The notes under the pieces were generated by a model, which worked only from the letters and a program-made list of their open reading frames with translations, was not told the origin of the DNA and searched no databases. From positions 1-64,000 of the forward strand of contig CACCZR010000002.1 of NCBI GenBank assembly GCA_902550555.1: 64,000 nucleotides of DNA. Reading direction: 5' to 3'. This DNA is from an uncultured SAR116 cluster alpha proteobacterium (lineage in GTDB: Bacteria; Pseudomonadota; Alphaproteobacteria; Puniceispirillales; Marisalimonadaceae). Shown here piece after piece: positions 1-64,000 of this stretch. Position numbers and translations under genes: made by a program. Numbering within the stretch: position 1 is the stretch's first letter; the number at the start of each line of letters is the position of its first letter.

Positions 1-110
1 AAAAGATCCTGTAGCTCATGCATCATTGACCTATTCTATTCCTCCCAAAAAATCTTTTTAAAAAACAAAAATTCTGTTACGTTTTATTAAATTAAATGTT
101 GGAGATTTAG

Positions 111-920
111 ATGAGTTTTGTGGAAACAGAAACAAATGGTCAGATTTTTACAATAAGATTAAATAGACCTGAAAGATTAAATGCACTTAGCACTGTTATT
201 AGAGAAGGAATGGCTGAAGCTTTTACTAAGTTTCATAATGATAATAATTTAGAAGTCGCTATTTTAACTGGCACTGGAAGAGGTTTTTGCGCAGGCGAAG
301 ACATGAAAGAATCCCTAGATAGAGGAATAGCTGGATCTCCAAAGGAAATGGTTAAAAAAGATTTAACCAACCCTTTTCAAGATGGGATTTTACAAAAACC
401 TGTAATAGCCGCAGTAAATGGTTTTGCAATGGGGGGAGGGTTCATGCTTGTTGAAAGATGCGACTTAAGAATTGCTGTGAAAGAAGCTATTTTTGAAATG
501 TCTGAAGCTAAGAGATGGCTTCTCGGGGGATATAATCATGGTCACTATGGTAACTTACCACACCCCGTAGCTACAGAAATGGCTTTTGGTTATAGAATAA
601 ATGCAGAGAGAATGTATCAAGTAGGTTTTGTTAACAGACTTGTTGAACAAGAAAATTTGATGGAAGAAGCTCATTCAATGGCGAAACATTTACTTTCACT
701 TCCCCCAGCATCAAGGGTTAATACTTTATACATGATGAAGCATATGGCACCTAAATTACCATCAAACATAACAAATTTAGCAGAAAAACTTCATCTTCAT
801 GGCGATACCGAAGACCGTATGGAAAGCAGAAGAGCTTTTGCTGAAAAAAGAGAACCAAATTATAAAGGATGGTTAAACCCAGATGATAGATACAATATGC
901 CAAAGTTAGAAGAAGAGTAG
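111..920 (+). CDS. enoyl-CoA hydratase/isomerase family protein
   Basis: Crotonase-fold motifs in ORF translation (GRGFCAGEDMKE, NGFAMGGGFMLVERCDLRIA). Confidence 0.9.
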   Translation: MSFVETETNGQIFTIRLNRPERLNALSTVIREGMAEAFTKFHNDNNLEVAILTGTGRGFCAGEDMKESLDRGIAGSPKEMVKKDLTNPFQDGILQKPVIAAVNGFAMGGGFMLVERCDLRIAVKEAIFEMSEAKRWLLGGYNHGHYGNLPHPVATEMAFGYRINAERMYQVGFVNRLVEQENLMEEAHSMAKHLLSLPPASRVNTLYMMKHMAPKLPSNITNLAEKLHLHGDTEDRMESRRAFAEKREPNYKGWLNPDDRYNMPKLEEE

Positions 921-933
921 AAAAGGTTATAAG

Positions 934-2145
934 ATGAATGAAATTAAAGGGGCTTTGTCAGGATTAAAAATAGTGGCTTGTTCTACAGCCCAAGCTGGAA
1001 CGGTGCCTTATATGCTCATGGCAGATTTAGGTGCAGATGTAATAAAAATTGAAACACCTGGTACAGGTGACAATAATAGAAAATCTGGTTATCTATTTGG
1101 AGAAACTGGTTCTTTTTTTGAAACTAATAATCGTGGAGTTAAGAGTTTAACTTTAAATCTGAAATCTGAAAAAGGTCAAAAAATTTTACACGAACTTGTT
1201 AAAGAAGCCGATATCTTTGGACAAAATTTTAGACCAGGTGTTGCTGAAAAACTTAATTTTGATTATGAAACTTTAGAAAAAATTAACCCCAAAATCATCT
1301 ATGCGTCTGTTTCAGCCTACGGACCTGACGCACCAGATGGTCATTTACCAGGCACTGATGCTGTTGGTCAAGCACTAAGTGGAATTGCTGAAGCTTATTC
1401 TATACCAGGAAATAATTTAAGGACTGGAGTTGCATCCGTAGCTGATGAGACTTGTGCTATTTTAACTTTTGGAGGAATACTCGCTGCATATATTAATGCA
1501 CAAAAAACAGGTAAAGGGCAAAAACTAGAAACTTCACTCGTTGGTAGTGCATTCAGGTTACTTGGTTGGACTATGACAACCGCCATGTGGAGTAATAAAC
1601 CTCCAATTACTGGTGCAAGGATAAACGGAACAAGAGAACGTCCTGGTATTGCTGCTTGCTTTAATGACAAAAATGGAAAACCTTTTGCTCTTCAGCTAGA
1701 ACCTAATAGCTGGTTAGATGCTATGAAAGTCTTGGGCTTTAAAGACACCTTAGAAGCAGATGGACTGTTAGACTTAGGCTTGGCATTTGAATCAGAGAAT
1801 AAGAAAGCAGAAATTTTAAATAAACTAGCTGAACTCTTTTCAACTAACGAAAGAGATCACTGGATTTCAATATTGAGAAAAGCGGATAAAATTTCAACCC
1901 ATGTAAATACAATGTTGGAAGCTTCATCTGATCCAAACATAGTAAACAATAATTATGTGACTGAGGTTTGGTATCCTGAATTAAATAAAAATTTAAAAGT
2001 ACATGGAACTCCATGGAAGTTTTCTAAAACTCCAGCAAATATTAAAAGAGCGCCTAAACTTGGTGAACACAACTCAGAAATTCTTAAAAAATTAGGATAT
2101 ACAGCTGAAGAAATTAAAATTTTAACACAAGAAAATATTATCTAG
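934..2145 (+). CDS. CaiB/BaiF family CoA transferase
   Basis: GLKIVACSTAQAGTVPYMLMADLGADVIKIETPGTGDNNR; typical family III CoA-transferase layout; directly follows the ECH gene. Confidence 0.9.
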   Translation: MNEIKGALSGLKIVACSTAQAGTVPYMLMADLGADVIKIETPGTGDNNRKSGYLFGETGSFFETNNRGVKSLTLNLKSEKGQKILHELVKEADIFGQNFRPGVAEKLNFDYETLEKINPKIIYASVSAYGPDAPDGHLPGTDAVGQALSGIAEAYSIPGNNLRTGVASVADETCAILTFGGILAAYINAQKTGKGQKLETSLVGSAFRLLGWTMTTAMWSNKPPITGARINGTRERPGIAACFNDKNGKPFALQLEPNSWLDAMKVLGFKDTLEADGLLDLGLAFESENKKAEILNKLAELFSTNERDHWISILRKADKISTHVNTMLEASSDPNIVNNNYVTEVWYPELNKNLKVHGTPWKFSKTPANIKRAPKLGEHNSEILKKLGYTAEEIKILTQENII

Positions 2146-2668
2146 TTTCTTCAAGCTCTTTAATAAACCTTTTAAAATTATCTACATAATGCTTAGATGA
2201 TCGGGTCATATCTTTTATCATTTCTGGACTTAATTCTCTTACTGCTTTAGCTGGAGATCCTATAATTAACATGCCATCAGGAAATTCTTTATTTTCAGTG
2301 ACTAAAGCTCCTGCACCTACAAGACAATTATTTCCAATTTTTGCGTTATTTAGAATTGTAGCTCCCATTCCTACCAAAGAATTATTTCCAATCGAACAAC
2401 CATGAATTATTGCATTATGGCCTATAGTACAATTATTACCAATTGTAACCGGAGTATTTGGATCAACATGAATAATTGTATTTTCTTGAATATTAGTTTC
2501 ATTTCCTATTTTTATAACATCATTATCACCTCTTAAAACTGAACCAAACCATATTCCAACATCCTGACCTAGAATAACATTACCTATGACGTGTGCATCT
2601 GGCGCCACCCAATAAGAACCTTCACTTGGTAATTGAGGCTTTTTGTCTCCTAAATTATAAATTGGCAT
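2138..2668 (-). CDS. gamma-carbonic anhydrase-like hexapeptide-repeat protein (YrdA/PaaY type)
   Basis: Left-handed beta-helix repeats (IGNVILGQDVGIWFGSVLRGDN...). Start moved to MPIYNLGDKKP at 2668, preceded by AAGGAG; the ORF track extends to 2728. Confidence 0.87.
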   Translation of the reverse strand: MPIYNLGDKKPQLPSEGSYWVAPDAHVIGNVILGQDVGIWFGSVLRGDNDVIKIGNETNIQENTIIHVDPNTPVTIGNNCTIGHNAIIHGCSIGNNSLVGMGATILNNAKIGNNCLVGAGALVTENKEFPDGMLIIGSPAKAVRELSPEMIKDMTRSSKHYVDNFKRFIKELEETR

Positions 2669-2829
2669 TTTCACTCCTTGATAAATTTTTCTAATACTGG
2701 TTATGAACCCATTAATTAATTCCATCAATAAGAATAATTATTGTCAAGGAAAGAAAATATTTTACTCATAATTGAATTGATTTTTATATAAATTTAAATG
2801 TAAGTTTTTTTAATAATTATTAAAAATAG

Positions 2830-3999
2830 TTAAAAAGGCAATCCAACATAATTTTCTGCAAATGACTTTTGAGCGATTTCTGAATTTTCTAAATACTCAA
2901 TTTCTGTTTCTTGCATTTTTTGATCAAAATCAGACTGATTAGGAAATTTATGAAAAGTCACTGTCATCCACCAACTAAATCTAATGGCTTTCCAAACTCT
3001 ATTTAATGCCCATTTTGAATAATTTTTTAATACCATTCTATTTTTTTCTTGATAATACTCGTCGAGAGTTTCTACCAAATAGTGTACATCTGAAAAAGCT
3101 AAATTTAATCCCTTTGCACCAGTAGGTGGAACTATATGAGCGGCATCACCAACTAAAAACAAATTCCCAAAACTCATTGGTTCAACAACAAATGATCTTA
3201 AAGGAGCTAGTGACTTCTCTATAGATGGACCGGTTACTAAATTTTCTAAAGATTCTTCTGGTAATCTTTTTTTTAATTCTCTCCAAAAACGATCATCACT
3301 CCATTCATTTGTTTTTTCATCAATTGATGTTTGAATATAATATCTACTTAAATTTTCATTTCTCATAGAAGCTAAAGCGAACCCTGTTTTATGATTTGCA
3401 TAAATTAATTCTTCACTAACTGGAGGTGTTTCGGATAAGATTCCTAACCATGCAAAAGGATAAACTCTCTCAAAAATTTTAATTTTTTCTTTAGGAATTG
3501 TATTTCTTGAAACTCCATGAAATCCATCGCAACCTATTATAAAATCAGCATTAATTTTGGTTTCTTTACCCTTAATTTGACATGTTACATATGGACTATT
3601 TGTTTCAATTTCATGAATATTTACATCCTTTACAGAATTAAAAACTTTGCCATTATTTTTTTCTCTTACATCATAAAGATCTTTAGTAACTTCTGTTTGC
3701 CCGTAAACAGTAACTTTTTGATTAATTAAGTTTTTAAAATCCATCCTAAATCCACGGTTTTTTAAAGAGAGAAAAATACCATCGTGAGAGTAACCCTCAT
3801 CTTTTATCCTTTTATATATACCTGCTTTTTTAAGTAATTTTATAGTACCCTCTTCTAAAACACCTGCTCTTATTCTTGACAAAACATGTTCTTTGGTGTG
3901 TTTTTCTAAAACTAAACAATCAATATTAATATTACTTAAAAGTTGAGATAAAAGTAATCCTGATGGCCCTCCGCCAATGATAAGAACCTGCGTTCTCAT
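2830..3999 (-). CDS. pobA: 4-hydroxybenzoate 3-monooxygenase (PobA-like)
   Basis: GGGPSGLLLSQLLS FAD motif, RAGVLEEGT, GDAAHIVPPTGAKGLNLA. Confidence 0.87.
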   Translation of the reverse strand: MRTQVLIIGGGPSGLLLSQLLSNINIDCLVLEKHTKEHVLSRIRAGVLEEGTIKLLKKAGIYKRIKDEGYSHDGIFLSLKNRGFRMDFKNLINQKVTVYGQTEVTKDLYDVREKNNGKVFNSVKDVNIHEIETNSPYVTCQIKGKETKINADFIIGCDGFHGVSRNTIPKEKIKIFERVYPFAWLGILSETPPVSEELIYANHKTGFALASMRNENLSRYYIQTSIDEKTNEWSDDRFWRELKKRLPEESLENLVTGPSIEKSLAPLRSFVVEPMSFGNLFLVGDAAHIVPPTGAKGLNLAFSDVHYLVETLDEYYQEKNRMVLKNYSKWALNRVWKAIRFSWWMTVTFHKFPNQSDFDQKMQETEIEYLENSEIAQKSFAENYVGLPF

Positions 4000-4124
4000 A
4001 AAAATTTACCGTAAATTTTAATTTTTAAAAATATATTCATATTTATAAAATAATAATAAGTGATTGTTTTATTAAAAATCAAATTTAATCAAAAAATTAT
4101 TTTTAGATTTTTGTTCAATATTTT

Positions 4125-5444
4125 TTAATAAAAGATCCACAACATCATTAAAGTAATACTTGGGAACAAGAATAAAAGCGTTATTCTGATTATATCACTT
4201 AACAAAAAGGGAATGACCCCTTTAAAAGTTTCAATTATGGGTACATCTTTTGCCATTTTATTAATTATAAATACATTTAGCCCAACTGGTGGAGTAATTA
4301 AGCCAACTTCAACAACAACTAAAGTTAAGATTCCAAACCAAATGGCTGTTTCTTCTGGAGATAACCCAAAATCAAGCGACATTACCAAAGGAAAAAAAAC
4401 TGGAATTGTTAACAATATCATTGCTAAGCTGTCCATTAAACAACCTAACAGAAGATATAAAATCATAATGCATGCAACTACAATTAATGGTTCTAGATTA
4501 TTTTCTTTAGAGAATTCAGTTAACAAATTTGGAAGTTGAGTTAGAGCAATAAAAGAATTAAAAAATTCTGCACCTAATAAAACAAAAAAAATCATTCCAG
4601 TTGTAACTGCTGTACTTTCAATAACCTCAACAAATGACCTTATATTAAATGATTTATTTGTAATTGCTATAATACCTGTTCCTGCAGCACCAATTGCAGC
4701 ACCTTCAGTTGGTGTAAAAAAACCAAGATAAATTCCACCAATCATCACAACAAAGATCAAGATTATATGCCAAATATTTTTAAAAAGAGATATACGTACT
4801 AACCAAGGAACTCTTTCTTTTATTGGTCCAGAATCTTGATTTAACCTAACATATATACTAATCGCAATTATGTAACCCAAAGCAGCAAGCAAACCAGGTA
4901 TGAACGCACATAAAAACATTTTAGCTATATTTTGTTCAGTAAGAATAGAATAAATTATTAATATAACTGAAGGGGGAATTAAGATACCTAGAGTTCCTCC
5001 TGCAGCTAATGCTCCAGTACTTAATGCCCCAGAATACCCTAACCTTCTTAATTCAGGCAATGCCACTTTCCCCATAGTTGCTGCAGTTGCCAACGATGAC
5101 CCACAAATTGCACCAAACCCGGCACATGCTCCTACTGCCGCCATAGCAACTCCTCCTTTTCTATGACCCAAACATGCACCAGCAAATTTAAACAAAGCTT
5201 CGCTCATACCAGCTTTAGATGCAAAATTCCCCATGAGTAAAAAAAGTGGAATTACCGAAAGAGAGTAATTTGAAAATAAGTGCCATGCACTTGTTTTTGC
5301 AAGAGACATTACAGGAAGCCATCCTGTAATTAAAATAGTACCTGCACAACCAACTAATAACATTGCTAAACCAATAGGAACTCTGAATGCTAAAAGTGAA
5401 AAAAGAATTGGGAAAGCCAGAATGCCTAGAATATATTTTTCCAT
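4125..5444 (-). CDS. dctM: TRAP transporter large permease (DctM)
   Basis: Multi-TM protein with GILIPPSVILIIYSILTEQNIAKMFLCAFIPGLL; adjacent DctQ and DctP. Confidence 0.93.
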   Translation of the reverse strand: MEKYILGILAFPILFSLLAFRVPIGLAMLLVGCAGTILITGWLPVMSLAKTSAWHLFSNYSLSVIPLFLLMGNFASKAGMSEALFKFAGACLGHRKGGVAMAAVGACAGFGAICGSSLATAATMGKVALPELRRLGYSGALSTGALAAGGTLGILIPPSVILIIYSILTEQNIAKMFLCAFIPGLLAALGYIIAISIYVRLNQDSGPIKERVPWLVRISLFKNIWHIILIFVVMIGGIYLGFFTPTEGAAIGAAGTGIIAITNKSFNIRSFVEVIESTAVTTGMIFFVLLGAEFFNSFIALTQLPNLLTEFSKENNLEPLIVVACIMILYLLLGCLMDSLAMILLTIPVFFPLVMSLDFGLSPEETAIWFGILTLVVVEVGLITPPVGLNVFIINKMAKDVPIIETFKGVIPFLLSDIIRITLLFLFPSITLMMLWIFY

Positions 5445-5446
5445 GA

Positions 5447-5977
5447 TTAACTTCTAGATAAAATTAATTCACGATAAAATGTGTACAAACAACATATAGA
5501 AAGTAGTCCAAATGAAAATGTGACTGGCAAAAAAGGTATCCAAATTGGAAATTGTAATAACATAGTTTCTTCTTGAAAATTAAACATGTCTCTTGCTCCA
5601 AAAAACATTCTCCAAGTAAAAAATAATGCTAAAAGTCCGTACATAATTGAACTGATACAATCTAAAAAAGCAACTTTTTTAAAATTTAATTTTGCAGTTA
5701 TGAAATCTACGATTACATTACCTTTTTTTAAATGACACAAAGGTAAGAAAGAAGATATTGCTATTGCACTCCCAATTTCAACTAACTCAAAATCACCTAC
5801 TAATGGATTTAAGAATATAATTCTACTTAATATTGAAACAAAGTTAATTAATATAACAATGACAAGAATTAAACCTCCTAAAACAGCTAAAATATAAGCT
5901 GCATCATATAAAAAACGACCAAATTTGCCATTTGGTCGTTTTGTAAGTTCATCAATAGAATTTGTTGACAAACTCAT
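5447..5977 (-). CDS. dctQ: TRAP transporter small permease (DctQ)
   Basis: Four-TM small protein located between DctM and DctP. Confidence 0.88.
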   Translation of the reverse strand: MSLSTNSIDELTKRPNGKFGRFLYDAAYILAVLGGLILVIVILINFVSILSRIIFLNPLVGDFELVEIGSAIAISSFLPLCHLKKGNVIVDFITAKLNFKKVAFLDCISSIMYGLLALFFTWRMFFGARDMFNFQEETMLLQFPIWIPFLPVTFSFGLLSICCLYTFYRELILSRS

Positions 5978-5981
5978 TTAT

Positions 5982-7010
5982 TTATAATGTTTTTTCATAT
6001 TTTGAAATTAAGCTTTTTGCTGTATCTAAAAGTTTTTGAGCATCTAGACCTTTTTTATTGGTACTTTTAATCCAATCCTCGGTTACTTTTTTACCGGCCG
6101 CTTTCATTTTAGATAATTCTTCACCTTGTAAAGTAAAAAATTGTCCGCCAGCGTCTACAGCTAATTTTCTTGCAGGAACTTCAAAACCATCCCATAGCTT
6201 ACCTGCCTCTTTTGCTAAGGATAAACCTGAGTTGTTATCGATAACCTTTTTTTGTGATGGTGATAAACTCTCATACTTTGCTTTATTCATTATAAATAAA
6301 AAAGGCGTTGTATATAAACCTCTATTACCTGCAACATTAGTGTGTGCTTTTGTTAATTCTTGCAATTTAAATGAAGGCATTATTTCCCAAGGCACAACCA
6401 TTCCATCAATTACACCTTTTGACAACGAAGGAGCAACTTTTGGAACTGGCATCCCAACTGGAGTAGCACCCATACTTTTAAGCATAGTTGTAATTACTCT
6501 TGTTGGCCCTCGCATTTTCATTCCTTGAAAATCACTTATAGACTTAATCAGCTTATTTTTTGTATGTATCATACCCGGAGCGTGCACATGCACTGTTAAG
6601 ATTTTATAATCTTTTAGGTCTTCTGCTCCAATAGTTTCTACATATTCTTGAACAGCTTGTGATGTGATTACTGATTTTGTTGGCAAAAATGGTAATTCAA
6701 AAGCTTCAAGTCTTGGAAACCTTCCTGGTGTATAACCTGCAACTGTCCAAACTATATCCACTACCCCTTCTCTAACTTGATCAACTAGTTGGGGTGGCTT
6801 TCCGCCAAGCTGCATTGAATAATACATCTCAGTTACAATTTCACCATTTGATTCTTTTTTAACTTTTTCTGCCCATGGCAAAACAAATTTTGCATTTGAA
6901 TTAGCTGGTGCAGGAACAAATGTGTGAAATTTCAAAGTTACCTTATCAGCTAGTGCAGAAAATGAAAAAAAGGTTAGTGATAAAATAATCATTTTTATAA
7001 ACATTTTCAT
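5982..7010 (-). CDS. dctP: TRAP transporter substrate-binding protein (DctP)
   Basis: Signal peptide plus LKFHTFVPAPANSNAKFVLPWAEKVKKESNG... and MRGPTRV. Confidence 0.93.
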   Translation of the reverse strand: MKMFIKMIILSLTFFSFSALADKVTLKFHTFVPAPANSNAKFVLPWAEKVKKESNGEIVTEMYYSMQLGGKPPQLVDQVREGVVDIVWTVAGYTPGRFPRLEAFELPFLPTKSVITSQAVQEYVETIGAEDLKDYKILTVHVHAPGMIHTKNKLIKSISDFQGMKMRGPTRVITTMLKSMGATPVGMPVPKVAPSLSKGVIDGMVVPWEIMPSFKLQELTKAHTNVAGNRGLYTTPFLFIMNKAKYESLSPSQKKVIDNNSGLSLAKEAGKLWDGFEVPARKLAVDAGGQFFTLQGEELSKMKAAGKKVTEDWIKSTNKKGLDAQKLLDTAKSLISKYEKTL

Positions 7011-7122
7011 TATTTCCTCCTCAATTAGAAAAATTAAATCACAAAAAAAAATAAGTTACTAATACAAATTTAAAAAATTGATTTTAAGAAATCGACTGAT
7101 AAGATTTATATTGGTAATTCAT

Positions 7123-8103
7123 ATGGCAATAAAAGCTCTTTCATATTTAGGTGTTACATCAGAAAAAATTCAAGACTGGTCAAATTACGCAACAAAAAAT
7201 CTTGGGATGCAGGAAATTGATAAGACTAAAAACTCTTTAATGCTAAGAATGGATGACCAAAAACAACGGTTTTCCATTTCGAATGATGGTGGTGAAGGCC
7301 TATCATTTTTAGGGTGGGAAGTAGATAATAAAAATGATTTAGATAGTTTTGCATCAAAATTAGATAATAATAATGTAAAAGTATTTAGAGGACAAAAGTA
7401 TCTTTGTGACAAAAGATATGTTGAAGAATTAATTTATTTTAAAGATCCTGCCGGAAATCAAATTGAATTAATATTTAATCCATTTAAAACTGATGAGGAG
7501 TTTAAACCCGGAAGAGCTATATCTGGCTTTAAAACTGGTATCTGTGGCTTAGGTCATGCTGTTTTACATACTAACAATATAGAACCACTAGTAACATTTT
7601 ATAAAGATATTTTAGAATTCAAAGTTAGTGATTATAGTTTTGATCCAATAAGGCTTCATTTTTTTCATGTCAATGAAAGACATCATAGCTTTGCTCTTGT
7701 AGAAACTGGAAAAGTCGGTTTCCATCATTTTATGGTAGAATATAAAAATTTGGATGATGTTGGACAAGGCTATGATTTATTGCAATTTGAAAAAAATAAA
7801 ATTGCATACACTATCGGCAGACATACAAATGATTACATGACATCATTTTATTCTTACTCACCTTCAGGTTTTTTTGTTGAAAATGGTTGGGGTGGTAGAC
7901 TTATAAACCCAAATACATGGACGCCAGAATTAACAGATATTGGGCCAAGCTTTTGGGGGCATGAAAGGCTTCATCTTCCAGAAGATGAAAGACTGAAATT
8001 TAGAAATAAAAGAATGGAGATAGCGGCTAATGGTATTCAAGCTCCTTTGGTAATTGATTGCCCTTGGTTATATCAAAATCAATTAAATAAACATGCAAAA
8101 TAA
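7123..8103 (+). CDS. type I extradiol (VOC) ring-cleavage dioxygenase
   Basis: Two VOC modules; second has candidate H-H-E ligands (GHAVLHT / GFHHFMVEY / FFVENGWGG). ATG at 7123 preferred over TTG at 7078. Confidence 0.85.
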   Translation: MAIKALSYLGVTSEKIQDWSNYATKNLGMQEIDKTKNSLMLRMDDQKQRFSISNDGGEGLSFLGWEVDNKNDLDSFASKLDNNNVKVFRGQKYLCDKRYVEELIYFKDPAGNQIELIFNPFKTDEEFKPGRAISGFKTGICGLGHAVLHTNNIEPLVTFYKDILEFKVSDYSFDPIRLHFFHVNERHHSFALVETGKVGFHHFMVEYKNLDDVGQGYDLLQFEKNKIAYTIGRHTNDYMTSFYSYSPSGFFVENGWGGRLINPNTWTPELTDIGPSFWGHERLHLPEDERLKFRNKRMEIAANGIQAPLVIDCPWLYQNQLNKHAK

Positions 8104-9556
8104 AAACTGTAACGTTTTAATTGTTGGTTTTGGACCAACCGGCGCAGTTCTAGCAAATTTATTATCAAAATATGATCTTTCTATTCAGATTTTAGAAAAA
8201 GAAAGCCAAATTTATAATTTACCTAGAGCTGTTCATTTTGACGATGAAATTATGAGAATTTTTAAAAGTATTGGCATTTTTGATCAATTAGTAAAAAAAA
8301 CTATAATTAACAAAGGAACAAAATTTGTTGATGAAGATGATAATCTTATTTTAGACTGGCCTAGACCGAGACAAATCACTAATAATGGTTTTTATCCAAG
8401 TTACAGATTTCATCAACCTGATCTAGAAAAAATTTTAAGAAAGAATTTAGCTTCAAATGATAATGTTAAAATTTATTACAATGCTGAACTAACAGAGTTA
8501 AAAAACAAAGGTAAATTTGTAAATGCTAAATATATCAATAAAGTAACAAATACGTCTCACATTATTGATGCAGATTACGTTGTTGGGTGTGACGGTGCCA
8601 ATTCTTTTGTTAAAAAATTCATTGGACCAGAAACAATTGATTATGGGTTTGAAGAAAGATGGGCAGTTCTTGACTTAATTCTAAAAAAACATAACAAAAA
8701 CTTACCTGATAGAACAATACAGTATTGTAGTCAAAATACGCCTGCGACTTATTGTAGAAACGTTGGAAGAAGAAGAAGATGGGAAATATCATTAAATAAA
8801 AATTTTACTGAAAAAGATATTTTTGATGAAAATAAAATTTGGAAATTTTTATCTAAATGGATTACTCAAGATGCTGCTGTAATAGAAAGGAAAACTATCT
8901 ATACTTTCAAATCTTTAATAGCAAAAAAATGGCAAGAGGGAAGAGTATTCATAGCAGGAGATGCAGCTCATTTATCACCTCCATTTATGGGTCAAGGTAT
9001 GTGCTCAGGGCTTAGAGATGTTTCAAATCTTTTTTGGAAACTTGCTTACTGCTGCCACTTTGGTCATAAAGAAAAATTACTAGCATCTTATGAAAGTGAA
9101 AGGTTAAATAATGTAAAGGAGTATATAATTACTACAATTAATATGGGAAAGTTATTAAACTCTATCGGTGATACAAATGTTTCAAAAAGTGTGAAAGAGG
9201 CTCAAGATGGATCTAAAGTCATGACTTCAATAAAACCTCCATTAGGTCCGGGGTTAGGAAGTAAAAGTGATAAATTAAGAGGTCACATATTTCCTTTTGT
9301 AAAATTGAATAAATCAAATATTAAATATTTTGATGAACACTTTGATAAAGAATTAGTTTTACTTTCAACACAAGATTTTAATCATCCCAATATTAAACAT
9401 ATCAATATAAACAAGTATAAAGAGATTATTAAAATTTTTAATAATCTAAATATAAAAGCTTTAATTTTAAGACCTGACAGATTTATTTTAAGTTCATTAC
9501 AAAAAAATTCCGATATCAATAAATTTGTAAATAAATCAATGTTACAATTCAGTTAA
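8093..9556 (+). CDS. FAD-dependent aromatic hydroxylase, MhpA-like
   Basis: VGFGPTGAVLANLLS, GDAAHLSPPFMGQGMCSGLRDVSNLFWKL. Confidence 0.87.
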   Translation: MQNKNCNVLIVGFGPTGAVLANLLSKYDLSIQILEKESQIYNLPRAVHFDDEIMRIFKSIGIFDQLVKKTIINKGTKFVDEDDNLILDWPRPRQITNNGFYPSYRFHQPDLEKILRKNLASNDNVKIYYNAELTELKNKGKFVNAKYINKVTNTSHIIDADYVVGCDGANSFVKKFIGPETIDYGFEERWAVLDLILKKHNKNLPDRTIQYCSQNTPATYCRNVGRRRRWEISLNKNFTEKDIFDENKIWKFLSKWITQDAAVIERKTIYTFKSLIAKKWQEGRVFIAGDAAHLSPPFMGQGMCSGLRDVSNLFWKLAYCCHFGHKEKLLASYESERLNNVKEYIITTINMGKLLNSIGDTNVSKSVKEAQDGSKVMTSIKPPLGPGLGSKSDKLRGHIFPFVKLNKSNIKYFDEHFDKELVLLSTQDFNHPNIKHININKYKEIIKIFNNLNIKALILRPDRFILSSLQKNSDINKFVNKSMLQFS

Positions 9557-10405
9557 ATGATCATGAAGTTAAACGCATTACAAGCCGGATTTAATTTAGA
9601 TCATATTGTTTTAGAAAGTCCGTACCCCAATAATCTAGCTAGATTTTATAAAGAAATAATTATGATGGAATTTGTTAAGAAAAATAAAAATGAATTTATT
9701 TGTGAAGGGAAAAACCGTAAAATTATTTTAAAAAAAGGAAAAAAAAACACCTTTTCATATGCAGGTTTTTCTTGTAGAAGTAAAAAAAACCTAGATCAAT
9801 TTAAAAATTTTATTCTCTCCAATAACGTAAAACTATCAGAATTTGAAAATAATCATTTTAAGAGAGGTTCATTTTCAATAATTGACCCAGATGAAAATAT
9901 AATATCTTTTGGAATTAGAAAAAAAAATAAGAATCTTTATAAATATAATCTATGCATGCCCTTACAACATTTAACTTTATCAAGTAAAAATGTAGAAAAA
10001 TTTCAAAGTTTTTATTGTGATTTGTTAGGTTTTAAAATTACAGATAAAGTTGTTCATAAGAATGGATCCTTAGCTACATGTTTTTTAACTTCAAACCATG
10101 AACATCACACAATTGCTTGTTTCAAATCAGACAAAGTAGGAATTGATCATCATTCCTATGAAGTTGGTAAATGGGAAAATATCAAAATATTGTGTGATCA
10201 TTTTTCAAAAAAAAATGTGAAAATAATTTGGGGCCCTGGAAGACATGGACCTGGAAACAATCTGTTCATATTTATTGAAGATTTAGACAAGAACTGGTTA
10301 GAGTTTTCTGCAGAGTTAGAGATAATTCATGACAGAAAATTTAAAGAATGGCCCCATTCTGAAAAAACTCTTAACCTATGGGGTAGAGGAATTTTAAGGT
10401 CATAA
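9557..10405 (+). CDS. VOC-family protein, extradiol dioxygenase-like
   Basis: LDHIVLESPYPNNLARFY, LQHLTLSS, GIDHHSYEV, WLEFSAE. Confidence 0.78.
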   Translation: MIMKLNALQAGFNLDHIVLESPYPNNLARFYKEIIMMEFVKKNKNEFICEGKNRKIILKKGKKNTFSYAGFSCRSKKNLDQFKNFILSNNVKLSEFENNHFKRGSFSIIDPDENIISFGIRKKNKNLYKYNLCMPLQHLTLSSKNVEKFQSFYCDLLGFKITDKVVHKNGSLATCFLTSNHEHHTIACFKSDKVGIDHHSYEVGKWENIKILCDHFSKKNVKIIWGPGRHGPGNNLFIFIEDLDKNWLEFSAELEIIHDRKFKEWPHSEKTLNLWGRGILRS

Positions 10406-10448
10406 TCAATTATAATATATTTATGAATAACAAGATTTTATTTTTGCA

Positions 10449-11459
10449 TTAAATTTCTTTATTACAAAAATTACCAAATAACATTTCTTTGAATTTTGGT
10501 CCTCTCTCAAAAAAATTTCCTCTATTAACTACCCATTTTACATGGTCTTTATAATTTGGATCTGAATTAATTTTTATTCCCCATAAGCCCTCAGCCTCAT
10601 TAGGAATTGCAGAATATCTTACATCAATTATTAAATCTTTGTCTTTATCATACGCAAGATAATCTTGTGAAAACCAACTAAACCTTAAAATATCATTAAA
10701 TTGCTTACTATCTTTATCTAAATTTTTATAATGAATATTTGTATCCAATTTATCAATAGTTTCTCCAAAACAAAACTTTGTCTTTCCAATCAGATTTACA
10801 GAATCTATATAATATTTACCCTCGTATAGATATACTATTTTCCACAAAAAAAGGTTTCCCAAACTGGGTTTAACAGTAATTTTTTTAAAGTCGTGATTTC
10901 TATATTTAGCAAGATTTTTAGCTTCTTTTAAAGCTACTGAACTTTGAAAAAACCCAAACCCTAAATATAAAAATATCCAAACTAAACTAAGTATGTTTAA
11001 AAATTTTTTTTTGAAAATTACAGCCAATACCATTAGAATTAAGATTGGTATAGTCAAAAGAGGATCTATAATTGAAATACTATTCCAAGCAAATCGATAG
11101 TTTGAAAATGGCCAAAATAACTGAGTTCCGTAACTCGTGCATGCGTCTAGTAAAGCATGAGTAGAATACCCAACAAAAGCAAAAATATAATTTTCCAAAA
11201 AAGTAATATATTTTCTTGCAAAAAAATAAGTTAATAAAGTAACAAAAAGTGCTCCAATGGGAATAAATATAAGAGAATGTGTAAATTGCCTGTGATATTC
11301 TAGACTCAGCAATGGGTCATAAGACGATTTAATAAAAACATCAAGATCTGGAGCTAACCCACTTAAAATTCCAATGGTTGTCCCAACAGTTAGTTTTGTT
11401 TTAGATGAAAAAAACTGTGAGAAAACTCCACCAAAGGTTCCTTGAGATATTGGATCCAT
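10449..11459 (-). CDS. membrane-bound metal-dependent hydrolase (YdjM/DUF457-like)
   Basis: MDPISQGTFGGV, SGLAPDLDVF, YHRQFTHSL, STHALLDACTSYGTQLFWPFS. Confidence 0.85.
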   Translation of the reverse strand: MDPISQGTFGGVFSQFFSSKTKLTVGTTIGILSGLAPDLDVFIKSSYDPLLSLEYHRQFTHSLIFIPIGALFVTLLTYFFARKYITFLENYIFAFVGYSTHALLDACTSYGTQLFWPFSNYRFAWNSISIIDPLLTIPILILMVLAVIFKKKFLNILSLVWIFLYLGFGFFQSSVALKEAKNLAKYRNHDFKKITVKPSLGNLFLWKIVYLYEGKYYIDSVNLIGKTKFCFGETIDKLDTNIHYKNLDKDSKQFNDILRFSWFSQDYLAYDKDKDLIIDVRYSAIPNEAEGLWGIKINSDPNYKDHVKWVVNRGNFFERGPKFKEMLFGNFCNKEI

Positions 11460-11536
11460 ACAATTATATTTTTGTTATTAAATTATTGACGATATCTATT
11501 CTTATACACTACCTTATATAAAGGTATAGTAGTAAA

Positions 11537-13138
11537 ATGTCTAAAATTTCTTACGATGCAATTATAATTGGAGCTGGCTTTTCAGGTTTATATCAACTTT
11601 ATAAATTAAGAGATAAATTGAAACTAAACTGTAGAGTATTAGAGAAAGGTTCTGGAATAGGTGGAACATGGTACTGGAATAGATACCCTGGTGCTAGATG
11701 TGATACAGAAAGCCATGCTTATACCTATTTTTTTTCTGAAGAAATTTTTAAGGAATGGGAATGGAGCGAACGCTACCCAGGACATGCAGAAATTCGAAAA
11801 TATTTAAATTATGTCTCTAATAAATACTCTTTAAATAAAGATATACAGCTTAACACTGAAGTTATTTCAGCCACATTTGTTGAAGAAGACAATTCATGGA
11901 TTTTAAAAACAAAGAATGATGAAATATTTAAATGTAAATTTTTAATAACGGCAGTTGGATGTATTTCAACAACAAATATACCAAATATAAAAGGTTTAAA
12001 AAAGTTTAATGGAGATTATTACCATACTGGCAATTGGCCTAAAAACGATGTAGATTTCTCTGGCAAACGAGTTGGACAAATCGGAACTGGGTCAACTGGT
12101 ATTCAAGCTGCACCTGTAATTGCTGAAAAGGCAAAACACCTGACAGTTTTTCAAAGAACTCCTAACTTTAGTGTGCCAGCAAGAAATAAACCGCTTTCAA
12201 AAGAATTCAAAGAGTATGTTAAAAATAATTATGATGAACTAAAATCAATTGTAAAAGAGACACCTAATGGACATGCTTTTCGGATTAGTGAAAAACTTAC
12301 TTTTGATGTTGACAAAAAAGAAAGAGAAAAAAAATACGAAGAATATTGGGAAAAAGGTGGACTTCAATTTAGAGGCGTTTTTAAAGATATAATTACAGAC
12401 AAAAAAGCAAATGATTCTGCATCATTTTTTTTAAAGAAGAAAATTAGCCAAGTTGTTAAAAATAAAGAGTTTGCAAAAATATTAACAAGCTTTGATCACC
12501 CATATGGATGCAAAAGACCTCCAATAGATACTAACTATTTTGAAACCTATAATAAAAATAATGTTCATCTAGTTGACATTAAAAATGATCCTATAATTGA
12601 AATAGATGAAAAAGGTATTAAAACAAAAAATAATTATTTTAAATTAGATACAATTGTTTTTGCAACTGGTTATGATGCAATGACAGGTACACTTATAAAT
12701 TTAAATATAACTGGCGAAAATAATTTAAATTTAAAAGATTATTGGAATGAAGGTCCAAAAACTTACCTTGGATTACAGATCCCAGGCTTCCCAAATATGT
12801 TTACGATTACTGGACCAGGAAGTCCTTCGGTATTAACAAATATGCCAACTGCAATTGAACAACATGTTGAATGGGTAACAGATTGTATATCTTACATGAT
12901 TGACAATAAATTCAATAAAGTCTCTACTTCTGAAAAAAATTCACTTGAATGGGGAAAGCAAGTAAAAGAAGCTGCAGATAAAACATTACTTCCTACTGTT
13001 AAACATTCATGGTATTTGGGAGCTAATATTCCAAATAAGCCTCGAGTGTTTATGCCTTATGCTGGTGGATTACCTACTTATACAAAAATTTGTGAAACTG
13101 TAAAAAACAATAATTACGAGGGCTTTGCTTTTAGTTGA
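11537..13138 (+). CDS. Baeyer-Villiger-type flavin monooxygenase
   Basis: GAGFSGLYQLY; GGTWYWNRYPGARCDTESHAYTY; FNGDYYHTGNWP BVMO fingerprint. Confidence 0.92.
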   Translation: MSKISYDAIIIGAGFSGLYQLYKLRDKLKLNCRVLEKGSGIGGTWYWNRYPGARCDTESHAYTYFFSEEIFKEWEWSERYPGHAEIRKYLNYVSNKYSLNKDIQLNTEVISATFVEEDNSWILKTKNDEIFKCKFLITAVGCISTTNIPNIKGLKKFNGDYYHTGNWPKNDVDFSGKRVGQIGTGSTGIQAAPVIAEKAKHLTVFQRTPNFSVPARNKPLSKEFKEYVKNNYDELKSIVKETPNGHAFRISEKLTFDVDKKEREKKYEEYWEKGGLQFRGVFKDIITDKKANDSASFFLKKKISQVVKNKEFAKILTSFDHPYGCKRPPIDTNYFETYNKNNVHLVDIKNDPIIEIDEKGIKTKNNYFKLDTIVFATGYDAMTGTLINLNITGENNLNLKDYWNEGPKTYLGLQIPGFPNMFTITGPGSPSVLTNMPTAIEQHVEWVTDCISYMIDNKFNKVSTSEKNSLEWGKQVKEAADKTLLPTVKHSWYLGANIPNKPRVFMPYAGGLPTYTKICETVKNNNYEGFAFS

Positions 13139-13139
13139 T

Positions 13140-13613
13140 CTAATCATTTGCTATATTATTAATTTCAGAAATTTTTTTTCTAAGATTTGATATTCTATTA
13201 GATAACTCACCATCAACCTTTGAGTCCCCTTTAAGAGATGATAATAATTCAGATACTTCATTTGCAAGTTGATTGATTTTTTTATTAGCATCCATTAACC
13301 GAACTTGTGTCTTCCTAATCAATGCATTTAAAACTACATCATTATTCTTTAACTTTATAAAATAATCTTTAGGTATAATATTAGCTACAACTTTTTGAGA
13401 ACATGCTCTAGCCGTTACAGTTCTCTTCGTACCTAAAAGCAAAGAACTTTCTCCAAATACTTCGCCTATTCCTAATCTATTTAACTGAAACTGATCTTTA
13501 GTTTCAATAATAACATACCCTTCCAATATTAAGTAAGCTTCCTCAGGCTCACTTCCAATTTCATAAATTAGTTCACCAGGGTTCCAAATAATTGAATTGT
13601 TATTTCGTTGCAT
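13140..13613 (-). CDS. cyclic nucleotide-binding domain protein
   Basis: GELIYEIGSEPEEAYLILEGYVIIE ... GEVFGESSLLLGTKRTVTARA. ATG at 13613 (MQRNNN) avoids overlap with the upstream small ORF; the track extends to 13661. Confidence 0.82.
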   Translation of the reverse strand: MQRNNNSIIWNPGELIYEIGSEPEEAYLILEGYVIIETKDQFQLNRLGIGEVFGESSLLLGTKRTVTARACSQKVVANIIPKDYFIKLKNNDVVLNALIRKTQVRLMDANKKINQLANEVSELLSSLKGDSKVDGELSNRISNLRKKISEINNIAND

Positions 13614-13624
13614 AAATTTTTTAA

Positions 13625-13795
13625 CTATCCTAATGGAGGCATCCAAAAAACATATCCCCAAAAAATAATATAACAGAAAAAAAGAAAATACGCGAAAAGG
13701 CCCATTGGCTTGTTATTTTTTGTTCTCTCGTTTTCTTCTAAAGTTTCCTTTATATAGGATTGATAATGTCGAATAATCAAATTTGATCTAGGCAT
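13625..13795 (-). CDS. small hypothetical membrane protein, 56 aa
   Basis: Manual translation MPRSNLIIRHYQSYIKETLEENERTKNNKPMGLFAYFLFFCYIIFWGYVFWMPPLG; one TM segment; stops 11 nt before the next ATG. Confidence 0.5.
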   Translation of the reverse strand: MPRSNLIIRHYQSYIKETLEENERTKNNKPMGLFAYFLFFCYIIFWGYVFWMPPLG

Positions 13796-13809
13796 AATGT
13801 AATTATAAC

Positions 13810-14382
13810 TTAAAATTCAAAAAAAATCGTCTCTTTTTTACCTTGAAGATGAATATCAAAAACAAAATGTTTTTTATCCTCTGTATAAGGAATTAAAGTT
13901 TTTAATCTATCTTGAATATTTAAATTTTTAAACATTACGTCACTTTTAAGCTCATTTTCATCAAAATACATTCTAGTAATTAATGGCCTATTCATACCCC
14001 TAGCTACAATCCAGAATAAAATGTATGATGGAGAAATCTTGCCATCTTCTTTAATTTGATTACCTGGTCTAATTGTTTTGATTTGATATTCTCCAGTTTT
14101 GAAATCAGTAACTCTTCTAGAAAACCCTTGATAATTAAAATATTTACCATTTTTATCACATTGCCATGTTTCTATCATCGCATCAGTTATTGGATTATTG
14201 TTTCCATCATATATTTTACCTTTTATATTTATTTCTTCATTTAAAGAGATATTTTTAAAAGGTGTTGACCCTAATACATCTTTAAAAATGTTTATTCCTG
14301 CAATACTTGGGGTGCAACCTATATGTAAAAAAGGGCCAGCTGTTTGAGACGGTGTATCTGTAAATTTCTGAATCTTGACCAT
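13810..14382 (-). CDS. pcaG: protocatechuate 3,4-dioxygenase alpha subunit
   Basis: TPSQTAGPFLHIG hallmark; immediately downstream of pcaH. Confidence 0.92.
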   Translation of the reverse strand: MVKIQKFTDTPSQTAGPFLHIGCTPSIAGINIFKDVLGSTPFKNISLNEEINIKGKIYDGNNNPITDAMIETWQCDKNGKYFNYQGFSRRVTDFKTGEYQIKTIRPGNQIKEDGKISPSYILFWIVARGMNRPLITRMYFDENELKSDVMFKNLNIQDRLKTLIPYTEDKKHFVFDIHLQGKKETIFFEF

Positions 14383-14386
14383 TAAA

Positions 14387-15088
14387 TTATGAACCTTCTA
14401 TTTTGTTCTCAAAATATGTTTGCTGTTTGCCTCTTAATATTATGTCAAATCTATAACCAAGAATTCTTTCCTCATCTGTTTTCGAAAGATCTAATTTCCC
14501 AACTAGTAATTTTCTAGCATTTATATCAGGTATAGAATTTACCATTGGACAAGATTCTATTAATGGATCGCCCTCAAAATACATCTGAGTAATTAATCTT
14601 TGAAGGAACATTGAACCAAACAAAGAGAAATGAATATGTTTTGGTCTCCACTCAACACCTCTGTTTGGATATGGATAGGCTCCAGGTTCAATAGTTTTAA
14701 ATATATAATAACCATCGGACGAGGTTATAAATCTTCCACAGCCTCCAAAGTTTTCATCTAACTTAATATTGCTAGGATCATTTTGATGCCTATATTTCCC
14801 TCCTGCATTAGCTTGCCAAACTTCAATTAAAACATCTTTCAAGGGACTTCCATTTTCATCTTTGACAAAACCATGAACAAAGATTTCTTGTCCTAGTGCT
14901 TTTTCACCATTTTTAGAAAAATTTAAAATTAAATTATTATCATTCTCATTTAAAATGTTCTTGTTAAACAATGGTCCAGTTATCTCGGAATTTGAAAAAT
15001 TTATTAGTAAAGGTTCATTGTCAGGCGATCTAATTATACTTGATTTATAGTCAGGAAATTTTCTAAGAGGTTGGTGTTTTTTAATCAT
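14387..15088 (-). CDS. pcaH: protocatechuate 3,4-dioxygenase beta subunit
   Basis: VLIEVWQANAGGKYRHQND; GAYPYPNRGVEWRPKHIHFSLFG with Fe-ligand Tyr/His pattern. Confidence 0.93.
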   Translation of the reverse strand: MIKKHQPLRKFPDYKSSIIRSPDNEPLLINFSNSEITGPLFNKNILNENDNNLILNFSKNGEKALGQEIFVHGFVKDENGSPLKDVLIEVWQANAGGKYRHQNDPSNIKLDENFGGCGRFITSSDGYYIFKTIEPGAYPYPNRGVEWRPKHIHFSLFGSMFLQRLITQMYFEGDPLIESCPMVNSIPDINARKLLVGKLDLSKTDEERILGYRFDIILRGKQQTYFENKIEGS

Positions 15089-15095
15089 ACTTATA

Positions 15096-15515
15096 TTAAA
15101 ATATTATTATGTAGCATAAAATTATAATACAAATCACTATTTGTAAAATATTGATTAACACTGAAAACCGATGAAGTCTTTCAAATTTAACTTTAGACAA
15201 ATTATCACTTTTATTTATTTCGTCTTTAACTTTATTAATTAATGGTGTGAGATATTGTCTCGAAAAAAGAAAGCCAACAAAAATGAAAGTAAAACTTGAA
15301 ATAATAATTAAATCATTTTCTATATACGAAACTATTATCCCAACTAAACTAATAATTATGCCAAACAAATAATATTTAGGGAAAAAAGACCTTAAAAATA
15401 AGCTAGATTGTTTTTCATTTAAATTTTTAAATATACTTGGAGCAACAACTATAGGGAAAAAAATCATAAAACCCAAAATCATTCCAAGAATTAATATAAT
15501 CAAATTTGTCTCCAA
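15096..15515 (-). CDS. hypothetical integral membrane protein (DUF4149-like)
   Basis: Four predicted TM helices; family call is a guess from overall pattern. Confidence 0.5.
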   Translation of the reverse strand: METNLIILILGMILGFMIFFPIVVAPSIFKNLNEKQSSLFLRSFFPKYYLFGIIISLVGIIVSYIENDLIIISSFTFIFVGFLFSRQYLTPLINKVKDEINKSDNLSKVKFERLHRFSVLINILQIVICIIILCYIIIF

Positions 15516-15562
15516 AAAAATACTTTAAATATTGAACATATTATTATTTAATATCTAATATT

Positions 15563-16099
15563 ATGACTAAAAATTATGATGTCCAAGTTTTAATCAATGA
15601 ATTAAAAATTAAAAATAGAATAAAAGACTTAAGTAGTGAAATAAATCAATTTTACAAAAATACAAACAAACTTTTAGTTGTTGGTCTATTAAGAGGATCT
15701 TTTGTCTTTATAGCTGATTTAGCAAGAGAAATTAAAGTACCAGTAGAAATTGACTTTATGACAGTTTCTAGCTATGGAAACTCTATGGTAAGCTCTCATA
15801 ATGTTCGTATATTGAGTGATTTAAATACAGACATAAAAAATACTGATGTCCTTCTTGTAGAAGATATTATAGATACTGGCCATACTCTTAACCAAGTAAT
15901 TAAAATGCTTAATGAAAGAGAACCAAAATCTTTAGAAGTTTGTTGCCTTTTAAATAAATCATCAAGACGAGAAACAGATATAAATGTTAATTGGGTAGGT
16001 TTTGACATACCTGATGAGTTTGTTGTTGGCTATGGGATTGATTACGCACAAAATAATAGAAACTTACCTTACATTGGAAAAGTAGTTCAACCAAATTAG
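15563..16099 (+). CDS. hpt: hypoxanthine phosphoribosyltransferase
   Basis: PRPP motif VLLVEDIIDTGHTLNQV; GLLRGSFVFIADLAREI. Confidence 0.93.
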   Translation: MTKNYDVQVLINELKIKNRIKDLSSEINQFYKNTNKLLVVGLLRGSFVFIADLAREIKVPVEIDFMTVSSYGNSMVSSHNVRILSDLNTDIKNTDVLLVEDIIDTGHTLNQVIKMLNEREPKSLEVCCLLNKSSRRETDINVNWVGFDIPDEFVVGYGIDYAQNNRNLPYIGKVVQPN

Positions 16100-16422
16100 A
16101 TCAAGCTATCGTCAATCCATTTCAAGTATTCTTTATTTCCATCATCAATGGGTATTTTTAAAATACAAGGAACTTCATAAGAATGTTTTTCTTTAATTAG
16201 TTTCTTAAGTGAAGGATATTTACTTGAATTAGTTTTTAAAATTAAAAGAGTTTCATCATCATTTTGAAGTTTTTTGTTCCATTTATAAACAGATTTCATT
16301 TTCGGAAAAATATTACCACAAGCTGCAAGTTTTTTTTCTATTGCAAAATTTGCTAGAGTAAGAGCTTCTTCTTCATTCTTAGTTGTAATGTAGACAAGGA
16401 AAAAGTTTGTGGTTGTAAACAT
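16096..16422 (-). CDS. cutA: divalent cation tolerance protein CutA
   Basis: ACGNIFPKMKSVYKWNKKL; KTNSSKYPSLKKLIKEKHSYEVPCI. Confidence 0.93.
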   Translation of the reverse strand: MFTTTNFFLVYITTKNEEEALTLANFAIEKKLAACGNIFPKMKSVYKWNKKLQNDDETLLILKTNSSKYPSLKKLIKEKHSYEVPCILKIPIDDGNKEYLKWIDDSLI

Positions 16423-16423
16423 C

Positions 16424-17554
16424 TTATTCCCATGGTTTTATAACTACTTTAATTGCACCATCAATTCTTTCCTTTGCATATTTTAAAGCAGTTGGTAATT
16501 CATTCATTTTAAAAGTGTGCGTATGTACAAGTTTAGCATTAAATCTTTTTTGTTTCATGAAAGCCATTGCTCTATGCGTTGCACTTTTACCTTCACCTCT
16601 TATACCATACATATAAATATTATTAATTACCATGTGTGGAATATTAACTTTTATTGGATCATGGGGGAAAGCTGCCAAACAAATTTTTCCACCTCTATTA
16701 GTCATCATTATTGCATCATCTAAAGCTTTTTCTGTTCCAGCACATTCAACAACATAATCTACACCTAAATTTCCAACTAAAGATTTAACCGAATTAACAA
16801 TGTCATTTTCTTCTTTTACATTTAAAACAAAATCAGCTCCAAGTTTTTTTCCTATTTCAAGTCTATCTTTTCTTGTACCAATTAATATAACTGGATCTGC
16901 ACCAAGAGCTTTTGCTACCGCCACTCCTAACAAACCGATAGGACCAGGACCAATTACAACTAGACTTTCACCTGCTACTAAACCACCTAATTCAGTTAAA
17001 CCATACATCGTAGTACCTGCAGTTACAACGAGTGTTGCTTCTTCATCCGTCATATCATCAGGTACTTTGATTAGCGTATTGATATGATTAATTGCATATT
17101 GTTTAAATCCACCATCAGAAGTGAAGCCATTTGCTCTATGACCTTTATTCTTTTTTCCATAATTAAGTCCATAATTATGACATGATGTATACATCCCCAT
17201 TCTACATCTTTTACATTGTCCACATCCTGAATGTATTTCTACTGTAACCCTATCCCCTATTTGAAACTCGTCAACTGAAGGACCAAGTGCAACAACTGTA
17301 CCCATATATTCATGACCTGGAGTAAACTCTTTATTAAAGGGCTTCTCTCCTTCGATCAATGCTGGAGGACCATAACTTATAACATCCAAATCTGTAGAAC
17401 ATATAGCAACTGCATCTATTTTTACCAAAACTTCTGAGTACCCAGGAGTTGGTATTGCTTTTATTTTTAATTCCAACTCATTTGGACTTTTTAAAACCCA
17501 AGCTTTCATTTCTTTTGGTAATGAATATTTTTTTGAAACTTTTATATCGTCCAT
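16424..17554 (-). CDS. zinc-dependent alcohol dehydrogenase (MDR superfamily)
   Basis: GHEYMGTVVALG; CGQCKRCRMGMYTSC structural zinc site; GPGPIGLLGVAVAKALGA. Confidence 0.92.
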   Translation of the reverse strand: MDDIKVSKKYSLPKEMKAWVLKSPNELELKIKAIPTPGYSEVLVKIDAVAICSTDLDVISYGPPALIEGEKPFNKEFTPGHEYMGTVVALGPSVDEFQIGDRVTVEIHSGCGQCKRCRMGMYTSCHNYGLNYGKKNKGHRANGFTSDGGFKQYAINHINTLIKVPDDMTDEEATLVVTAGTTMYGLTELGGLVAGESLVVIGPGPIGLLGVAVAKALGADPVILIGTRKDRLEIGKKLGADFVLNVKEENDIVNSVKSLVGNLGVDYVVECAGTEKALDDAIMMTNRGGKICLAAFPHDPIKVNIPHMVINNIYMYGIRGEGKSATHRAMAFMKQKRFNAKLVHTHTFKMNELPTALKYAKERIDGAIKVVIKPWE

Positions 17555-17607
17555 ATTATCTAAATATTATATGAGTTTTAAAAACTTAAAAAGTTTTTTA
17601 TAAAACA

Positions 17608-17630
17608 AGTGGACACATTAAGTGTCCACT
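17608..17630 (-). terminator. hairpin, probable intrinsic terminator of the DHDPS-like gene
   Basis: Perfect 9-bp stem AGTGGACAC-ATTAA-GTGTCCACT in the intergenic gap; followed on the minus strand by TTGTTTTAT. Confidence 0.6.
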
Positions 17631-17670
17631 ATAATTTTTTTGGAGGATATCGTTATATTTAAAATTACGA

Positions 17671-18603
17671 CTATTTATTTTTTTTGTTTAATAACTCTTT
17701 TTGTAAATTTAAAATATTATTAATATGAAATTCTGCTTCATATCTTTGAGCTTCATCAAATTCTTGAATATCACCTCTACATACATCTGTAGAAAATATT
17801 TCTTCAGCAACCCTTAACATTTTATAAAACTTAATTGATATGTCTATATGCTGATGAGCAAAAGAAATAGCTGGTAAAATTCTATAAAAAAGTTTTCTTG
17901 CCTCTTCTTCTTCGTTATTTATCATCAAATTATAAACAGAATTATAAATTGTTTCCATGGTAGAGGGGATAAATCCATGAACGCCTCTTCTCATAGCCTC
18001 TATAAAACCAGTTGCAGCCCACCCTCCAGTAAGATGTAATTTATTTTTTGTTAAATTTATAATGTTTGAATATTTTTTTCCTGAATTTACAACTTCTACT
18101 TTTAAAGATTTAAAATTTGAAACCTCATTGATAAGATTTTGAATTTTTGAATCTGAAAGACCATATCCATCCCAAGACAAATCTTGTATCATCAAATGAG
18201 ATGGTCCAATTTCATTTATTTTTTTGTAAAAGGCTATCAAATCACCTTCATCTAAATTGAGTGGAGCTTGTATTAAAACCCATTTAATCTTTTTTTGTCT
18301 CGCAAGATCAACTAAAGAGTAAATTTCTTCTATTTTTTGTGAACTACATCCAAAAACAATTGGAATTGTATTTCTGCTGATATCTAATACAAATTCCATT
18401 ATTTCTGCTTTTTCACTAAATGTTAAATTTTGAGTTTCACCTGCAACAGCTGACAAAAGCATACCAGCACAATTCGTGTCTATCGTATGCAAGACTAGTT
18501 TTTCAAGACTTTTATAATCTATAGATTTGTTATTTTTAAATGGTGTATGTAAACTAGGTATAATTCCATTTAACTCATTTAGAGGAGAAAGTTTTGCATT
18601 CAT
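17671..18603 (-). CDS. dihydrodipicolinate synthase/aldolase family protein
   Basis: GIIPSLHTPFKNNKSIDYKSLEKLVLHTIDTNCAGMLLSAVAGE. Confidence 0.85.
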   Translation of the reverse strand: MNAKLSPLNELNGIIPSLHTPFKNNKSIDYKSLEKLVLHTIDTNCAGMLLSAVAGETQNLTFSEKAEIMEFVLDISRNTIPIVFGCSSQKIEEIYSLVDLARQKKIKWVLIQAPLNLDEGDLIAFYKKINEIGPSHLMIQDLSWDGYGLSDSKIQNLINEVSNFKSLKVEVVNSGKKYSNIINLTKNKLHLTGGWAATGFIEAMRRGVHGFIPSTMETIYNSVYNLMINNEEEEARKLFYRILPAISFAHQHIDISIKFYKMLRVAEEIFSTDVCRGDIQEFDEAQRYEAEFHINNILNLQKELLNKKNK

Positions 18604-18929
18604 CCTATTTTTGTACCATTTTTAATATTTGGATTTACACCAAGCAATTTGACTTCTCTATCTGTAATTGCGCCTAAAATCAAGACTTCAGATAAAACTC
18701 CAGCAATATTTTTTTGTGGAAAATTAGTTACAGCTATAATTTTTCTATTTAATAATTCATTTTTTGAATAGTTTGTAATTTGAGCAGATGATTTTTTTAT
18801 TCCATCTTTTTCTCCAAAATCTATATCTATTACATAAGCTGGCTTTCTAGCTTTTTTGTTTTCTTTAACATCAACGATTGTGCCTACTTGAATATTAAAT
18901 TTAATGAAATTTTCAAAATTAATTTCCAT
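18600..18929 (-). CDS. csaA: tRNA-binding domain protein (CsaA-like)
   Basis: FIKFNIQVGTIVDVKENKKARKPAYVIDIDFGEKDGIKKSSAQITNYS. Confidence 0.9.
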   Translation of the reverse strand: MEINFENFIKFNIQVGTIVDVKENKKARKPAYVIDIDFGEKDGIKKSSAQITNYSKNELLNRKIIAVTNFPQKNIAGVLSEVLILGAITDREVKLLGVNPNIKNGTKIG

Positions 18930-19280
18930 TTAATTTTTTAAAATTTTATTTTTTACAGCCTTTTGATCAGACATCTTAATAACTTTTGATGAATTTAAAT
19001 ACCCACCTTCATCAATCTTTAATGTTCTATAAAGCAAATCACCTTCAACCTTCCCCGTCGACATAACATGTAATTTTTCCGCAGATATATCAGCTTTAAC
19101 TTGTCCTTCTACGATAATTTCTTTAGCCGTAATGTTCCCAATAAAGGATGCATTTTCACCGACAATAAGTTTATCAATTTTTATTGTTCCTTTATAAGTT
19201 CCACTTAAAGTTAAATCACCTGATCCAAAATAGTTTCCTTCAAAAATATCCTCAAGTCTAATTTTCGAATTATATTTCAT
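18930..19280 (-). CDS. bactofilin (polymer-forming cytoskeletal protein)
   Basis: Beta-helical repeat GDLTLSGTYKGTIKIDKLIVGENASFIGNITAKEIIVEGQVKADISAEKL. Confidence 0.9.
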   Translation of the reverse strand: MKYNSKIRLEDIFEGNYFGSGDLTLSGTYKGTIKIDKLIVGENASFIGNITAKEIIVEGQVKADISAEKLHVMSTGKVEGDLLYRTLKIDEGGYLNSSKVIKMSDQKAVKNKILKN

Positions 19281-19346
19281 ATTTTTTCACTAATAACATC
19301 ATTACTTTATAATTTTATAAATTCAGATAAAGTGTTATAATATACC

Positions 19347-19481
19347 ATGTTTATTACAATAATAAATAAATTAAAATTTTCTTTTTTTATTTTGGTGATA
19401 ATATCAACAATTATATCACTACCTATTATTGCCAAAAATAATCAACTACTTCAAAATGTTTTATCTTTCTGCGGCTTTTGA
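19347..19481 (+). CDS. putative small secreted peptide, 44 aa
   Basis: Manual translation MFITIINKLKFSFFILVIISTIISLPIIAKNNQLLQNVLSFCGF with a signal-peptide-like N-terminus; below the ORF-track length cutoff. Confidence 0.4.
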   Translation: MFITIINKLKFSFFILVIISTIISLPIIAKNNQLLQNVLSFCGF

Positions 19482-19582
19482 AAATTCGTCTTTTTCAATC
19501 TAATAATTATGTTTCAATTAATAAATTGACATAACTTAGCATCTCATTATTTTAATAAAAAATTGAAGTAGCGATTTTAAAA

Positions 19583-20176
19583 ATGAACATAAAAAGACAA
19601 CTAATAATCCCATTTACCTTAATTGGTCTATTAATTTTAATACCTATTTATTCACTTGTGGTAAGTTATTTTAAGTCAGCTTCATCTTTATCATTAAGAT
19701 CTACTTTAACCGAAGTGAAACTCTTTTCACATCATGGAAAAATAGTTAATATTAAAGATTTTAAAAATACACCTACTTTGCTTTTTTTCGGATTTACTCA
19801 TTGTCCTGAAGTTTGCCCTACAACTCTTTCAAATTTGTTAAATAATATTGAATTGTTAGAGAAAAATAAAAAAAATTATAGAGTTTTATTTGTAACTTTA
19901 GACCCGCAAAGAGACACTATAAATAATTTAAATGATTATCTACAAAATTTTAATTCATCTGTGATTGGCTTAACTGGTGAAATAGATGAAATAAATAAAT
20001 TTGCTAAAAATTGGAATATTTATTGGAAAAAAGTTTCTGAAGGAGATAGTTATACAATTAATCATACAGCCACAGTATTTATGATTAATAAAAAAGGAAA
20101 TTTTGCTGGAACAATTGCTTGGGGAGAAAGCGATAAATCCATAAAATTAAAACTACAAAAACTTCTTAATTTGTAA
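19583..20176 (+). CDS. SCO1/SenC family copper chaperone
   Basis: LLFFGFTHCPEVCPTTLSNL CxxxC motif; late His in TINHTATVFMI. Confidence 0.93.
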   Translation: MNIKRQLIIPFTLIGLLILIPIYSLVVSYFKSASSLSLRSTLTEVKLFSHHGKIVNIKDFKNTPTLLFFGFTHCPEVCPTTLSNLLNNIELLEKNKKNYRVLFVTLDPQRDTINNLNDYLQNFNSSVIGLTGEIDEINKFAKNWNIYWKKVSEGDSYTINHTATVFMINKKGNFAGTIAWGESDKSIKLKLQKLLNL

Positions 20177-20918
20177 TTCTATATCCGAATGATTGGATAA
20201 TTTTTTTAGCATCATTAGATTTTAGAAAATTGAAAAATAACTTTGCTTTATAATTTTGTTTTGCATTTTCTAAAAGAATGGCATCTTGCTTTATTTGAGT
20301 ATAAAGATTTTGTGGTATTTCTTTAAAATATCCCAATTCATATTTTTTAAGTTTTAACTTATCAGAATTAGAAATGACACCTAAATCAACATTACCTGAA
20401 TAAATAAATGATGAAACTTGGTTAATATTTGAAGCAAGAATTACCTTATTTTCAAATACAGATAACATACCTAAACTTTCTAAAACCTGCTTAGAAGCAC
20501 GACCATATGGTGAAAATTTAGGATTTGCTATAACTATTTTATTTGAAAATCTTTTAAGAAGTATATTTTCAAATTTATCTTCATTATCAACTCTTGTTTT
20601 AGAAAAAATCACAAGTTTTCCAATAGCATAAGTAAATTTAGAAACTTTAATTTTTTTATTATCAGGTATTTTTTCAATCGTTAATTGATCTGCAGATAAA
20701 AATATATCAATTGGTGCTTTATTTAAAATTTGAGCGAAAAGTTTAGCTGTTGATCCCGTAGATATATTAAAAGATGTTTTATTGTTTTTTAAAAATTCTT
20801 TTTTTATTAAATTTAATGGCTCTATAAAATTTGATGCAACGGCAACATGAATTTTTTCGTATCCATAAGAATTTAAGCTATAAAAAAGAAAAAAAAGAAA
20901 AAAAATTAATTTTATCAT
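20166..20918 (-). CDS. modA: molybdate-type ABC substrate-binding protein (ModA-like)
   Basis: Signal peptide; VAVASNFIEPLNLIKKEF; ISTGSTAKLFAQI; PIDIFLSAD. Confidence 0.87.
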   Translation of the reverse strand: MIKLIFFLFFLFYSLNSYGYEKIHVAVASNFIEPLNLIKKEFLKNNKTSFNISTGSTAKLFAQILNKAPIDIFLSADQLTIEKIPDNKKIKVSKFTYAIGKLVIFSKTRVDNEDKFENILLKRFSNKIVIANPKFSPYGRASKQVLESLGMLSVFENKVILASNINQVSSFIYSGNVDLGVISNSDKLKLKKYELGYFKEIPQNLYTQIKQDAILLENAKQNYKAKLFFNFLKSNDAKKIIQSFGYRITN

Positions 20919-21239
20919 TTATTTAAATTTTAAATCTAAATCCTGCAACCCTCTTGAAACTTCAAGTTCACAATCTCCTTCAAATCTAATAACTTGACCA
21001 CCCATTTCTTTTATTTGATCCCAAAATTTATTTGATTTAGTTGTTCTAACTTCCTCCATTTCTTTCTTTGTTCGAAAAACATGAAATATTTCTACTTGAT
21101 TTTCTGTTCTATCTACAAAACATCTTAACATTAATCCATTATTTTGAAATAAATCATTACTCCAATCTTTTAAAGCACGAACAATAGCCTTTTTTGCTAA
21201 TTCATTTTGTACTTTAATTGTTACATTAACAGCATACAT
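20919..21239 (-). CDS. putative quinol/antibiotic biosynthesis monooxygenase-like ferredoxin-fold protein
   Basis: Small protein, ABM-like overall pattern; function uncertain. Confidence 0.4.
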   Translation of the reverse strand: MYAVNVTIKVQNELAKKAIVRALKDWSNDLFQNNGLMLRCFVDRTENQVEIFHVFRTKKEMEEVRTTKSNKFWDQIKEMGGQVIRFEGDCELEVSRGLQDLDLKFK

Positions 21240-21259
21240 AAATCCCTCTTATGTCTAAA

Positions 21260-22033
21260 TTAAAATTTAACCTCATCATTTATTTTTACAGTACCCTTGT
21301 TCAAAACTCTTCCATATACACCTAGATCATAATGACCATAAATTTTTTGAAGTTGATTGGGTATATTCAAATCCCTTAAACCAGTTTTGGGATTCACATT
21401 AGTAGCAGCACACCTTTTTGTTTTTCTAAATATCTCAAATTTAACATCTCCAATACTAATAATCTTGCCTAACCAATTAAATTCTTCCCATGCTTTAATT
21501 CCTGAAAGGATTAAATTACCTCTAAATCTAGAGTAGTTAACTTCCTTTTTAATCTTTACTTCAAAATCATTTACACTATTTAAATTTATAAATGATAAAG
21601 CTTTGTCGGGTATATCCGAAAAAGAATGTTTGTTATCGTTTTTAACATCAGATTTATCTGTAACTAATCTCGGTTTTTTCTTTATATTAATGTTAAGAAA
21701 ATTTGCTAAGCATAAATTTAATTTTTTAATATCATTATTATTATTTAAAAAACCATTGAAAATTTCTTTATCTTTGTAAATCAATTTTAAAAAATTAGTT
21801 TTTAAATTGATCTGAGGCTCTAATAAAGATAGTTTTTCTTCTTTAACTAGCGCAAGAAAATTTGTTTTTTTCATATAAATTAAAGATTTTTCACAAATGT
21901 CATTTTCAAATTTTGCAAAAGCATATTTCCTATCACCTGAGATTGTTGAACCTGGATGAAGGTTTGCTGTATTCATGAATTCCCCGTTAAGACCTTTTAT
22001 AGGATAACGGATAATATATTTTAGAAATGTCAT
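21260..22033 (-). CDS. MOSC domain protein
   Basis: IRYPIKGLNGE N-terminal barrel; RCAATNVNPKTGLRDLNIP MOSC motif. Confidence 0.88.
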   Translation of the reverse strand: MTFLKYIIRYPIKGLNGEFMNTANLHPGSTISGDRKYAFAKFENDICEKSLIYMKKTNFLALVKEEKLSLLEPQINLKTNFLKLIYKDKEIFNGFLNNNNDIKKLNLCLANFLNINIKKKPRLVTDKSDVKNDNKHSFSDIPDKALSFINLNSVNDFEVKIKKEVNYSRFRGNLILSGIKAWEEFNWLGKIISIGDVKFEIFRKTKRCAATNVNPKTGLRDLNIPNQLQKIYGHYDLGVYGRVLNKGTVKINDEVKF

Positions 22034-22098
22034 AATTTATAATAATTGATCTAAATAAAATATAAATAAATTTAACTAATATTATTTAGAGTAACTGA

Positions 22099-23598
22099 TT
22101 ATTTATTATTACTAGATTTTAGTTTTTTAAGTACATCCGACAATAATTTAATAGCAGACTCATTATCTTCAATTTCTGTCTTATCTAAAGACAGAGATAA
22201 GCCTGGTATATTTTTTTCAAATAAATTTTTATTTAAATCTAAAAATCCAGATACTTCATAAGTTTGAACTGGATAAGAGATCCCCTTAACATTCATTGAT
22301 TTTTTTTTCTTACAAGCAATTTTATTTCTTACAAGAAGATACGTATCCTCAGACAACAGAATTTTATTTACTTCTGAACTCGTTTCAAGTCGAGATGCCA
22401 GATTCACTCCATTACCTATAATTGTATAATCTAGTCTATCTTCTGAACCAAAATTACCAACTGTACATACGCCTGTGTGTATACCAATTCTAGCATTTAA
22501 TGGTTTTGCCAATCCTTTTTTTCTCCAAGTGCTTCTTAAGCTATTTAATTTTTCTAGCATTTCAATTGCCATAGATACACAGGATACGGCATCTTCTTCT
22601 TTTCCTTTTGTTTTTGGGTCGCCAAAAAATACTAAAATTGCATCTCCAATAAATTTATCTATTGTTCCACCCCATTTTATGGCTATGTTAGACATTTCTG
22701 TTAAATATTGTGTTAATAACTCGGTTAACACTTCAGGTTCTAATCTTTCTGTAAGTTCAGTAAAACCCTGTAAATCAGAGAAAAAAACAGTTAAGTGCTT
22801 TCTCTTGGTTTGAACTTTAACATCTAGTTTACCAGAAAAAATAGACTCATACACTTGAGGAGAAAAATACTTAGCCAACTTCTGTGAAAGTTCTTGCAAT
22901 TCAGAAGTTCTCTCTTCAACTTTTTTTTCAAGATTTAAATTTAAATTTTCTAGCTGAAGGTGAGCATTATTCAATTCATTCAATCTTTTTTGTTCTAATT
23001 GGTAGAGCCTAGCATTTTGTAATGCGTTAGCTGCTTGATTTGCTAAAATACCAATCAAAATCTCATCATCTTTATCAAATATATTTAACTTTACACTTTC
23101 AACTGAAAATACTCCCACTAACTCATCATCTATAAGCATTGGAATGGCTACTTGACTTTCAGCATTTTTAAGACCAGGTAGCTCAACTTCATCTTGCAAT
23201 TTTTTATTGTCTGAAACACTTACTTGCTTTCGAATAGCTTGCATGTAACTTCTCTGCATACCTAAATTTGCCATTCTCATTAATTTTTTCTTTTGAGCTA
23301 CAATACCAATTACACCAATACCAAAATTGACCTTAGCACCTATACCTTTATTTTCGTAACCATACGTCTCTAATACATTAAGACATTTTTTATCCTCGGA
23401 AACTAGAAGTATCATGGAGTGCTTAAAACCAAAATATTCATCCATTAAAGAGAGCATGGTTGAAGCTATAACAGAAAGATTTAGTGATTTATTTATTTGG
23501 CCTGAGATTTGTTTAATTATCTCAACTTCTTTAGTTCTTCTTTCCAAAAGATTCATAATTTTTTTGGTTTCTATTTCAGAATGATTTTGCTTATTCAT
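22099..23598 (-). CDS. GAF-domain class III adenylate/guanylate cyclase
   Basis: GAF region plus LTVFFSDLQGFTELTERL ... KWGGTIDKFIGDAILVFFGDP. Confidence 0.93.
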   Translation of the reverse strand: MNKQNHSEIETKKIMNLLERRTKEVEIIKQISGQINKSLNLSVIASTMLSLMDEYFGFKHSMILLVSEDKKCLNVLETYGYENKGIGAKVNFGIGVIGIVAQKKKLMRMANLGMQRSYMQAIRKQVSVSDNKKLQDEVELPGLKNAESQVAIPMLIDDELVGVFSVESVKLNIFDKDDEILIGILANQAANALQNARLYQLEQKRLNELNNAHLQLENLNLNLEKKVEERTSELQELSQKLAKYFSPQVYESIFSGKLDVKVQTKRKHLTVFFSDLQGFTELTERLEPEVLTELLTQYLTEMSNIAIKWGGTIDKFIGDAILVFFGDPKTKGKEEDAVSCVSMAIEMLEKLNSLRSTWRKKGLAKPLNARIGIHTGVCTVGNFGSEDRLDYTIIGNGVNLASRLETSSEVNKILLSEDTYLLVRNKIACKKKKSMNVKGISYPVQTYEVSGFLDLNKNLFEKNIPGLSLSLDKTEIEDNESAIKLLSDVLKKLKSSNNK

Positions 23599-23648
23599 TT
23601 TAAATTATTTATTTAAAAGAGATTTAGAGCCATTTTTTTAAAATGATA

Positions 23649-24032
23649 TTAATCTGTAATTGAAAGAACTTCATAAACATCAGCTGCTTGCAACTTAAAA
23701 ATACCAGTCATCCCAGTCATAGAAGCAATTGCTTGTAATTTCATATCCATTTCCTCAAATAAATTACCTTCGGTTTCAGCATGATCAAATTTCAGTTCTA
23801 AATTATATTGTTTTAAAGTTGATGGGTCTGAAATTGTTGCATATGCGTAAGGGTTTTCAGCTATATTTCTTTTTGTTTTATTGAAAAATTGAAATGATAA
23901 TGCAACATGTTTTTCATCTACATACCATATTTGAGAGATAACTGTTGTATTTGGTTCTCCATCTTTTGAACAACTCGTTATCCAACTTGGGAACATGCCT
24001 TGAAGTGAAGGTAAATGTTTTTCCTTTATCAT
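23649..24032 (-). CDS. pyridoxamine 5'-phosphate oxidase-like FMN-binding protein
   Basis: FPSWITSCSKDGEPNTTVISQIWYVDEKHVALSFQFFNKTKRNI. Confidence 0.8.
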   Translation of the reverse strand: MIKEKHLPSLQGMFPSWITSCSKDGEPNTTVISQIWYVDEKHVALSFQFFNKTKRNIAENPYAYATISDPSTLKQYNLELKFDHAETEGNLFEEMDMKLQAIASMTGMTGIFKLQAADVYEVLSITD

Positions 24033-24041
24033 AGTTTTAAT

Positions 24042-24500
24042 CTATTCTCCAATTTCTTTTCCAGCATCAGGACCTGGAGTTTGTACAAACACTTTATCAA
24101 CTTTAAATTTTATACCTATATCTGGTATTATTCCGTATTTAGATAAAGCTCCTTCTTTGGACATCCCTATGCTTGTAATTGTATCTATAATTTTATTTCT
24201 GTAAATTTTTGAGGCTTCTAAGTCATCACTTGATAAATTGATTACTTCTACAAATTGGCCTTTGAAATTGTAAGCCTCATGAGTTATCATTCCTACAAAA
24301 AAACTTATTCTTCCAGACTCATTAAGAAATTCTAAAACTTCTTTAGTTTCATCATTCCTAACATAACAAGTTAATGTTGAATTTTTACTATCAACATTTA
24401 CACCCAATGTGTCAACATGACGGGTTTTATTATTATTAGATGCAACTCCAAAATGACCAAATCCATTTTCTAATGCACTTAATGTTAAATCAGGTATCAA
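24042..24500 (-). CDS. pyridoxamine 5'-phosphate oxidase-like protein
   Basis: GHFGVASNNNKTRHVDTLGVNVDSKNSTLTCYV; adjacent to a second PPOX-like gene. Confidence 0.65.
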   Translation of the reverse strand: MIPDLTLSALENGFGHFGVASNNNKTRHVDTLGVNVDSKNSTLTCYVRNDETKEVLEFLNESGRISFFVGMITHEAYNFKGQFVEVINLSSDDLEASKIYRNKIIDTITSIGMSKEGALSKYGIIPDIGIKFKVDKVFVQTPGPDAGKEIGE

Positions 24501-24515
24501 AATTATATAATCAAT

Positions 24516-24938
24516 TTAATTAGTTACTTTGAAAAGAACCTCTGGATTTGTCATAGTTTTAATTTCCAAAACATTACCATTTGGATCTTCAACAAAGAAA
24601 GTTTCTTGTTCAAATTCAGTGCCTTTAAATCTTCTATATGGTTTATCTAAATAATCAATATCACTGGCTTCAATTCTTTTTTTAACATTTTGAAAAATGT
24701 CTTCATCAAGATGTACTCCAAAATGTGGAACACAAACTTCTCCCATATCAACATGATGTCTTTCTCTATTCTGTCTAGTTTCAGTTTGATGAAGCGTCAG
24801 TTCATTTCCCCAAAAATCAACATCTATCCAATGACCTTCTTCTTGATTTCCAGTTTTACACCCTAATATATCTTTATAAAATTTTAATGCTGTAGGAATA
24901 TCCCCAGCGGGAACTGCTAGATGAAAAGTATTAGCCAT
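24516..24938 (-). CDS. VOC family (glyoxalase-like) protein
   Basis: FHLAVPAGDIPTALKFYKDILGC; FFVEDPNGNVLEIKT. Confidence 0.9.
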   Translation of the reverse strand: MANTFHLAVPAGDIPTALKFYKDILGCKTGNQEEGHWIDVDFWGNELTLHQTETRQNRERHHVDMGEVCVPHFGVHLDEDIFQNVKKRIEASDIDYLDKPYRRFKGTEFEQETFFVEDPNGNVLEIKTMTNPEVLFKVTN

Positions 24939-24967
24939 AATATAACTCCATTCATTTAATATTTTTA

Positions 24968-25390
24968 TTATAGTTCTTTTAATAATTTCTTAAATATTTT
25001 TTTTGATTTTCCATAAAGTTTAACTTTTTTTATTTTTTCAAGATTACTTTTATCTCCACCAACAACTACAATTCCTATCATGCCCATAGCTTTATGTGGA
25101 GTACATTGATAGAGATATATACCAGGTTTTTTAAATTCATATTCTGCTTTTTTATTTATTTTAGTTTTAAACTTCTTTATACCTTTTGGCATTCCAATGA
25201 ATTCAACATTGTGACCTTTAGAAACATGTTTCCAAATAATTTTATCATTTAATTCAAGCTTAGCTACTTTTATAGAATAAACCATTTTCTCTTTGCCAAG
25301 TTTATTCAACATATCTATTTCAATAGTTTTTCCGTAACTAATTGATGAATAGAATAATATAAATATTATAAAAATTAATTTTTTAAACAT
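24968..25390 (-). CDS. pseudoazurin/cupredoxin
   Basis: Signal peptide; His in GHNVEF, and YQCTPHKAMGMIG Cys-His-Met type-1 Cu ligands. Confidence 0.9.
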   Translation of the reverse strand: MFKKLIFIIFILFYSSISYGKTIEIDMLNKLGKEKMVYSIKVAKLELNDKIIWKHVSKGHNVEFIGMPKGIKKFKTKINKKAEYEFKKPGIYLYQCTPHKAMGMIGIVVVGGDKSNLEKIKKVKLYGKSKKIFKKLLKEL

Positions 25391-25434
25391 CGATATACCT
25401 TCCTTTTATGATATTATAATTAATTATTAAATGT

Positions 25435-26688
25435 TTAATTAAAAGACCTATAATTTTTTAGTAATGGATTTTTTTGCCCAAGTATTAAAAAAGAAAAAAT
25501 TAATAAAATAATTACAAAACACATACCAATCCTATGATCATCAAAAATAAGTATTAAAAAACCATAAGCTAAAGGACCTAAAAAACTTGTTATTTTTCCA
25601 GAAAAAATAGCAAAGCCAAAAAATTGACCACCTTTTTTTGAAGGGACTAGATCACTTATTAATACTCTACTTGAAGATTGAAGTGGACCAATAAAGAGAC
25701 CTAAAAAAAAACTTACTATCCAAAAATATATTTCATTTTTAATTAAAATTAAAAATATACCAAAAACAATCAAAGCTATTATACAACATTGTATCACTCT
25801 AAATGAAGAAATAATCCTATCATAAAAACCACCAATAATGGCACCTAGAGCAGCAGATAAGTTGATTAAAATTGCAAAATATAAAATTTCTTTTGTAGAG
25901 AAATCAAATACATTTGATGCATAAATACCTCCAAATGCAAATAATGTAGCCAGAGCATCAAAGTAAAATAGTCTTGATAAAAAGAACCTAAAAATCAATT
26001 TCTCATTAAATATAAATATGCAACCTTGTTTTATATACTGAAATGTACTTTTGTTTGTTTTATTTTTTTCAGGTTCAGAAGTAAAAATAAATAGTGGTAT
26101 TCCAAAAACCATCATCCATATTGAAATAAATAACATACACGCTCTTATATTTTCACCATTTTCTTTTGTTAAACCAAAGATCAATTTTTCAGGAAAAATA
26201 AATAAAACTAAACATAATAATAAAGATATAATTCCAGCTACATATCCAGCTCCCCAGGATAAACCAGATAAAATACCATAATTTTTTTTATTTGTTGAGT
26301 TTGATAAAAGTGAATTATATAAAACAAAAACAACTTCCATTGTAAAAATACTTATGCAAGAAAATATACTTGCAAATACTAAATATTCTAAACCAGGTTT
26401 TGCAAACCATAATAGCATGGTTGAAAACCCTCCTAGCATTGTAAGAAAGAATAATATTAATTTTCTTTTTCTTTTCTTGTCAGCATAACTTCCTAAAATT
26501 GGTCCCATAAATGCTGTCATTATTGCTGCAATTGCAATTATAACTCCCCATAAAAAGGATCCATTTTTAACAGCAATTTTTTCAACAAAATAAACTGAAA
26601 AAATAAAAGTGGTATGAATAGTTGTAATTGGTGATGTAGCCCAATCATACAAAATAAAGGCCAATGTTTTTTTATTTAAACTAACCAT
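25435..26688 (-). CDS. MFS transporter (UMF1 family-like)
   Basis: About 12 TM; LAFILYDWATSPITTIHTTFIFSVYF; GSYADKKRKRK. Confidence 0.87.
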   Translation of the reverse strand: MVSLNKKTLAFILYDWATSPITTIHTTFIFSVYFVEKIAVKNGSFLWGVIIAIAAIMTAFMGPILGSYADKKRKRKLILFFLTMLGGFSTMLLWFAKPGLEYLVFASIFSCISIFTMEVVFVLYNSLLSNSTNKKNYGILSGLSWGAGYVAGIISLLLCLVLFIFPEKLIFGLTKENGENIRACMLFISIWMMVFGIPLFIFTSEPEKNKTNKSTFQYIKQGCIFIFNEKLIFRFFLSRLFYFDALATLFAFGGIYASNVFDFSTKEILYFAILINLSAALGAIIGGFYDRIISSFRVIQCCIIALIVFGIFLILIKNEIYFWIVSFFLGLFIGPLQSSSRVLISDLVPSKKGGQFFGFAIFSGKITSFLGPLAYGFLILIFDDHRIGMCFVIILLIFSFLILGQKNPLLKNYRSFN

Positions 26689-27007
26689 TAAAAAAGGGAA
26701 TATTAGTCAAAATTAAAAAAAACATCATTGTAAGTACAATTGTTATCATTACATTTTTAAATAAAATAGATATTAAAACTGCTAAAACACCACAAGCAAT
26801 TTCAAAACTAATTGAATTAATTATTTCACCACTTTTATCAAACATCAAAGCTTGAATAATGATTGGAGTTAATACTACTATTGGTATTAAATTTATCACT
26901 TTTGTATATAATGTCGAACCTTGAAAATTTATAACACCTGACATTGGAATAAATCTTATTAAAAAAGTAAGAAATCCACATAAAATTATTAAATACCAAA
27001 CATTCAT
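26681..27007 (-). CDS. azlD: AzlD family branched-chain amino acid export subunit
   Basis: Small TM protein next to AzlC; TFLIRFIPM. Confidence 0.85.
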   Translation of the reverse strand: MNVWYLIILCGFLTFLIRFIPMSGVINFQGSTLYTKVINLIPIVVLTPIIIQALMFDKSGEIINSISFEIACGVLAVLISILFKNVMITIVLTMMFFLILTNIPFFNG

Positions 27008-27693
27008 TTTTTAATGTCCTTTTTAATAAGTGGAATAGAAATGGATATACTTAATAATGCAGACAAAATGATCCATAATTCAAAATTAAATTTATAAAAT
27101 ATAATAGCAAAGAAACCTGAAAATAAACATGCAATTATCTCATACTTTTTTTTAATCATAGGTGTAATGATTGCAATAAAGCTTAATGGAATAATAAAGG
27201 ATAAATTAATATTTTCTGGAATAAACTGTCCAAAAAATATCCCAAAAAATGTTGAAATTTGCCATGTTAAAAATAATGTTAAACCAGATCCAAGAAGATG
27301 ATAATGCATAAACTTTTTATTTTTTTTTGTAGCAAAGTATTTAATTGATATTGCGTAGGCTTCATCTGTCAGAAGATAAGATAATATTATTCTCCATTTT
27401 AAAGAGAGATTTTTTATATACTCATTAATTGATATCCCGTAAAGCAAGTGTCTCAAATTTATTGAAACAATAGAAGTAATTAGTGAAATAGGAGAGACAA
27501 ATAAATAAAACTGAGCAAAAACAATTTGGCTCGCACCAGCAAAAATAATTGAAGACATAAAAAAAGATTGTAATACTGATAAACCACTCTCGACAGCTAA
27601 AATGCCATAAATAAGCCCAAATGGAAATACACCTATTTGCAAAGGTAATTCTTGAATAATACCAGATTTAAAATGTTGTAATTTTGTTTCCAT
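27004..27693 (-). CDS. azlC: AzlC family branched-chain amino acid exporter
   Basis: PLQIGVFPFGLIYGILAVESGLS; FAGASQIVFAQ; NLRHLLYG. Confidence 0.92.
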   Translation of the reverse strand: METKLQHFKSGIIQELPLQIGVFPFGLIYGILAVESGLSVLQSFFMSSIIFAGASQIVFAQFYLFVSPISLITSIVSINLRHLLYGISINEYIKNLSLKWRIILSYLLTDEAYAISIKYFATKKNKKFMHYHLLGSGLTLFLTWQISTFFGIFFGQFIPENINLSFIIPLSFIAIITPMIKKKYEIIACLFSGFFAIIFYKFNFELWIILSALLSISISIPLIKKDIKK

Positions 27694-27745
27694 TTATAAT
27701 AAAGATTAGTTTAAATTTTCTTACAAATAATTTATATATTAAAGT

Positions 27746-28432
27746 ATGTCTAATCTTAAAACTATTTTAATAACAGGTGCTAATAGAGGTATTGGATTAG
27801 AATTAGTTAGAGAGAGCTTAGCTAAAAAATTTTCTGTCATTGGAACTTTTAGGAATAGAGAAAATTCTCAAGCACTCTTTGAATTAAGCTCAAATGATAT
27901 GAAACTTTTTGAAATGGATGTTGTTGATGAAAAATCTATTTTAGACGTTTCTAAAAATATTCATAACCCTATTGATTATTTAATATGTAATGCGGGTATC
28001 AATAATGGTTATGGAAGTATTTTTGACCAAGACCATACTCATGAAAAAATGTTAGAAGTGTTAAACGTAAATGTAATTGGTTCTATTTTGACAGTTAAAC
28101 ATTTTAGTAAAATTTTAAACAAAGATGCAAAAATAATTTTAATTTCATCAATCATGGGAGTTCAAAATCATAGTGGATCCAGTGCTACAATCTACAGAGC
28201 ATCAAAAGCAGCGGTTAACAACATTATGATATCAATCTCAGAAGAATTTAAATCAAAAAAAATAACTGTGGCATCTTTTCATCCAGGTTGGGTTAGAACA
28301 GATATGGGAGGCCCTAACGCCACGCTATCCACTAAAGAAAGTGCTTCTTCATTAATTAAAAACTTTGAAAATTTAACATTTGAAAATACTGGAAAATTTT
28401 TTAATTATGATGGAACAACTATGAATTTTTAA
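27746..28432 (+). CDS. short-chain dehydrogenase/reductase
   Basis: ITGANRGIGLELV; NAGI; YRASKAAVN. Confidence 0.92.
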   Translation: MSNLKTILITGANRGIGLELVRESLAKKFSVIGTFRNRENSQALFELSSNDMKLFEMDVVDEKSILDVSKNIHNPIDYLICNAGINNGYGSIFDQDHTHEKMLEVLNVNVIGSILTVKHFSKILNKDAKIILISSIMGVQNHSGSSATIYRASKAAVNNIMISISEEFKSKKITVASFHPGWVRTDMGGPNATLSTKESASSLIKNFENLTFENTGKFFNYDGTTMNF

Positions 28433-28444
28433 AAAGGAGAAAAT

Positions 28445-28735
28445 ATGCCAAAAGGTTATTTATTAAGCGCACATAGAAGTCCCGCAAACCCAGAGAAAAG
28501 AGAAGCTTATTTAAAATTAGCTGGGCCAGCAATAGAAAAAGCTGGTGGCAAAGTATTAGCAAGCACAAAAAATGTTAAAGCGTTTGAAAATGGCAGAGAA
28601 GAACAAACAGTCCTTGTAGAGTTTGAAAGTTTTGCCAAAGCTGTAGCTGCATACGAAAGTGACGATTACCAAAAAGCATTAAAAGCTCTAGATGGTGGAG
28701 CTGATAGAGATTTTAGATTGTTTGAAGGCGTTTAA
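28445..28735 (+). CDS. DUF1330 family protein
   Basis: MPKGYLLSAHRSPANPEKREAYLKLAGPAIEKAGGKVL; small ABM-like fold. Confidence 0.85.
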   Translation: MPKGYLLSAHRSPANPEKREAYLKLAGPAIEKAGGKVLASTKNVKAFENGREEQTVLVEFESFAKAVAAYESDDYQKALKALDGGADRDFRLFEGV

Positions 28736-28739
28736 ATTA

Positions 28740-29585
28740 ATGGATGCAAATTCTAGTTTTTTTGAAATTGATCAAAATAAACTAAATTACACTATTGCTG
28801 GGAAAGGCTATCCAGTTTTACTGTTACATGGATGGCCCCAAACATCGTATATGTGGAGACATCTTTACCCATATTTAGTAAAAAATAATTTTTGTGTAAT
28901 TATGCCCGATGTCCCTGGACTGGGAAATTCTTTTTACCCAATTTCATATGATAAAAAAACAATAGCCTCTTATTTACAAAAACTTGTTCATGATCACCTA
29001 AATTTTGACCAAATATATATTGTTGGTCACGACTGGGGTGGGCCGATTGCATACTCTTATGCACGTACCAGTCATAATAAAGTTAAAAAAATAGTATTTA
29101 TAGATGTGTTAGTACCAGGTGATGGAACTTCTGATTTTTCTTCAAATAGATGGCATCATCAATTTCATAAAATTAACACTTTTCCTGAAAAACTTATTAA
29201 AGGAAGAGAAAAACTCTATTTAAAATATTTTTATGAAAATTGGAGTGGGAAAGAATTCACTATGGAAAAAGATGCTCAAGATAAGTACCTAAAAGCTTAC
29301 GCAAATGAAGAAATAATGAAATCAGGATTTGAATATTATAGAGCTTTACCTCAAGATATTGATGATAATATTGAATTTTTGAAAAAAGGTAAATTAGATA
29401 CACCTTTTCTTGGAATTGCAGGAAGAGATGGTTATGGAAGAGGAATTGAAATCATTCTGAATTCTTTAAAAAGAATAACCAATAATTTTGAAGGTTATGA
29501 AATCTCTAGTGGCGGTCATTGGGTTGCCGAGGAAGAGCCAGAGTTAACTTCTAAATATATTTTAGAGTTTTTCAACAAAAATTAA
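28740..29585 (+). CDS. alpha/beta hydrolase (epoxide hydrolase/haloacetate dehalogenase-like)
   Basis: LLLHGWPQTSYMWRHL; VGHDWGGPIAYSYA. ATG at 28740 preferred over the upstream alternative start at 28692. Confidence 0.88.
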   Translation: MDANSSFFEIDQNKLNYTIAGKGYPVLLLHGWPQTSYMWRHLYPYLVKNNFCVIMPDVPGLGNSFYPISYDKKTIASYLQKLVHDHLNFDQIYIVGHDWGGPIAYSYARTSHNKVKKIVFIDVLVPGDGTSDFSSNRWHHQFHKINTFPEKLIKGREKLYLKYFYENWSGKEFTMEKDAQDKYLKAYANEEIMKSGFEYYRALPQDIDDNIEFLKKGKLDTPFLGIAGRDGYGRGIEIILNSLKRITNNFEGYEISSGGHWVAEEEPELTSKYILEFFNKN

Positions 29586-29593
29586 TATCCTTC

Positions 29594-30640
29594 ATGAGTT
29601 CATTCTTTTACAAAATATTTTACTATTTATTGCTATTTGTTGTTACTTATTTTCTATTTGTTTTTCCATCTGAAGTTATTGAATATTTAATATTGGATAG
29701 TGAAATTTTTAATTTTAAATCTCTAATATTAACCTTTTTTATAAATTTAATTATTTTAGTTTATTTTAAAACATTTTATACAAACAAATTGTTAAAATTA
29801 TTTGTTAATGAAGGAATTGGCATTGGGTTTATAAGTTTTAATATAACTACTTTATCACTTATTTTTTCTTTTTTAATGACGTCTCATTATTCTCAAATTG
29901 GTTATATTTCTATTTTTTTAATTATTTTTATTACTATTTATTCTTATTTAAATGGTAGAAAAGTAAAATTAAAGTTTATAAGATTAAATTCAGATTTATT
30001 TAAAACAAAATCTAAGGTTATCTTCATAAGTGATTTACACCTTGGAACAAATTCTATTCAACATTTAAATAAAATTTTTAATCTCATCACTAAAATTAAC
30101 TATGACTTTTTACTTATTGGAGGTGACTTGATTGACTCAAGTGAATTTAAATTATCTGATCTAGAAATTTTTAAAAATTTTAAAAAACCAATATTTTTTT
30201 GTACGGGAAATCATGATTATTATATTAAAGGATCAAAAGAAAAGTTAGATCAGTTATCAAACTATAATATAAATTATTTAAATAATTGCTCAAAATTAAT
30301 TAAACATTTTAATATTATTGGTATAAACGATAATCAAACTATTGGTGAACAGAAAAAGATTGTAAAAAGATATTTTAATAAAGATAAATTTAACATTTTC
30401 TTAACCCATAAACCTTCATTATATAAAATACTCGATTTCCCTGGATTAATGTTATCTGGGCATACACATAATGGCCAAATATTTCCATTTAATTTTATTG
30501 TTAAGATAAAGTTTCAACATATTTATGGTTTATTTAAAAAAACAAATACAGATTTATATGTTTCATCAGGTTCAGGTTGTTGGGGGCCAAGAATGAGATT
30601 AGGCTCTAATAATGAAATAGTTGTTTTAGAATTTAATTAA
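29594..30640 (+). CDS. membrane-anchored metallophosphoesterase
   Basis: N-terminal TM helices; FISDLHLG, GGDLID, TGNHDYY, LSGHTHNGQIFP. Confidence 0.92.
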   Translation: MSSFFYKIFYYLLLFVVTYFLFVFPSEVIEYLILDSEIFNFKSLILTFFINLIILVYFKTFYTNKLLKLFVNEGIGIGFISFNITTLSLIFSFLMTSHYSQIGYISIFLIIFITIYSYLNGRKVKLKFIRLNSDLFKTKSKVIFISDLHLGTNSIQHLNKIFNLITKINYDFLLIGGDLIDSSEFKLSDLEIFKNFKKPIFFCTGNHDYYIKGSKEKLDQLSNYNINYLNNCSKLIKHFNIIGINDNQTIGEQKKIVKRYFNKDKFNIFLTHKPSLYKILDFPGLMLSGHTHNGQIFPFNFIVKIKFQHIYGLFKKTNTDLYVSSGSGCWGPRMRLGSNNEIVVLEFN

Positions 30641-31598
30641 AATAATGTTTAATCAAAGATTTTGAACACTCTATACCTGACAAATATGCATCTTCGACTC
30701 TTTGACCATTACCATTATAGTGTTTATCTTGAGAAGGAGGACACCAATCACCAGCAATTCCAAATGGTATTTTTTTTGATATTTTACTCTCCTCTTGTGG
30801 GAAAGGTTTTTTAACTTTAGCATATCTCCATCTATGAATATTTTTATAAATTATATCTTGCATCTTAACTTGATAAATTTTAGTAAATTCTTGGACTATT
30901 TTATCTAAGGTAAATTCTTTTGTTTTGTCCAAATTTTCAAGTGAAAATTTCTCATTAGTATGTATTGTAAGACAATTATAATTTAATTGATTTTTAATTT
31001 TATTATTCTCAGAAACAATCCAGCTAAAAATACTTTTTTCATCTATATTAAATTTTTTTAAACTGAAATCTTTTATAGATAACATGACACACCAACATGG
31101 AAAATATTCAACTTTCTCTATTAGTTTGCAGATATTTTGGTCTAAGTTTTTTATTAATGAAGCAGTTTGAGATGAAGGTGCAGTAATAATTAAACCATCA
31201 CAAATAAATTTTTTGTTGTCAGTATATACAGTGAATTGATCATTATATTCCAACCTTTCAACAACAGTATCTTGATATATTGAAAGATTTTTTGAAAGCC
31301 AAAGTGAAAATTCTCTCATGTCAGGATTACCAATAAATTTATTTTTTTTTGAGTCTACCCAATTGACTAATACATTATCATTTACTGCACGATTGCAAAT
31401 TTTTTTAAACTCATTAGATTTTGCAGTAAAAAATTGTGCCCCATGATTAAATATAAAATCTTTACCTCTTCTTGTGCTAATTCTTCCACCAGGATATTTA
31501 CCCTTATCTAACACAGTTACGTTAAAATTTTTAGAACTCAAATAATTTGCTGCAGCTAATCCTGCAGTGCCACTTCCTATAATTATTATATTTTTCAT
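30633..31598 (-). CDS. FAD-dependent amine oxidase/renalase-like protein
   Basis: IIGSGTAGLAAANYLSSKNFNVTVLDKGKYPGGRIST; GIAGDWC near C-terminus. Confidence 0.87.
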   Translation of the reverse strand: MKNIIIIGSGTAGLAAANYLSSKNFNVTVLDKGKYPGGRISTRRGKDFIFNHGAQFFTAKSNEFKKICNRAVNDNVLVNWVDSKKNKFIGNPDMREFSLWLSKNLSIYQDTVVERLEYNDQFTVYTDNKKFICDGLIITAPSSQTASLIKNLDQNICKLIEKVEYFPCWCVMLSIKDFSLKKFNIDEKSIFSWIVSENNKIKNQLNYNCLTIHTNEKFSLENLDKTKEFTLDKIVQEFTKIYQVKMQDIIYKNIHRWRYAKVKKPFPQEESKISKKIPFGIAGDWCPPSQDKHYNGNGQRVEDAYLSGIECSKSLIKHYFN

Positions 31599-31602
31599 AA
31601 CT

Positions 31603-32337
31603 TTAAAATAACAGTCTTATTGCAAGTGAAAATAAAACAATATCAAAAATAATTTTAAATGTTTTTTCGTTCATCTTAAACAATAATACCTGACCTGTCT
31701 TACTACCTAATATTGTACTAGGTATCATTAATAAAATTATTATTAAATATTCAAAAAAGTTAAACCCAATTAACATAAATCCAATTATTTTAATTAAGTT
31801 TCCTATTAAACCAAAAAAACCTAGAGTACCTACTATTTCTTCTTTTTTTGTTAAATTATTTTTAATTATGACAGCTAAAATTGGAGCTATTACACCAACC
31901 AACATATTCATTATACCAGTAAAAAAACCTAAAAAATAATAAAAGTTTTTTGAAATAGTTATTTGTTTATTTTTTTTTATATACTGAATTAGCATAGTCA
32001 AAATTATGAAAACCCCAATCAAAAATTTTATTTTTTGTGTATCTAAATTTTTGAAAATTATTAACCCAACAAAAACACCTAATGGTAAAAAAATACAAAA
32101 AGGTAATATAAGCTTCCAAACCAAATATTTTCTAAATAAAAATGCTCTTGTAATATTTGATGTTAATTGAACCGTACCATGAATTGGTATTGCCACTAAT
32201 GGATTAATAAACTGAAGCATATAAGCTAATAAAATTGTTCCCCCACCAGCGCCTGCAATGTATGTAATCATGGCGGTAAAATAACTAACAATAACTATCG
32301 AAATGGTAATTGTATAATTATCAAGTACGACTTCCAT
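31603..32337 (-). CDS. TauE/SafE (TSUP) family membrane transporter
   Basis: ITYIAGAGGGTILLAYMLQFINPLVAIPIHGTVQLTSNITRA. Confidence 0.9.
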   Translation of the reverse strand: MEVVLDNYTITISIVIVSYFTAMITYIAGAGGGTILLAYMLQFINPLVAIPIHGTVQLTSNITRAFLFRKYLVWKLILPFCIFLPLGVFVGLIIFKNLDTQKIKFLIGVFIILTMLIQYIKKNKQITISKNFYYFLGFFTGIMNMLVGVIAPILAVIIKNNLTKKEEIVGTLGFFGLIGNLIKIIGFMLIGFNFFEYLIIILLMIPSTILGSKTGQVLLFKMNEKTFKIIFDIVLFSLAIRLLF

Positions 32338-34141
32338 GAATTAATTTCTTTTGAGCTGATATTCTAAAAATTGCATTATTTGCACCATATCCTTCATAAC
32401 CATGATTTCTCTGAACAAATTCAAAAAAGAATGAATTATTTATTAATGTTGTATATATTTGAAAAAAATAACCCTCATTATCCTCGTCGTAGAGTATGTT
32501 ATTTTTTTTTATTTTTTCTAATATACTTGTCTCTAAACCAAACTTTGCATCAATGTCATCGTAATAATTATCAGATATTTTTAAAGTCTCCAGACCTAAA
32601 TCCTGAATTTGTTTTGATAATTCAAATATATCATCTGTTCTTAAAGCTATGTGTTGAATGTTTGATATATATTTTTTTGGCCTTAGCTGACCAGTCAAAG
32701 TTTCGTCATTTTCAGCCGAGTTAATAACTATCTTAAATGTCTTCGATTTATTTTCAATTACATGACTTTTTGTAATTCCACTTGGATCAATAATATCTGT
32801 ATTAGAAGTTTTTTTACATTCAAACAAAGATTTATAAAATAGTACAGATGATAACAAAGTAGAATGTTCAACTGATATAGCTATATGATCAAACTCTAAA
32901 TTTAAATTTTGATTTTTTTGATCTATAAAATTAAAATCACTTTGCCAATTTTTATTATTATTATTATTATCAATTAAAAAAATGTATTGCCCATTATCTT
33001 CAATTAAGTTCATTTTGAATTCATTATTAAGATAATAATTTTTGACATTCTTTACTTTCAACGCCTCACACCTTTTGAGAGTCGATTGAACATTATCTAC
33101 TACAAGGCCAAATGCATAAGGGTTGAATTTTCCATTTTTTTCGTTTGAAGCTATTTCTGCATTAATTATAAATTTTACATTTCCAAATACATATAAAATA
33201 ATATTCTTTGTTTTGTGATGTCCCACTTTAACAAAACCTAAACTATTAAATAATGCTTGAATGATATCTAGATCTTCTTTTTTAACAGAAAACTCTAAAA
33301 ATTCTATTTTTTCAATTTTTGTTCTTTCAACAATTTCATTTTTTTTTGTCAAATTAATAAGTGATCTATAGCCATCCTTTGCTATTACGTCTCTATTATC
33401 TTTTCTAAATTGATCATTAAAAATTTCTAATGAAATCCAATTATCATATCCTGTATTATAAAGATTTTGCATAAAACCCAGCACATTAAGATCTCCTTGC
33501 CCAGGCATGTTTCGGAAATGTCTACTCCAAAATAGTAAATCCATATTGTATTTCGGTGCATCAGCAATTTGGACTATAAATATTTTTTCCTTTGGAATTG
33601 AAGCTATTGAATCAAGATTTACATCTCTAGATAAAGTATGAAAAGAATCTAAAATTATACCAACATTATTATGATTAGTTCTTCTTACAATTTCCCAAGC
33701 GTCTCTATGGTCTGATATATATTTGCCCCAAGCTAAAGCTTCATAACCTATAAAAATATTTTGATTTTTTGCTATTTCACCTAACTCATTAAAATCATCA
33801 GCGGCTCTGTCAATTCCACCTACAGCCAAATTAGATGTATTTGAACATACTAAAATAGTTTTCGCTCCTAGCTCATTCATAATATCAAATTTCTTTTTTG
33901 CTCTATCAAACGCTCTAGATCTATATGGTTCAGGCATGCCCTCAAAATCTCTGAATGGTTGAAATAAAGAAATTTGCAAACCATAATCACTAACTATTTT
34001 TTTAATTTCTTTTGGTTTCAAATCATGAACTAAAAAGTCATTTTCAAAAATCTCAACACCTTCAAAACCCATATTTGATATAGACTTCAATTTTTGCTCT
34101 AAAGATCCATTAATAGAAACTGTTGCTATAGATGTTTTAAT
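32321..34141 (-). CDS. quiC: 3-dehydroshikimate dehydratase with C-terminal HPPD/VOC module (QuiC-like)
   Basis: N-terminal xylose-isomerase-like TIM barrel (FEGVEIFEND, ISLFQPFRDFEGMP, ILVCSNTSNLA) plus VOC modules (FDHIAISV, IQHIALRT, FFEFVQRN). Frame extends 17 codons beyond the tracked ATG (34090) to an ATT at 34141, encoding (M)KTSIATVSINGSLEQKL. Confidence 0.87.
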   Translation of the reverse strand: MKTSIATVSINGSLEQKLKSISNMGFEGVEIFENDFLVHDLKPKEIKKIVSDYGLQISLFQPFRDFEGMPEPYRSRAFDRAKKKFDIMNELGAKTILVCSNTSNLAVGGIDRAADDFNELGEIAKNQNIFIGYEALAWGKYISDHRDAWEIVRRTNHNNVGIILDSFHTLSRDVNLDSIASIPKEKIFIVQIADAPKYNMDLLFWSRHFRNMPGQGDLNVLGFMQNLYNTGYDNWISLEIFNDQFRKDNRDVIAKDGYRSLINLTKKNEIVERTKIEKIEFLEFSVKKEDLDIIQALFNSLGFVKVGHHKTKNIILYVFGNVKFIINAEIASNEKNGKFNPYAFGLVVDNVQSTLKRCEALKVKNVKNYYLNNEFKMNLIEDNGQYIFLIDNNNNNKNWQSDFNFIDQKNQNLNLEFDHIAISVEHSTLLSSVLFYKSLFECKKTSNTDIIDPSGITKSHVIENKSKTFKIVINSAENDETLTGQLRPKKYISNIQHIALRTDDIFELSKQIQDLGLETLKISDNYYDDIDAKFGLETSILEKIKKNNILYDEDNEGYFFQIYTTLINNSFFFEFVQRNHGYEGYGANNAIFRISAQKKLIHGSRT

Positions 34142-35177
34142 TTTTTAACTCCACAAGTTTTTTTGATTTTGATGAAAGCTTAATAGCTTCAATAACCTTG
34201 ATTGTTTCGTTAGCTATCGATGCGGTAATAATTGGTTTTTCTTTTTTCTCAATAACCTTACAGAAATGTTCAATTTGATTAACTAAAGGATCAGAAAATT
34301 TATAGGGATATTTTGTACTAGAAATAGGTGTGAACCAGTGTCCATTTTTTGAATGTTGCCATAATTTCAAATTTGGTAACGACATTGAAGCTTTTGTTCC
34401 ACCAATCAAATAACTTGATTCTTCAGTAGACGGATAAATATCGTTTTCTCTAGCAGTTAACTCCCAACTCCAAGGTGAAGCAACACTATCAGAAGTTAGA
34501 AACGTAGCTATTATACCATTTTTAAATTCTAAAACAGCTCCAGAAACATCTTCATTTGCAAAACCTCTTAAAGAGTTTTGTGACATTGAAAATACTTTAA
34601 TAATCTTTCCAAATAAGAAATTCATCAAATCAAGATCATGAATTAAATTAACAAAGATAGGTCCTGCACCATCATTTTTTTTCCAATGAGCTTCTTTAAA
34701 ATAATTATTTGGTTTAAACATTTGACAGTTGATGTTAACAGTTCTCACTTTACCTAATAAATTATTATCTATTAACTCCTTAGCTTTAAGCATGACTGGG
34801 TTATGTCTTCTGTGATGCCCAACTAATATTTGAACCTTCTTTTTTTTTGCCTCATTTATTAATTTGTCAGTATCCATAGAACGAATTGTAATTGGTTTCT
34901 CTATTAAAACTGGACATTTATGTCTTATAACTTCCAGGCCGTCTTTAAAATGTGATGAGTTTGGAGTGGCTATAATCACGCCGTCAATTGTCTCAGACTT
35001 AAACATATCTTTTATTGAAAAATAAAAATTGGAATTAATTTTATTTATTATTGAGTTTTTTTTAAAATCAACAACTGCTGTAAGTTTGGCATTACTCGTT
35101 TTATTTATAGCGTCAATGTGCTTAATACCCATAACACCAATACCAACAACTGCTAATTTAATTTTTCTAATTTTCAT
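34137..35177 (-). CDS. Gfo/Idh/MocA family oxidoreductase
   Basis: VVGIGVMGIKHIDAI; IIATPNSSHF; CPVLIEKPI; GHHRRHNP. Confidence 0.93.
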   Translation of the reverse strand: MKIRKIKLAVVGIGVMGIKHIDAINKTSNAKLTAVVDFKKNSIINKINSNFYFSIKDMFKSETIDGVIIATPNSSHFKDGLEVIRHKCPVLIEKPITIRSMDTDKLINEAKKKKVQILVGHHRRHNPVMLKAKELIDNNLLGKVRTVNINCQMFKPNNYFKEAHWKKNDGAGPIFVNLIHDLDLMNFLFGKIIKVFSMSQNSLRGFANEDVSGAVLEFKNGIIATFLTSDSVASPWSWELTARENDIYPSTEESSYLIGGTKASMSLPNLKLWQHSKNGHWFTPISSTKYPYKFSDPLVNQIEHFCKVIEKKEKPIITASIANETIKVIEAIKLSSKSKKLVELKN

Positions 35178-35196
35178 AAATATATGTTATTTTTAA

Positions 35197-35220
35197 TAAT
35201 ATATGGTATAACATATATTA
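35197..35220. promoter_or_regulatory. candidate GntR/FCD operator, near-perfect 24-bp palindrome
   Basis: TAATATATGGTATAACATATATTA matches its reverse complement at 22/24 positions; GT-N3-AC core; between divergent GntR and Gfo/Idh genes. Confidence 0.55.
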
Positions 35221-35245
35221 AAAAAATTATCTAATCTATAATTAT

Positions 35246-35905
35246 ATGGAAAATATTCAATTATCTGTAACAGAAAATATTTTTAAAAAAATTAAGTATG
35301 ACATTGTTTTGGGGAACCTAAAGCCCAATCAAAGACTTAAATTAAATTTGTTACAAAAAGAATATAATGTTTCTATCTCAATTCTAAGAGAAGTACTCAA
35401 TCGACTTTGTGGTGATGGTTTTATAATATATAAAGTTCAAAAAGGTTTTTTTGTTTCACCTATATCAAAAAAAGATCTTCATGAAATAGCAAATTTAAGA
35501 ATTATTTTAGAAACACATGCACTTGAGATCTCAATCAAAAACAAAGACTATGAATGGGAAGCTGAATTATTAGGTGCATATCATAAATTAAATCATGCTG
35601 AAAATGAATTGGAAAAAAATAATTTAAATGCCAAATCACTTTGGACAAAATACGATGCTGAATTTCATCAAATGTTAATTAAAAAATGCAATTCTAAAAA
35701 TCTAATCCAAATACACGGAGTTATATTTGATAAATACCATAGATATCAACTTTTAGTTTTAAACTACAGAGGGAAAGAATCAATTAAAGAACACAAAAAC
35801 CTTTTAGATTGTGCTTTAATAGATGATGTTCAAAAAGCTCAAAAAGTACTTAAAGATCATATTAAAAAAGGTGTAGATCATGCTTCGTCAAATTTATCAC
35901 TTTAA
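35246..35905 (+). CDS. GntR family regulator, FCD subfamily
   Basis: N-terminal wHTH (IVLGNLKPNQRLKLNLLQKEYNVSISILREVLNRLCGDGF) plus FCD-like helical domain (LRIILETHALE). Confidence 0.92.
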   Translation: MENIQLSVTENIFKKIKYDIVLGNLKPNQRLKLNLLQKEYNVSISILREVLNRLCGDGFIIYKVQKGFFVSPISKKDLHEIANLRIILETHALEISIKNKDYEWEAELLGAYHKLNHAENELEKNNLNAKSLWTKYDAEFHQMLIKKCNSKNLIQIHGVIFDKYHRYQLLVLNYRGKESIKEHKNLLDCALIDDVQKAQKVLKDHIKKGVDHASSNLSL

Positions 35906-36033
35906 TAAGTACTAGTTCAAATGAGTAAGTGAAGTATTTTAAATTAAATAAATCACAAATTAGACACATTCATTTCTAAATTTTGTCATAATTAAAGATT
36001 AGGAGGAATATATTCATAAATCCTCCCAAAATT

Positions 36034-36058
36034 AGCATTAGTTTTTTAAACTAATGCT
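36034..36058 (-). terminator. hairpin downstream of the DmdA-like gene
   Basis: 9-bp stem AGCATTAGT-TTTTTAA-ACTAATGCT immediately 3' of the minus-strand gene ending at 36067. Confidence 0.5.
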
Positions 36059-36066
36059 TATGAATT

Positions 36067-37170
36067 TTAATTAAAATCACTTATCGTTGTTTCAATTATA
36101 CCATTTTCTGTTTTTACAAAATAATTTTTACTGTTTTTGTTCAAAATATCATTTTCATAGGCTATCATAAATCCAATATTTTTTTTGTATTTTGGAGAAA
36201 AAATAATAGAGGTGATGTCACCGATCTCTTTTTCTTCATAATAACATTTAAGTTTAATATTAATTTTTAAATCATTTTTTCCGAAGAAAACTTTATATAT
36301 ATTTCTTTTATTTTTATTTTTAAGATGATTGCTTAAAGCGTCTTTACCTATAAAGTCATAAGACATTTCAATTGAACAATATTTTCCTAAGGAACAGTCA
36401 TAAGGAGTATCTTTAGAAGTCATATCATTTCCATAACTTAATAAAGAATTTTCAACTCTTTCAATCATATTTGGACATCCAACTTTTATATTAAATGGTT
36501 TGCCTTCTTTAATTAAAAAGTCCCAAAATTGGCAGGCAATTTTTGCATCGTCAAAAAGAAATTCAAATCCTCCTTGTTTACTGTAACCTGTTTTAGAAAC
36601 TAGAACTCGAGTATTCTTAAAATCAAAATAATCAAAACTAAAAAAAGGCAAAGAAAGGATTTTCTTATCAATTAATTCTGCCGTTAATTCAATTGCCTTG
36701 GGACCTTGTAAAGCTATAGTATATATATCTCTTTTTTTTATTTCAACATTATGATTTGTATTAACTAACAAACCACTAAACCACATATACATATCAGAAT
36801 CTGAAATTGATACCCAAAAAGTTTCTTCATCAATAGAGTAAACTAAAGTATCATTTAGCAATCCACCATTGAAGTCTGTCATAGGTGTATAATAACATTT
36901 GAATTTATCAATTGTTTCAAAATTTCGACAAGATACATAACGAAGAAAATTTAATGCATCAGGTCCTTTAATCTCTATTATTTTTTGACAAGATACATCC
37001 CAAATTTGAACATGTTTGATAAGATGATAATAATCATCTTCATAACTATTAAATATTGTAGGCAAAAGTGTCTTATTATATATTGTATATGACGACACAC
37101 CAGCTAAGGAATTCCTTGATGTAAATGGTGTAGAGTCTATTCTACTGGATTGAGTTAATTTATAAACCAT
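36067..37170 (-). CDS. DmdA-like/GcvT-family aminomethyltransferase (possible DMSP demethylase)
   Basis: YTIYNKTLLPTIF, HLIKHVQIWDVSCQKIIEIKGPDA, YYTPMTDFNGGLLND, FWVSISDSDMYMW, YFDFKNTRVLVSKTGYSKQGGFE resemble DmdA more than GcvT. Confidence 0.75.
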   Translation of the reverse strand: MVYKLTQSSRIDSTPFTSRNSLAGVSSYTIYNKTLLPTIFNSYEDDYYHLIKHVQIWDVSCQKIIEIKGPDALNFLRYVSCRNFETIDKFKCYYTPMTDFNGGLLNDTLVYSIDEETFWVSISDSDMYMWFSGLLVNTNHNVEIKKRDIYTIALQGPKAIELTAELIDKKILSLPFFSFDYFDFKNTRVLVSKTGYSKQGGFEFLFDDAKIACQFWDFLIKEGKPFNIKVGCPNMIERVENSLLSYGNDMTSKDTPYDCSLGKYCSIEMSYDFIGKDALSNHLKNKNKRNIYKVFFGKNDLKINIKLKCYYEEKEIGDITSIIFSPKYKKNIGFMIAYENDILNKNSKNYFVKTENGIIETTISDFN

Positions 37171-37197
37171 ATGAAAAAAATATAAAAGGTATACGAT

Positions 37198-38094
37198 TTG
37201 ATCAACAATAATTTTGAAAATAAGTTAAAAAATAAAGAATTTGTATTTACAGCTGAAACTTCTCCTCCTGATTCAACAGTTAGATCTGAAATAACTGACA
37301 GAGTTTCATGTCTCAAGGATTTAGCTGATGCAATAAATGTGACAGATGGAGCAAGTGCAAAATCACACCTTTCTGCGCTTGTAGTTTCTTCAATTATTAA
37401 AGATTTAGGGATTGAACCAATACTTCAATTAACAACACGAGACAGAAACAGAATAGCTATTCAATCAGATTTACTAGGAGCCTGGACATTAAATATACAA
37501 AATATTTTATGTATTTATGGAGATCAAGTAGAAACAGGTGATCAACCAGAAACAAAAGAAGTTCGAGACTTAGATACCTTAGGAGTAATAAATACTGCAA
37601 ATCATTTCAAAAAAGAAAAAAAATTTCCATCTGGCAGATCTATAAATTCAGCGCCAGAGTTTTTTATTGGTGGTGCAGATACTCCATTCGAAATAGATGA
37701 TAAATTTGACTGTACAAATTTAATTAAAAAAATTGAACAAGGAGTTAATTTTTTTCAAACTCAGTATGCTTTTGATTATCAAGTTCTAAAAAAATATATG
37801 GATAAATTAAAAGATTTTAATATTACTAAAAAGTCCTATTACCTCGTTGGTTTAGGAGTTATAAAATCTGCTAAGAGTGCTAAATGGATGAATAAAAATC
37901 TTTTTGGTATTAACATTCCAGACAAAATAATTCAAAGATTAGAAAATTCTAAAAATGAAAGCCAGGAAGGAATTAAAATTTGTATAGAGTTGATAGAGAA
38001 ATATAAAGAAATTGAGGGTGTTCACGGAATTCATCTGATGGGATATCATCAAGAAAAACAAATTGCTTCTGTAATATCACATTTTAAAAAATAG
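37198..38094 (+). CDS. methylenetetrahydrofolate reductase family protein (MetF-like)
   Basis: FTAETSPPDSTVRSEI, INVTDGASAKSHLSA, LQLTTRDRNRIAIQSDLLGAW; TTG start with AAGG upstream. Confidence 0.85.
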   Translation: MINNNFENKLKNKEFVFTAETSPPDSTVRSEITDRVSCLKDLADAINVTDGASAKSHLSALVVSSIIKDLGIEPILQLTTRDRNRIAIQSDLLGAWTLNIQNILCIYGDQVETGDQPETKEVRDLDTLGVINTANHFKKEKKFPSGRSINSAPEFFIGGADTPFEIDDKFDCTNLIKKIEQGVNFFQTQYAFDYQVLKKYMDKLKDFNITKKSYYLVGLGVIKSAKSAKWMNKNLFGINIPDKIIQRLENSKNESQEGIKICIELIEKYKEIEGVHGIHLMGYHQEKQIASVISHFKK

Positions 38095-38102
38095 AGGTTA
38101 TT

Positions 38103-39152
38103 ATGACTGATTTACAAAAAATAAGAGAACTTCAAGGCAAAGTAATGAAAGATATAGCAGCAGGTGCATTAATACCAATGATGATGATTGGGGATGAATT
38201 AAACCTATTTGAAAAATTACATAAACTTGGGCCAATAACTGCTGAAGATTTTTCAAAAAAAATTAAAATGGATCATAGATATATTTTAGAATGGTTATTA
38301 GCATTAAGCGCTGCTAATTATATTGACTACAACTCAAAAGAGAAAAAGTTTAATTTGACTAACGAACAATTTGCAGTTTTAGCAGATGAAAATAGTTCAT
38401 CACTAATGATTGGTGGATTTGAAAATTTAGTTGGGGCTATTCATAATTATAAAATAGTTAAAGAAAATTTCAAAAATGGAAAAGGAACCGAATGGGGATC
38501 ACTCCACCCATGTTGTTTGTCTGGTTCTGCAAGATTTTTTAAGCCAGCATACTCAATTTTTTTAATAAAAAAATGGTTGCCAAGTATTGATAACGCCGTA
38601 GAAATTTTAAATAATGGTGGAAGTTTTGCAGATATTGGTTGTGGTTACGGACATTCAACTGAAATGATTGCAAAAGAGTTTCCAAAATCAAAAGTAGTAG
38701 GTATAGATCCACACGCGCCATCTATTCAAGAAGCAAAAACAAATTCTGCATCTAAGGGTTTAAAAAATTTAGACTATCAAATTGCTTCAGCAGAAAATTA
38801 TAATGGTAGATTTGATATAATTTCTTTTTTTGATTGTTTACATGATATGGGTGATCCGATCAGTGCTGTAAAATACGCTAAGTCAAAGCTTAATGCAAAT
38901 GGTACTTTGATGTTAATCGAGCCTTATGCGGATGATGAAGTTTCGAATAATTTTAACTTAATTGGACAAATGTATTACTCATTTTCTACTATTGCTTGTA
39001 TCCCTGCTTCAAAAGCTCAAAAAGTTGGATTAGCTTTAGGAGCTCAAGCTGGAGCAGAAAAACTTTCAAATATTTTAAATGAAGGTGGTTTTAATAATAT
39101 TAAGGTAACTTATAAAACAACGTCAAATATGGTTATTCAAGCTAAAGTTTAA
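38103..39152 (+). CDS. SAM-dependent methyltransferase with N-terminal wHTH dimerization domain
   Basis: GSFADIGCGYGHSTEMIAKEFPKSKVVGIDPH; N-terminal LHKLGPITAEDFSKKIKMDHRYILEWL. Confidence 0.88.
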   Translation: MTDLQKIRELQGKVMKDIAAGALIPMMMIGDELNLFEKLHKLGPITAEDFSKKIKMDHRYILEWLLALSAANYIDYNSKEKKFNLTNEQFAVLADENSSSLMIGGFENLVGAIHNYKIVKENFKNGKGTEWGSLHPCCLSGSARFFKPAYSIFLIKKWLPSIDNAVEILNNGGSFADIGCGYGHSTEMIAKEFPKSKVVGIDPHAPSIQEAKTNSASKGLKNLDYQIASAENYNGRFDIISFFDCLHDMGDPISAVKYAKSKLNANGTLMLIEPYADDEVSNNFNLIGQMYYSFSTIACIPASKAQKVGLALGAQAGAEKLSNILNEGGFNNIKVTYKTTSNMVIQAKV

Positions 39153-39201
39153 CAACATTATTAAAAATTCTTAATGAAAAATGAAAAAAAATCAAATTCA
39201 T

Positions 39202-39717
39202 TTAATGAGGCTGTGTTTTAGATGCAATATAATCCATAAAGGCTAATAAGACACCTGAAATTACAAAAACAACATGCAGAATTACCATCCACATTAATTC
39301 GTCTTCACTATAAGATTTTGGTTCTAAAAATGCTTCCAACAAATTTATCCCAGATATTGCAACTATAGAAGCTACTAATTTTAACTTCATACCACTAAAA
39401 TCAACTTTGCCCATCCAAGATGGTTTATCTTCACTTTGTCTGGCAGACTCAATTTTTGATACAAAGTTTTCATAACCAGCAAAAATTATCATTAAAACTA
39501 GGTTACCAACTAAAGCTAGATCTAAAACATGTAAAACAAAAACTAAAACTTCAGAAACTTCCATGCTCAAAATTAATGGTATTTCATGAACCATTTCTTG
39601 TATCACCTTGACAGTGATCGTGATAAGAGAAACACATAATGCTATATATACTGGCGCTAAAAGCCATCTACTAGCAAAAATTAATTGTTCTAAATTTTTT
39701 TCAATATTTTTCTTCAT
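39202..39717 (-). CDS. UPF0114/YqhA family membrane protein
   Basis: ASRWLLAPVYIALCVSL; VLDLALVGNLVLMIIFAGYENFVS; WMGKVDFSGMKLKLVASIVAIS. Confidence 0.92.
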   Translation of the reverse strand: MKKNIEKNLEQLIFASRWLLAPVYIALCVSLITITVKVIQEMVHEIPLILSMEVSEVLVFVLHVLDLALVGNLVLMIIFAGYENFVSKIESARQSEDKPSWMGKVDFSGMKLKLVASIVAISGINLLEAFLEPKSYSEDELMWMVILHVVFVISGVLLAFMDYIASKTQPH

Positions 39718-39777
39718 TAGAAATTATTAGTATATAAATAAATTAAACCTAATCAAAGATAATTATTATTTGAATAT

Positions 39778-40428
39778 ATGCTAAAGAAAGAAAAAATTAA
39801 TTTTATATTAGAGGAACTTAACAGGTTATACCCTAAAACTCCTATCCCACTTTCACACCAAAATAAGTTTGAATTATTGGTGGCGGTTCTATTAAGTGCG
39901 CAATGTACTGATGAAAGAGTAAACCAAATTAGTCCAATTTTATTTAAAGTTGCTAACAACCCTTTTGATATGGAAAAAATTTCTAAAGAGAAAATATATG
40001 ATATTATTAAACCTTGCGGTTTAGGACCACAGAAATCAAAAGCTATTTCGGAATTATCTAAAATTTTAGTTAAAAAGTTTAATGGAATTGTCCCAAAAAA
40101 TTTTGAGGAATTAGAAAAGCTCCCTGGAGTAGGTCATAAAACAGCTAGTGTAGTCATGTCTCAAGGATTTGGTTTCCCAGCTTTTCCTGTTGATACACAT
40201 ATTCATAGACTTGCGCAAAGGTGGGGCCTAACAAATGGAAAAAGTGTGACACAAACAGAAAAAGATTTAAAAAAAATATTTCCAAAAGAAGCCTGGAATA
40301 AATTACATCTTCAAATTATTTTTTATGGGAGAGAGCATTGTACAGCTAGAGGATGCCTAGGCATAAAATGTAATATATGCAAGTCATTATATCCTAAAAG
40401 AAGCAACCCCATAAAAACGAAAAAATAG
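39778..40428 (+). CDS. nth: endonuclease III
   Basis: LLSAQCTDERVN; LPGVGHKTASVV; VDTHIHRLAQR; C-terminal Cys cluster for 4Fe-4S. Confidence 0.95.
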   Translation: MLKKEKINFILEELNRLYPKTPIPLSHQNKFELLVAVLLSAQCTDERVNQISPILFKVANNPFDMEKISKEKIYDIIKPCGLGPQKSKAISELSKILVKKFNGIVPKNFEELEKLPGVGHKTASVVMSQGFGFPAFPVDTHIHRLAQRWGLTNGKSVTQTEKDLKKIFPKEAWNKLHLQIIFYGREHCTARGCLGIKCNICKSLYPKRSNPIKTKK

Positions 40429-40432
40429 ATTT

Positions 40433-41479
40433 TTAAAAAGTTAAAGCATAGTTTTTATAAACTAAACTTATTTCTTCCATAACTTCATTATTTAAATCAA
40501 CATCTAACCCCTTTATTACAATGTCTAACTGTTCATCAGTTGTTGCACCAAATATAACAGATCCCATGAATGGTCTTTGAGTACAAAAAGCTAACGCCAA
40601 ATGTACTGGATGAATATTATACTTTTTTGAAATTTTCAAATATTCTTGCACAGCCTTCATAGCATTTATATTTACTCTATCACCAATTGTTGATACTCTT
40701 GTCATTCTTGAATCGTTTGGCATTTTGTCATTGAGATACTTTCCAGTTAAGAGACCTCCAGCTAACGGAGAATATGCCAACAAAGGTATGTTTTCATAAT
40801 AAGACATTTCATTCATATCAATGTCATACAATCTACATAATAAACTGTATTCATTTTGAATAGAAGCAACTGGAAAATTATTGAATTTTTTTACTGCATC
40901 AACATATTTAGTCACTCCCCAGCATGTTTCATTTGAAAGTCCAAAAGCTCTAATTTTACCTTCTGATTTAAAATCATGAAGTGTTTCTACTATCTCTAAG
41001 ATATCATTTTCAACTTCATCTTTAGTTCCATTAGAAGGATTATAATTCCAATTTTTACGAAAGTGATAAGAGCCTCTATTAGGCCAATGAAGTTGATAAA
41101 GATCGATATAATCAGTCTGGAGTCTTTTTATACTAGCTTCTAATGCTATTTTTAAACTTTTCCTATTTATTGGGCCTCCATCTCTTATGAATGTATCTCC
41201 ATTACCAATAATTTTAGTGGCTAATATTAACTTGTTTCTCAATGTTGGGTTTTTCTTAATCCAAGTCCCAATTATTTGTTCAGTTCTACCGGCAGTCTCA
41301 GCAAGGCGTGGACAGGTTGAATACATCTCCGCTGTATCAAAAAAATTTATTCCTGAATTAAAAGCTTTATCCATTTGCGAATGAGCATCCATCTCACTAG
41401 TTTGCTCTCCATATGTCATTGTTCCTAAACAATAGTTTGAAACTTTTAAATCACTTTTGCCTAAAAAATTATATTTCAT
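40433..41479 (-). CDS. aldo/keto reductase (Tas/YhdN-like)
   Basis: YNFLGKSDLKVSNYCLGTMTYGEQTSE; INFFDTAEMYS; YIDLYQLHWPNR. Confidence 0.93.
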   Translation of the reverse strand: MKYNFLGKSDLKVSNYCLGTMTYGEQTSEMDAHSQMDKAFNSGINFFDTAEMYSTCPRLAETAGRTEQIIGTWIKKNPTLRNKLILATKIIGNGDTFIRDGGPINRKSLKIALEASIKRLQTDYIDLYQLHWPNRGSYHFRKNWNYNPSNGTKDEVENDILEIVETLHDFKSEGKIRAFGLSNETCWGVTKYVDAVKKFNNFPVASIQNEYSLLCRLYDIDMNEMSYYENIPLLAYSPLAGGLLTGKYLNDKMPNDSRMTRVSTIGDRVNINAMKAVQEYLKISKKYNIHPVHLALAFCTQRPFMGSVIFGATTDEQLDIVIKGLDVDLNNEVMEEISLVYKNYALTF

Positions 41480-41601
41480 GTGTTACGCTTATTAAAATTA
41501 TAATTATTTCTTATAAAATTTTCTCTTTAATACTCTATATAAATAAATACATAGAATTCCTATAATCAAATACAAATATTTCAAATATTCTTCCATATCA
41601 G

Positions 41602-42492
41602 TTAATTCAAATTAATTTTTTCATTGAAATTTTTAACGACTTTTTCTCTCCAAAAAGTATATAAACCTGAAGATACAACAATAAAAACACCAAGTAAAAT
41701 AAAGATATCTAATCTTTCAGAAAATACAAATACTCCAATAATCGCAGAGAATACTAATTGAAGATATGAGTATGGTTGTATTAAAGATGCTTCAACTAAT
41801 TCTAATATTTTAACCATTAAAAAGTGAGATATTGCACTTAAAATACACATAATAAAAACTAAGACATAGAAATCTTCTGAAATAAAATCTCCAAAAAAAA
41901 ATATCATAAACAACATAGTTATACTTCCACCTAGACCTGTCCAAAAAAAACTTGTGATGGCGCTATCTTGCCTTGATGCATACTTAGTTAATATCAAATA
42001 TAATGCAAACATTGATGCACCAATAAACGCAAAAATTGAACCTGTTGAAAAAATGGTAAAACCAGGTCTTAATATAATTAGCACACCAATGAAACCAAAG
42101 GCTATTGCACTCCAACGCCTCCAACCAAATCTCTCTCCTAAAAAAGGTACTGAAAGCCCAGCAACTATAAGAGGATAACATGCTATAACTGCATGTGTCT
42201 CGACAAGACCAATTAATGCAAAAGTATAAACAACAATACAATTGTTAAGTGATAAAATTAATCCACGGGCAAATTGTAAAAATGGTTGTTTAGTATAAGC
42301 AATTTCGTGAAATTTTTTTTTTGAAAAAATCCAATATGAAAATATAAAAACTAAAATGAACCAATGCCTAAAAGCAACTAAAGAAATTACATTATTATTT
42401 TCTGCTAAATATTTTGAAACCCCGTCCATGCAAGAAAACAAAAAAGTAGTCAATATCATAAGTGATATTCCAGTATTGGTATAATTTTTCAT
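41602..42492 (-). CDS. EamA/DMT family transporter
   Basis: 10-TM pattern; IACYPLIVAGLSVPFLGERFGWRRWSAIAFGFIGVLIILRPG. Confidence 0.92.
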   Translation of the reverse strand: MKNYTNTGISLMILTTFLFSCMDGVSKYLAENNNVISLVAFRHWFILVFIFSYWIFSKKKFHEIAYTKQPFLQFARGLILSLNNCIVVYTFALIGLVETHAVIACYPLIVAGLSVPFLGERFGWRRWSAIAFGFIGVLIILRPGFTIFSTGSIFAFIGASMFALYLILTKYASRQDSAITSFFWTGLGGSITMLFMIFFFGDFISEDFYVLVFIMCILSAISHFLMVKILELVEASLIQPYSYLQLVFSAIIGVFVFSERLDIFILLGVFIVVSSGLYTFWREKVVKNFNEKINLN

Positions 42493-42559
42493 TTTATTCT
42501 TATAACAGTTAAGTAAAATTATGATATGGATTTAATCGATTTGACTTCAAAAAAATAAG

Positions 42560-43177
42560 TTAAGTTAAAGTTGATATTAATTGATAAGTGCCTATTTCTG
42601 CTTCATTAAAATTCCTTTTTGCATCGTCCATTAAAAATACTGCATCATTTTCATTAGTAAATTCTAAATACAAACAACTTGAAAACTTTTTGTCCTTACC
42701 TCTCAAGCTTTCTTCTTTAGATATTTTATAATCTTTAATTTCTTTTGACTCCCAAATTTCAGAATATACTAGATTAATATTTTTTATGTTTTTTTGAAAA
42801 TTAATTAAATTTTCAACCTCTATTTTATCTCTTATAGAAATAATTAAACAGAATGCTCCCCTTATACTCCCTTTAAGAATTGTTTTCTTAAAAACAGTTC
42901 TAGACATGTCTTGAAAAACAAATTCCATAACAAACTTTGTCTTTTTTGTAGGGTTATTTAACTTCTTTAAATACTCCTCAGAAAAAAAAGTTTTGTATGT
43001 TTTAGCTTCATAACTTGTAAAATAATTATAATTAGATTTTAAACCTTGAAATCTTCTTGCAACATTGATATTTGAAATACTTAATCTTTCAAAAAGGTGC
43101 TCATTATTATACCATTCTTCATAATCATGCGAAAACTTTTGATTAGCATTATTCCAAATACCTAACAGCCCAGACAT
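42560..43177 (-). CDS. hypothetical protein, EthD/ABM-like
   Basis: WNNANQKFSHDYEEWYNNEHLFERLSI resembles an EthD-like motif. Confidence 0.5.
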   Translation of the reverse strand: MSGLLGIWNNANQKFSHDYEEWYNNEHLFERLSISNINVARRFQGLKSNYNYFTSYEAKTYKTFFSEEYLKKLNNPTKKTKFVMEFVFQDMSRTVFKKTILKGSIRGAFCLIISIRDKIEVENLINFQKNIKNINLVYSEIWESKEIKDYKISKEESLRGKDKKFSSCLYLEFTNENDAVFLMDDAKRNFNEAEIGTYQLISTLT

Positions 43178-43190
43178 AAGATAAAAATAT

Positions 43191-45017
43191 ATGAAATTTG
43201 AAACTAATAAAATAAAAAATATAGCTATTATTGCACATGTGGATCATGGCAAAACTACGTTAGTAGATAAAATGCTCCAACAATCGGGTACCTTTAAAGA
43301 ACATGAAGAACTAAAAGAAAGAGTTTTAGATTCTAATGATCTCGAAAAAGAAAGAGGTATTACTATTTTGTCCAAAAATACCGGTATAATTTGGAATGAA
43401 TTTAGAATAAATATTATCGATACACCAGGCCATGCAGACTTTGGAGGAGAGGTTGAACGAATTCTTTCAATGGCAGATTCTGTTCTTTTACTTGTTGATG
43501 CTGTGGAAGGTCCAATGCCACAAACAACATTTGTTTTAAAAAAAGCTCTTGAAAGTTCCTTAAAACCAATAGTAGTAATAAATAAAATAGATAGAGATGG
43601 CGCTAGACCTGACTGGGTATTAGATAAAACATTTGATTTGTTCGTAGAGCTAAATGCAAATGAGAAACAATTAGACTTTCCAATAATTTATGCTTCAGCT
43701 TTGAATGGTTGGGCAACGAAAGAACATAACAAAAAAACAGACAACTTGGATGATCTATTTTCAATGATAATTGATAATGTAGAATCTCCAGATAATAAAT
43801 CAAATGAACCTCTACAAATGCAAATAACCGCGCTAGATTATTCAAATTTTTTAGGCATTATTGGTATAGGAAAAGTAAAAAAAGGTTTAATTAAAAAAAA
43901 TCAAATAGTCAGCATAATTGATAAAGATGAAAAAATAAAACAAGATAAAGTCTCTAAAATAATGATTTTTCAGGGCTTACATCAAAAAGAAGTAGATGAG
44001 GCTTTCTGTGGAGATATAGTAGCATTAAGTGGTTTGGATAATTTAAAAATATCAGATACCATTTGCGATCCAGAACATTTAAAAAAAATGCCTAATTTAA
44101 AAATTGATGAACCAACTCTTTCAATGATATTTCAAGTAAATGATAGTCCATTCGCAGGTAATGATGGAAAGTTTGTAACAAGCAGGGTCATCAAAGATAG
44201 ATTAGATAAAGAAATAAAGACTAACGTTGCCTTAAAAGTAGAAAGTACAGAAAGCGCAGATAAATTTAAAGTTTCAGGAAGAGGCGAATTACATTTATCT
44301 ATTTTAATCGAAAACATGAGAAGAGAGGGTTTTGAAATTGGTGTGTCTTCACCTGATGTAATTTATAAAACTATTGATGGGCAAAAATGTGAACCTTTTG
44401 AAGACTTAATTTTGGACATTGAAGAACAACACCAGGGTGTTGTTATTGAAAAGCTTGGAGAAAGAAAAGCTCAACTTATTAACTTAACACCTTTTGAAAA
44501 TAATAAGTTAAGATTAAATTATGAAATTCCAACTCGTGGATTAATTGGTTTTAGGTCAGAATTTTTAACTCTCACTTCTGGAACTGGAATAATTAATCAC
44601 ACTTTTAAAGAATATAAACCTTGTGTCATCAACATTAATAGAAATAGAAAAAATGGAGCCCTTATTTCTATGAGTCAGGGAAAAGCTGTACCATACGCTT
44701 TGTTCAACTTACAAGAAAGAGGAAAATTAATTATTCCTAGTAACATAGAAATCTATGAAGGGATGATAATTGGCTTTAATTCAAGAGAAAATGATCTAAC
44801 TGTTAACCCATTAAAAACAAAACAGTTAACTAATTTTCGTTCAAGTGGAGCTGATGAAGCAATAGTTTTAACACCAGAAACTAAAATTACATTGGAAAAA
44901 GCAATTGAGATAATTAATGAAGATGAATTAATTGAGGTTACACCCAAAGAAATTAGACTTAGAAAAAAATATTTGAAAGAACACGAACGAAAAAAATATG
45001 AAAGATCAAAAAGTTAG
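43191..45017 (+). CDS. typA: translational GTPase TypA/BipA
   Basis: IAIIAHVDHGKTTLVDKML; ERGITILSKNTGI; DTPGHADFGGEVERIL; NKIDRDGARPDWV. Confidence 0.96.
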   Translation: MKFETNKIKNIAIIAHVDHGKTTLVDKMLQQSGTFKEHEELKERVLDSNDLEKERGITILSKNTGIIWNEFRINIIDTPGHADFGGEVERILSMADSVLLLVDAVEGPMPQTTFVLKKALESSLKPIVVINKIDRDGARPDWVLDKTFDLFVELNANEKQLDFPIIYASALNGWATKEHNKKTDNLDDLFSMIIDNVESPDNKSNEPLQMQITALDYSNFLGIIGIGKVKKGLIKKNQIVSIIDKDEKIKQDKVSKIMIFQGLHQKEVDEAFCGDIVALSGLDNLKISDTICDPEHLKKMPNLKIDEPTLSMIFQVNDSPFAGNDGKFVTSRVIKDRLDKEIKTNVALKVESTESADKFKVSGRGELHLSILIENMRREGFEIGVSSPDVIYKTIDGQKCEPFEDLILDIEEQHQGVVIEKLGERKAQLINLTPFENNKLRLNYEIPTRGLIGFRSEFLTLTSGTGIINHTFKEYKPCVININRNRKNGALISMSQGKAVPYALFNLQERGKLIIPSNIEIYEGMIIGFNSRENDLTVNPLKTKQLTNFRSSGADEAIVLTPETKITLEKAIEIINEDELIEVTPKEIRLRKKYLKEHERKKYERSKS

Positions 45018-45018
45018 A

Positions 45019-45177
45019 TTAATTTTTTTTAGATACAAATAAGTCTCTAATTGTTGCAAAAAATAAAAACCAAGATAATCGCAATTTTCCAAATATTGAT
45101 TTATTTTTTTTTAATGAATTATATTGATCTATTCCACAAGATGTTTTTACAAAATTTTCAACTGAAATTTTTTTCAT
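45019..45177 (-). CDS. possible small ORF, 52 aa
   Basis: Manual translation MKKISVENFVKTSCGIDQYNSLKKNKSIFGKLRLSWFLFFATIRDLFVSKKN. Confidence 0.3.
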   Translation of the reverse strand: MKKISVENFVKTSCGIDQYNSLKKNKSIFGKLRLSWFLFFATIRDLFVSKKN

Positions 45178-45328
45178 TATCGTTAGATTTTTTTGAAATG
45201 AAATAGATAATGTTTCTATAAATTTTTTTTATCTTATTATAATTGAAATAGCTAATGCAAGCTAATAAAGCCAATAAAAAAGATGACAAAAAACTAGTCG
45301 AGCTTATACACATAATTTTATTATAATC

Positions 45329-46456
45329 CTATTTAATTTCATTTGCAATTTTAGAAATCATACCTTTGCTAAATAGATTGCCATACTTATATTTTGAGTC
45401 AACTGAAAGCACTGTTAATATTGTGTTGTTGGACGTATTAACTACATTAAAAAACCCCCCATGACCTGTCATAGTTAATGTTGGAACACCATTTACTTTA
45501 TATACCCAGAACTGATATCCATATTTAACACCATCTCTTTTCGTTTCAACTGCGTTTTGAATGCCCTCATTATAAAATTTGCCTAAACAAGTATTATTAA
45601 TCATTTCGTCATGAACAAATTGACCAAAATTAGCCCAATCTACAGCAGTCATTGTTAATCTTGCTTGTGCCACAGTAATTCCTTTTTTATCTGATACCCA
45701 ATGCATAAAATTATTTGTGGTGAATTTTTTAAATGCATTTTCATAAAATATTTCACTAGCTGGTTTATTTGTTAAATCTGAAATCATTATGGAAAGTGCA
45801 AAAGGATCTGAGGAATTATAAAAATGTTTTATGCCTTGCTCTCTGTCATTACCTTTTAAGATTGACAAGGCTTTGACCATATCTGCCTTACCTTCATACT
45901 TTCTCATACCCATTGCCATTTGATTTAGTTTTCTTCTGAACTTATAATCTGATTGTACTGGCTCAACACCACTATTCATTTGCAATGTGTTTTTTATTGA
46001 AATTTTTGAAAATGGTGTCTGTGCAAGTGAAGGCGAATATTTTCCTAACTCATCATCTAATGATTTAATCGAGCCATTACATAATAAAACACCAATAGAT
46101 GTTGCCAAGGCAGTTTTAGACATAGACATTCCATGAAGTATTGTATTGCTATCAATATTTCTTTTTTTATTGAATCTTGTGTAAACAAATTCGTTATTTT
46201 TTCTAATTAATGTAGCTAAATTGAATTTATCTTTAAAAATATTATCAAAATTTTCTTTTTTTACATTGCCAGCATTTAAGTTCTTTTTTTCACCATAGGC
46301 ATGAACATTAATTTTAAATGGACCCATCATTTTGGTTTCGTGAACATCAAAATAAGGAACGATTTGACGTTTCCACATTTTTTTTGGGCCATGGTCGGCA
46401 GAAGAAACAAAACTGTATGAAATTATTATTACAATTGAAATTAGAAATTTAAACAT
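45329..46456 (-). CDS. secreted serine beta-lactamase-like hydrolase (class C/EstB family)
   Basis: Signal peptide; GMSMSKTALATSIGVLLCNGSI SxxK motif. Confidence 0.87.
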   Translation of the reverse strand: MFKFLISIVIIISYSFVSSADHGPKKMWKRQIVPYFDVHETKMMGPFKINVHAYGEKKNLNAGNVKKENFDNIFKDKFNLATLIRKNNEFVYTRFNKKRNIDSNTILHGMSMSKTALATSIGVLLCNGSIKSLDDELGKYSPSLAQTPFSKISIKNTLQMNSGVEPVQSDYKFRRKLNQMAMGMRKYEGKADMVKALSILKGNDREQGIKHFYNSSDPFALSIMISDLTNKPASEIFYENAFKKFTTNNFMHWVSDKKGITVAQARLTMTAVDWANFGQFVHDEMINNTCLGKFYNEGIQNAVETKRDGVKYGYQFWVYKVNGVPTLTMTGHGGFFNVVNTSNNTILTVLSVDSKYKYGNLFSKGMISKIANEIK

Positions 46457-46512
46457 TGAACCCCTAAAAATTATTTAAAAAAAAATTAATATAGCTACAA
46501 GTAAATAAAATT

Positions 46513-47091
46513 TCAAATTTTATTTAAGCCATGAACAATCTTATTATTAACTTTATACAAGAGTTGATTATCTTCCATTTCTAACTGCATTACATCGTTA
46601 AACTTATTAAAAAAAGTACATAAAGTTATCCGAAATGTTAATTCAACCATTTGTTCTTCAGAAAAATATTTTCTTAATTCTTCAAATTGCTTATCTTGAA
46701 CCCTGTTATGATCTTTTGTTATCTGAACAGCATAATCACGTACTAAAAGATCTAATCTATTTAACCCTGGACAGTCATCCTCTAAGATATTATCTATCGT
46801 GATTTCTGACAACCCTTCAGATATTAAATTTGGTGCATGATGAGCAACACAATAATCACACCTATTCACAGCAGATACTGAAACAATAGCAATTTCTAGA
46901 TACCTTTTATCTATGATAGGGTTTTCAGCCATTTCCATTAACATGCTCATCATATGTTTAAATATTATTGGTCTATGAGCAAAAACTTTAGCTTGATTAG
47001 CAAATGGACCATAACTTTCTATAAATTTTTTATATATTAAACTTATTTCCTTTGGTGCTTTATTAAGTTCAATATCTTTAACTCTAGCCAT
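46513..47091 (-). CDS. carboxymuconolactone decarboxylase/AhpD-like protein
   Basis: CDYCVAHHAPNLISEGLS CxxC-x3-H-type motif; ATG MARVKD likely. Confidence 0.85.
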   Translation of the reverse strand: MARVKDIELNKAPKEISLIYKKFIESYGPFANQAKVFAHRPIIFKHMMSMLMEMAENPIIDKRYLEIAIVSVSAVNRCDYCVAHHAPNLISEGLSEITIDNILEDDCPGLNRLDLLVRDYAVQITKDHNRVQDKQFEELRKYFSEEQMVELTFRITLCTFFNKFNDVMQLEMEDNQLLYKVNNKIVHGLNKI

Positions 47092-47129
47092 GTACAATCT
47101 CCATAATTAAAAAACCAATTAAAAAAATT

Positions 47130-48884
47130 TTAATTGATTTTATTTGAAATCCAAACAGTTTGAAATGGATTAAGTTTTAAAACCTTTAAATCATTTAAAA
47201 TTACATTTGGTTCAAAAATGTCAAACCATAATTGGTTCTCAAATAAATTAATCTTACTTAATTTTAAATCTGTTGTAACTGATGAAATATTAGTAATTGC
47301 GAAGATATTTTGGCTTCTATCAATACTTTGTCTCCAAATACCAAATAATTTATTACCAAGGCTTAATGTGTATTGGGTAGCATTTGGATGAAAAGCTATT
47401 AATTTTTTCCTTAATGCGATCATTTGAAATATTTTTGAATGAATAAGATATTCAATAGAATTCTTATTTTTAATTTTTTTATTTAAATCATTTAAATTCC
47501 ATTTATGACGATTTATATTTCTTTTTATACCGGTATTTAAAAATTTATCATTATCATTGGAAGTACCAAATAATGAGTTAAAATAAATAGCCGGAACTCC
47601 TTCTAAAGCAAGTAAAATTGTATGAGCAGCTATATACCTTTCAATGGCATAAAAACCTTTTTTATCAAAGTCAGTTCTTTTTAATGCGTCAAATAAAGTA
47701 ATATTAATTTCATATACTTTATTTTTGGTTAAGACTTTTCTATATGAAAATTTTCCACCGTTTTTTTTCACTCTGGCAAATAATTTTTCTAAGATTCTTT
47801 CTCCAAGAATGCCTTCTGCTGGCCTCATTCCAATCCCGTCGTGTGAAGCAATAAAGTTAAGATATGCATTACCAACTTGCGCTGGTGGCATGCTTTTACT
47901 CCAACCTGAAATCTTAGAACTATCTTCAAATAAAAATGTATATAAAATTAGTGGAGGCAATGGAAAATTATAAATCCAATTTGCTTCATCCTTATTTCCA
48001 AAATAACTTAAATTTTCTTTTTTAGGTAAATTTGTTTCAGTAACAATTAATGCAGAGGGATTTACATAATTTATAATTAACCGTAATAACTTAACTATCT
48101 CATGTGTTTCTGTTAAATTAACACAAGTTGTAGCATGTTTTTTCCAAATAAATGCTACTGCATCTAATCTAAAAATTGTAATACCCTTACTTAATAGAAG
48201 AAAAATAATTTCAATAAATTGGATTAAAACAATAGGATCTTTAAAATTAAGATCAATTTGATCATGGCTAAATGTACACCATAAATCATTTTTATTTTTC
48301 TTGTCAGTATATAGTTGGATTAAATCATGGTCTCTTGGTCTTATCACTTTTGATACATCGAAATCTTTATCAATTGTAAAAAAAAAACTTCTATATTTAT
48401 CTTGTTGTTTTACAAATGATTTAAACCATTTACTTTTAATTGAAGCATGGTTCAAAATTAAGTCTGCCATTATATTTACGTGATTCGATAACAATCTTAT
48501 ATCATTCCAGGTCCCTAAATCCTTACTTACATTTTTATGATCTGTTACTGAAAACCCTCCATCACTACTAGATGGATAAAATGGCAATACATGTAATATT
48601 TCAAAGTAGTTTTTAAGATTTTTTTCAAAAAATTCTTTAAGAACTTTTAAAGGTGCTTTGTTCTTAACTTTTAAATTATCTCCATATGAAATTAATACTG
48701 TAGTTTTTTCAGAGACAGATATTGATTTTAATTTGTAATTCTTTTGAAATTTTTGTAATAAATCTAAAATTATTTCGGAGTAATGTTTTATACTAAATTC
48801 AACTTTCTCATCCCTATAAATAAATTTTAATTTTTCATTTATTAAATGATCTATTTTTTTAAAATTAGGCTTTATATTTTTCAT
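47130..48884 (-). CDS. GH13_18 sucrose/glucosylglycerate phosphorylase-like enzyme
   Basis: SYGDNLK, HVLPFYPSSSDGGFSVTDH, IFRLDAVAFIWKK, VTETN, NFIASHDGIGMRPAEG; adjacent to GpgS and GpgP. Confidence 0.87.
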   Translation of the reverse strand: MKNIKPNFKKIDHLINEKLKFIYRDEKVEFSIKHYSEIILDLLQKFQKNYKLKSISVSEKTTVLISYGDNLKVKNKAPLKVLKEFFEKNLKNYFEILHVLPFYPSSSDGGFSVTDHKNVSKDLGTWNDIRLLSNHVNIMADLILNHASIKSKWFKSFVKQQDKYRSFFFTIDKDFDVSKVIRPRDHDLIQLYTDKKNKNDLWCTFSHDQIDLNFKDPIVLIQFIEIIFLLLSKGITIFRLDAVAFIWKKHATTCVNLTETHEIVKLLRLIINYVNPSALIVTETNLPKKENLSYFGNKDEANWIYNFPLPPLILYTFLFEDSSKISGWSKSMPPAQVGNAYLNFIASHDGIGMRPAEGILGERILEKLFARVKKNGGKFSYRKVLTKNKVYEINITLFDALKRTDFDKKGFYAIERYIAAHTILLALEGVPAIYFNSLFGTSNDNDKFLNTGIKRNINRHKWNLNDLNKKIKNKNSIEYLIHSKIFQMIALRKKLIAFHPNATQYTLSLGNKLFGIWRQSIDRSQNIFAITNISSVTTDLKLSKINLFENQLWFDIFEPNVILNDLKVLKLNPFQTVWISNKIN

Positions 48885-50088
48885 TATCTAACTCAACCTT
48901 TTGCTTAAGCCTATTCATAAAGTTTGGAATTGCACTGTTAACTCTGCTCCAAGTGGGTATAAATGGAGTATCCATTGGATTTTCAAAAAAACTTTCCCCA
49001 GCTTTCATTATATTTAAAGCAAACAATTCAACAGCTTTTTCTTCCATATGAGAGTCATATTTGAGACCATTCATTAAAGCATCACTTCTGTAAATATCAA
49101 TCATGTCTAATGCAGTTCTATAATATGTTGCTTTTATTGAACGAAATGTTTCAAGACTAAAAGAGTTACCTTGAGTAGCTAATTTTTTTATTAAAGTTTT
49201 TATAATATCAATGGACATTTTAGATAAACCTTTTGTTTGGTCATCAATAGATAAATCTTGATGTTTATGATCATATGTATCAGCTAAATCAACTTGACAT
49301 ATCCTATTGGATGCTTGATTCCGGTACATCTCGGATAAAATCCCAATCTCTATTCCCCAATCACATGGAATTCTCATATCAGCCATTAAGTTTCTCCTAA
49401 AGGAAAACTCTCCAGCCAGTGGATATTTAAATGCTTTCATATAATCAAGATAATCGTTGTGACCAACAGTTTTTTCCATTGCCGTGAGAAGTGGTGTAAC
49501 TAATAATCTTGAAACTCTACCATTCATTTTGCCTTCTGCAACTCTTGGATAATAACCTTTACAGAATTCAAAATTAAATAGTGGATTTACAACTGGATAA
49601 AAAAGTTTAGCTAATAACCTTCTATCAAATGTTAATATATCACAATCATGAAAAGCTATGGATCTCGCCTCACCTCTAGCAATAGCCATACCTAAACAAT
49701 ACCAAACATTACGTCCTTTACCTAGCTCCTGAGGAGCTAAATTATAATTTTTTAACTCTTTATCTAATTTTAGAAGATTAGGACCATCATTCCATAAAAT
49801 AGTAAATGGACAATTTAATTTCTTAAAAAAGTTCCAAGCTTTCTTTGCTTGCTCTTCATTAGCCCTGTCTAGCCCTATGATTATATGATTTAAATAATTC
49901 GTTTTGCTAATTTCACTAACTATATTTGGTAATGCACTACCTTCTAATTCAGAATAGAGACAAGGAAGAATAAGTTCCATTTTTCTATCTTTAGAAAATT
50001 TTTTTAAATCGCGTTCTAAATCTTTCAATTTTCTGTTAGAAAAATCATGCAAAGTTGCAACTACACCATTTTGAGAAAATTCACTCAT
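48865..50088 (-). CDS. gpgS: glucosyl-3-phosphoglycerate synthase-like glycosyltransferase (GT81)
   Basis: ELILPCLYSELEG, GKGRNVWYCLGMAIARGEARSIAFHDCDILTFDRRLLAKL, DWGIEIGILSEMYRN. Confidence 0.85.
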   Translation of the reverse strand: MSEFSQNGVVATLHDFSNRKLKDLERDLKKFSKDRKMELILPCLYSELEGSALPNIVSEISKTNYLNHIIIGLDRANEEQAKKAWNFFKKLNCPFTILWNDGPNLLKLDKELKNYNLAPQELGKGRNVWYCLGMAIARGEARSIAFHDCDILTFDRRLLAKLFYPVVNPLFNFEFCKGYYPRVAEGKMNGRVSRLLVTPLLTAMEKTVGHNDYLDYMKAFKYPLAGEFSFRRNLMADMRIPCDWGIEIGILSEMYRNQASNRICQVDLADTYDHKHQDLSIDDQTKGLSKMSIDIIKTLIKKLATQGNSFSLETFRSIKATYYRTALDMIDIYRSDALMNGLKYDSHMEEKAVELFALNIMKAGESFFENPMDTPFIPTWSRVNSAIPNFMNRLKQKVELDNEKYKA

Positions 50089-50893
50089 TTACTTCTAACT
50101 TTTTTATAATATTTAAGGTTTTATTAACAACTTCAACCCAACCATCGGGAGCTTCTTTTTTTGAAACTACACATTGATTTTTAAAATTTATCTTTTTAAG
50201 AGGACCATTTTTTACTAAACATGGATAATCGCATTTATCTAACATATCAAAATCATTTTCATTATCACCTACACAAATTGAAACATAATTTTTTTTTGTT
50301 TCATTTGACAATAATGAGATGAATCTCATCATTGCATTACCTTTTGATACCCTATCTCCTAAACTAAGAACTCTTCCACCGAACTGGATGTTCAGTCCAT
50401 GTTTTTTTACGTTATTTTTTAATTCTACTTCCTCTTCTTTATTACCTGAAAAAATAAATGGCATTGAAAATTTTCTATTCATAGCTTTAGATATTTTATT
50501 TTTAGGTAAACCCAAAACCTCAATTTGATTTTGTAAAGTTTCATTTTCAAGAATTAAGCATTTTTTTTGAAGCTTAAAATTTATGTTATCTGAAAAGTTT
50601 TTAAAAATTGTTTCTTTATTTCTACTGAGACATATCTTTTCATTTAATTTTTTACTTAAATAATTTAACCCATGTATACAAGATCCATTTTCGCTAATAT
50701 AAACTTTCGGTATATCTAAATTTTCACATATTTCATCAAGCTCTAAATCTGTTTTACTACTATTTGGAATGATGTTAATACCTTTACTTATACAATTTTT
50801 GATGAGATTTAAAGCAGCTCTAAATTCAAAAGTTTTTTTATTTAACAAGGTACCGTCAAGATCTGTAAATAATAGAATATTATTAAAACTCAT
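50081..50893 (-). CDS. gpgP: HAD phosphatase, mannosyl/glucosyl-3-phosphoglycerate phosphatase-like
   Basis: LLFTDLDGTLLN; IIPNSSKTDLE; VGDNENDFDML; the track extends to 50914. Confidence 0.83.
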   Translation of the reverse strand: MSFNNILLFTDLDGTLLNKKTFEFRAALNLIKNCISKGINIIPNSSKTDLELDEICENLDIPKVYISENGSCIHGLNYLSKKLNEKICLSRNKETIFKNFSDNINFKLQKKCLILENETLQNQIEVLGLPKNKISKAMNRKFSMPFIFSGNKEEEVELKNNVKKHGLNIQFGGRVLSLGDRVSKGNAMMRFISLLSNETKKNYVSICVGDNENDFDMLDKCDYPCLVKNGPLKKINFKNQCVVSKKEAPDGWVEVVNKTLNIIKKLEVNE

Positions 50894-51038
50894 ATTTACC
50901 CTTTTAACAGACATTTAAAATAACAAAAGTATGTTTAATTGTAATTTTATTATTATTAAATTTTTGCTTAATAATTAAGTTTTTTAGATAAAATCTTAGT
51001 CTTATTCCTTCAAGAAGGAAATAATTATTACATCTAAT

Positions 51039-51428
51039 TCAATTTTTTGAAAGTTCATCAAGAATTGGACAATTAGGTTTGTCATCTCCATGACAATTCG
51101 AAGCTAAAAAACTAAGCTCATTTCTTAAATCTTTAAGATCTTTTAGTTTGCTATCAATTTGTGAGATTTTTTCTAAAGTTATCTTTTTAACTTCTTTGCT
51201 TGTTCTGTTTTTGTCTTCATACAGAGATAATAATTCTTTACATTCATCAATGCTGAAATCAAACTTTCTTGCCTTCCCAATAAATTTAAGTTTGGCTACT
51301 TCTTCATCAGTATACTCTCTATAACCTGAGGAAATATTTTGTTCAGGTTTAACTAAACCTATGTTTGCGTAATATCTTACAGTTTTAATCGTTAAATTTG
51401 ACAATTTAGCTGCTTTTCCAATATTCAT
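51039..51428 (-). CDS. cueR: MerR-family copper-responsive regulator CueR-like
   Basis: MNIGKAAKLSNLTIKTVRYYANIGLV; C-terminal CHGDDKPNCPIL matches the CueR Cys-x7-Cys loop. Confidence 0.9.
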   Translation of the reverse strand: MNIGKAAKLSNLTIKTVRYYANIGLVKPEQNISSGYREYTDEEVAKLKFIGKARKFDFSIDECKELLSLYEDKNRTSKEVKKITLEKISQIDSKLKDLKDLRNELSFLASNCHGDDKPNCPILDELSKN

Positions 51429-51441
51429 TATTTTTTCCTTT

Positions 51442-51462
51442 ACTCTACCCTGAGGGGAAAGT
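51442..51462 (+). promoter_or_regulatory. MerR/CueR-type operator within a 19-bp-spacer promoter
   Basis: ACTCTACCC-TGA-GGGGAAAGT dyad, within TTTACT-N19-TATATT, between divergent cueR and the DUF4396 gene. Confidence 0.65.
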
Positions 51463-51490
51463 ATATATTAATATCACTAATAGGAAAATA

Positions 51491-51934
51491 ATGTCAATCC
51501 AAAATACTTTATCGATAAATTGGTATTGCCATCATACTTGGCTTCAATCTTCAAAAAACACTTCATGGTGTTTGTTAGGTTGTTGTATTGGCGACTTTGG
51601 CACTATTGCTTTTTTTCAATTTACAGGAATTGCCTGGCCAGTTTTAGCAATCATGTCATTAGCAATTATAAACGGTATATTAACATCTATAGCACTTGAA
51701 ACTTATATACTTTCAAGACAAATGTCTTTCAATATAGCTTTCAAGACAGCTATAGGAATGTCACTCGTTTCAATGATTTCGATGGAAGTTGCGATGAATG
51801 TTACAGACGTCATTTTTACTGGAGGAGCTATCTTAACTTGGTGGGTTATACCTTTAATGCTGATAGCTGGATTTATAACGCCACTTCCATACAATTATTG
51901 GAGGCTTAAAGCCTTAGGAAAAGCATGCCATTAA
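51491..51934 (+). CDS. DUF4396 domain membrane protein
   Basis: MSLVSMISMEVAMNVTDVIFTGGAILTWWVIPLMLIAGFITPLPYNYWRLKALGKACH. Confidence 0.8.
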   Translation: MSIQNTLSINWYCHHTWLQSSKNTSWCLLGCCIGDFGTIAFFQFTGIAWPVLAIMSLAIINGILTSIALETYILSRQMSFNIAFKTAIGMSLVSMISMEVAMNVTDVIFTGGAILTWWVIPLMLIAGFITPLPYNYWRLKALGKACH

Positions 51935-52404
51935 TGTATTTTAAAAACAAATTTTTCATTATTTCAGTCTTGATTATACTACCGACATTATATTTTTTAG
52001 TCACTTACTCCAATAAGTCAAATGCTAGTATAAATTTAAATACAACTGATAATTCGGTAATAGAAAATGGTAAAAAAATTTATGCTGATAATTGCGCATC
52101 ATGTCATGGTGTTAACTTAGAAGGACAAAAAAACTGGATGTCACGATTACCTGATGGATTGATGCCAGCACCTCCTCATGACGAAACAGGTCACACATGG
52201 CATCACCCAGACAGGTATTTATTCATGGTTACCAAGTACGGAATTGAAGAATTCATTGGAGGAAATTATCCAAATAATATGCCTGCTTACAAAGATATAT
52301 TAAGCGATAAAGAAATTATTGCTGTACTTTCTTACATAAAGAGCACGTGGCCTTCAAAAATAAAAGAAATCCATAATAAAATCAATTCTAGATCAAAACG
52401 TTAA
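51925..52404 (+). CDS. membrane-anchored c-type cytochrome
   Basis: N-terminal TM; KKIYADNCASCHGVNLEG (CxxCH); late Met (NNMPAYKDILSDKEI). Confidence 0.92.
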   Translation: MPLMYFKNKFFIISVLIILPTLYFLVTYSNKSNASINLNTTDNSVIENGKKIYADNCASCHGVNLEGQKNWMSRLPDGLMPAPPHDETGHTWHHPDRYLFMVTKYGIEEFIGGNYPNNMPAYKDILSDKEIIAVLSYIKSTWPSKIKEIHNKINSRSKR

Positions 52405-52734
52405 ATTAAGGATCAACAGTGGAGTGAATTTAAAGTAACATATAGAAACTTACCTAATTTTTATCCAAATAATGGTTATTTCTTTACTAATACTTTTGAT
52501 ATTGAAACTGTGTCTCTTCATTAAATAATATCAATTCGACAAACCAAAACATACCGAATGTAATTATGGAATTTCATAATAAAAGTTGGTCAAATAAGCA
52601 AATAGTTACTTTCATAAACCTAAATTGGATTTAAAGAAGAAATAAGAAAAAAATTATTGAAGAGAATTTATATAGATTAAAGTAAAAAACTCAAAACTTT
52701 ATCTATAAGCAAGGTCTTTATTAAATAAATGATT

Positions 52735-53607
52735 TTAACCACCCATAGGTAAAGTCATCGAAGTGGTGAGAATACTAGTTAAGGATAAAATGAGTAATGC
52801 AATGAAAATTTCAATACGAATTGATTTTTTTAGTTGTATCGAGCCAATTGTAGGCTCGTTTTTTATTAATGGAACATTTTTAAATTTATTTAGAGCTCCA
52901 AATAAAAGTAGTAAAGAAACTAAAGACATTTTAATTAAAAATGCGTTACCATAAGAAGTGCTGAATAATAAACTAATGTCATTCATCAAAATATATGCAA
53001 ATAAACCTCCTGATATTATTAAAACAAACAAATAAAAAACAGCTAGAATACCAAATCTGTGGGCTATTACATGAAGATTACTTGTTTTAGCAGATGAGCA
53101 CATATTGTATAACGGGATAAAAGATCCAAGCCAAAACGCCACACAAATGAGATGAAATAATAGTAAAATCTGAGCCAAGATACCAGATTTTTGGGAATGA
53201 CCTGTATAAATAAATGATAAAAGGACAAAACCAATACCTAGCCACCCAAGAAACTTTAGAGAGGCTACCTTATGTCTTGTGCTAATTACAGTCAGTATAA
53301 AACCAATTAATGCAAAAATTGCTGCATATCCCGCCTTTGATGTTAAAGCAAGCTCTAAAATAATTGGGTCTAAAATACTCAAAAATTCTCCACCTAAATT
53401 ACCTGCTATGGAAAATATCATCCCAACTGATATTATAAGGCCGTACAAACAGCTCTTTTGAGATAAGAAGTTACAAAATTCCATGTTGTCTATTGTTTGA
53501 TATTTACTAAAATGAAGATCAAATAATTTTGTTCCAACTACTGCTAATCCAACTAAATAAAGTAGAACTTTCAAAACAGGAGTGAAAACCATCCATACAT
53601 CCATCAA
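52735..53607 (-). CDS. copD: CopD family copper resistance membrane protein
   Basis: Multi-TM; YTGHSQKSGILAQILLLFHLICVAFWLGSFIPLY. Confidence 0.87.
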   Translation of the reverse strand: MMDVWMVFTPVLKVLLYLVGLAVVGTKLFDLHFSKYQTIDNMEFCNFLSQKSCLYGLIISVGMIFSIAGNLGGEFLSILDPIILELALTSKAGYAAIFALIGFILTVISTRHKVASLKFLGWLGIGFVLLSFIYTGHSQKSGILAQILLLFHLICVAFWLGSFIPLYNMCSSAKTSNLHVIAHRFGILAVFYLFVLIISGGLFAYILMNDISLLFSTSYGNAFLIKMSLVSLLLLFGALNKFKNVPLIKNEPTIGSIQLKKSIRIEIFIALLILSLTSILTTSMTLPMGG

Positions 53608-55014
53608 CTAACTTTTCCTATAATTTGGTTTTACAGCTGTAAATTGAGTTGTTTTTATCTTAGGTTTTGAAGACATAAGCGGATTGCCTGAACCATTTAT
53701 TTTTGACATTTTTGGCAATTCTCCTTTATACTCATACGCCTGTTTACCTATGGGGTTTTTAAACCAGCCGGGATCAGTGTAATCACCTGAGGCTTGATCA
53801 GCTCTAACCTTTAGTATACTAAACATCCCTCCCATTTCAACAGAGCCATAAGGACCATTTCCTGTCATCATTGGGATTGTATTATCTGGTAATGGCATAG
53901 TCATTTCAGTCATATCAGCCATTCCTCGTTCACCCATAACCATATAATCTGGAACTAACTTCTTAATCTTTTCTGACACTCCTCTATGGTCAACACCAAT
54001 CATTGTAGGTACATTATGGCCCATAGCATTCATTGAATGATGGCTTTTGTGACAGTGCATTGCCCAGTCTCCTTCTTCGTCAGCAATAAACTCTATTTGC
54101 CTCATTTGGCCAACCGCTATATCACTAGTTACTTCTTTCCATCGACTCTCTGGTCGAGTTGGTCCACCGTCTGTACCTGTTACCTCAAACTCTATTCCAT
54201 GGACGTGTATAGGATGGTTTGTCATTGTTAAGTTTCCAATTCTTACTCTAACACGGTCATTTTTTCTTGCTATAAGGGGTGAAATTCCAGGAAAAATTCT
54301 GCTGTTCCAAGCCCATAAATTGAAATCAAGCATAGTCATTATTTTTGGTGTCTCTGAGCCAGGGACAATATCAAATGCATTTAGTAATATACAATAGTCT
54401 CTATCTACTTTGCTAATCCAGGGATGTTCTTTTTTTGGATGAGTAACCCAAAATCCCATCATACCCATTGCCATTTGAGTCATTTCGTCAGCATGAGGAT
54501 GGTACATAAAGGTTCCTGGTCGTTTTGCTTCAAACTCATATACGAAGGTTTTACCAGGACTTACAGCTAACTGGTTAAGCCCCGCTACTCCATCCATTCC
54601 ATTTGGTAGCCTTTGGCCGTGCCAATGAATACTTGTGTGTTCTGGTAATTTATTTGTAAGGAAAATTCTAACTTTATCACCCTCAACAACTTCAATTGTA
54701 GGGCCAGGACTTTGACCATTATATCCCCAAAGATTAGCATTCATTCCAGGTGCTAGTTCACGAACAACAGGTTCAGCAATTAAATGAAACTCTTTAAAGT
54801 TACCGTTCATTCTGTAAGGCAATGTCCAACCATTAAGTGTGACGACAGGATTGTACTCGGATGTTCCCTTCGACTGATTTGGACTGATTGTGTCTGCAGA
54901 TGTTTGTATGACTGGCTCGGGTAGCCCTGCGAGTGACGAGGTGGCAACCGATGCACCAGCTATTGCTGTGCCTGCTAATGCTGACATCTTTATAAATTCG
55001 CGTCTTGATTTCAT
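53608..55014 (-). CDS. multicopper oxidase (Tat-exported)
   Basis: SRREFIKMSAL Tat signal; HWHGQRLPNGMDG, HPHADE, HPIHVHG, HCHKSHHSMNAMGH Cu motifs. Confidence 0.94.
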   Translation of the reverse strand: MKSRREFIKMSALAGTAIAGASVATSSLAGLPEPVIQTSADTISPNQSKGTSEYNPVVTLNGWTLPYRMNGNFKEFHLIAEPVVRELAPGMNANLWGYNGQSPGPTIEVVEGDKVRIFLTNKLPEHTSIHWHGQRLPNGMDGVAGLNQLAVSPGKTFVYEFEAKRPGTFMYHPHADEMTQMAMGMMGFWVTHPKKEHPWISKVDRDYCILLNAFDIVPGSETPKIMTMLDFNLWAWNSRIFPGISPLIARKNDRVRVRIGNLTMTNHPIHVHGIEFEVTGTDGGPTRPESRWKEVTSDIAVGQMRQIEFIADEEGDWAMHCHKSHHSMNAMGHNVPTMIGVDHRGVSEKIKKLVPDYMVMGERGMADMTEMTMPLPDNTIPMMTGNGPYGSVEMGGMFSILKVRADQASGDYTDPGWFKNPIGKQAYEYKGELPKMSKINGSGNPLMSSKPKIKTTQFTAVKPNYRKS

Positions 55015-55045
55015 TTAAGTCTCCATTTTTTAATATTAACTCTCA

Positions 55046-56446
55046 CTAATGCCCTTTTTTGGCTTTATTAGAGGCAATCTCTGTAGTTCTTGATTTTGCT
55101 CCTAATTTTCTTCCTACAGCAACGCTATTTAAGTTTAGTTCTTCAGTAAATAAGTTTTGTAATGCGTCTATAGCTTTTATCTCAGCTGTTGATTTCTCAA
55201 GCCCAATTTGCATCAACTCAAATATTCCAATTATCATTCCATTGTAATTATAAGTTGCTTCTTCTAAGAGTATTTCATGCATTGGAATAATTTGATCATA
55301 ATAATGCTTTGCGATATCAAAGGCTGTCCTATATTTTTGATAAGCCTCACGAAATTCAGAGGCTGCAGCTATTACAGTATTCTCATAAATTTTTTGCTTA
55401 GCAATTAGATTTGCTTGAATTGTATCTCTTTGAAGATCACCCCAATCGAAGATTGGAATTTTAATTTCAAGTTCATAGCCTTTTTTATTTGAGATAACTC
55501 CATCATCTTTTATTCTATCATTTCTATATCCAAGTTCGATATCTGTGTAAGAATTAATTTTTTCAACTCCTAACTGTTCCAATAACAACTCATATTCAAT
55601 ACGAGCAGTTTTTACGTCAAATCTGTCACTAATCTTATTAGCAATGTTCTCTATTGATATTGGTGCTTTTGGTAATTCTGGTAATTTTTTAGGTATAATT
55701 AAATTTTTAGATTCATTCTCTGTTAGACCTATTTTACGTATTAAGTTTTCACTACTAGATATTTTTCTCATTTTCGCTTTAGCAAGTGCTATAGTAGCCT
55801 CTGAATAGATTAATTGTTGACGAACTCTATCACTAGTTGTCATATTACCAGTTTTTTTCATTCGTTTAGCAAGTTCAGCATTTGCAGAAAAAGCAATAAA
55901 GGCATTATTATATAGAGTTAGTTGTTGTTCTGAAGCAACTGCTTCAAGCCAAGACATTCTTACATCATTAATTGCCCCAAAAATTTCAGAGGCAAAATTT
56001 ATATCATTCAAATCAATAGCAAGTTTTGAGGATTTTTGTTTAGTTGGAAGTGTGAGCAAATCAAGAAGTCCAAAACTTAAAAACCTACCATATTCTATTT
56101 CAGAACCCTTAACCATTCGTTCCAACGAAAATACTGGATTAGAAATCCTTCCCTCTTGAGCAGCAGCTGATCCACTCCCGCGATATTTGAATAAAAGGGA
56201 TTGAAAACTAGGACTTTTGGAAAGCATTAATTCTACAGCTTCTTTTTCACCAACTTCTGAATTTAGAAGCGCTTTTGAATTATTAAATAATTCATTTTGT
56301 TGTTCCTGGTTAATAGCTGCAGTTATTTTACCAGCAATAACTATATCTTTGTTGTTATTAATGTCATTTAAACTTTCATCAAATTTATAAGACGTACAAC
56401 TAGACATTATAAATATATAGGCAAAATAAAAAATTCTCAATTTCAT
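55046..56446 (-). CDS. TolC/CusC-like outer-membrane efflux lipoprotein
   Basis: Lipobox-like MKLRIFYFAYIFIMSSCTSY; paired efflux-protein coiled-coil pattern. Start moved to 56446 because the track's 57-codon extension overlaps another ORF. Confidence 0.83.
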   Translation of the reverse strand: MKLRIFYFAYIFIMSSCTSYKFDESLNDINNNKDIVIAGKITAAINQEQQNELFNNSKALLNSEVGEKEAVELMLSKSPSFQSLLFKYRGSGSAAAQEGRISNPVFSLERMVKGSEIEYGRFLSFGLLDLLTLPTKQKSSKLAIDLNDINFASEIFGAINDVRMSWLEAVASEQQLTLYNNAFIAFSANAELAKRMKKTGNMTTSDRVRQQLIYSEATIALAKAKMRKISSSENLIRKIGLTENESKNLIIPKKLPELPKAPISIENIANKISDRFDVKTARIEYELLLEQLGVEKINSYTDIELGYRNDRIKDDGVISNKKGYELEIKIPIFDWGDLQRDTIQANLIAKQKIYENTVIAAASEFREAYQKYRTAFDIAKHYYDQIIPMHEILLEEATYNYNGMIIGIFELMQIGLEKSTAEIKAIDALQNLFTEELNLNSVAVGRKLGAKSRTTEIASNKAKKGH

Positions 56447-56453
56447 TGCTAAC

Positions 56454-56774
56454 CTATTTTTTCTCCTCGCTTTTTTCACGAGAGTAATATTGCCAACCTC
56501 CAATCTCATCGACAGTTTTATTTGAAATAATCCAGTCTGATGTGTCCTCCCATTCCCATTTTTCATAAGATTCAAAAATTGATTTATATATATTTTTATT
56601 TGTTGAATTCTCTTCACTTTTAGCGGCTACTGAAAACGAAATAGTTCCGGCAATCATTAAGAAAACCAAGGCTTTGAAAATGAATAAGAAATTTTGAAAA
56701 TTAAAATAGTAAGTTGACATAAAAATCATAATTTTAGAATTAGTATTTGTAGTTGTTTCTTTTTTTATACTCAT
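56454..56774 (-). CDS. small exported hypothetical protein in the copper operon
   Basis: TM/signal segment (FLFIFKALVFLMIAGTISFSVAAKSEE) then an acidic Trp-rich tail (YEKWEWEDTSDWIISNKTVDEIGGWQYYS). Confidence 0.65.
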   Translation of the reverse strand: MSIKKETTTNTNSKIMIFMSTYYFNFQNFLFIFKALVFLMIAGTISFSVAAKSEENSTNKNIYKSIFESYEKWEWEDTSDWIISNKTVDEIGGWQYYSREKSEEKK

Positions 56775-56788
56775 ATTTTATAAGTCAT

Positions 56789-57418
56789 CTATTTTGCTTC
56801 AATTTTAATAAGTTCTAACTTTTTATTCACTTGAAACGTAACATTGTCTCCTCTTTTAAAGTTTGAAATTACTTTTTTGTCTGAAACATTAAATTCCATT
56901 GTCATTGCTGGCATTAACTCTCCTAATGGTCCATGTTTTATCGTTATTTTTGTCCCTCTTATGCGTTTAACTTTACCATCACCCATCAACAATTTTACAT
57001 CAGCGCCTGACATGTCTGAACCCTTGGGTGACACCTCAAATATAAACTCTCCCTTAATAGCGTGACCATCTTCACTTAGTGCGCGCCATGCTGTTTTATA
57101 AATACCATCATCTAATTCAGGTAGACTTATAATATGTTGTCTTGATTCCTTCATAAGATGATCCTTATTTAATTTTATTGGAGTTAAGGCTTCATTCCCA
57201 AGCAATCCACTAATTAATGACTTTTTTTGGTTTGATGAAACTTTCGAAAACTCAACTTTAATCAGTTTTGCCGGTGCAGTAAAAACAATTTCCATTTTTT
57301 CTGGGGCCTTTTTGATTATAGACCCATCTTTTGGTACTACAAAACCTACTGGCGAATGAGCTGTAGCAGTTGAGAAATTTAACACTAAACTTAATATACA
57401 GATTACAAATGTCTTCAT
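56789..57418 (-). CDS. CopC-CusF fusion periplasmic copper-binding protein
   Basis: Signal peptide then AHSPVGFVVPKDG and DGHAIKGEF (CopC), then GKVKRIRGTKITIKHGPLGELMPAMTMEFNV (CusF-like). ATG at 57418 or 57448. Confidence 0.85.
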   Translation of the reverse strand: MKTFVICILSLVLNFSTATAHSPVGFVVPKDGSIIKKAPEKMEIVFTAPAKLIKVEFSKVSSNQKKSLISGLLGNEALTPIKLNKDHLMKESRQHIISLPELDDGIYKTAWRALSEDGHAIKGEFIFEVSPKGSDMSGADVKLLMGDGKVKRIRGTKITIKHGPLGELMPAMTMEFNVSDKKVISNFKRGDNVTFQVNKKLELIKIEAK

Positions 57419-57489
57419 TTTATATTTGCTCCAATTTTTAAAACTCATGAGAATTTAGATTGTAAATAATGAATATATAAATTATATAA

Positions 57490-57510
57490 GCTTTACCCTT
57501 AGGGGAAGGT
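57490..57510 (-). promoter_or_regulatory. MerR/CueR-type operator upstream of the minus-strand copper operon
   Basis: GCTTTACCC-TTA-GGGGAAGGT dyad; minus strand TTGACC-N19-TATATA; core shared with the 51442 site. Confidence 0.65.
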
Positions 57511-57906
57511 CAAGCTTATTTTTTAATTTTATATAATTTTAAATAGATTTCTCATTTTCCAATTGTCTTTGTTTTCCAATCACTTTTTCACATCTAGTTT
57601 TTACAGATATACCTTTATGTGGTATGTAGCTCTTCAAATTGAAATTTATACGTTTTAGAAACTTCAATACATTTTTTGTAAATTTTTGTTGGAACTCTTA
57701 TCTCATATGCAGAGGAAACCTTACTTAGACCCATTATTTCTAAAATAACTAAAACAAATTCGTTCATTTATTAAAATTTTATAATTACCAATTTAAATTT
57801 ACCATTTTTGTTTTACTTTTAACCAGCATACTAACAACTTCACTTGCAACACCCTTAGGTATATAATTGCTATTTTTGAAATGATTAATTATAATTGGAA
57901 ACAATT

Positions 57907-58767
57907 ATGAATGTTAAAAATTTTTTTGATAAAGATACTTCAACACTTAGTTATGTTGTTTTTGACAAAATAACAAAAGACTGCCTTGTAATTGATCCAG
58001 TTTTAAATTTTGACCTTGAAGAATCTACATTTTCGACAAAATCAATTGATCAAGTTTATAAATTCATAAAAAAAAATAATTTTAATCTTCATATGATTCT
58101 GGAAACTCACGCACATGCTGATCATTTGTCAGGTGCACAATTCATGAAAGATAAATTTCCAAAATCAAAACTTGCTATAGGTGAAAATATAAAATCCGTA
58201 CAAAAAACTTTCAAACATATATTCAATTTTAAAAACTTTAATGAAAATGGATTACAATTTGATTTATTGTTGAAAGATAATTCAGTTTGTTCAGTTGGTC
58301 CATTTAAAATAAAAACTCTCTTTACACCCGGGCATACTCCTGCTTGCGTATCATATCTTATAAATGAAAAAATAATTTTTACAGGTGATGTTTTACTTAT
58401 GCATGACTTTGGAACTGGAAGATGCGATTTTCCAGGGGGGAGCTCCGGACAAATGTATAATTCAATTAAAAATAAATTGTACACATTACCAGATAATGTA
58501 AAGGTATTTGTTGGCCATGACTATATGCCTGATGGTAGAAAATTGGAGTATAAGTCAACTATTGGTATTCAAAAAAAACTTAATCCACATATCAATTCTA
58601 CAACTAAAAAAAAACAATTTATAAAAAACAGAGATAATAGAGACAAAACTTTAAAATCTCCTCGTCTTCTTTTACAAAGTTTACAAGTAAATATTGATGC
58701 TGGTAAATTACCTGTGAAGGAACAAAACAAGCAAAGATATTTAAAAATACCAATCAATCAAAAGTAA
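57907..58767 (+). CDS. metallo-beta-lactamase fold protein (persulfide dioxygenase/Blh-like)
   Basis: ETHAHADHLSGAQF, TPGHTPACVSY, FTGDVLLMHDFGTGRCDFPGGSS, VFVGHDY; ATG at 57907. Confidence 0.92.
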   Translation: MNVKNFFDKDTSTLSYVVFDKITKDCLVIDPVLNFDLEESTFSTKSIDQVYKFIKKNNFNLHMILETHAHADHLSGAQFMKDKFPKSKLAIGENIKSVQKTFKHIFNFKNFNENGLQFDLLLKDNSVCSVGPFKIKTLFTPGHTPACVSYLINEKIIFTGDVLLMHDFGTGRCDFPGGSSGQMYNSIKNKLYTLPDNVKVFVGHDYMPDGRKLEYKSTIGIQKKLNPHINSTTKKKQFIKNRDNRDKTLKSPRLLLQSLQVNIDAGKLPVKEQNKQRYLKIPINQK

Positions 58768-58786
58768 ACCTTTTTAGTTTTTTACT

Positions 58787-59260
58787 TTAATTATTTTTAT
58801 ATGGTAATGAAGAATGATGAAGATTGATTACTAAACTTTGTTTATTTTTTTTTATATAACCAAAAGTATACTCAACTTTAATTTCGTTATCATCATTTGA
58901 ACTTTTAAAGAAATAATTACCCATTGCAATAGCATAATTATCTAAAATTATAATGTTTCTGTCTTCAAAACGAATACTATTCCAACATTTTAATGCAAAG
59001 CCTTCGTCTTCTTGAATTGAACCTTTTATAAAATAAGATAACGCTTCATCGAAAGTATTTCTAAATTGATTTTTACTCGCTAACGTAGGTTTAAATAAAA
59101 CTTTATCAAAATCATATGCATAAAAATTTTTTACAAAATTATGTGCATAATCTTTGTAGTTACTACTTTCAAGATATAATTTTCCAATTGTAATAATATT
59201 TTCTGCCCATAGTTCTTGAGCATTAATAATTTCTTGTTCACTAATTTTCATATTTACCAT
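58787..59260 (-). CDS. SnoaL/NTF2-like protein
   Basis: YDFDKVLFKPTLASKNQFRNTFDEALSYFI ... YIKKNKQSLVINLHHSSLP. Confidence 0.7.
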   Translation of the reverse strand: MVNMKISEQEIINAQELWAENIITIGKLYLESSNYKDYAHNFVKNFYAYDFDKVLFKPTLASKNQFRNTFDEALSYFIKGSIQEDEGFALKCWNSIRFEDRNIIILDNYAIAMGNYFFKSSNDDNEIKVEYTFGYIKKNKQSLVINLHHSSLPYKNN

Positions 59261-59471
59261 TAAGTATGTGAATTATGATTCGAATATACAAAAAAAGCAT
59301 TTTATTATGTCTATCATATTTGATATTTTATGAAACCAGATATTTTATAAAACTAATTTTATTTTAATAAATTTCTTGATATTTTGTAAAAGCATATTCT
59401 TTAATAATTTTTAATTTTGGTAATAGTTTATTCCTATTCGAATAACTAGATACCTGAATAACTTAAATTGA

Positions 59472-61235
59472 TTAGTTTTGATTTTTAATTATAGGTAATA
59501 ATAAATATGGTTTTTGGTATTCTGAAAAATGCAAAGTTGTTTTTTTACCAAAAACATCATTAGGCCTGTCAATAGGATCATCATGTAAAAAAGGTCCACA
59601 TCCTGAAAACTTATTCATATTTGGAAGAGTGCTCCCACCACCTGATTGATTAACATAATCTTGACCCTTAATAGTTAGACCTATTCTATATTCCTTTGGT
59701 ACAACAATTGAAGTTGGCCAAATCTCAATATCAACTTCATAAACTTTTTCAGGTATTAATAGCTCAACCTTATCATGAGTGTGATATGGACGATAAGGTT
59801 TACTTAAGTCATTGTCAATTCTTCTATGAGATGCTCTAAGCCATCCTTGAGCAAGTGGTGTTTTAGGATCAAGAGCACCTTGAAATGTAACTTCTTGTTG
59901 TTGTTCATTGAAAAGCCTTGCTATTAAAAATAAATCAGTATCTTCAGTTTCAGATGATATAAATAGTTTTGATGCGATAGGCCCTGTAATTTCAGTATCT
60001 TCTGAAAAAGATTCAGTCATAAATGTGATACCATCACCTAAATTGTTGTAAGATAATTTAGAACTTACTTCTTTACTCTCTTTTTCTAAGCTTAGTTCAT
60101 CTGGAGATAAATAAAATTTTGTCCAGGATGTATTTTTTAATGGCCATTCATTTTCATTCCTTAACTTAAACTCATCGTTTGGATAACGAACTTGAATTGA
60201 TACTTTGGGTTGGTTTTTCCACCCATTTTGCTCATCTTTTAAATAATATCCGAAAAATCTCTTTTGCAATTCTATTCCATAATCAGTATAAAACTCTGTC
60301 CAATGTTCTAGTCCATGGACTTCAAGCCACTTTTCCTTTGAAGCAACTTTATTAAAGCCTTCAAAATTACCTCTTGAGTGGAGGGCTTGACCACCCCAGT
60401 TTGCAGAGGATAATATTGGTATTTTAATTTTTGTATGATCAGGAATACGATCCTGCCAATAATCGTCAGTAATTAATTTATTTGAAATTAGATCTTCATA
60501 CATATCTGTACGATTAGATTGAAGATCTTCATCTGTCATAGTTGAAGGCCCTGATACGTAATCTTCTATAATCCTTGCTTTATATCCATTAATCCCTAAA
60601 CCATGCTGTCTAGGTATACATCGTCCTTTATACCAGTTTCCTGCATAAGTACAAAAAATTCCACCATGATATCCCATTTCTCTATAAAGATCATATGCCC
60701 CTTCCCAAACACACATCGCCTTAAGATTTGGTGGTTGAAGTGCAGCTACTTGCCATTGATTAATTGCGTAGTAAGAAATTCCATTTAGACCTATTTTTCC
60801 GTTGGACCAACTTTGATTAGATGCCCATTGTATACAATCATAAAAATCTTTTGTCTCTCTTTTTGAAAATGGATCTAAATACCCAGGTGACCTTCCTGCT
60901 CCTCTGGAATCAATTCTGATGCAAACATAATCATCCTTCACCCATTTTTCAGGATCAACCACTTCCCAATTTTGATATTTATTAGATGAACCAGATAAAA
61001 TTTCTGGAAACCTTGTTACCATAGCATCCCATTGAGGTTTGTATGCGTCTTGAAATGATAACCATTTTCCATAAGGACCATATGTCATAATAACAGGAAA
61101 CTTTTCATCAGATAATGGACAAAAAATATCTGCTCGTAATTTTATGCCATCATCCATTTCAATAGGATAATCAAAAAAAACTCTCATGCCGTCTTTTATT
61201 TCAAATTCACTCATAAGGCTCCTCAAAGACTTCAA
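59472..61235 (-). CDS. CocE/NonD family X-Pro dipeptidyl-peptidase-like hydrolase
   Basis: RADIFCPLSDEKFPVIMTYGPYGK; DSRGAGRSPG; NGKIGLNGISYYAINQWQVAALQPPNLKAM. Confidence 0.92.
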   Translation of the reverse strand: MKSLRSLMSEFEIKDGMRVFFDYPIEMDDGIKLRADIFCPLSDEKFPVIMTYGPYGKWLSFQDAYKPQWDAMVTRFPEILSGSSNKYQNWEVVDPEKWVKDDYVCIRIDSRGAGRSPGYLDPFSKRETKDFYDCIQWASNQSWSNGKIGLNGISYYAINQWQVAALQPPNLKAMCVWEGAYDLYREMGYHGGIFCTYAGNWYKGRCIPRQHGLGINGYKARIIEDYVSGPSTMTDEDLQSNRTDMYEDLISNKLITDDYWQDRIPDHTKIKIPILSSANWGGQALHSRGNFEGFNKVASKEKWLEVHGLEHWTEFYTDYGIELQKRFFGYYLKDEQNGWKNQPKVSIQVRYPNDEFKLRNENEWPLKNTSWTKFYLSPDELSLEKESKEVSSKLSYNNLGDGITFMTESFSEDTEITGPIASKLFISSETEDTDLFLIARLFNEQQQEVTFQGALDPKTPLAQGWLRASHRRIDNDLSKPYRPYHTHDKVELLIPEKVYEVDIEIWPTSIVVPKEYRIGLTIKGQDYVNQSGGGSTLPNMNKFSGCGPFLHDDPIDRPNDVFGKKTTLHFSEYQKPYLLLPIIKNQN

Positions 61236-61352
61236 TAATTTAATACTACATTATTCCAAAACAAAAAGATGTATCAAATATAATTTATTTCTTAGCAGTG
61301 TAATCTATGTTTATAAATACATACATTTACTAATATTTGTGAAATTTTTTGT

Positions 61353-61402
61353 TTGCGGGGGCAGCATTTGAACCTGCTACCTTAAGGTTATGAGCCTGAC
61401 GA
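61353..61402 (-). pseudogene. truncated tRNA-Met (CAT) 3' half, candidate attachment-site remnant
   Basis: Minus strand TCGTCAGGCTCATAACCTTAAGGTAGCAGGTTCAAATGCTGCCCCCGCAA matches the 3' 50 nt of an initiator-type tRNA-Met; no matching 5' half upstream. Confidence 0.6.
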
Positions 61403-61441
61403 TTTTGGTCATAATCCCTAAGGTTTCCACCAAATCCAAAA

Positions 61442-61465
61442 TAATGTGACAAGAAATGTGACAAT
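61442..61465 (+). repeat. tandem ATGTGACAA direct repeats, possible integrase arm-type sites
   Basis: AATGTGACAAGAAATGTGACAAT, two AATGTGACAA copies about 12 nt apart beside the tRNA fragment. Confidence 0.45.
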
Positions 61466-61867
61466 ATTTTTTTATTGATTCGTAAAATTAAGCTATTTCT
61501 TTAGATTTGATAATTTATGAAAAATTTAAATAAATCAGTAATTACAATGTCTTATGAAAAATTCCTTGTCAAAATAAAATTATATGTTAAATTTAAAACT
61601 AAAGCATTGTTAATTTAGTGTTTTTTTTTTGAGTAAATTTTCTTAATCATTTTTAACTATCACTTTATAATATTATTTGAACTAGACCATTAATTGTTCA
61701 TGAAGTTCTCTTAATTTTTAATTGCCATGAAATGAAGCAAAATATTTACATTTAATTAATAAACTTGTTTTTATTGGATATTTATCTTTTAATATTAATG
61801 TAAATATTTGCGCAACCAAGTTGTCTTTTTCAATTTGATACATTTTTTTTTTAAATGAGTTTTTTTT

Positions 61868-62689
61868 ATGAATTTTGTCTCTGCACAATTGCCAGATAAT
61901 GAAGAAAGAAGAGCTGAAGCAGTTGAAAGAACTGGCCTTATAGATTCTAATCAAGCAAGCCTATTTAATATCTATTGTGAATTAGCTAAAGATATTACTG
62001 GCTATGAAGCTGTTTTGTTTCAATTGTTCGATAGTAAAGAACGCTGTTACTTAGTAGAGATACAACCTGAAATTAATGAAACACAAAATTTAAATACTCG
62101 TAGACCAAAAGATGGAAGTGTTTGTGCTCACGTTTTGCTAGATACTAAACCATTAATTGCTTTTGACGTCACTAAACATGAAATTACCAAAACTCACAGC
62201 AACGAAAAGGGTGTAAAAAGCTATATAGGATTTCCAATCATTGACAAAAACAATTATGCACTTGGCATGGTTTGTATGATGACATTTTCTAAAATAAAAG
62301 AATTATCACAAGATAAAATTGACTTAGTTGAAAAGCTTATAAAAAAAGCAGCTCATCAAATAGATGTCATGAGTGACCAAAAACAGTTAACCTCAGATAG
62401 ATTAATTAATGCTTTAGATATTTTTAATCAGGAAACAAATATAAGTGATATGATAGTTTTTAAAAATTTTATTCATGTATGCAATAAAATGGACATATCT
62501 AAAGATTTCGAAAAAACATTAATTGAAAATGATCTATGTACCATTGGTTCAAAATCAAAATTAGAACTTACTGATAAAGGTAAAAAAATTCAAGATAGCA
62601 TGGGGCTACATACAAAAATAATGAATAATATTAAACTTGAAGGTAAACAAGCTAATGACCTAATAGAAGGCATGTTAGATGAGCTTTAA
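61868..62689 (+). CDS. GAF-domain sensor-like protein
   Basis: DNEERRAEAVERTGLIDS; KDGSVCAHVLLDTKPLIAFDVTKHEIT; YIGFPIIDKNNYALGMVCMM. Confidence 0.82.
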   Translation: MNFVSAQLPDNEERRAEAVERTGLIDSNQASLFNIYCELAKDITGYEAVLFQLFDSKERCYLVEIQPEINETQNLNTRRPKDGSVCAHVLLDTKPLIAFDVTKHEITKTHSNEKGVKSYIGFPIIDKNNYALGMVCMMTFSKIKELSQDKIDLVEKLIKKAAHQIDVMSDQKQLTSDRLINALDIFNQETNISDMIVFKNFIHVCNKMDISKDFEKTLIENDLCTIGSKSKLELTDKGKKIQDSMGLHTKIMNNIKLEGKQANDLIEGMLDEL

Positions 62690-62699
62690 CAGGTAATAT

Positions 62700-63029
62700 A
62701 TGTACGCAAAAGTTTTTCAATATAAATTTCCATCCATAACTGAGGCTAAAGTTGCTGCATCATTTTGTTCTGATAATCTTGGAAAACAAATTACAAAATT
62801 CAATTTTCAATCCCTAAATATAATGATCGGAAAAGAGGGTGATCTCTCAATTTTTATTAAATTTAATACTATAGATAAATTAAAAAAGTTTGAGAATGAA
62901 TCCAATCAATTTATTGAAGACTTAAAAAAAACATTTGTATTTAAAGAAAATCAATATGCTGGTGTATTTGTTTATAATTATGAATCTGAAGCAACATCTG
63001 CTCAAATCAAAATGACTGAGCCTGTTTAA
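62700..63029 (+). CDS. hypothetical protein, 109 aa
   Basis: Complete ORF with good spacing from the GAF gene; no family recognised. Confidence 0.65.
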   Translation: MYAKVFQYKFPSITEAKVAASFCSDNLGKQITKFNFQSLNIMIGKEGDLSIFIKFNTIDKLKKFENESNQFIEDLKKTFVFKENQYAGVFVYNYESEATSAQIKMTEPV

Positions 63030-63170
63030 GAATTAATTAATCAAAAATAATTTTGGCCTTATAATTTAATTAACTATTAATTTATTAAATATATGTTATA
63101 CATCCAATAGCTTTAAGTTTGTAATTAATATTCTTTTTTTACTTTCAAAAAGTTAAGAAAGGAAATTATT

Positions 63171-63377
63171 ATGAAAACTGGTTCAGTAAAATGGTTTAAT
63201 CCCTCTAAAGGTTATGGCTTTATATCTCCCGATGGTGGTGGGAAAGATATTTTTATACACATCTCAGCTCTTGAGACATCCGGTATAAAAAATTTATCAG
63301 AAAATCAAAAGGTATCTTATGATGAAGCAAGAAACAAAGATAAAATTTCAGCAGGTAATATCAAATTAATTGATTAA
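63171..63377 (+). CDS. cold-shock domain protein (CspA family)
   Basis: KTGSVKWFNPSKGYGFISPDGGGKDIFIHISAL with RNP1/RNP2; AAGGAAAT upstream. Confidence 0.95.
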   Translation: MKTGSVKWFNPSKGYGFISPDGGGKDIFIHISALETSGIKNLSENQKVSYDEARNKDKISAGNIKLID

Positions 63378-63464
63378 ATAAGTCATATACACTTTTATTC
63401 AATTTAATTAACAACATCTCATTTAAGCATTGAATTAATTTAAATTAAAATTACATATCAATAT

Positions 63465-63581
63465 ATGGATGTTTTAGTCAAATATCTCATTAAACAACTC
63501 CTGAATTCACAGATAAGATTATATGTGTTTTCTGGTTTTGTATTAGGTTTATATCAATTAATCTTATGGATTAAATATTAG
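63465..63581 (+). CDS. putative microprotein, 38 aa
   Basis: Manual translation MDVLVKYLIKQLLNSQIRLYVFSGFVLGLYQLILWIKY; its TAG stop overlaps the next gene's GGAG. Confidence 0.4.
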   Translation: MDVLVKYLIKQLLNSQIRLYVFSGFVLGLYQLILWIKY

Positions 63582-63589
63582 GAGAAAAA

Positions 63590-63724
63590 ATGTTTGGATT
63601 AGGAATTTTAAAAGGAACAATAATAGGTTTAGGTATTGGTGTCTTAGCAAGTTTTGCACTTAAAGAAGCTTGTAAAAAGTCAAATAAAAATAAAGTTCAA
63701 AAATCATCAAATTTAGAAGAGTAA
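63590..63724 (+). CDS. putative glycine-zipper-like membrane microprotein, 44 aa
   Basis: Strong GGAG RBS; MFGLGILKGTIIGLGIGVLASFALKEACKKSNKNKVQKSSNLEE. Confidence 0.6.
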   Translation: MFGLGILKGTIIGLGIGVLASFALKEACKKSNKNKVQKSSNLEE

Positions 63725-63891
63725 CTCACCTTTTAATTAAGTTATTTTACAAACTTAATTTTTTTTATGCGAATTATTTGCCTAAAAACTAGAAAAATTT
63801 AAATATATATAATTTAATTAAATTTATATGTCTGACTTCATTAGAATTTTAAACTTTGCTAACTTTGTATCGTAAATAAGGAGATTATTAA

Positions 63892-64000
63892 ATGTCAAAA
63901 TTGTTAATTCATATACATAGTGGTCCTGATTTAAAAAATAAAGCTACTCTTGGAATGTTAGTGGCTATTACAGCACACAAAAAAGGTAATCAACTTAACA
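63892..64000 (+). CDS. DsrE-like family protein, truncated by the window end
   Basis: AAGGAG RBS; MSKLLIHIHSGPDLKNKATLGMLVAITAHKKGNQLN. Confidence 0.6.
   Translation, partial: MSKLLIHIHSGPDLKNKATLGMLVAITAHKKGNQLN

Follow-up and report, generated by a model that had tools for sequence, protein, structure and literature searches.

The window, the whole 64,000-nucleotide stretch of DNA analysed here from an uncultured SAR116 alphaproteobacterium, contains eight copper-related genes that lie together. The cueR gene (51039-51428, minus strand) encodes a Cu(I)-responsive activator of the MerR family, which scores as a TIGR02044 equivalog (156 bits against a cut-off of 147) and in which inspection of the sequence revealed the C-x7-C loop CHGDDKPNC. 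On the plus strand, the gene for a DUF4396 protein (51491-51934; PF14342, E=9e-35; 120.5 bits against a gathering cut-off of 27, covering model positions 1-141 of 141) is followed by a c-type cytochrome gene (51925-52404; PF00034) that overlaps its 3' end. The other five genes occupy the minus strand and encode CopD (52735-53607; PF05425, E=3e-17), a Tat-exported two-domain multicopper oxidase (MCO) with a Met-rich C-terminal extension (53608-55014), a TolC/CusC-type outer-membrane channel lipoprotein (55046-56446; PF02321), a small exported protein of an unnamed family linked to tolC, here called the GGW protein (56454-56774), and a CopC-CusF fusion (56789-57448; PF04234 (CopC), E=4e-12; PF11604 (CusF), E=8e-16). 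No pump gene is found within the island.

All eight genes listed by the first-pass annotation were recovered, and the CopC-CusF fusion is real. The open reading frame of the TolC-like protein spans 55046-56617 on the minus strand, and its true start, MKLRIFY..., is at 56446, 7 bases past the end of the small ORF, so the small gene is a separate one. The small ORF can be considered real because it is kept upstream of tolC in 86 of the 93 related loci. Beside cueR, at 47130-50914, three further genes are kept in sister genomes; by eye they are a GH13 phosphorylase-like gene, a glycosyltransferase and a HAD phosphatase, and look like a glucosylglycerate-type compatible solute pathway.

Promoters and composite origin of the island

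Two CueR-type promoters were identified. P1 (51439-51469, plus strand; TTTACT-19 bp-TATATT) precedes the DUF4396 gene and has its dyad at 51442-51462, and P2 (57483-57513, minus strand; TTGACC-19 bp-TATATA) precedes the operon that starts with copC-cusF and has its dyad at 57490-57510. A dyad within a 19-bp spacer is a hallmark of activation by MerR-family regulators, and with a CueR equivalog and such dyads at both promoters the locus has the make-up of a Cue-like regulon. The pattern ACYYTMCCCTRAGGGKAAAGY has exactly two matches in the window, at 51442 and 57490, with 0.00 expected in shuffled sequences; because the pattern was written from those two sites, this figure attests to their similarity and rarity and not to a prediction made beforehand, and the relatives serve as the independent check. 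Elsewhere in the order, the same dyad stands in front of DUF4396 in further genera and families (families f1, f2 and f4), and the P2 dyad is kept in genomes of genera g1 and g2, in g2 even without an adjacent cueR.

Compared with the sister locus L237, the window is colinear up to 52418, where the sister has a native copC-copD. The segment at 52419-57793 (minus strand), which holds copC-cusF, the small gene, tolC, mco and copD, is replaced relative to sister genomes. It ends at a scar (57794-57868), a remnant of about 76 bp of the 3' end of the native copD (blastn to L237 4137-4212, 88%, and to L238 and L239), and long colinearity with L237 is back from 58760. Between g1 and g2, identity at four-fold sites is mostly 77-88% for the operon versus 38-44% for the native DUF4396 and cytochrome c genes; over all comparisons with distant carriers, the operon values range from 70 to 96%. 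The break in colinearity and the high four-fold-site identity together indicate that the operon was exchanged horizontally, replacing the native copC-copD. Judged from these comparisons, the island is a composite of a native cueR/DUF4396-cytochrome c locus and an acquired copC-cusF/small gene/tolC/MCO/copD operon, and not a single unit.

Two neighbouring stretches were also noted. The non-coding stretch between the cytochrome c gene and copD (52405-52734) is about 88-90% conserved in L031 and L033 and mostly missing in L032. A metallo-beta-lactamase-fold gene (57895-58767) separates the operon from the flank in which colinearity resumes; it is absent from L237, and genes like it are also found near DUF4396 in L192 and L199.

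Copper pumps and DUF4396 across genomes

The lack of the usual pump, first remarked for the island, holds for the genome and for the family. The source genome (1.6 Mb, 69% complete) gave no match to PF00122, the E1-E2 domain of P-type ATPases, in a search that was positive in 14/14 control genomes, and none to TIGR01511. It has two RND genes, on contigs C1 and C29, both below the cut-off of TIGR00914 and both with an adjacent adaptor (MFP) gene and without a channel gene. A CopA or CusAB operon elsewhere in this genome had been considered, and the profile searches found neither. We extended the survey to 61 genomes of relatives, 37 of them from the same family. None of these 37, several of which are more than 90% complete, has a P-type ATPase above the Pfam cut-off, and none of the 61 has a heavy-metal RND (CusA-type, TIGR00914) above cut-off. 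Because the pumps are absent from the family genomes too, their absence is not merely an assembly gap; it is a trait of the clade and not a quirk of the island. P-type ATPases above cut-off occur in three genomes of another family of the order; by eye they are CcoI/FixI-like, measure about 720-740 aa in the complete copies and carry a short MHCAGC motif at the N-terminal end. Two weak PF00122 matches in family genomes were inspected and proved to be a phytase-like and a transporter-like ORF, not ATPases.

Of 398 proteobacterial genomes sampled, 377 have a P1B ATPase, and as a means of copper export these enzymes are close to universal. SAR11, another group of abundant ocean bacteria, has been reported to be without copA (PMC4771312), and SAR116 is also without CopA here.

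The DUF4396 protein is found in 23 of 24 near-complete genomes of the order. It is predicted to have four transmembrane helices (TM), and its charges predict both termini to be cytosolic (N-in/C-in). Its invariant residues include C27, C31, M90, M95, M98, E99, M102, M123, C146 and H147; those of TM3 gave a helix-face statistic of p=0.09, which is suggestive only. The predicted model (pLDDT 82.7) matched no solved or viral fold in a fold search, and none that pointed to a transporter. In the literature searched, no paper addressed the function of DUF4396, which received one passing mention.

The genomic context of DUF4396 points to copper. Outside the order, too, genes that score above cut-off as CueR equivalogs are found in divergent orientation next to DUF4396 (families f28, f64 and f69), and in family f29 a gene for a CsoR-type repressor takes this position, together with a cupredoxin. 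Of 46 main-type DUF4396 loci, 24 have copper genes nearby, as against none of 20 control stretches taken from these genomes; about half of the main-type loci are without a copper gene nearby. Among 289 alphaproteobacterial genomes, 20 of the 25 main-type DUF4396 carriers lack any P1B ATPase, compared with 62 of the 264 others. Fisher's test gives p=3e-8 for this comparison, ignoring phylogeny, and a family-stratified exact test, in which the family of one unlisted genome was inferred, gives p=0.03; neither amounts to a full phylogenetic test, and the single-cell genomes in the survey are incomplete. In f90, f92, f28 and f31, a DUF4396 carrier is without the ATPase that its relatives have, while f19 gives a mixed picture and DUF4396 and the ATPase occur together in f58 and f69; at the genome level, both were found in G102, G213, G292, G301 and G336. 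The whole family PF14342 may be copper-linked. A distant DUF4396 subtype was seen near the same oxidase type at L206 (genome G164), where it adjoins oxidase and TolC genes, and at L208 (genome G186), where a P-type ATPase gene is nearby. Genome G010 holds a second, degraded DUF4396 copy (L240 4801-5028).

The same context could fit a copper-induced factor that delivers copper or assembles cuproenzymes, for example cytochrome oxidase or the neighbouring cytochrome c and oxidase, and exports nothing. The overlap with the cytochrome c gene and the cytochrome c genes near DUF4396 in several families speak for such a role, as does the lack of CcoI/CtpA-type suppliers in most CopA-less genomes of the order, which would need a periplasmic copper route anyway. 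However, CueR and CsoR-type regulators, under which DUF4396 would stand, respond to excess cytosolic copper, and DUF4396 shows its exclusion pattern with the P1B ATPases as a whole; we therefore regard a pure assembly role as rather unlikely. Export of Cu(I) by DUF4396 in place of CopA is the reading that we prefer, with residue pattern, topology and genomic context suggesting both the transport and its direction.

DUF4396 is also encoded on 13 IMG/VR contigs. Several of the phage genes adjoin those for tail tube, clamp loader, thymidylate synthase, PhoH, DNA ligase or head protease, and on the marine T4-like phage contigs of loci L241-L256 (for example, L243:4998-5420, L249:3657-4076 and L253:1994-2413) DUF4396 sits between typical phage genes. 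Named phage records (INPHARED) and PHROGs yielded none, the phage copies coming from IMG/VR only. Phage DUF4396 is possibly a copper-related auxiliary gene.

The GGW-TolC-MCO module

The oxidase consists of two cupredoxin domains, of which only domain 2 holds a T1 site, as defined for type B two-domain multicopper oxidases, a class described as trimeric (PMC13151041). Its motifs are HWHG (130), HPH (172), HPIHVHG (267) and HCHKSHH (320), with no Cys in the domain-1 motif, and it matches the two-domain laccases 2zwn and 3g5w (PDB) over the full length; membership in the family would make it a homotrimer. Oxidases 99% identical to it occur at named loci of SAR116 single cells. In nearly all of its relatives at 69-85% identity, which come from beta-, gamma- and other alphaproteobacteria, the oxidase gene is immediately preceded by tolC, and tolC by the small gene. 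A profile search with the small protein in 368 genomes gave 18 independent matches, all 18 of which adjoin a related tolC. The gene association seen in the window is kept in relatives, and the GGW-TolC-MCO module is met repeatedly in alpha-, beta- and gammaproteobacteria, on plasmids as well as in the chromosome. At four loci upstream of the oxidase (L093, L096, L106, L110), the small GGW motif is fused to the N-terminus of a shortened TolC-like protein of about 320-390 aa; given this shortening, some of these proteins may form no full channel.

In the GGW protein, for which Pfam has no family, S65, W81, N85, G92, G93, W94 and Y97 are invariant in the alignment, which contains no conserved Cys, His or Met. 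A metal-binding role was therefore rejected for the core, and copper binding by the protein is improbable; a His-rich tail is present in many copies from betaproteobacteria and missing from those of SAR116. Because it tracks tolC in every match and occurs in four TolC fusions, it is better read as a partner of TolC and the MCO. The first-pass annotation had proposed both DUF4396 and the small protein as uncharacterised copper-handling components: regulators and copper neighbours link the former to copper, and the residue conservation speaks against the latter as a copper binder. It had also left the TolC-like protein without a visible partner, a role that we assign to the small protein and the two-domain oxidase, a conserved pair that is not a pump.

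The lipobox Cys of the TolC-like protein is invariant in 42 homologues. Its model is a complete CusC/OprM-type protomer, with the four strands and long paired helices of an outer-membrane factor, and a Foldseek search returned OprM, CusC and SilC (E about 1e-12). Such a protomer, and the two RND operons without an adjacent outer-membrane factor, would suit an exit duct for a pump encoded elsewhere, such as the MFP-RND pair on C1 or C29. We find this doubtful, since neither RND reaches the heavy-metal family cut-off and the channel gene is always accompanied by those for the small protein and the oxidase, not by an RND gene. The MCO, TolC and GGW proteins would instead act as one oxidation-and-exit unit.

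Genetic data exist for Acidovorax citrulli, in which the more tolerant of two strains withstands copper less well when cueO (Aave_1810) or tolC (Aave_1811) is deleted, and deletion of tolC had no effect in the second strain (PMC11052375). The cueO primers encode TNHPIH and CHKSHH and fit Acidovorax loci of the window oxidase family, from which the predicted product has the same length, 187 bp. The primers, together with the adjoining locus numbers, suggest that Aave_1810 and Aave_1811 belong to the GGW-TolC-MCO module.

A proposed copper route and its relation to known systems

We propose that the island is a CueR-controlled copper-detoxification regulon in a clade that lost or never had CopA and CusA, with DUF4396 standing in for CopA; we put this at about one in two. 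Cytosolic Cu(I) would activate CueR, and P1 and P2 would fire. From P1, DUF4396 and cytochrome c would be made; the Cys/His ends of DUF4396, which lie in the cytosol, and its CxxxC motif would capture Cu(I), and the invariant Met/Glu face of TM3 would guide the ion into the periplasm, so that the protein would fulfil the task of CopA although it has no ATPase domain. P2 would supply CopC-CusF, the two-domain oxidase, the CusC-like channel, the GGW partner and CopD. CopC-CusF would be the periplasmic copper carrier, the oxidase would convert Cu(I) to Cu(II), and the exit side of the unit would consist of the CusC-like channel in the outer membrane and the small GGW protein. Maturation of CutO depends on CopA (PMC8456105), which we count in favour of this proposal.

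A purely periplasmic defence without cytosolic copper export, CopA having been lost because oligotrophic cells rarely face copper, would agree with the reported loss of copA in SAR11 (PMC4771312) and an island rich in periplasmic proteins, but appears improbable, as CueR, which senses Cu(I) in the cytosol, has been kept and would govern a protein of the inner membrane, and as the pattern extends to genomes of 2.8-3.5 Mb (G042, G276), so that genome reduction alone does not explain it.

With its regulator, operators, residue pattern and phage-borne copies, DUF4396 is a specific and testable candidate for copper export. More tentatively, DUF4396 might be the first member of a new family of ATP-independent Cu(I) exporters that replaced CopA in abundant marine alphaproteobacteria (SAR116 as seen here, SAR11-like bacteria probably) and are carried by their T4-like phages, accompanied by a pump-free oxidase-channel, composed of a trimeric two-domain oxidase, the GGW protein and a trimer of TolC type, that would oxidise copper and let it out.

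Several known systems share parts of this arrangement. Like the E. coli Cue system (CueR-CopA-CueO), the island has a CueR activator, promoters with 19-bp spacers and a Tat-exported multicopper oxidase as target; unlike Cue, it is without CopA, has DUF4396 beside cueR instead, and encodes a two-domain oxidase where that of Cue has three domains. With E. coli Cus (CusCFBA) it shares a CusC-like channel lipoprotein and a CusF domain, but the island has no CusA or CusB, nothing in the clade exceeds the cut-off of that pump family, the CusF domain is joined to CopC, and the GGW protein and the oxidase accompany the channel. As in copABCD/pcoABCD, CopC, CopD and a copper oxidase are encoded in one operon, whereas the island has a TolC-like channel for CopB, a two-domain oxidase, and CueR in place of a two-component system. 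In cutFOG of Rhodobacter capsulatus, a small exported protein is likewise encoded beside a copper oxidase. CutF-like proteins are marked by a CxxxC motif and a C-terminal PP (PMC8456105); the GGW protein, whose alignment has no conserved Cys, possesses neither such a motif nor a Pro-rich end, and it associates with TolC. The betaproteobacterial TolC-MCO clusters, represented by Aave_1811/Aave_1810 of A. citrulli, whose published study identified neither the small gene nor the module as such (PMC11052375), differ from the island in that A. citrulli has CopA and Cus-like pumps elsewhere in its genome, and resemble it in combining an oxidase of the same family with an adjacent TolC.
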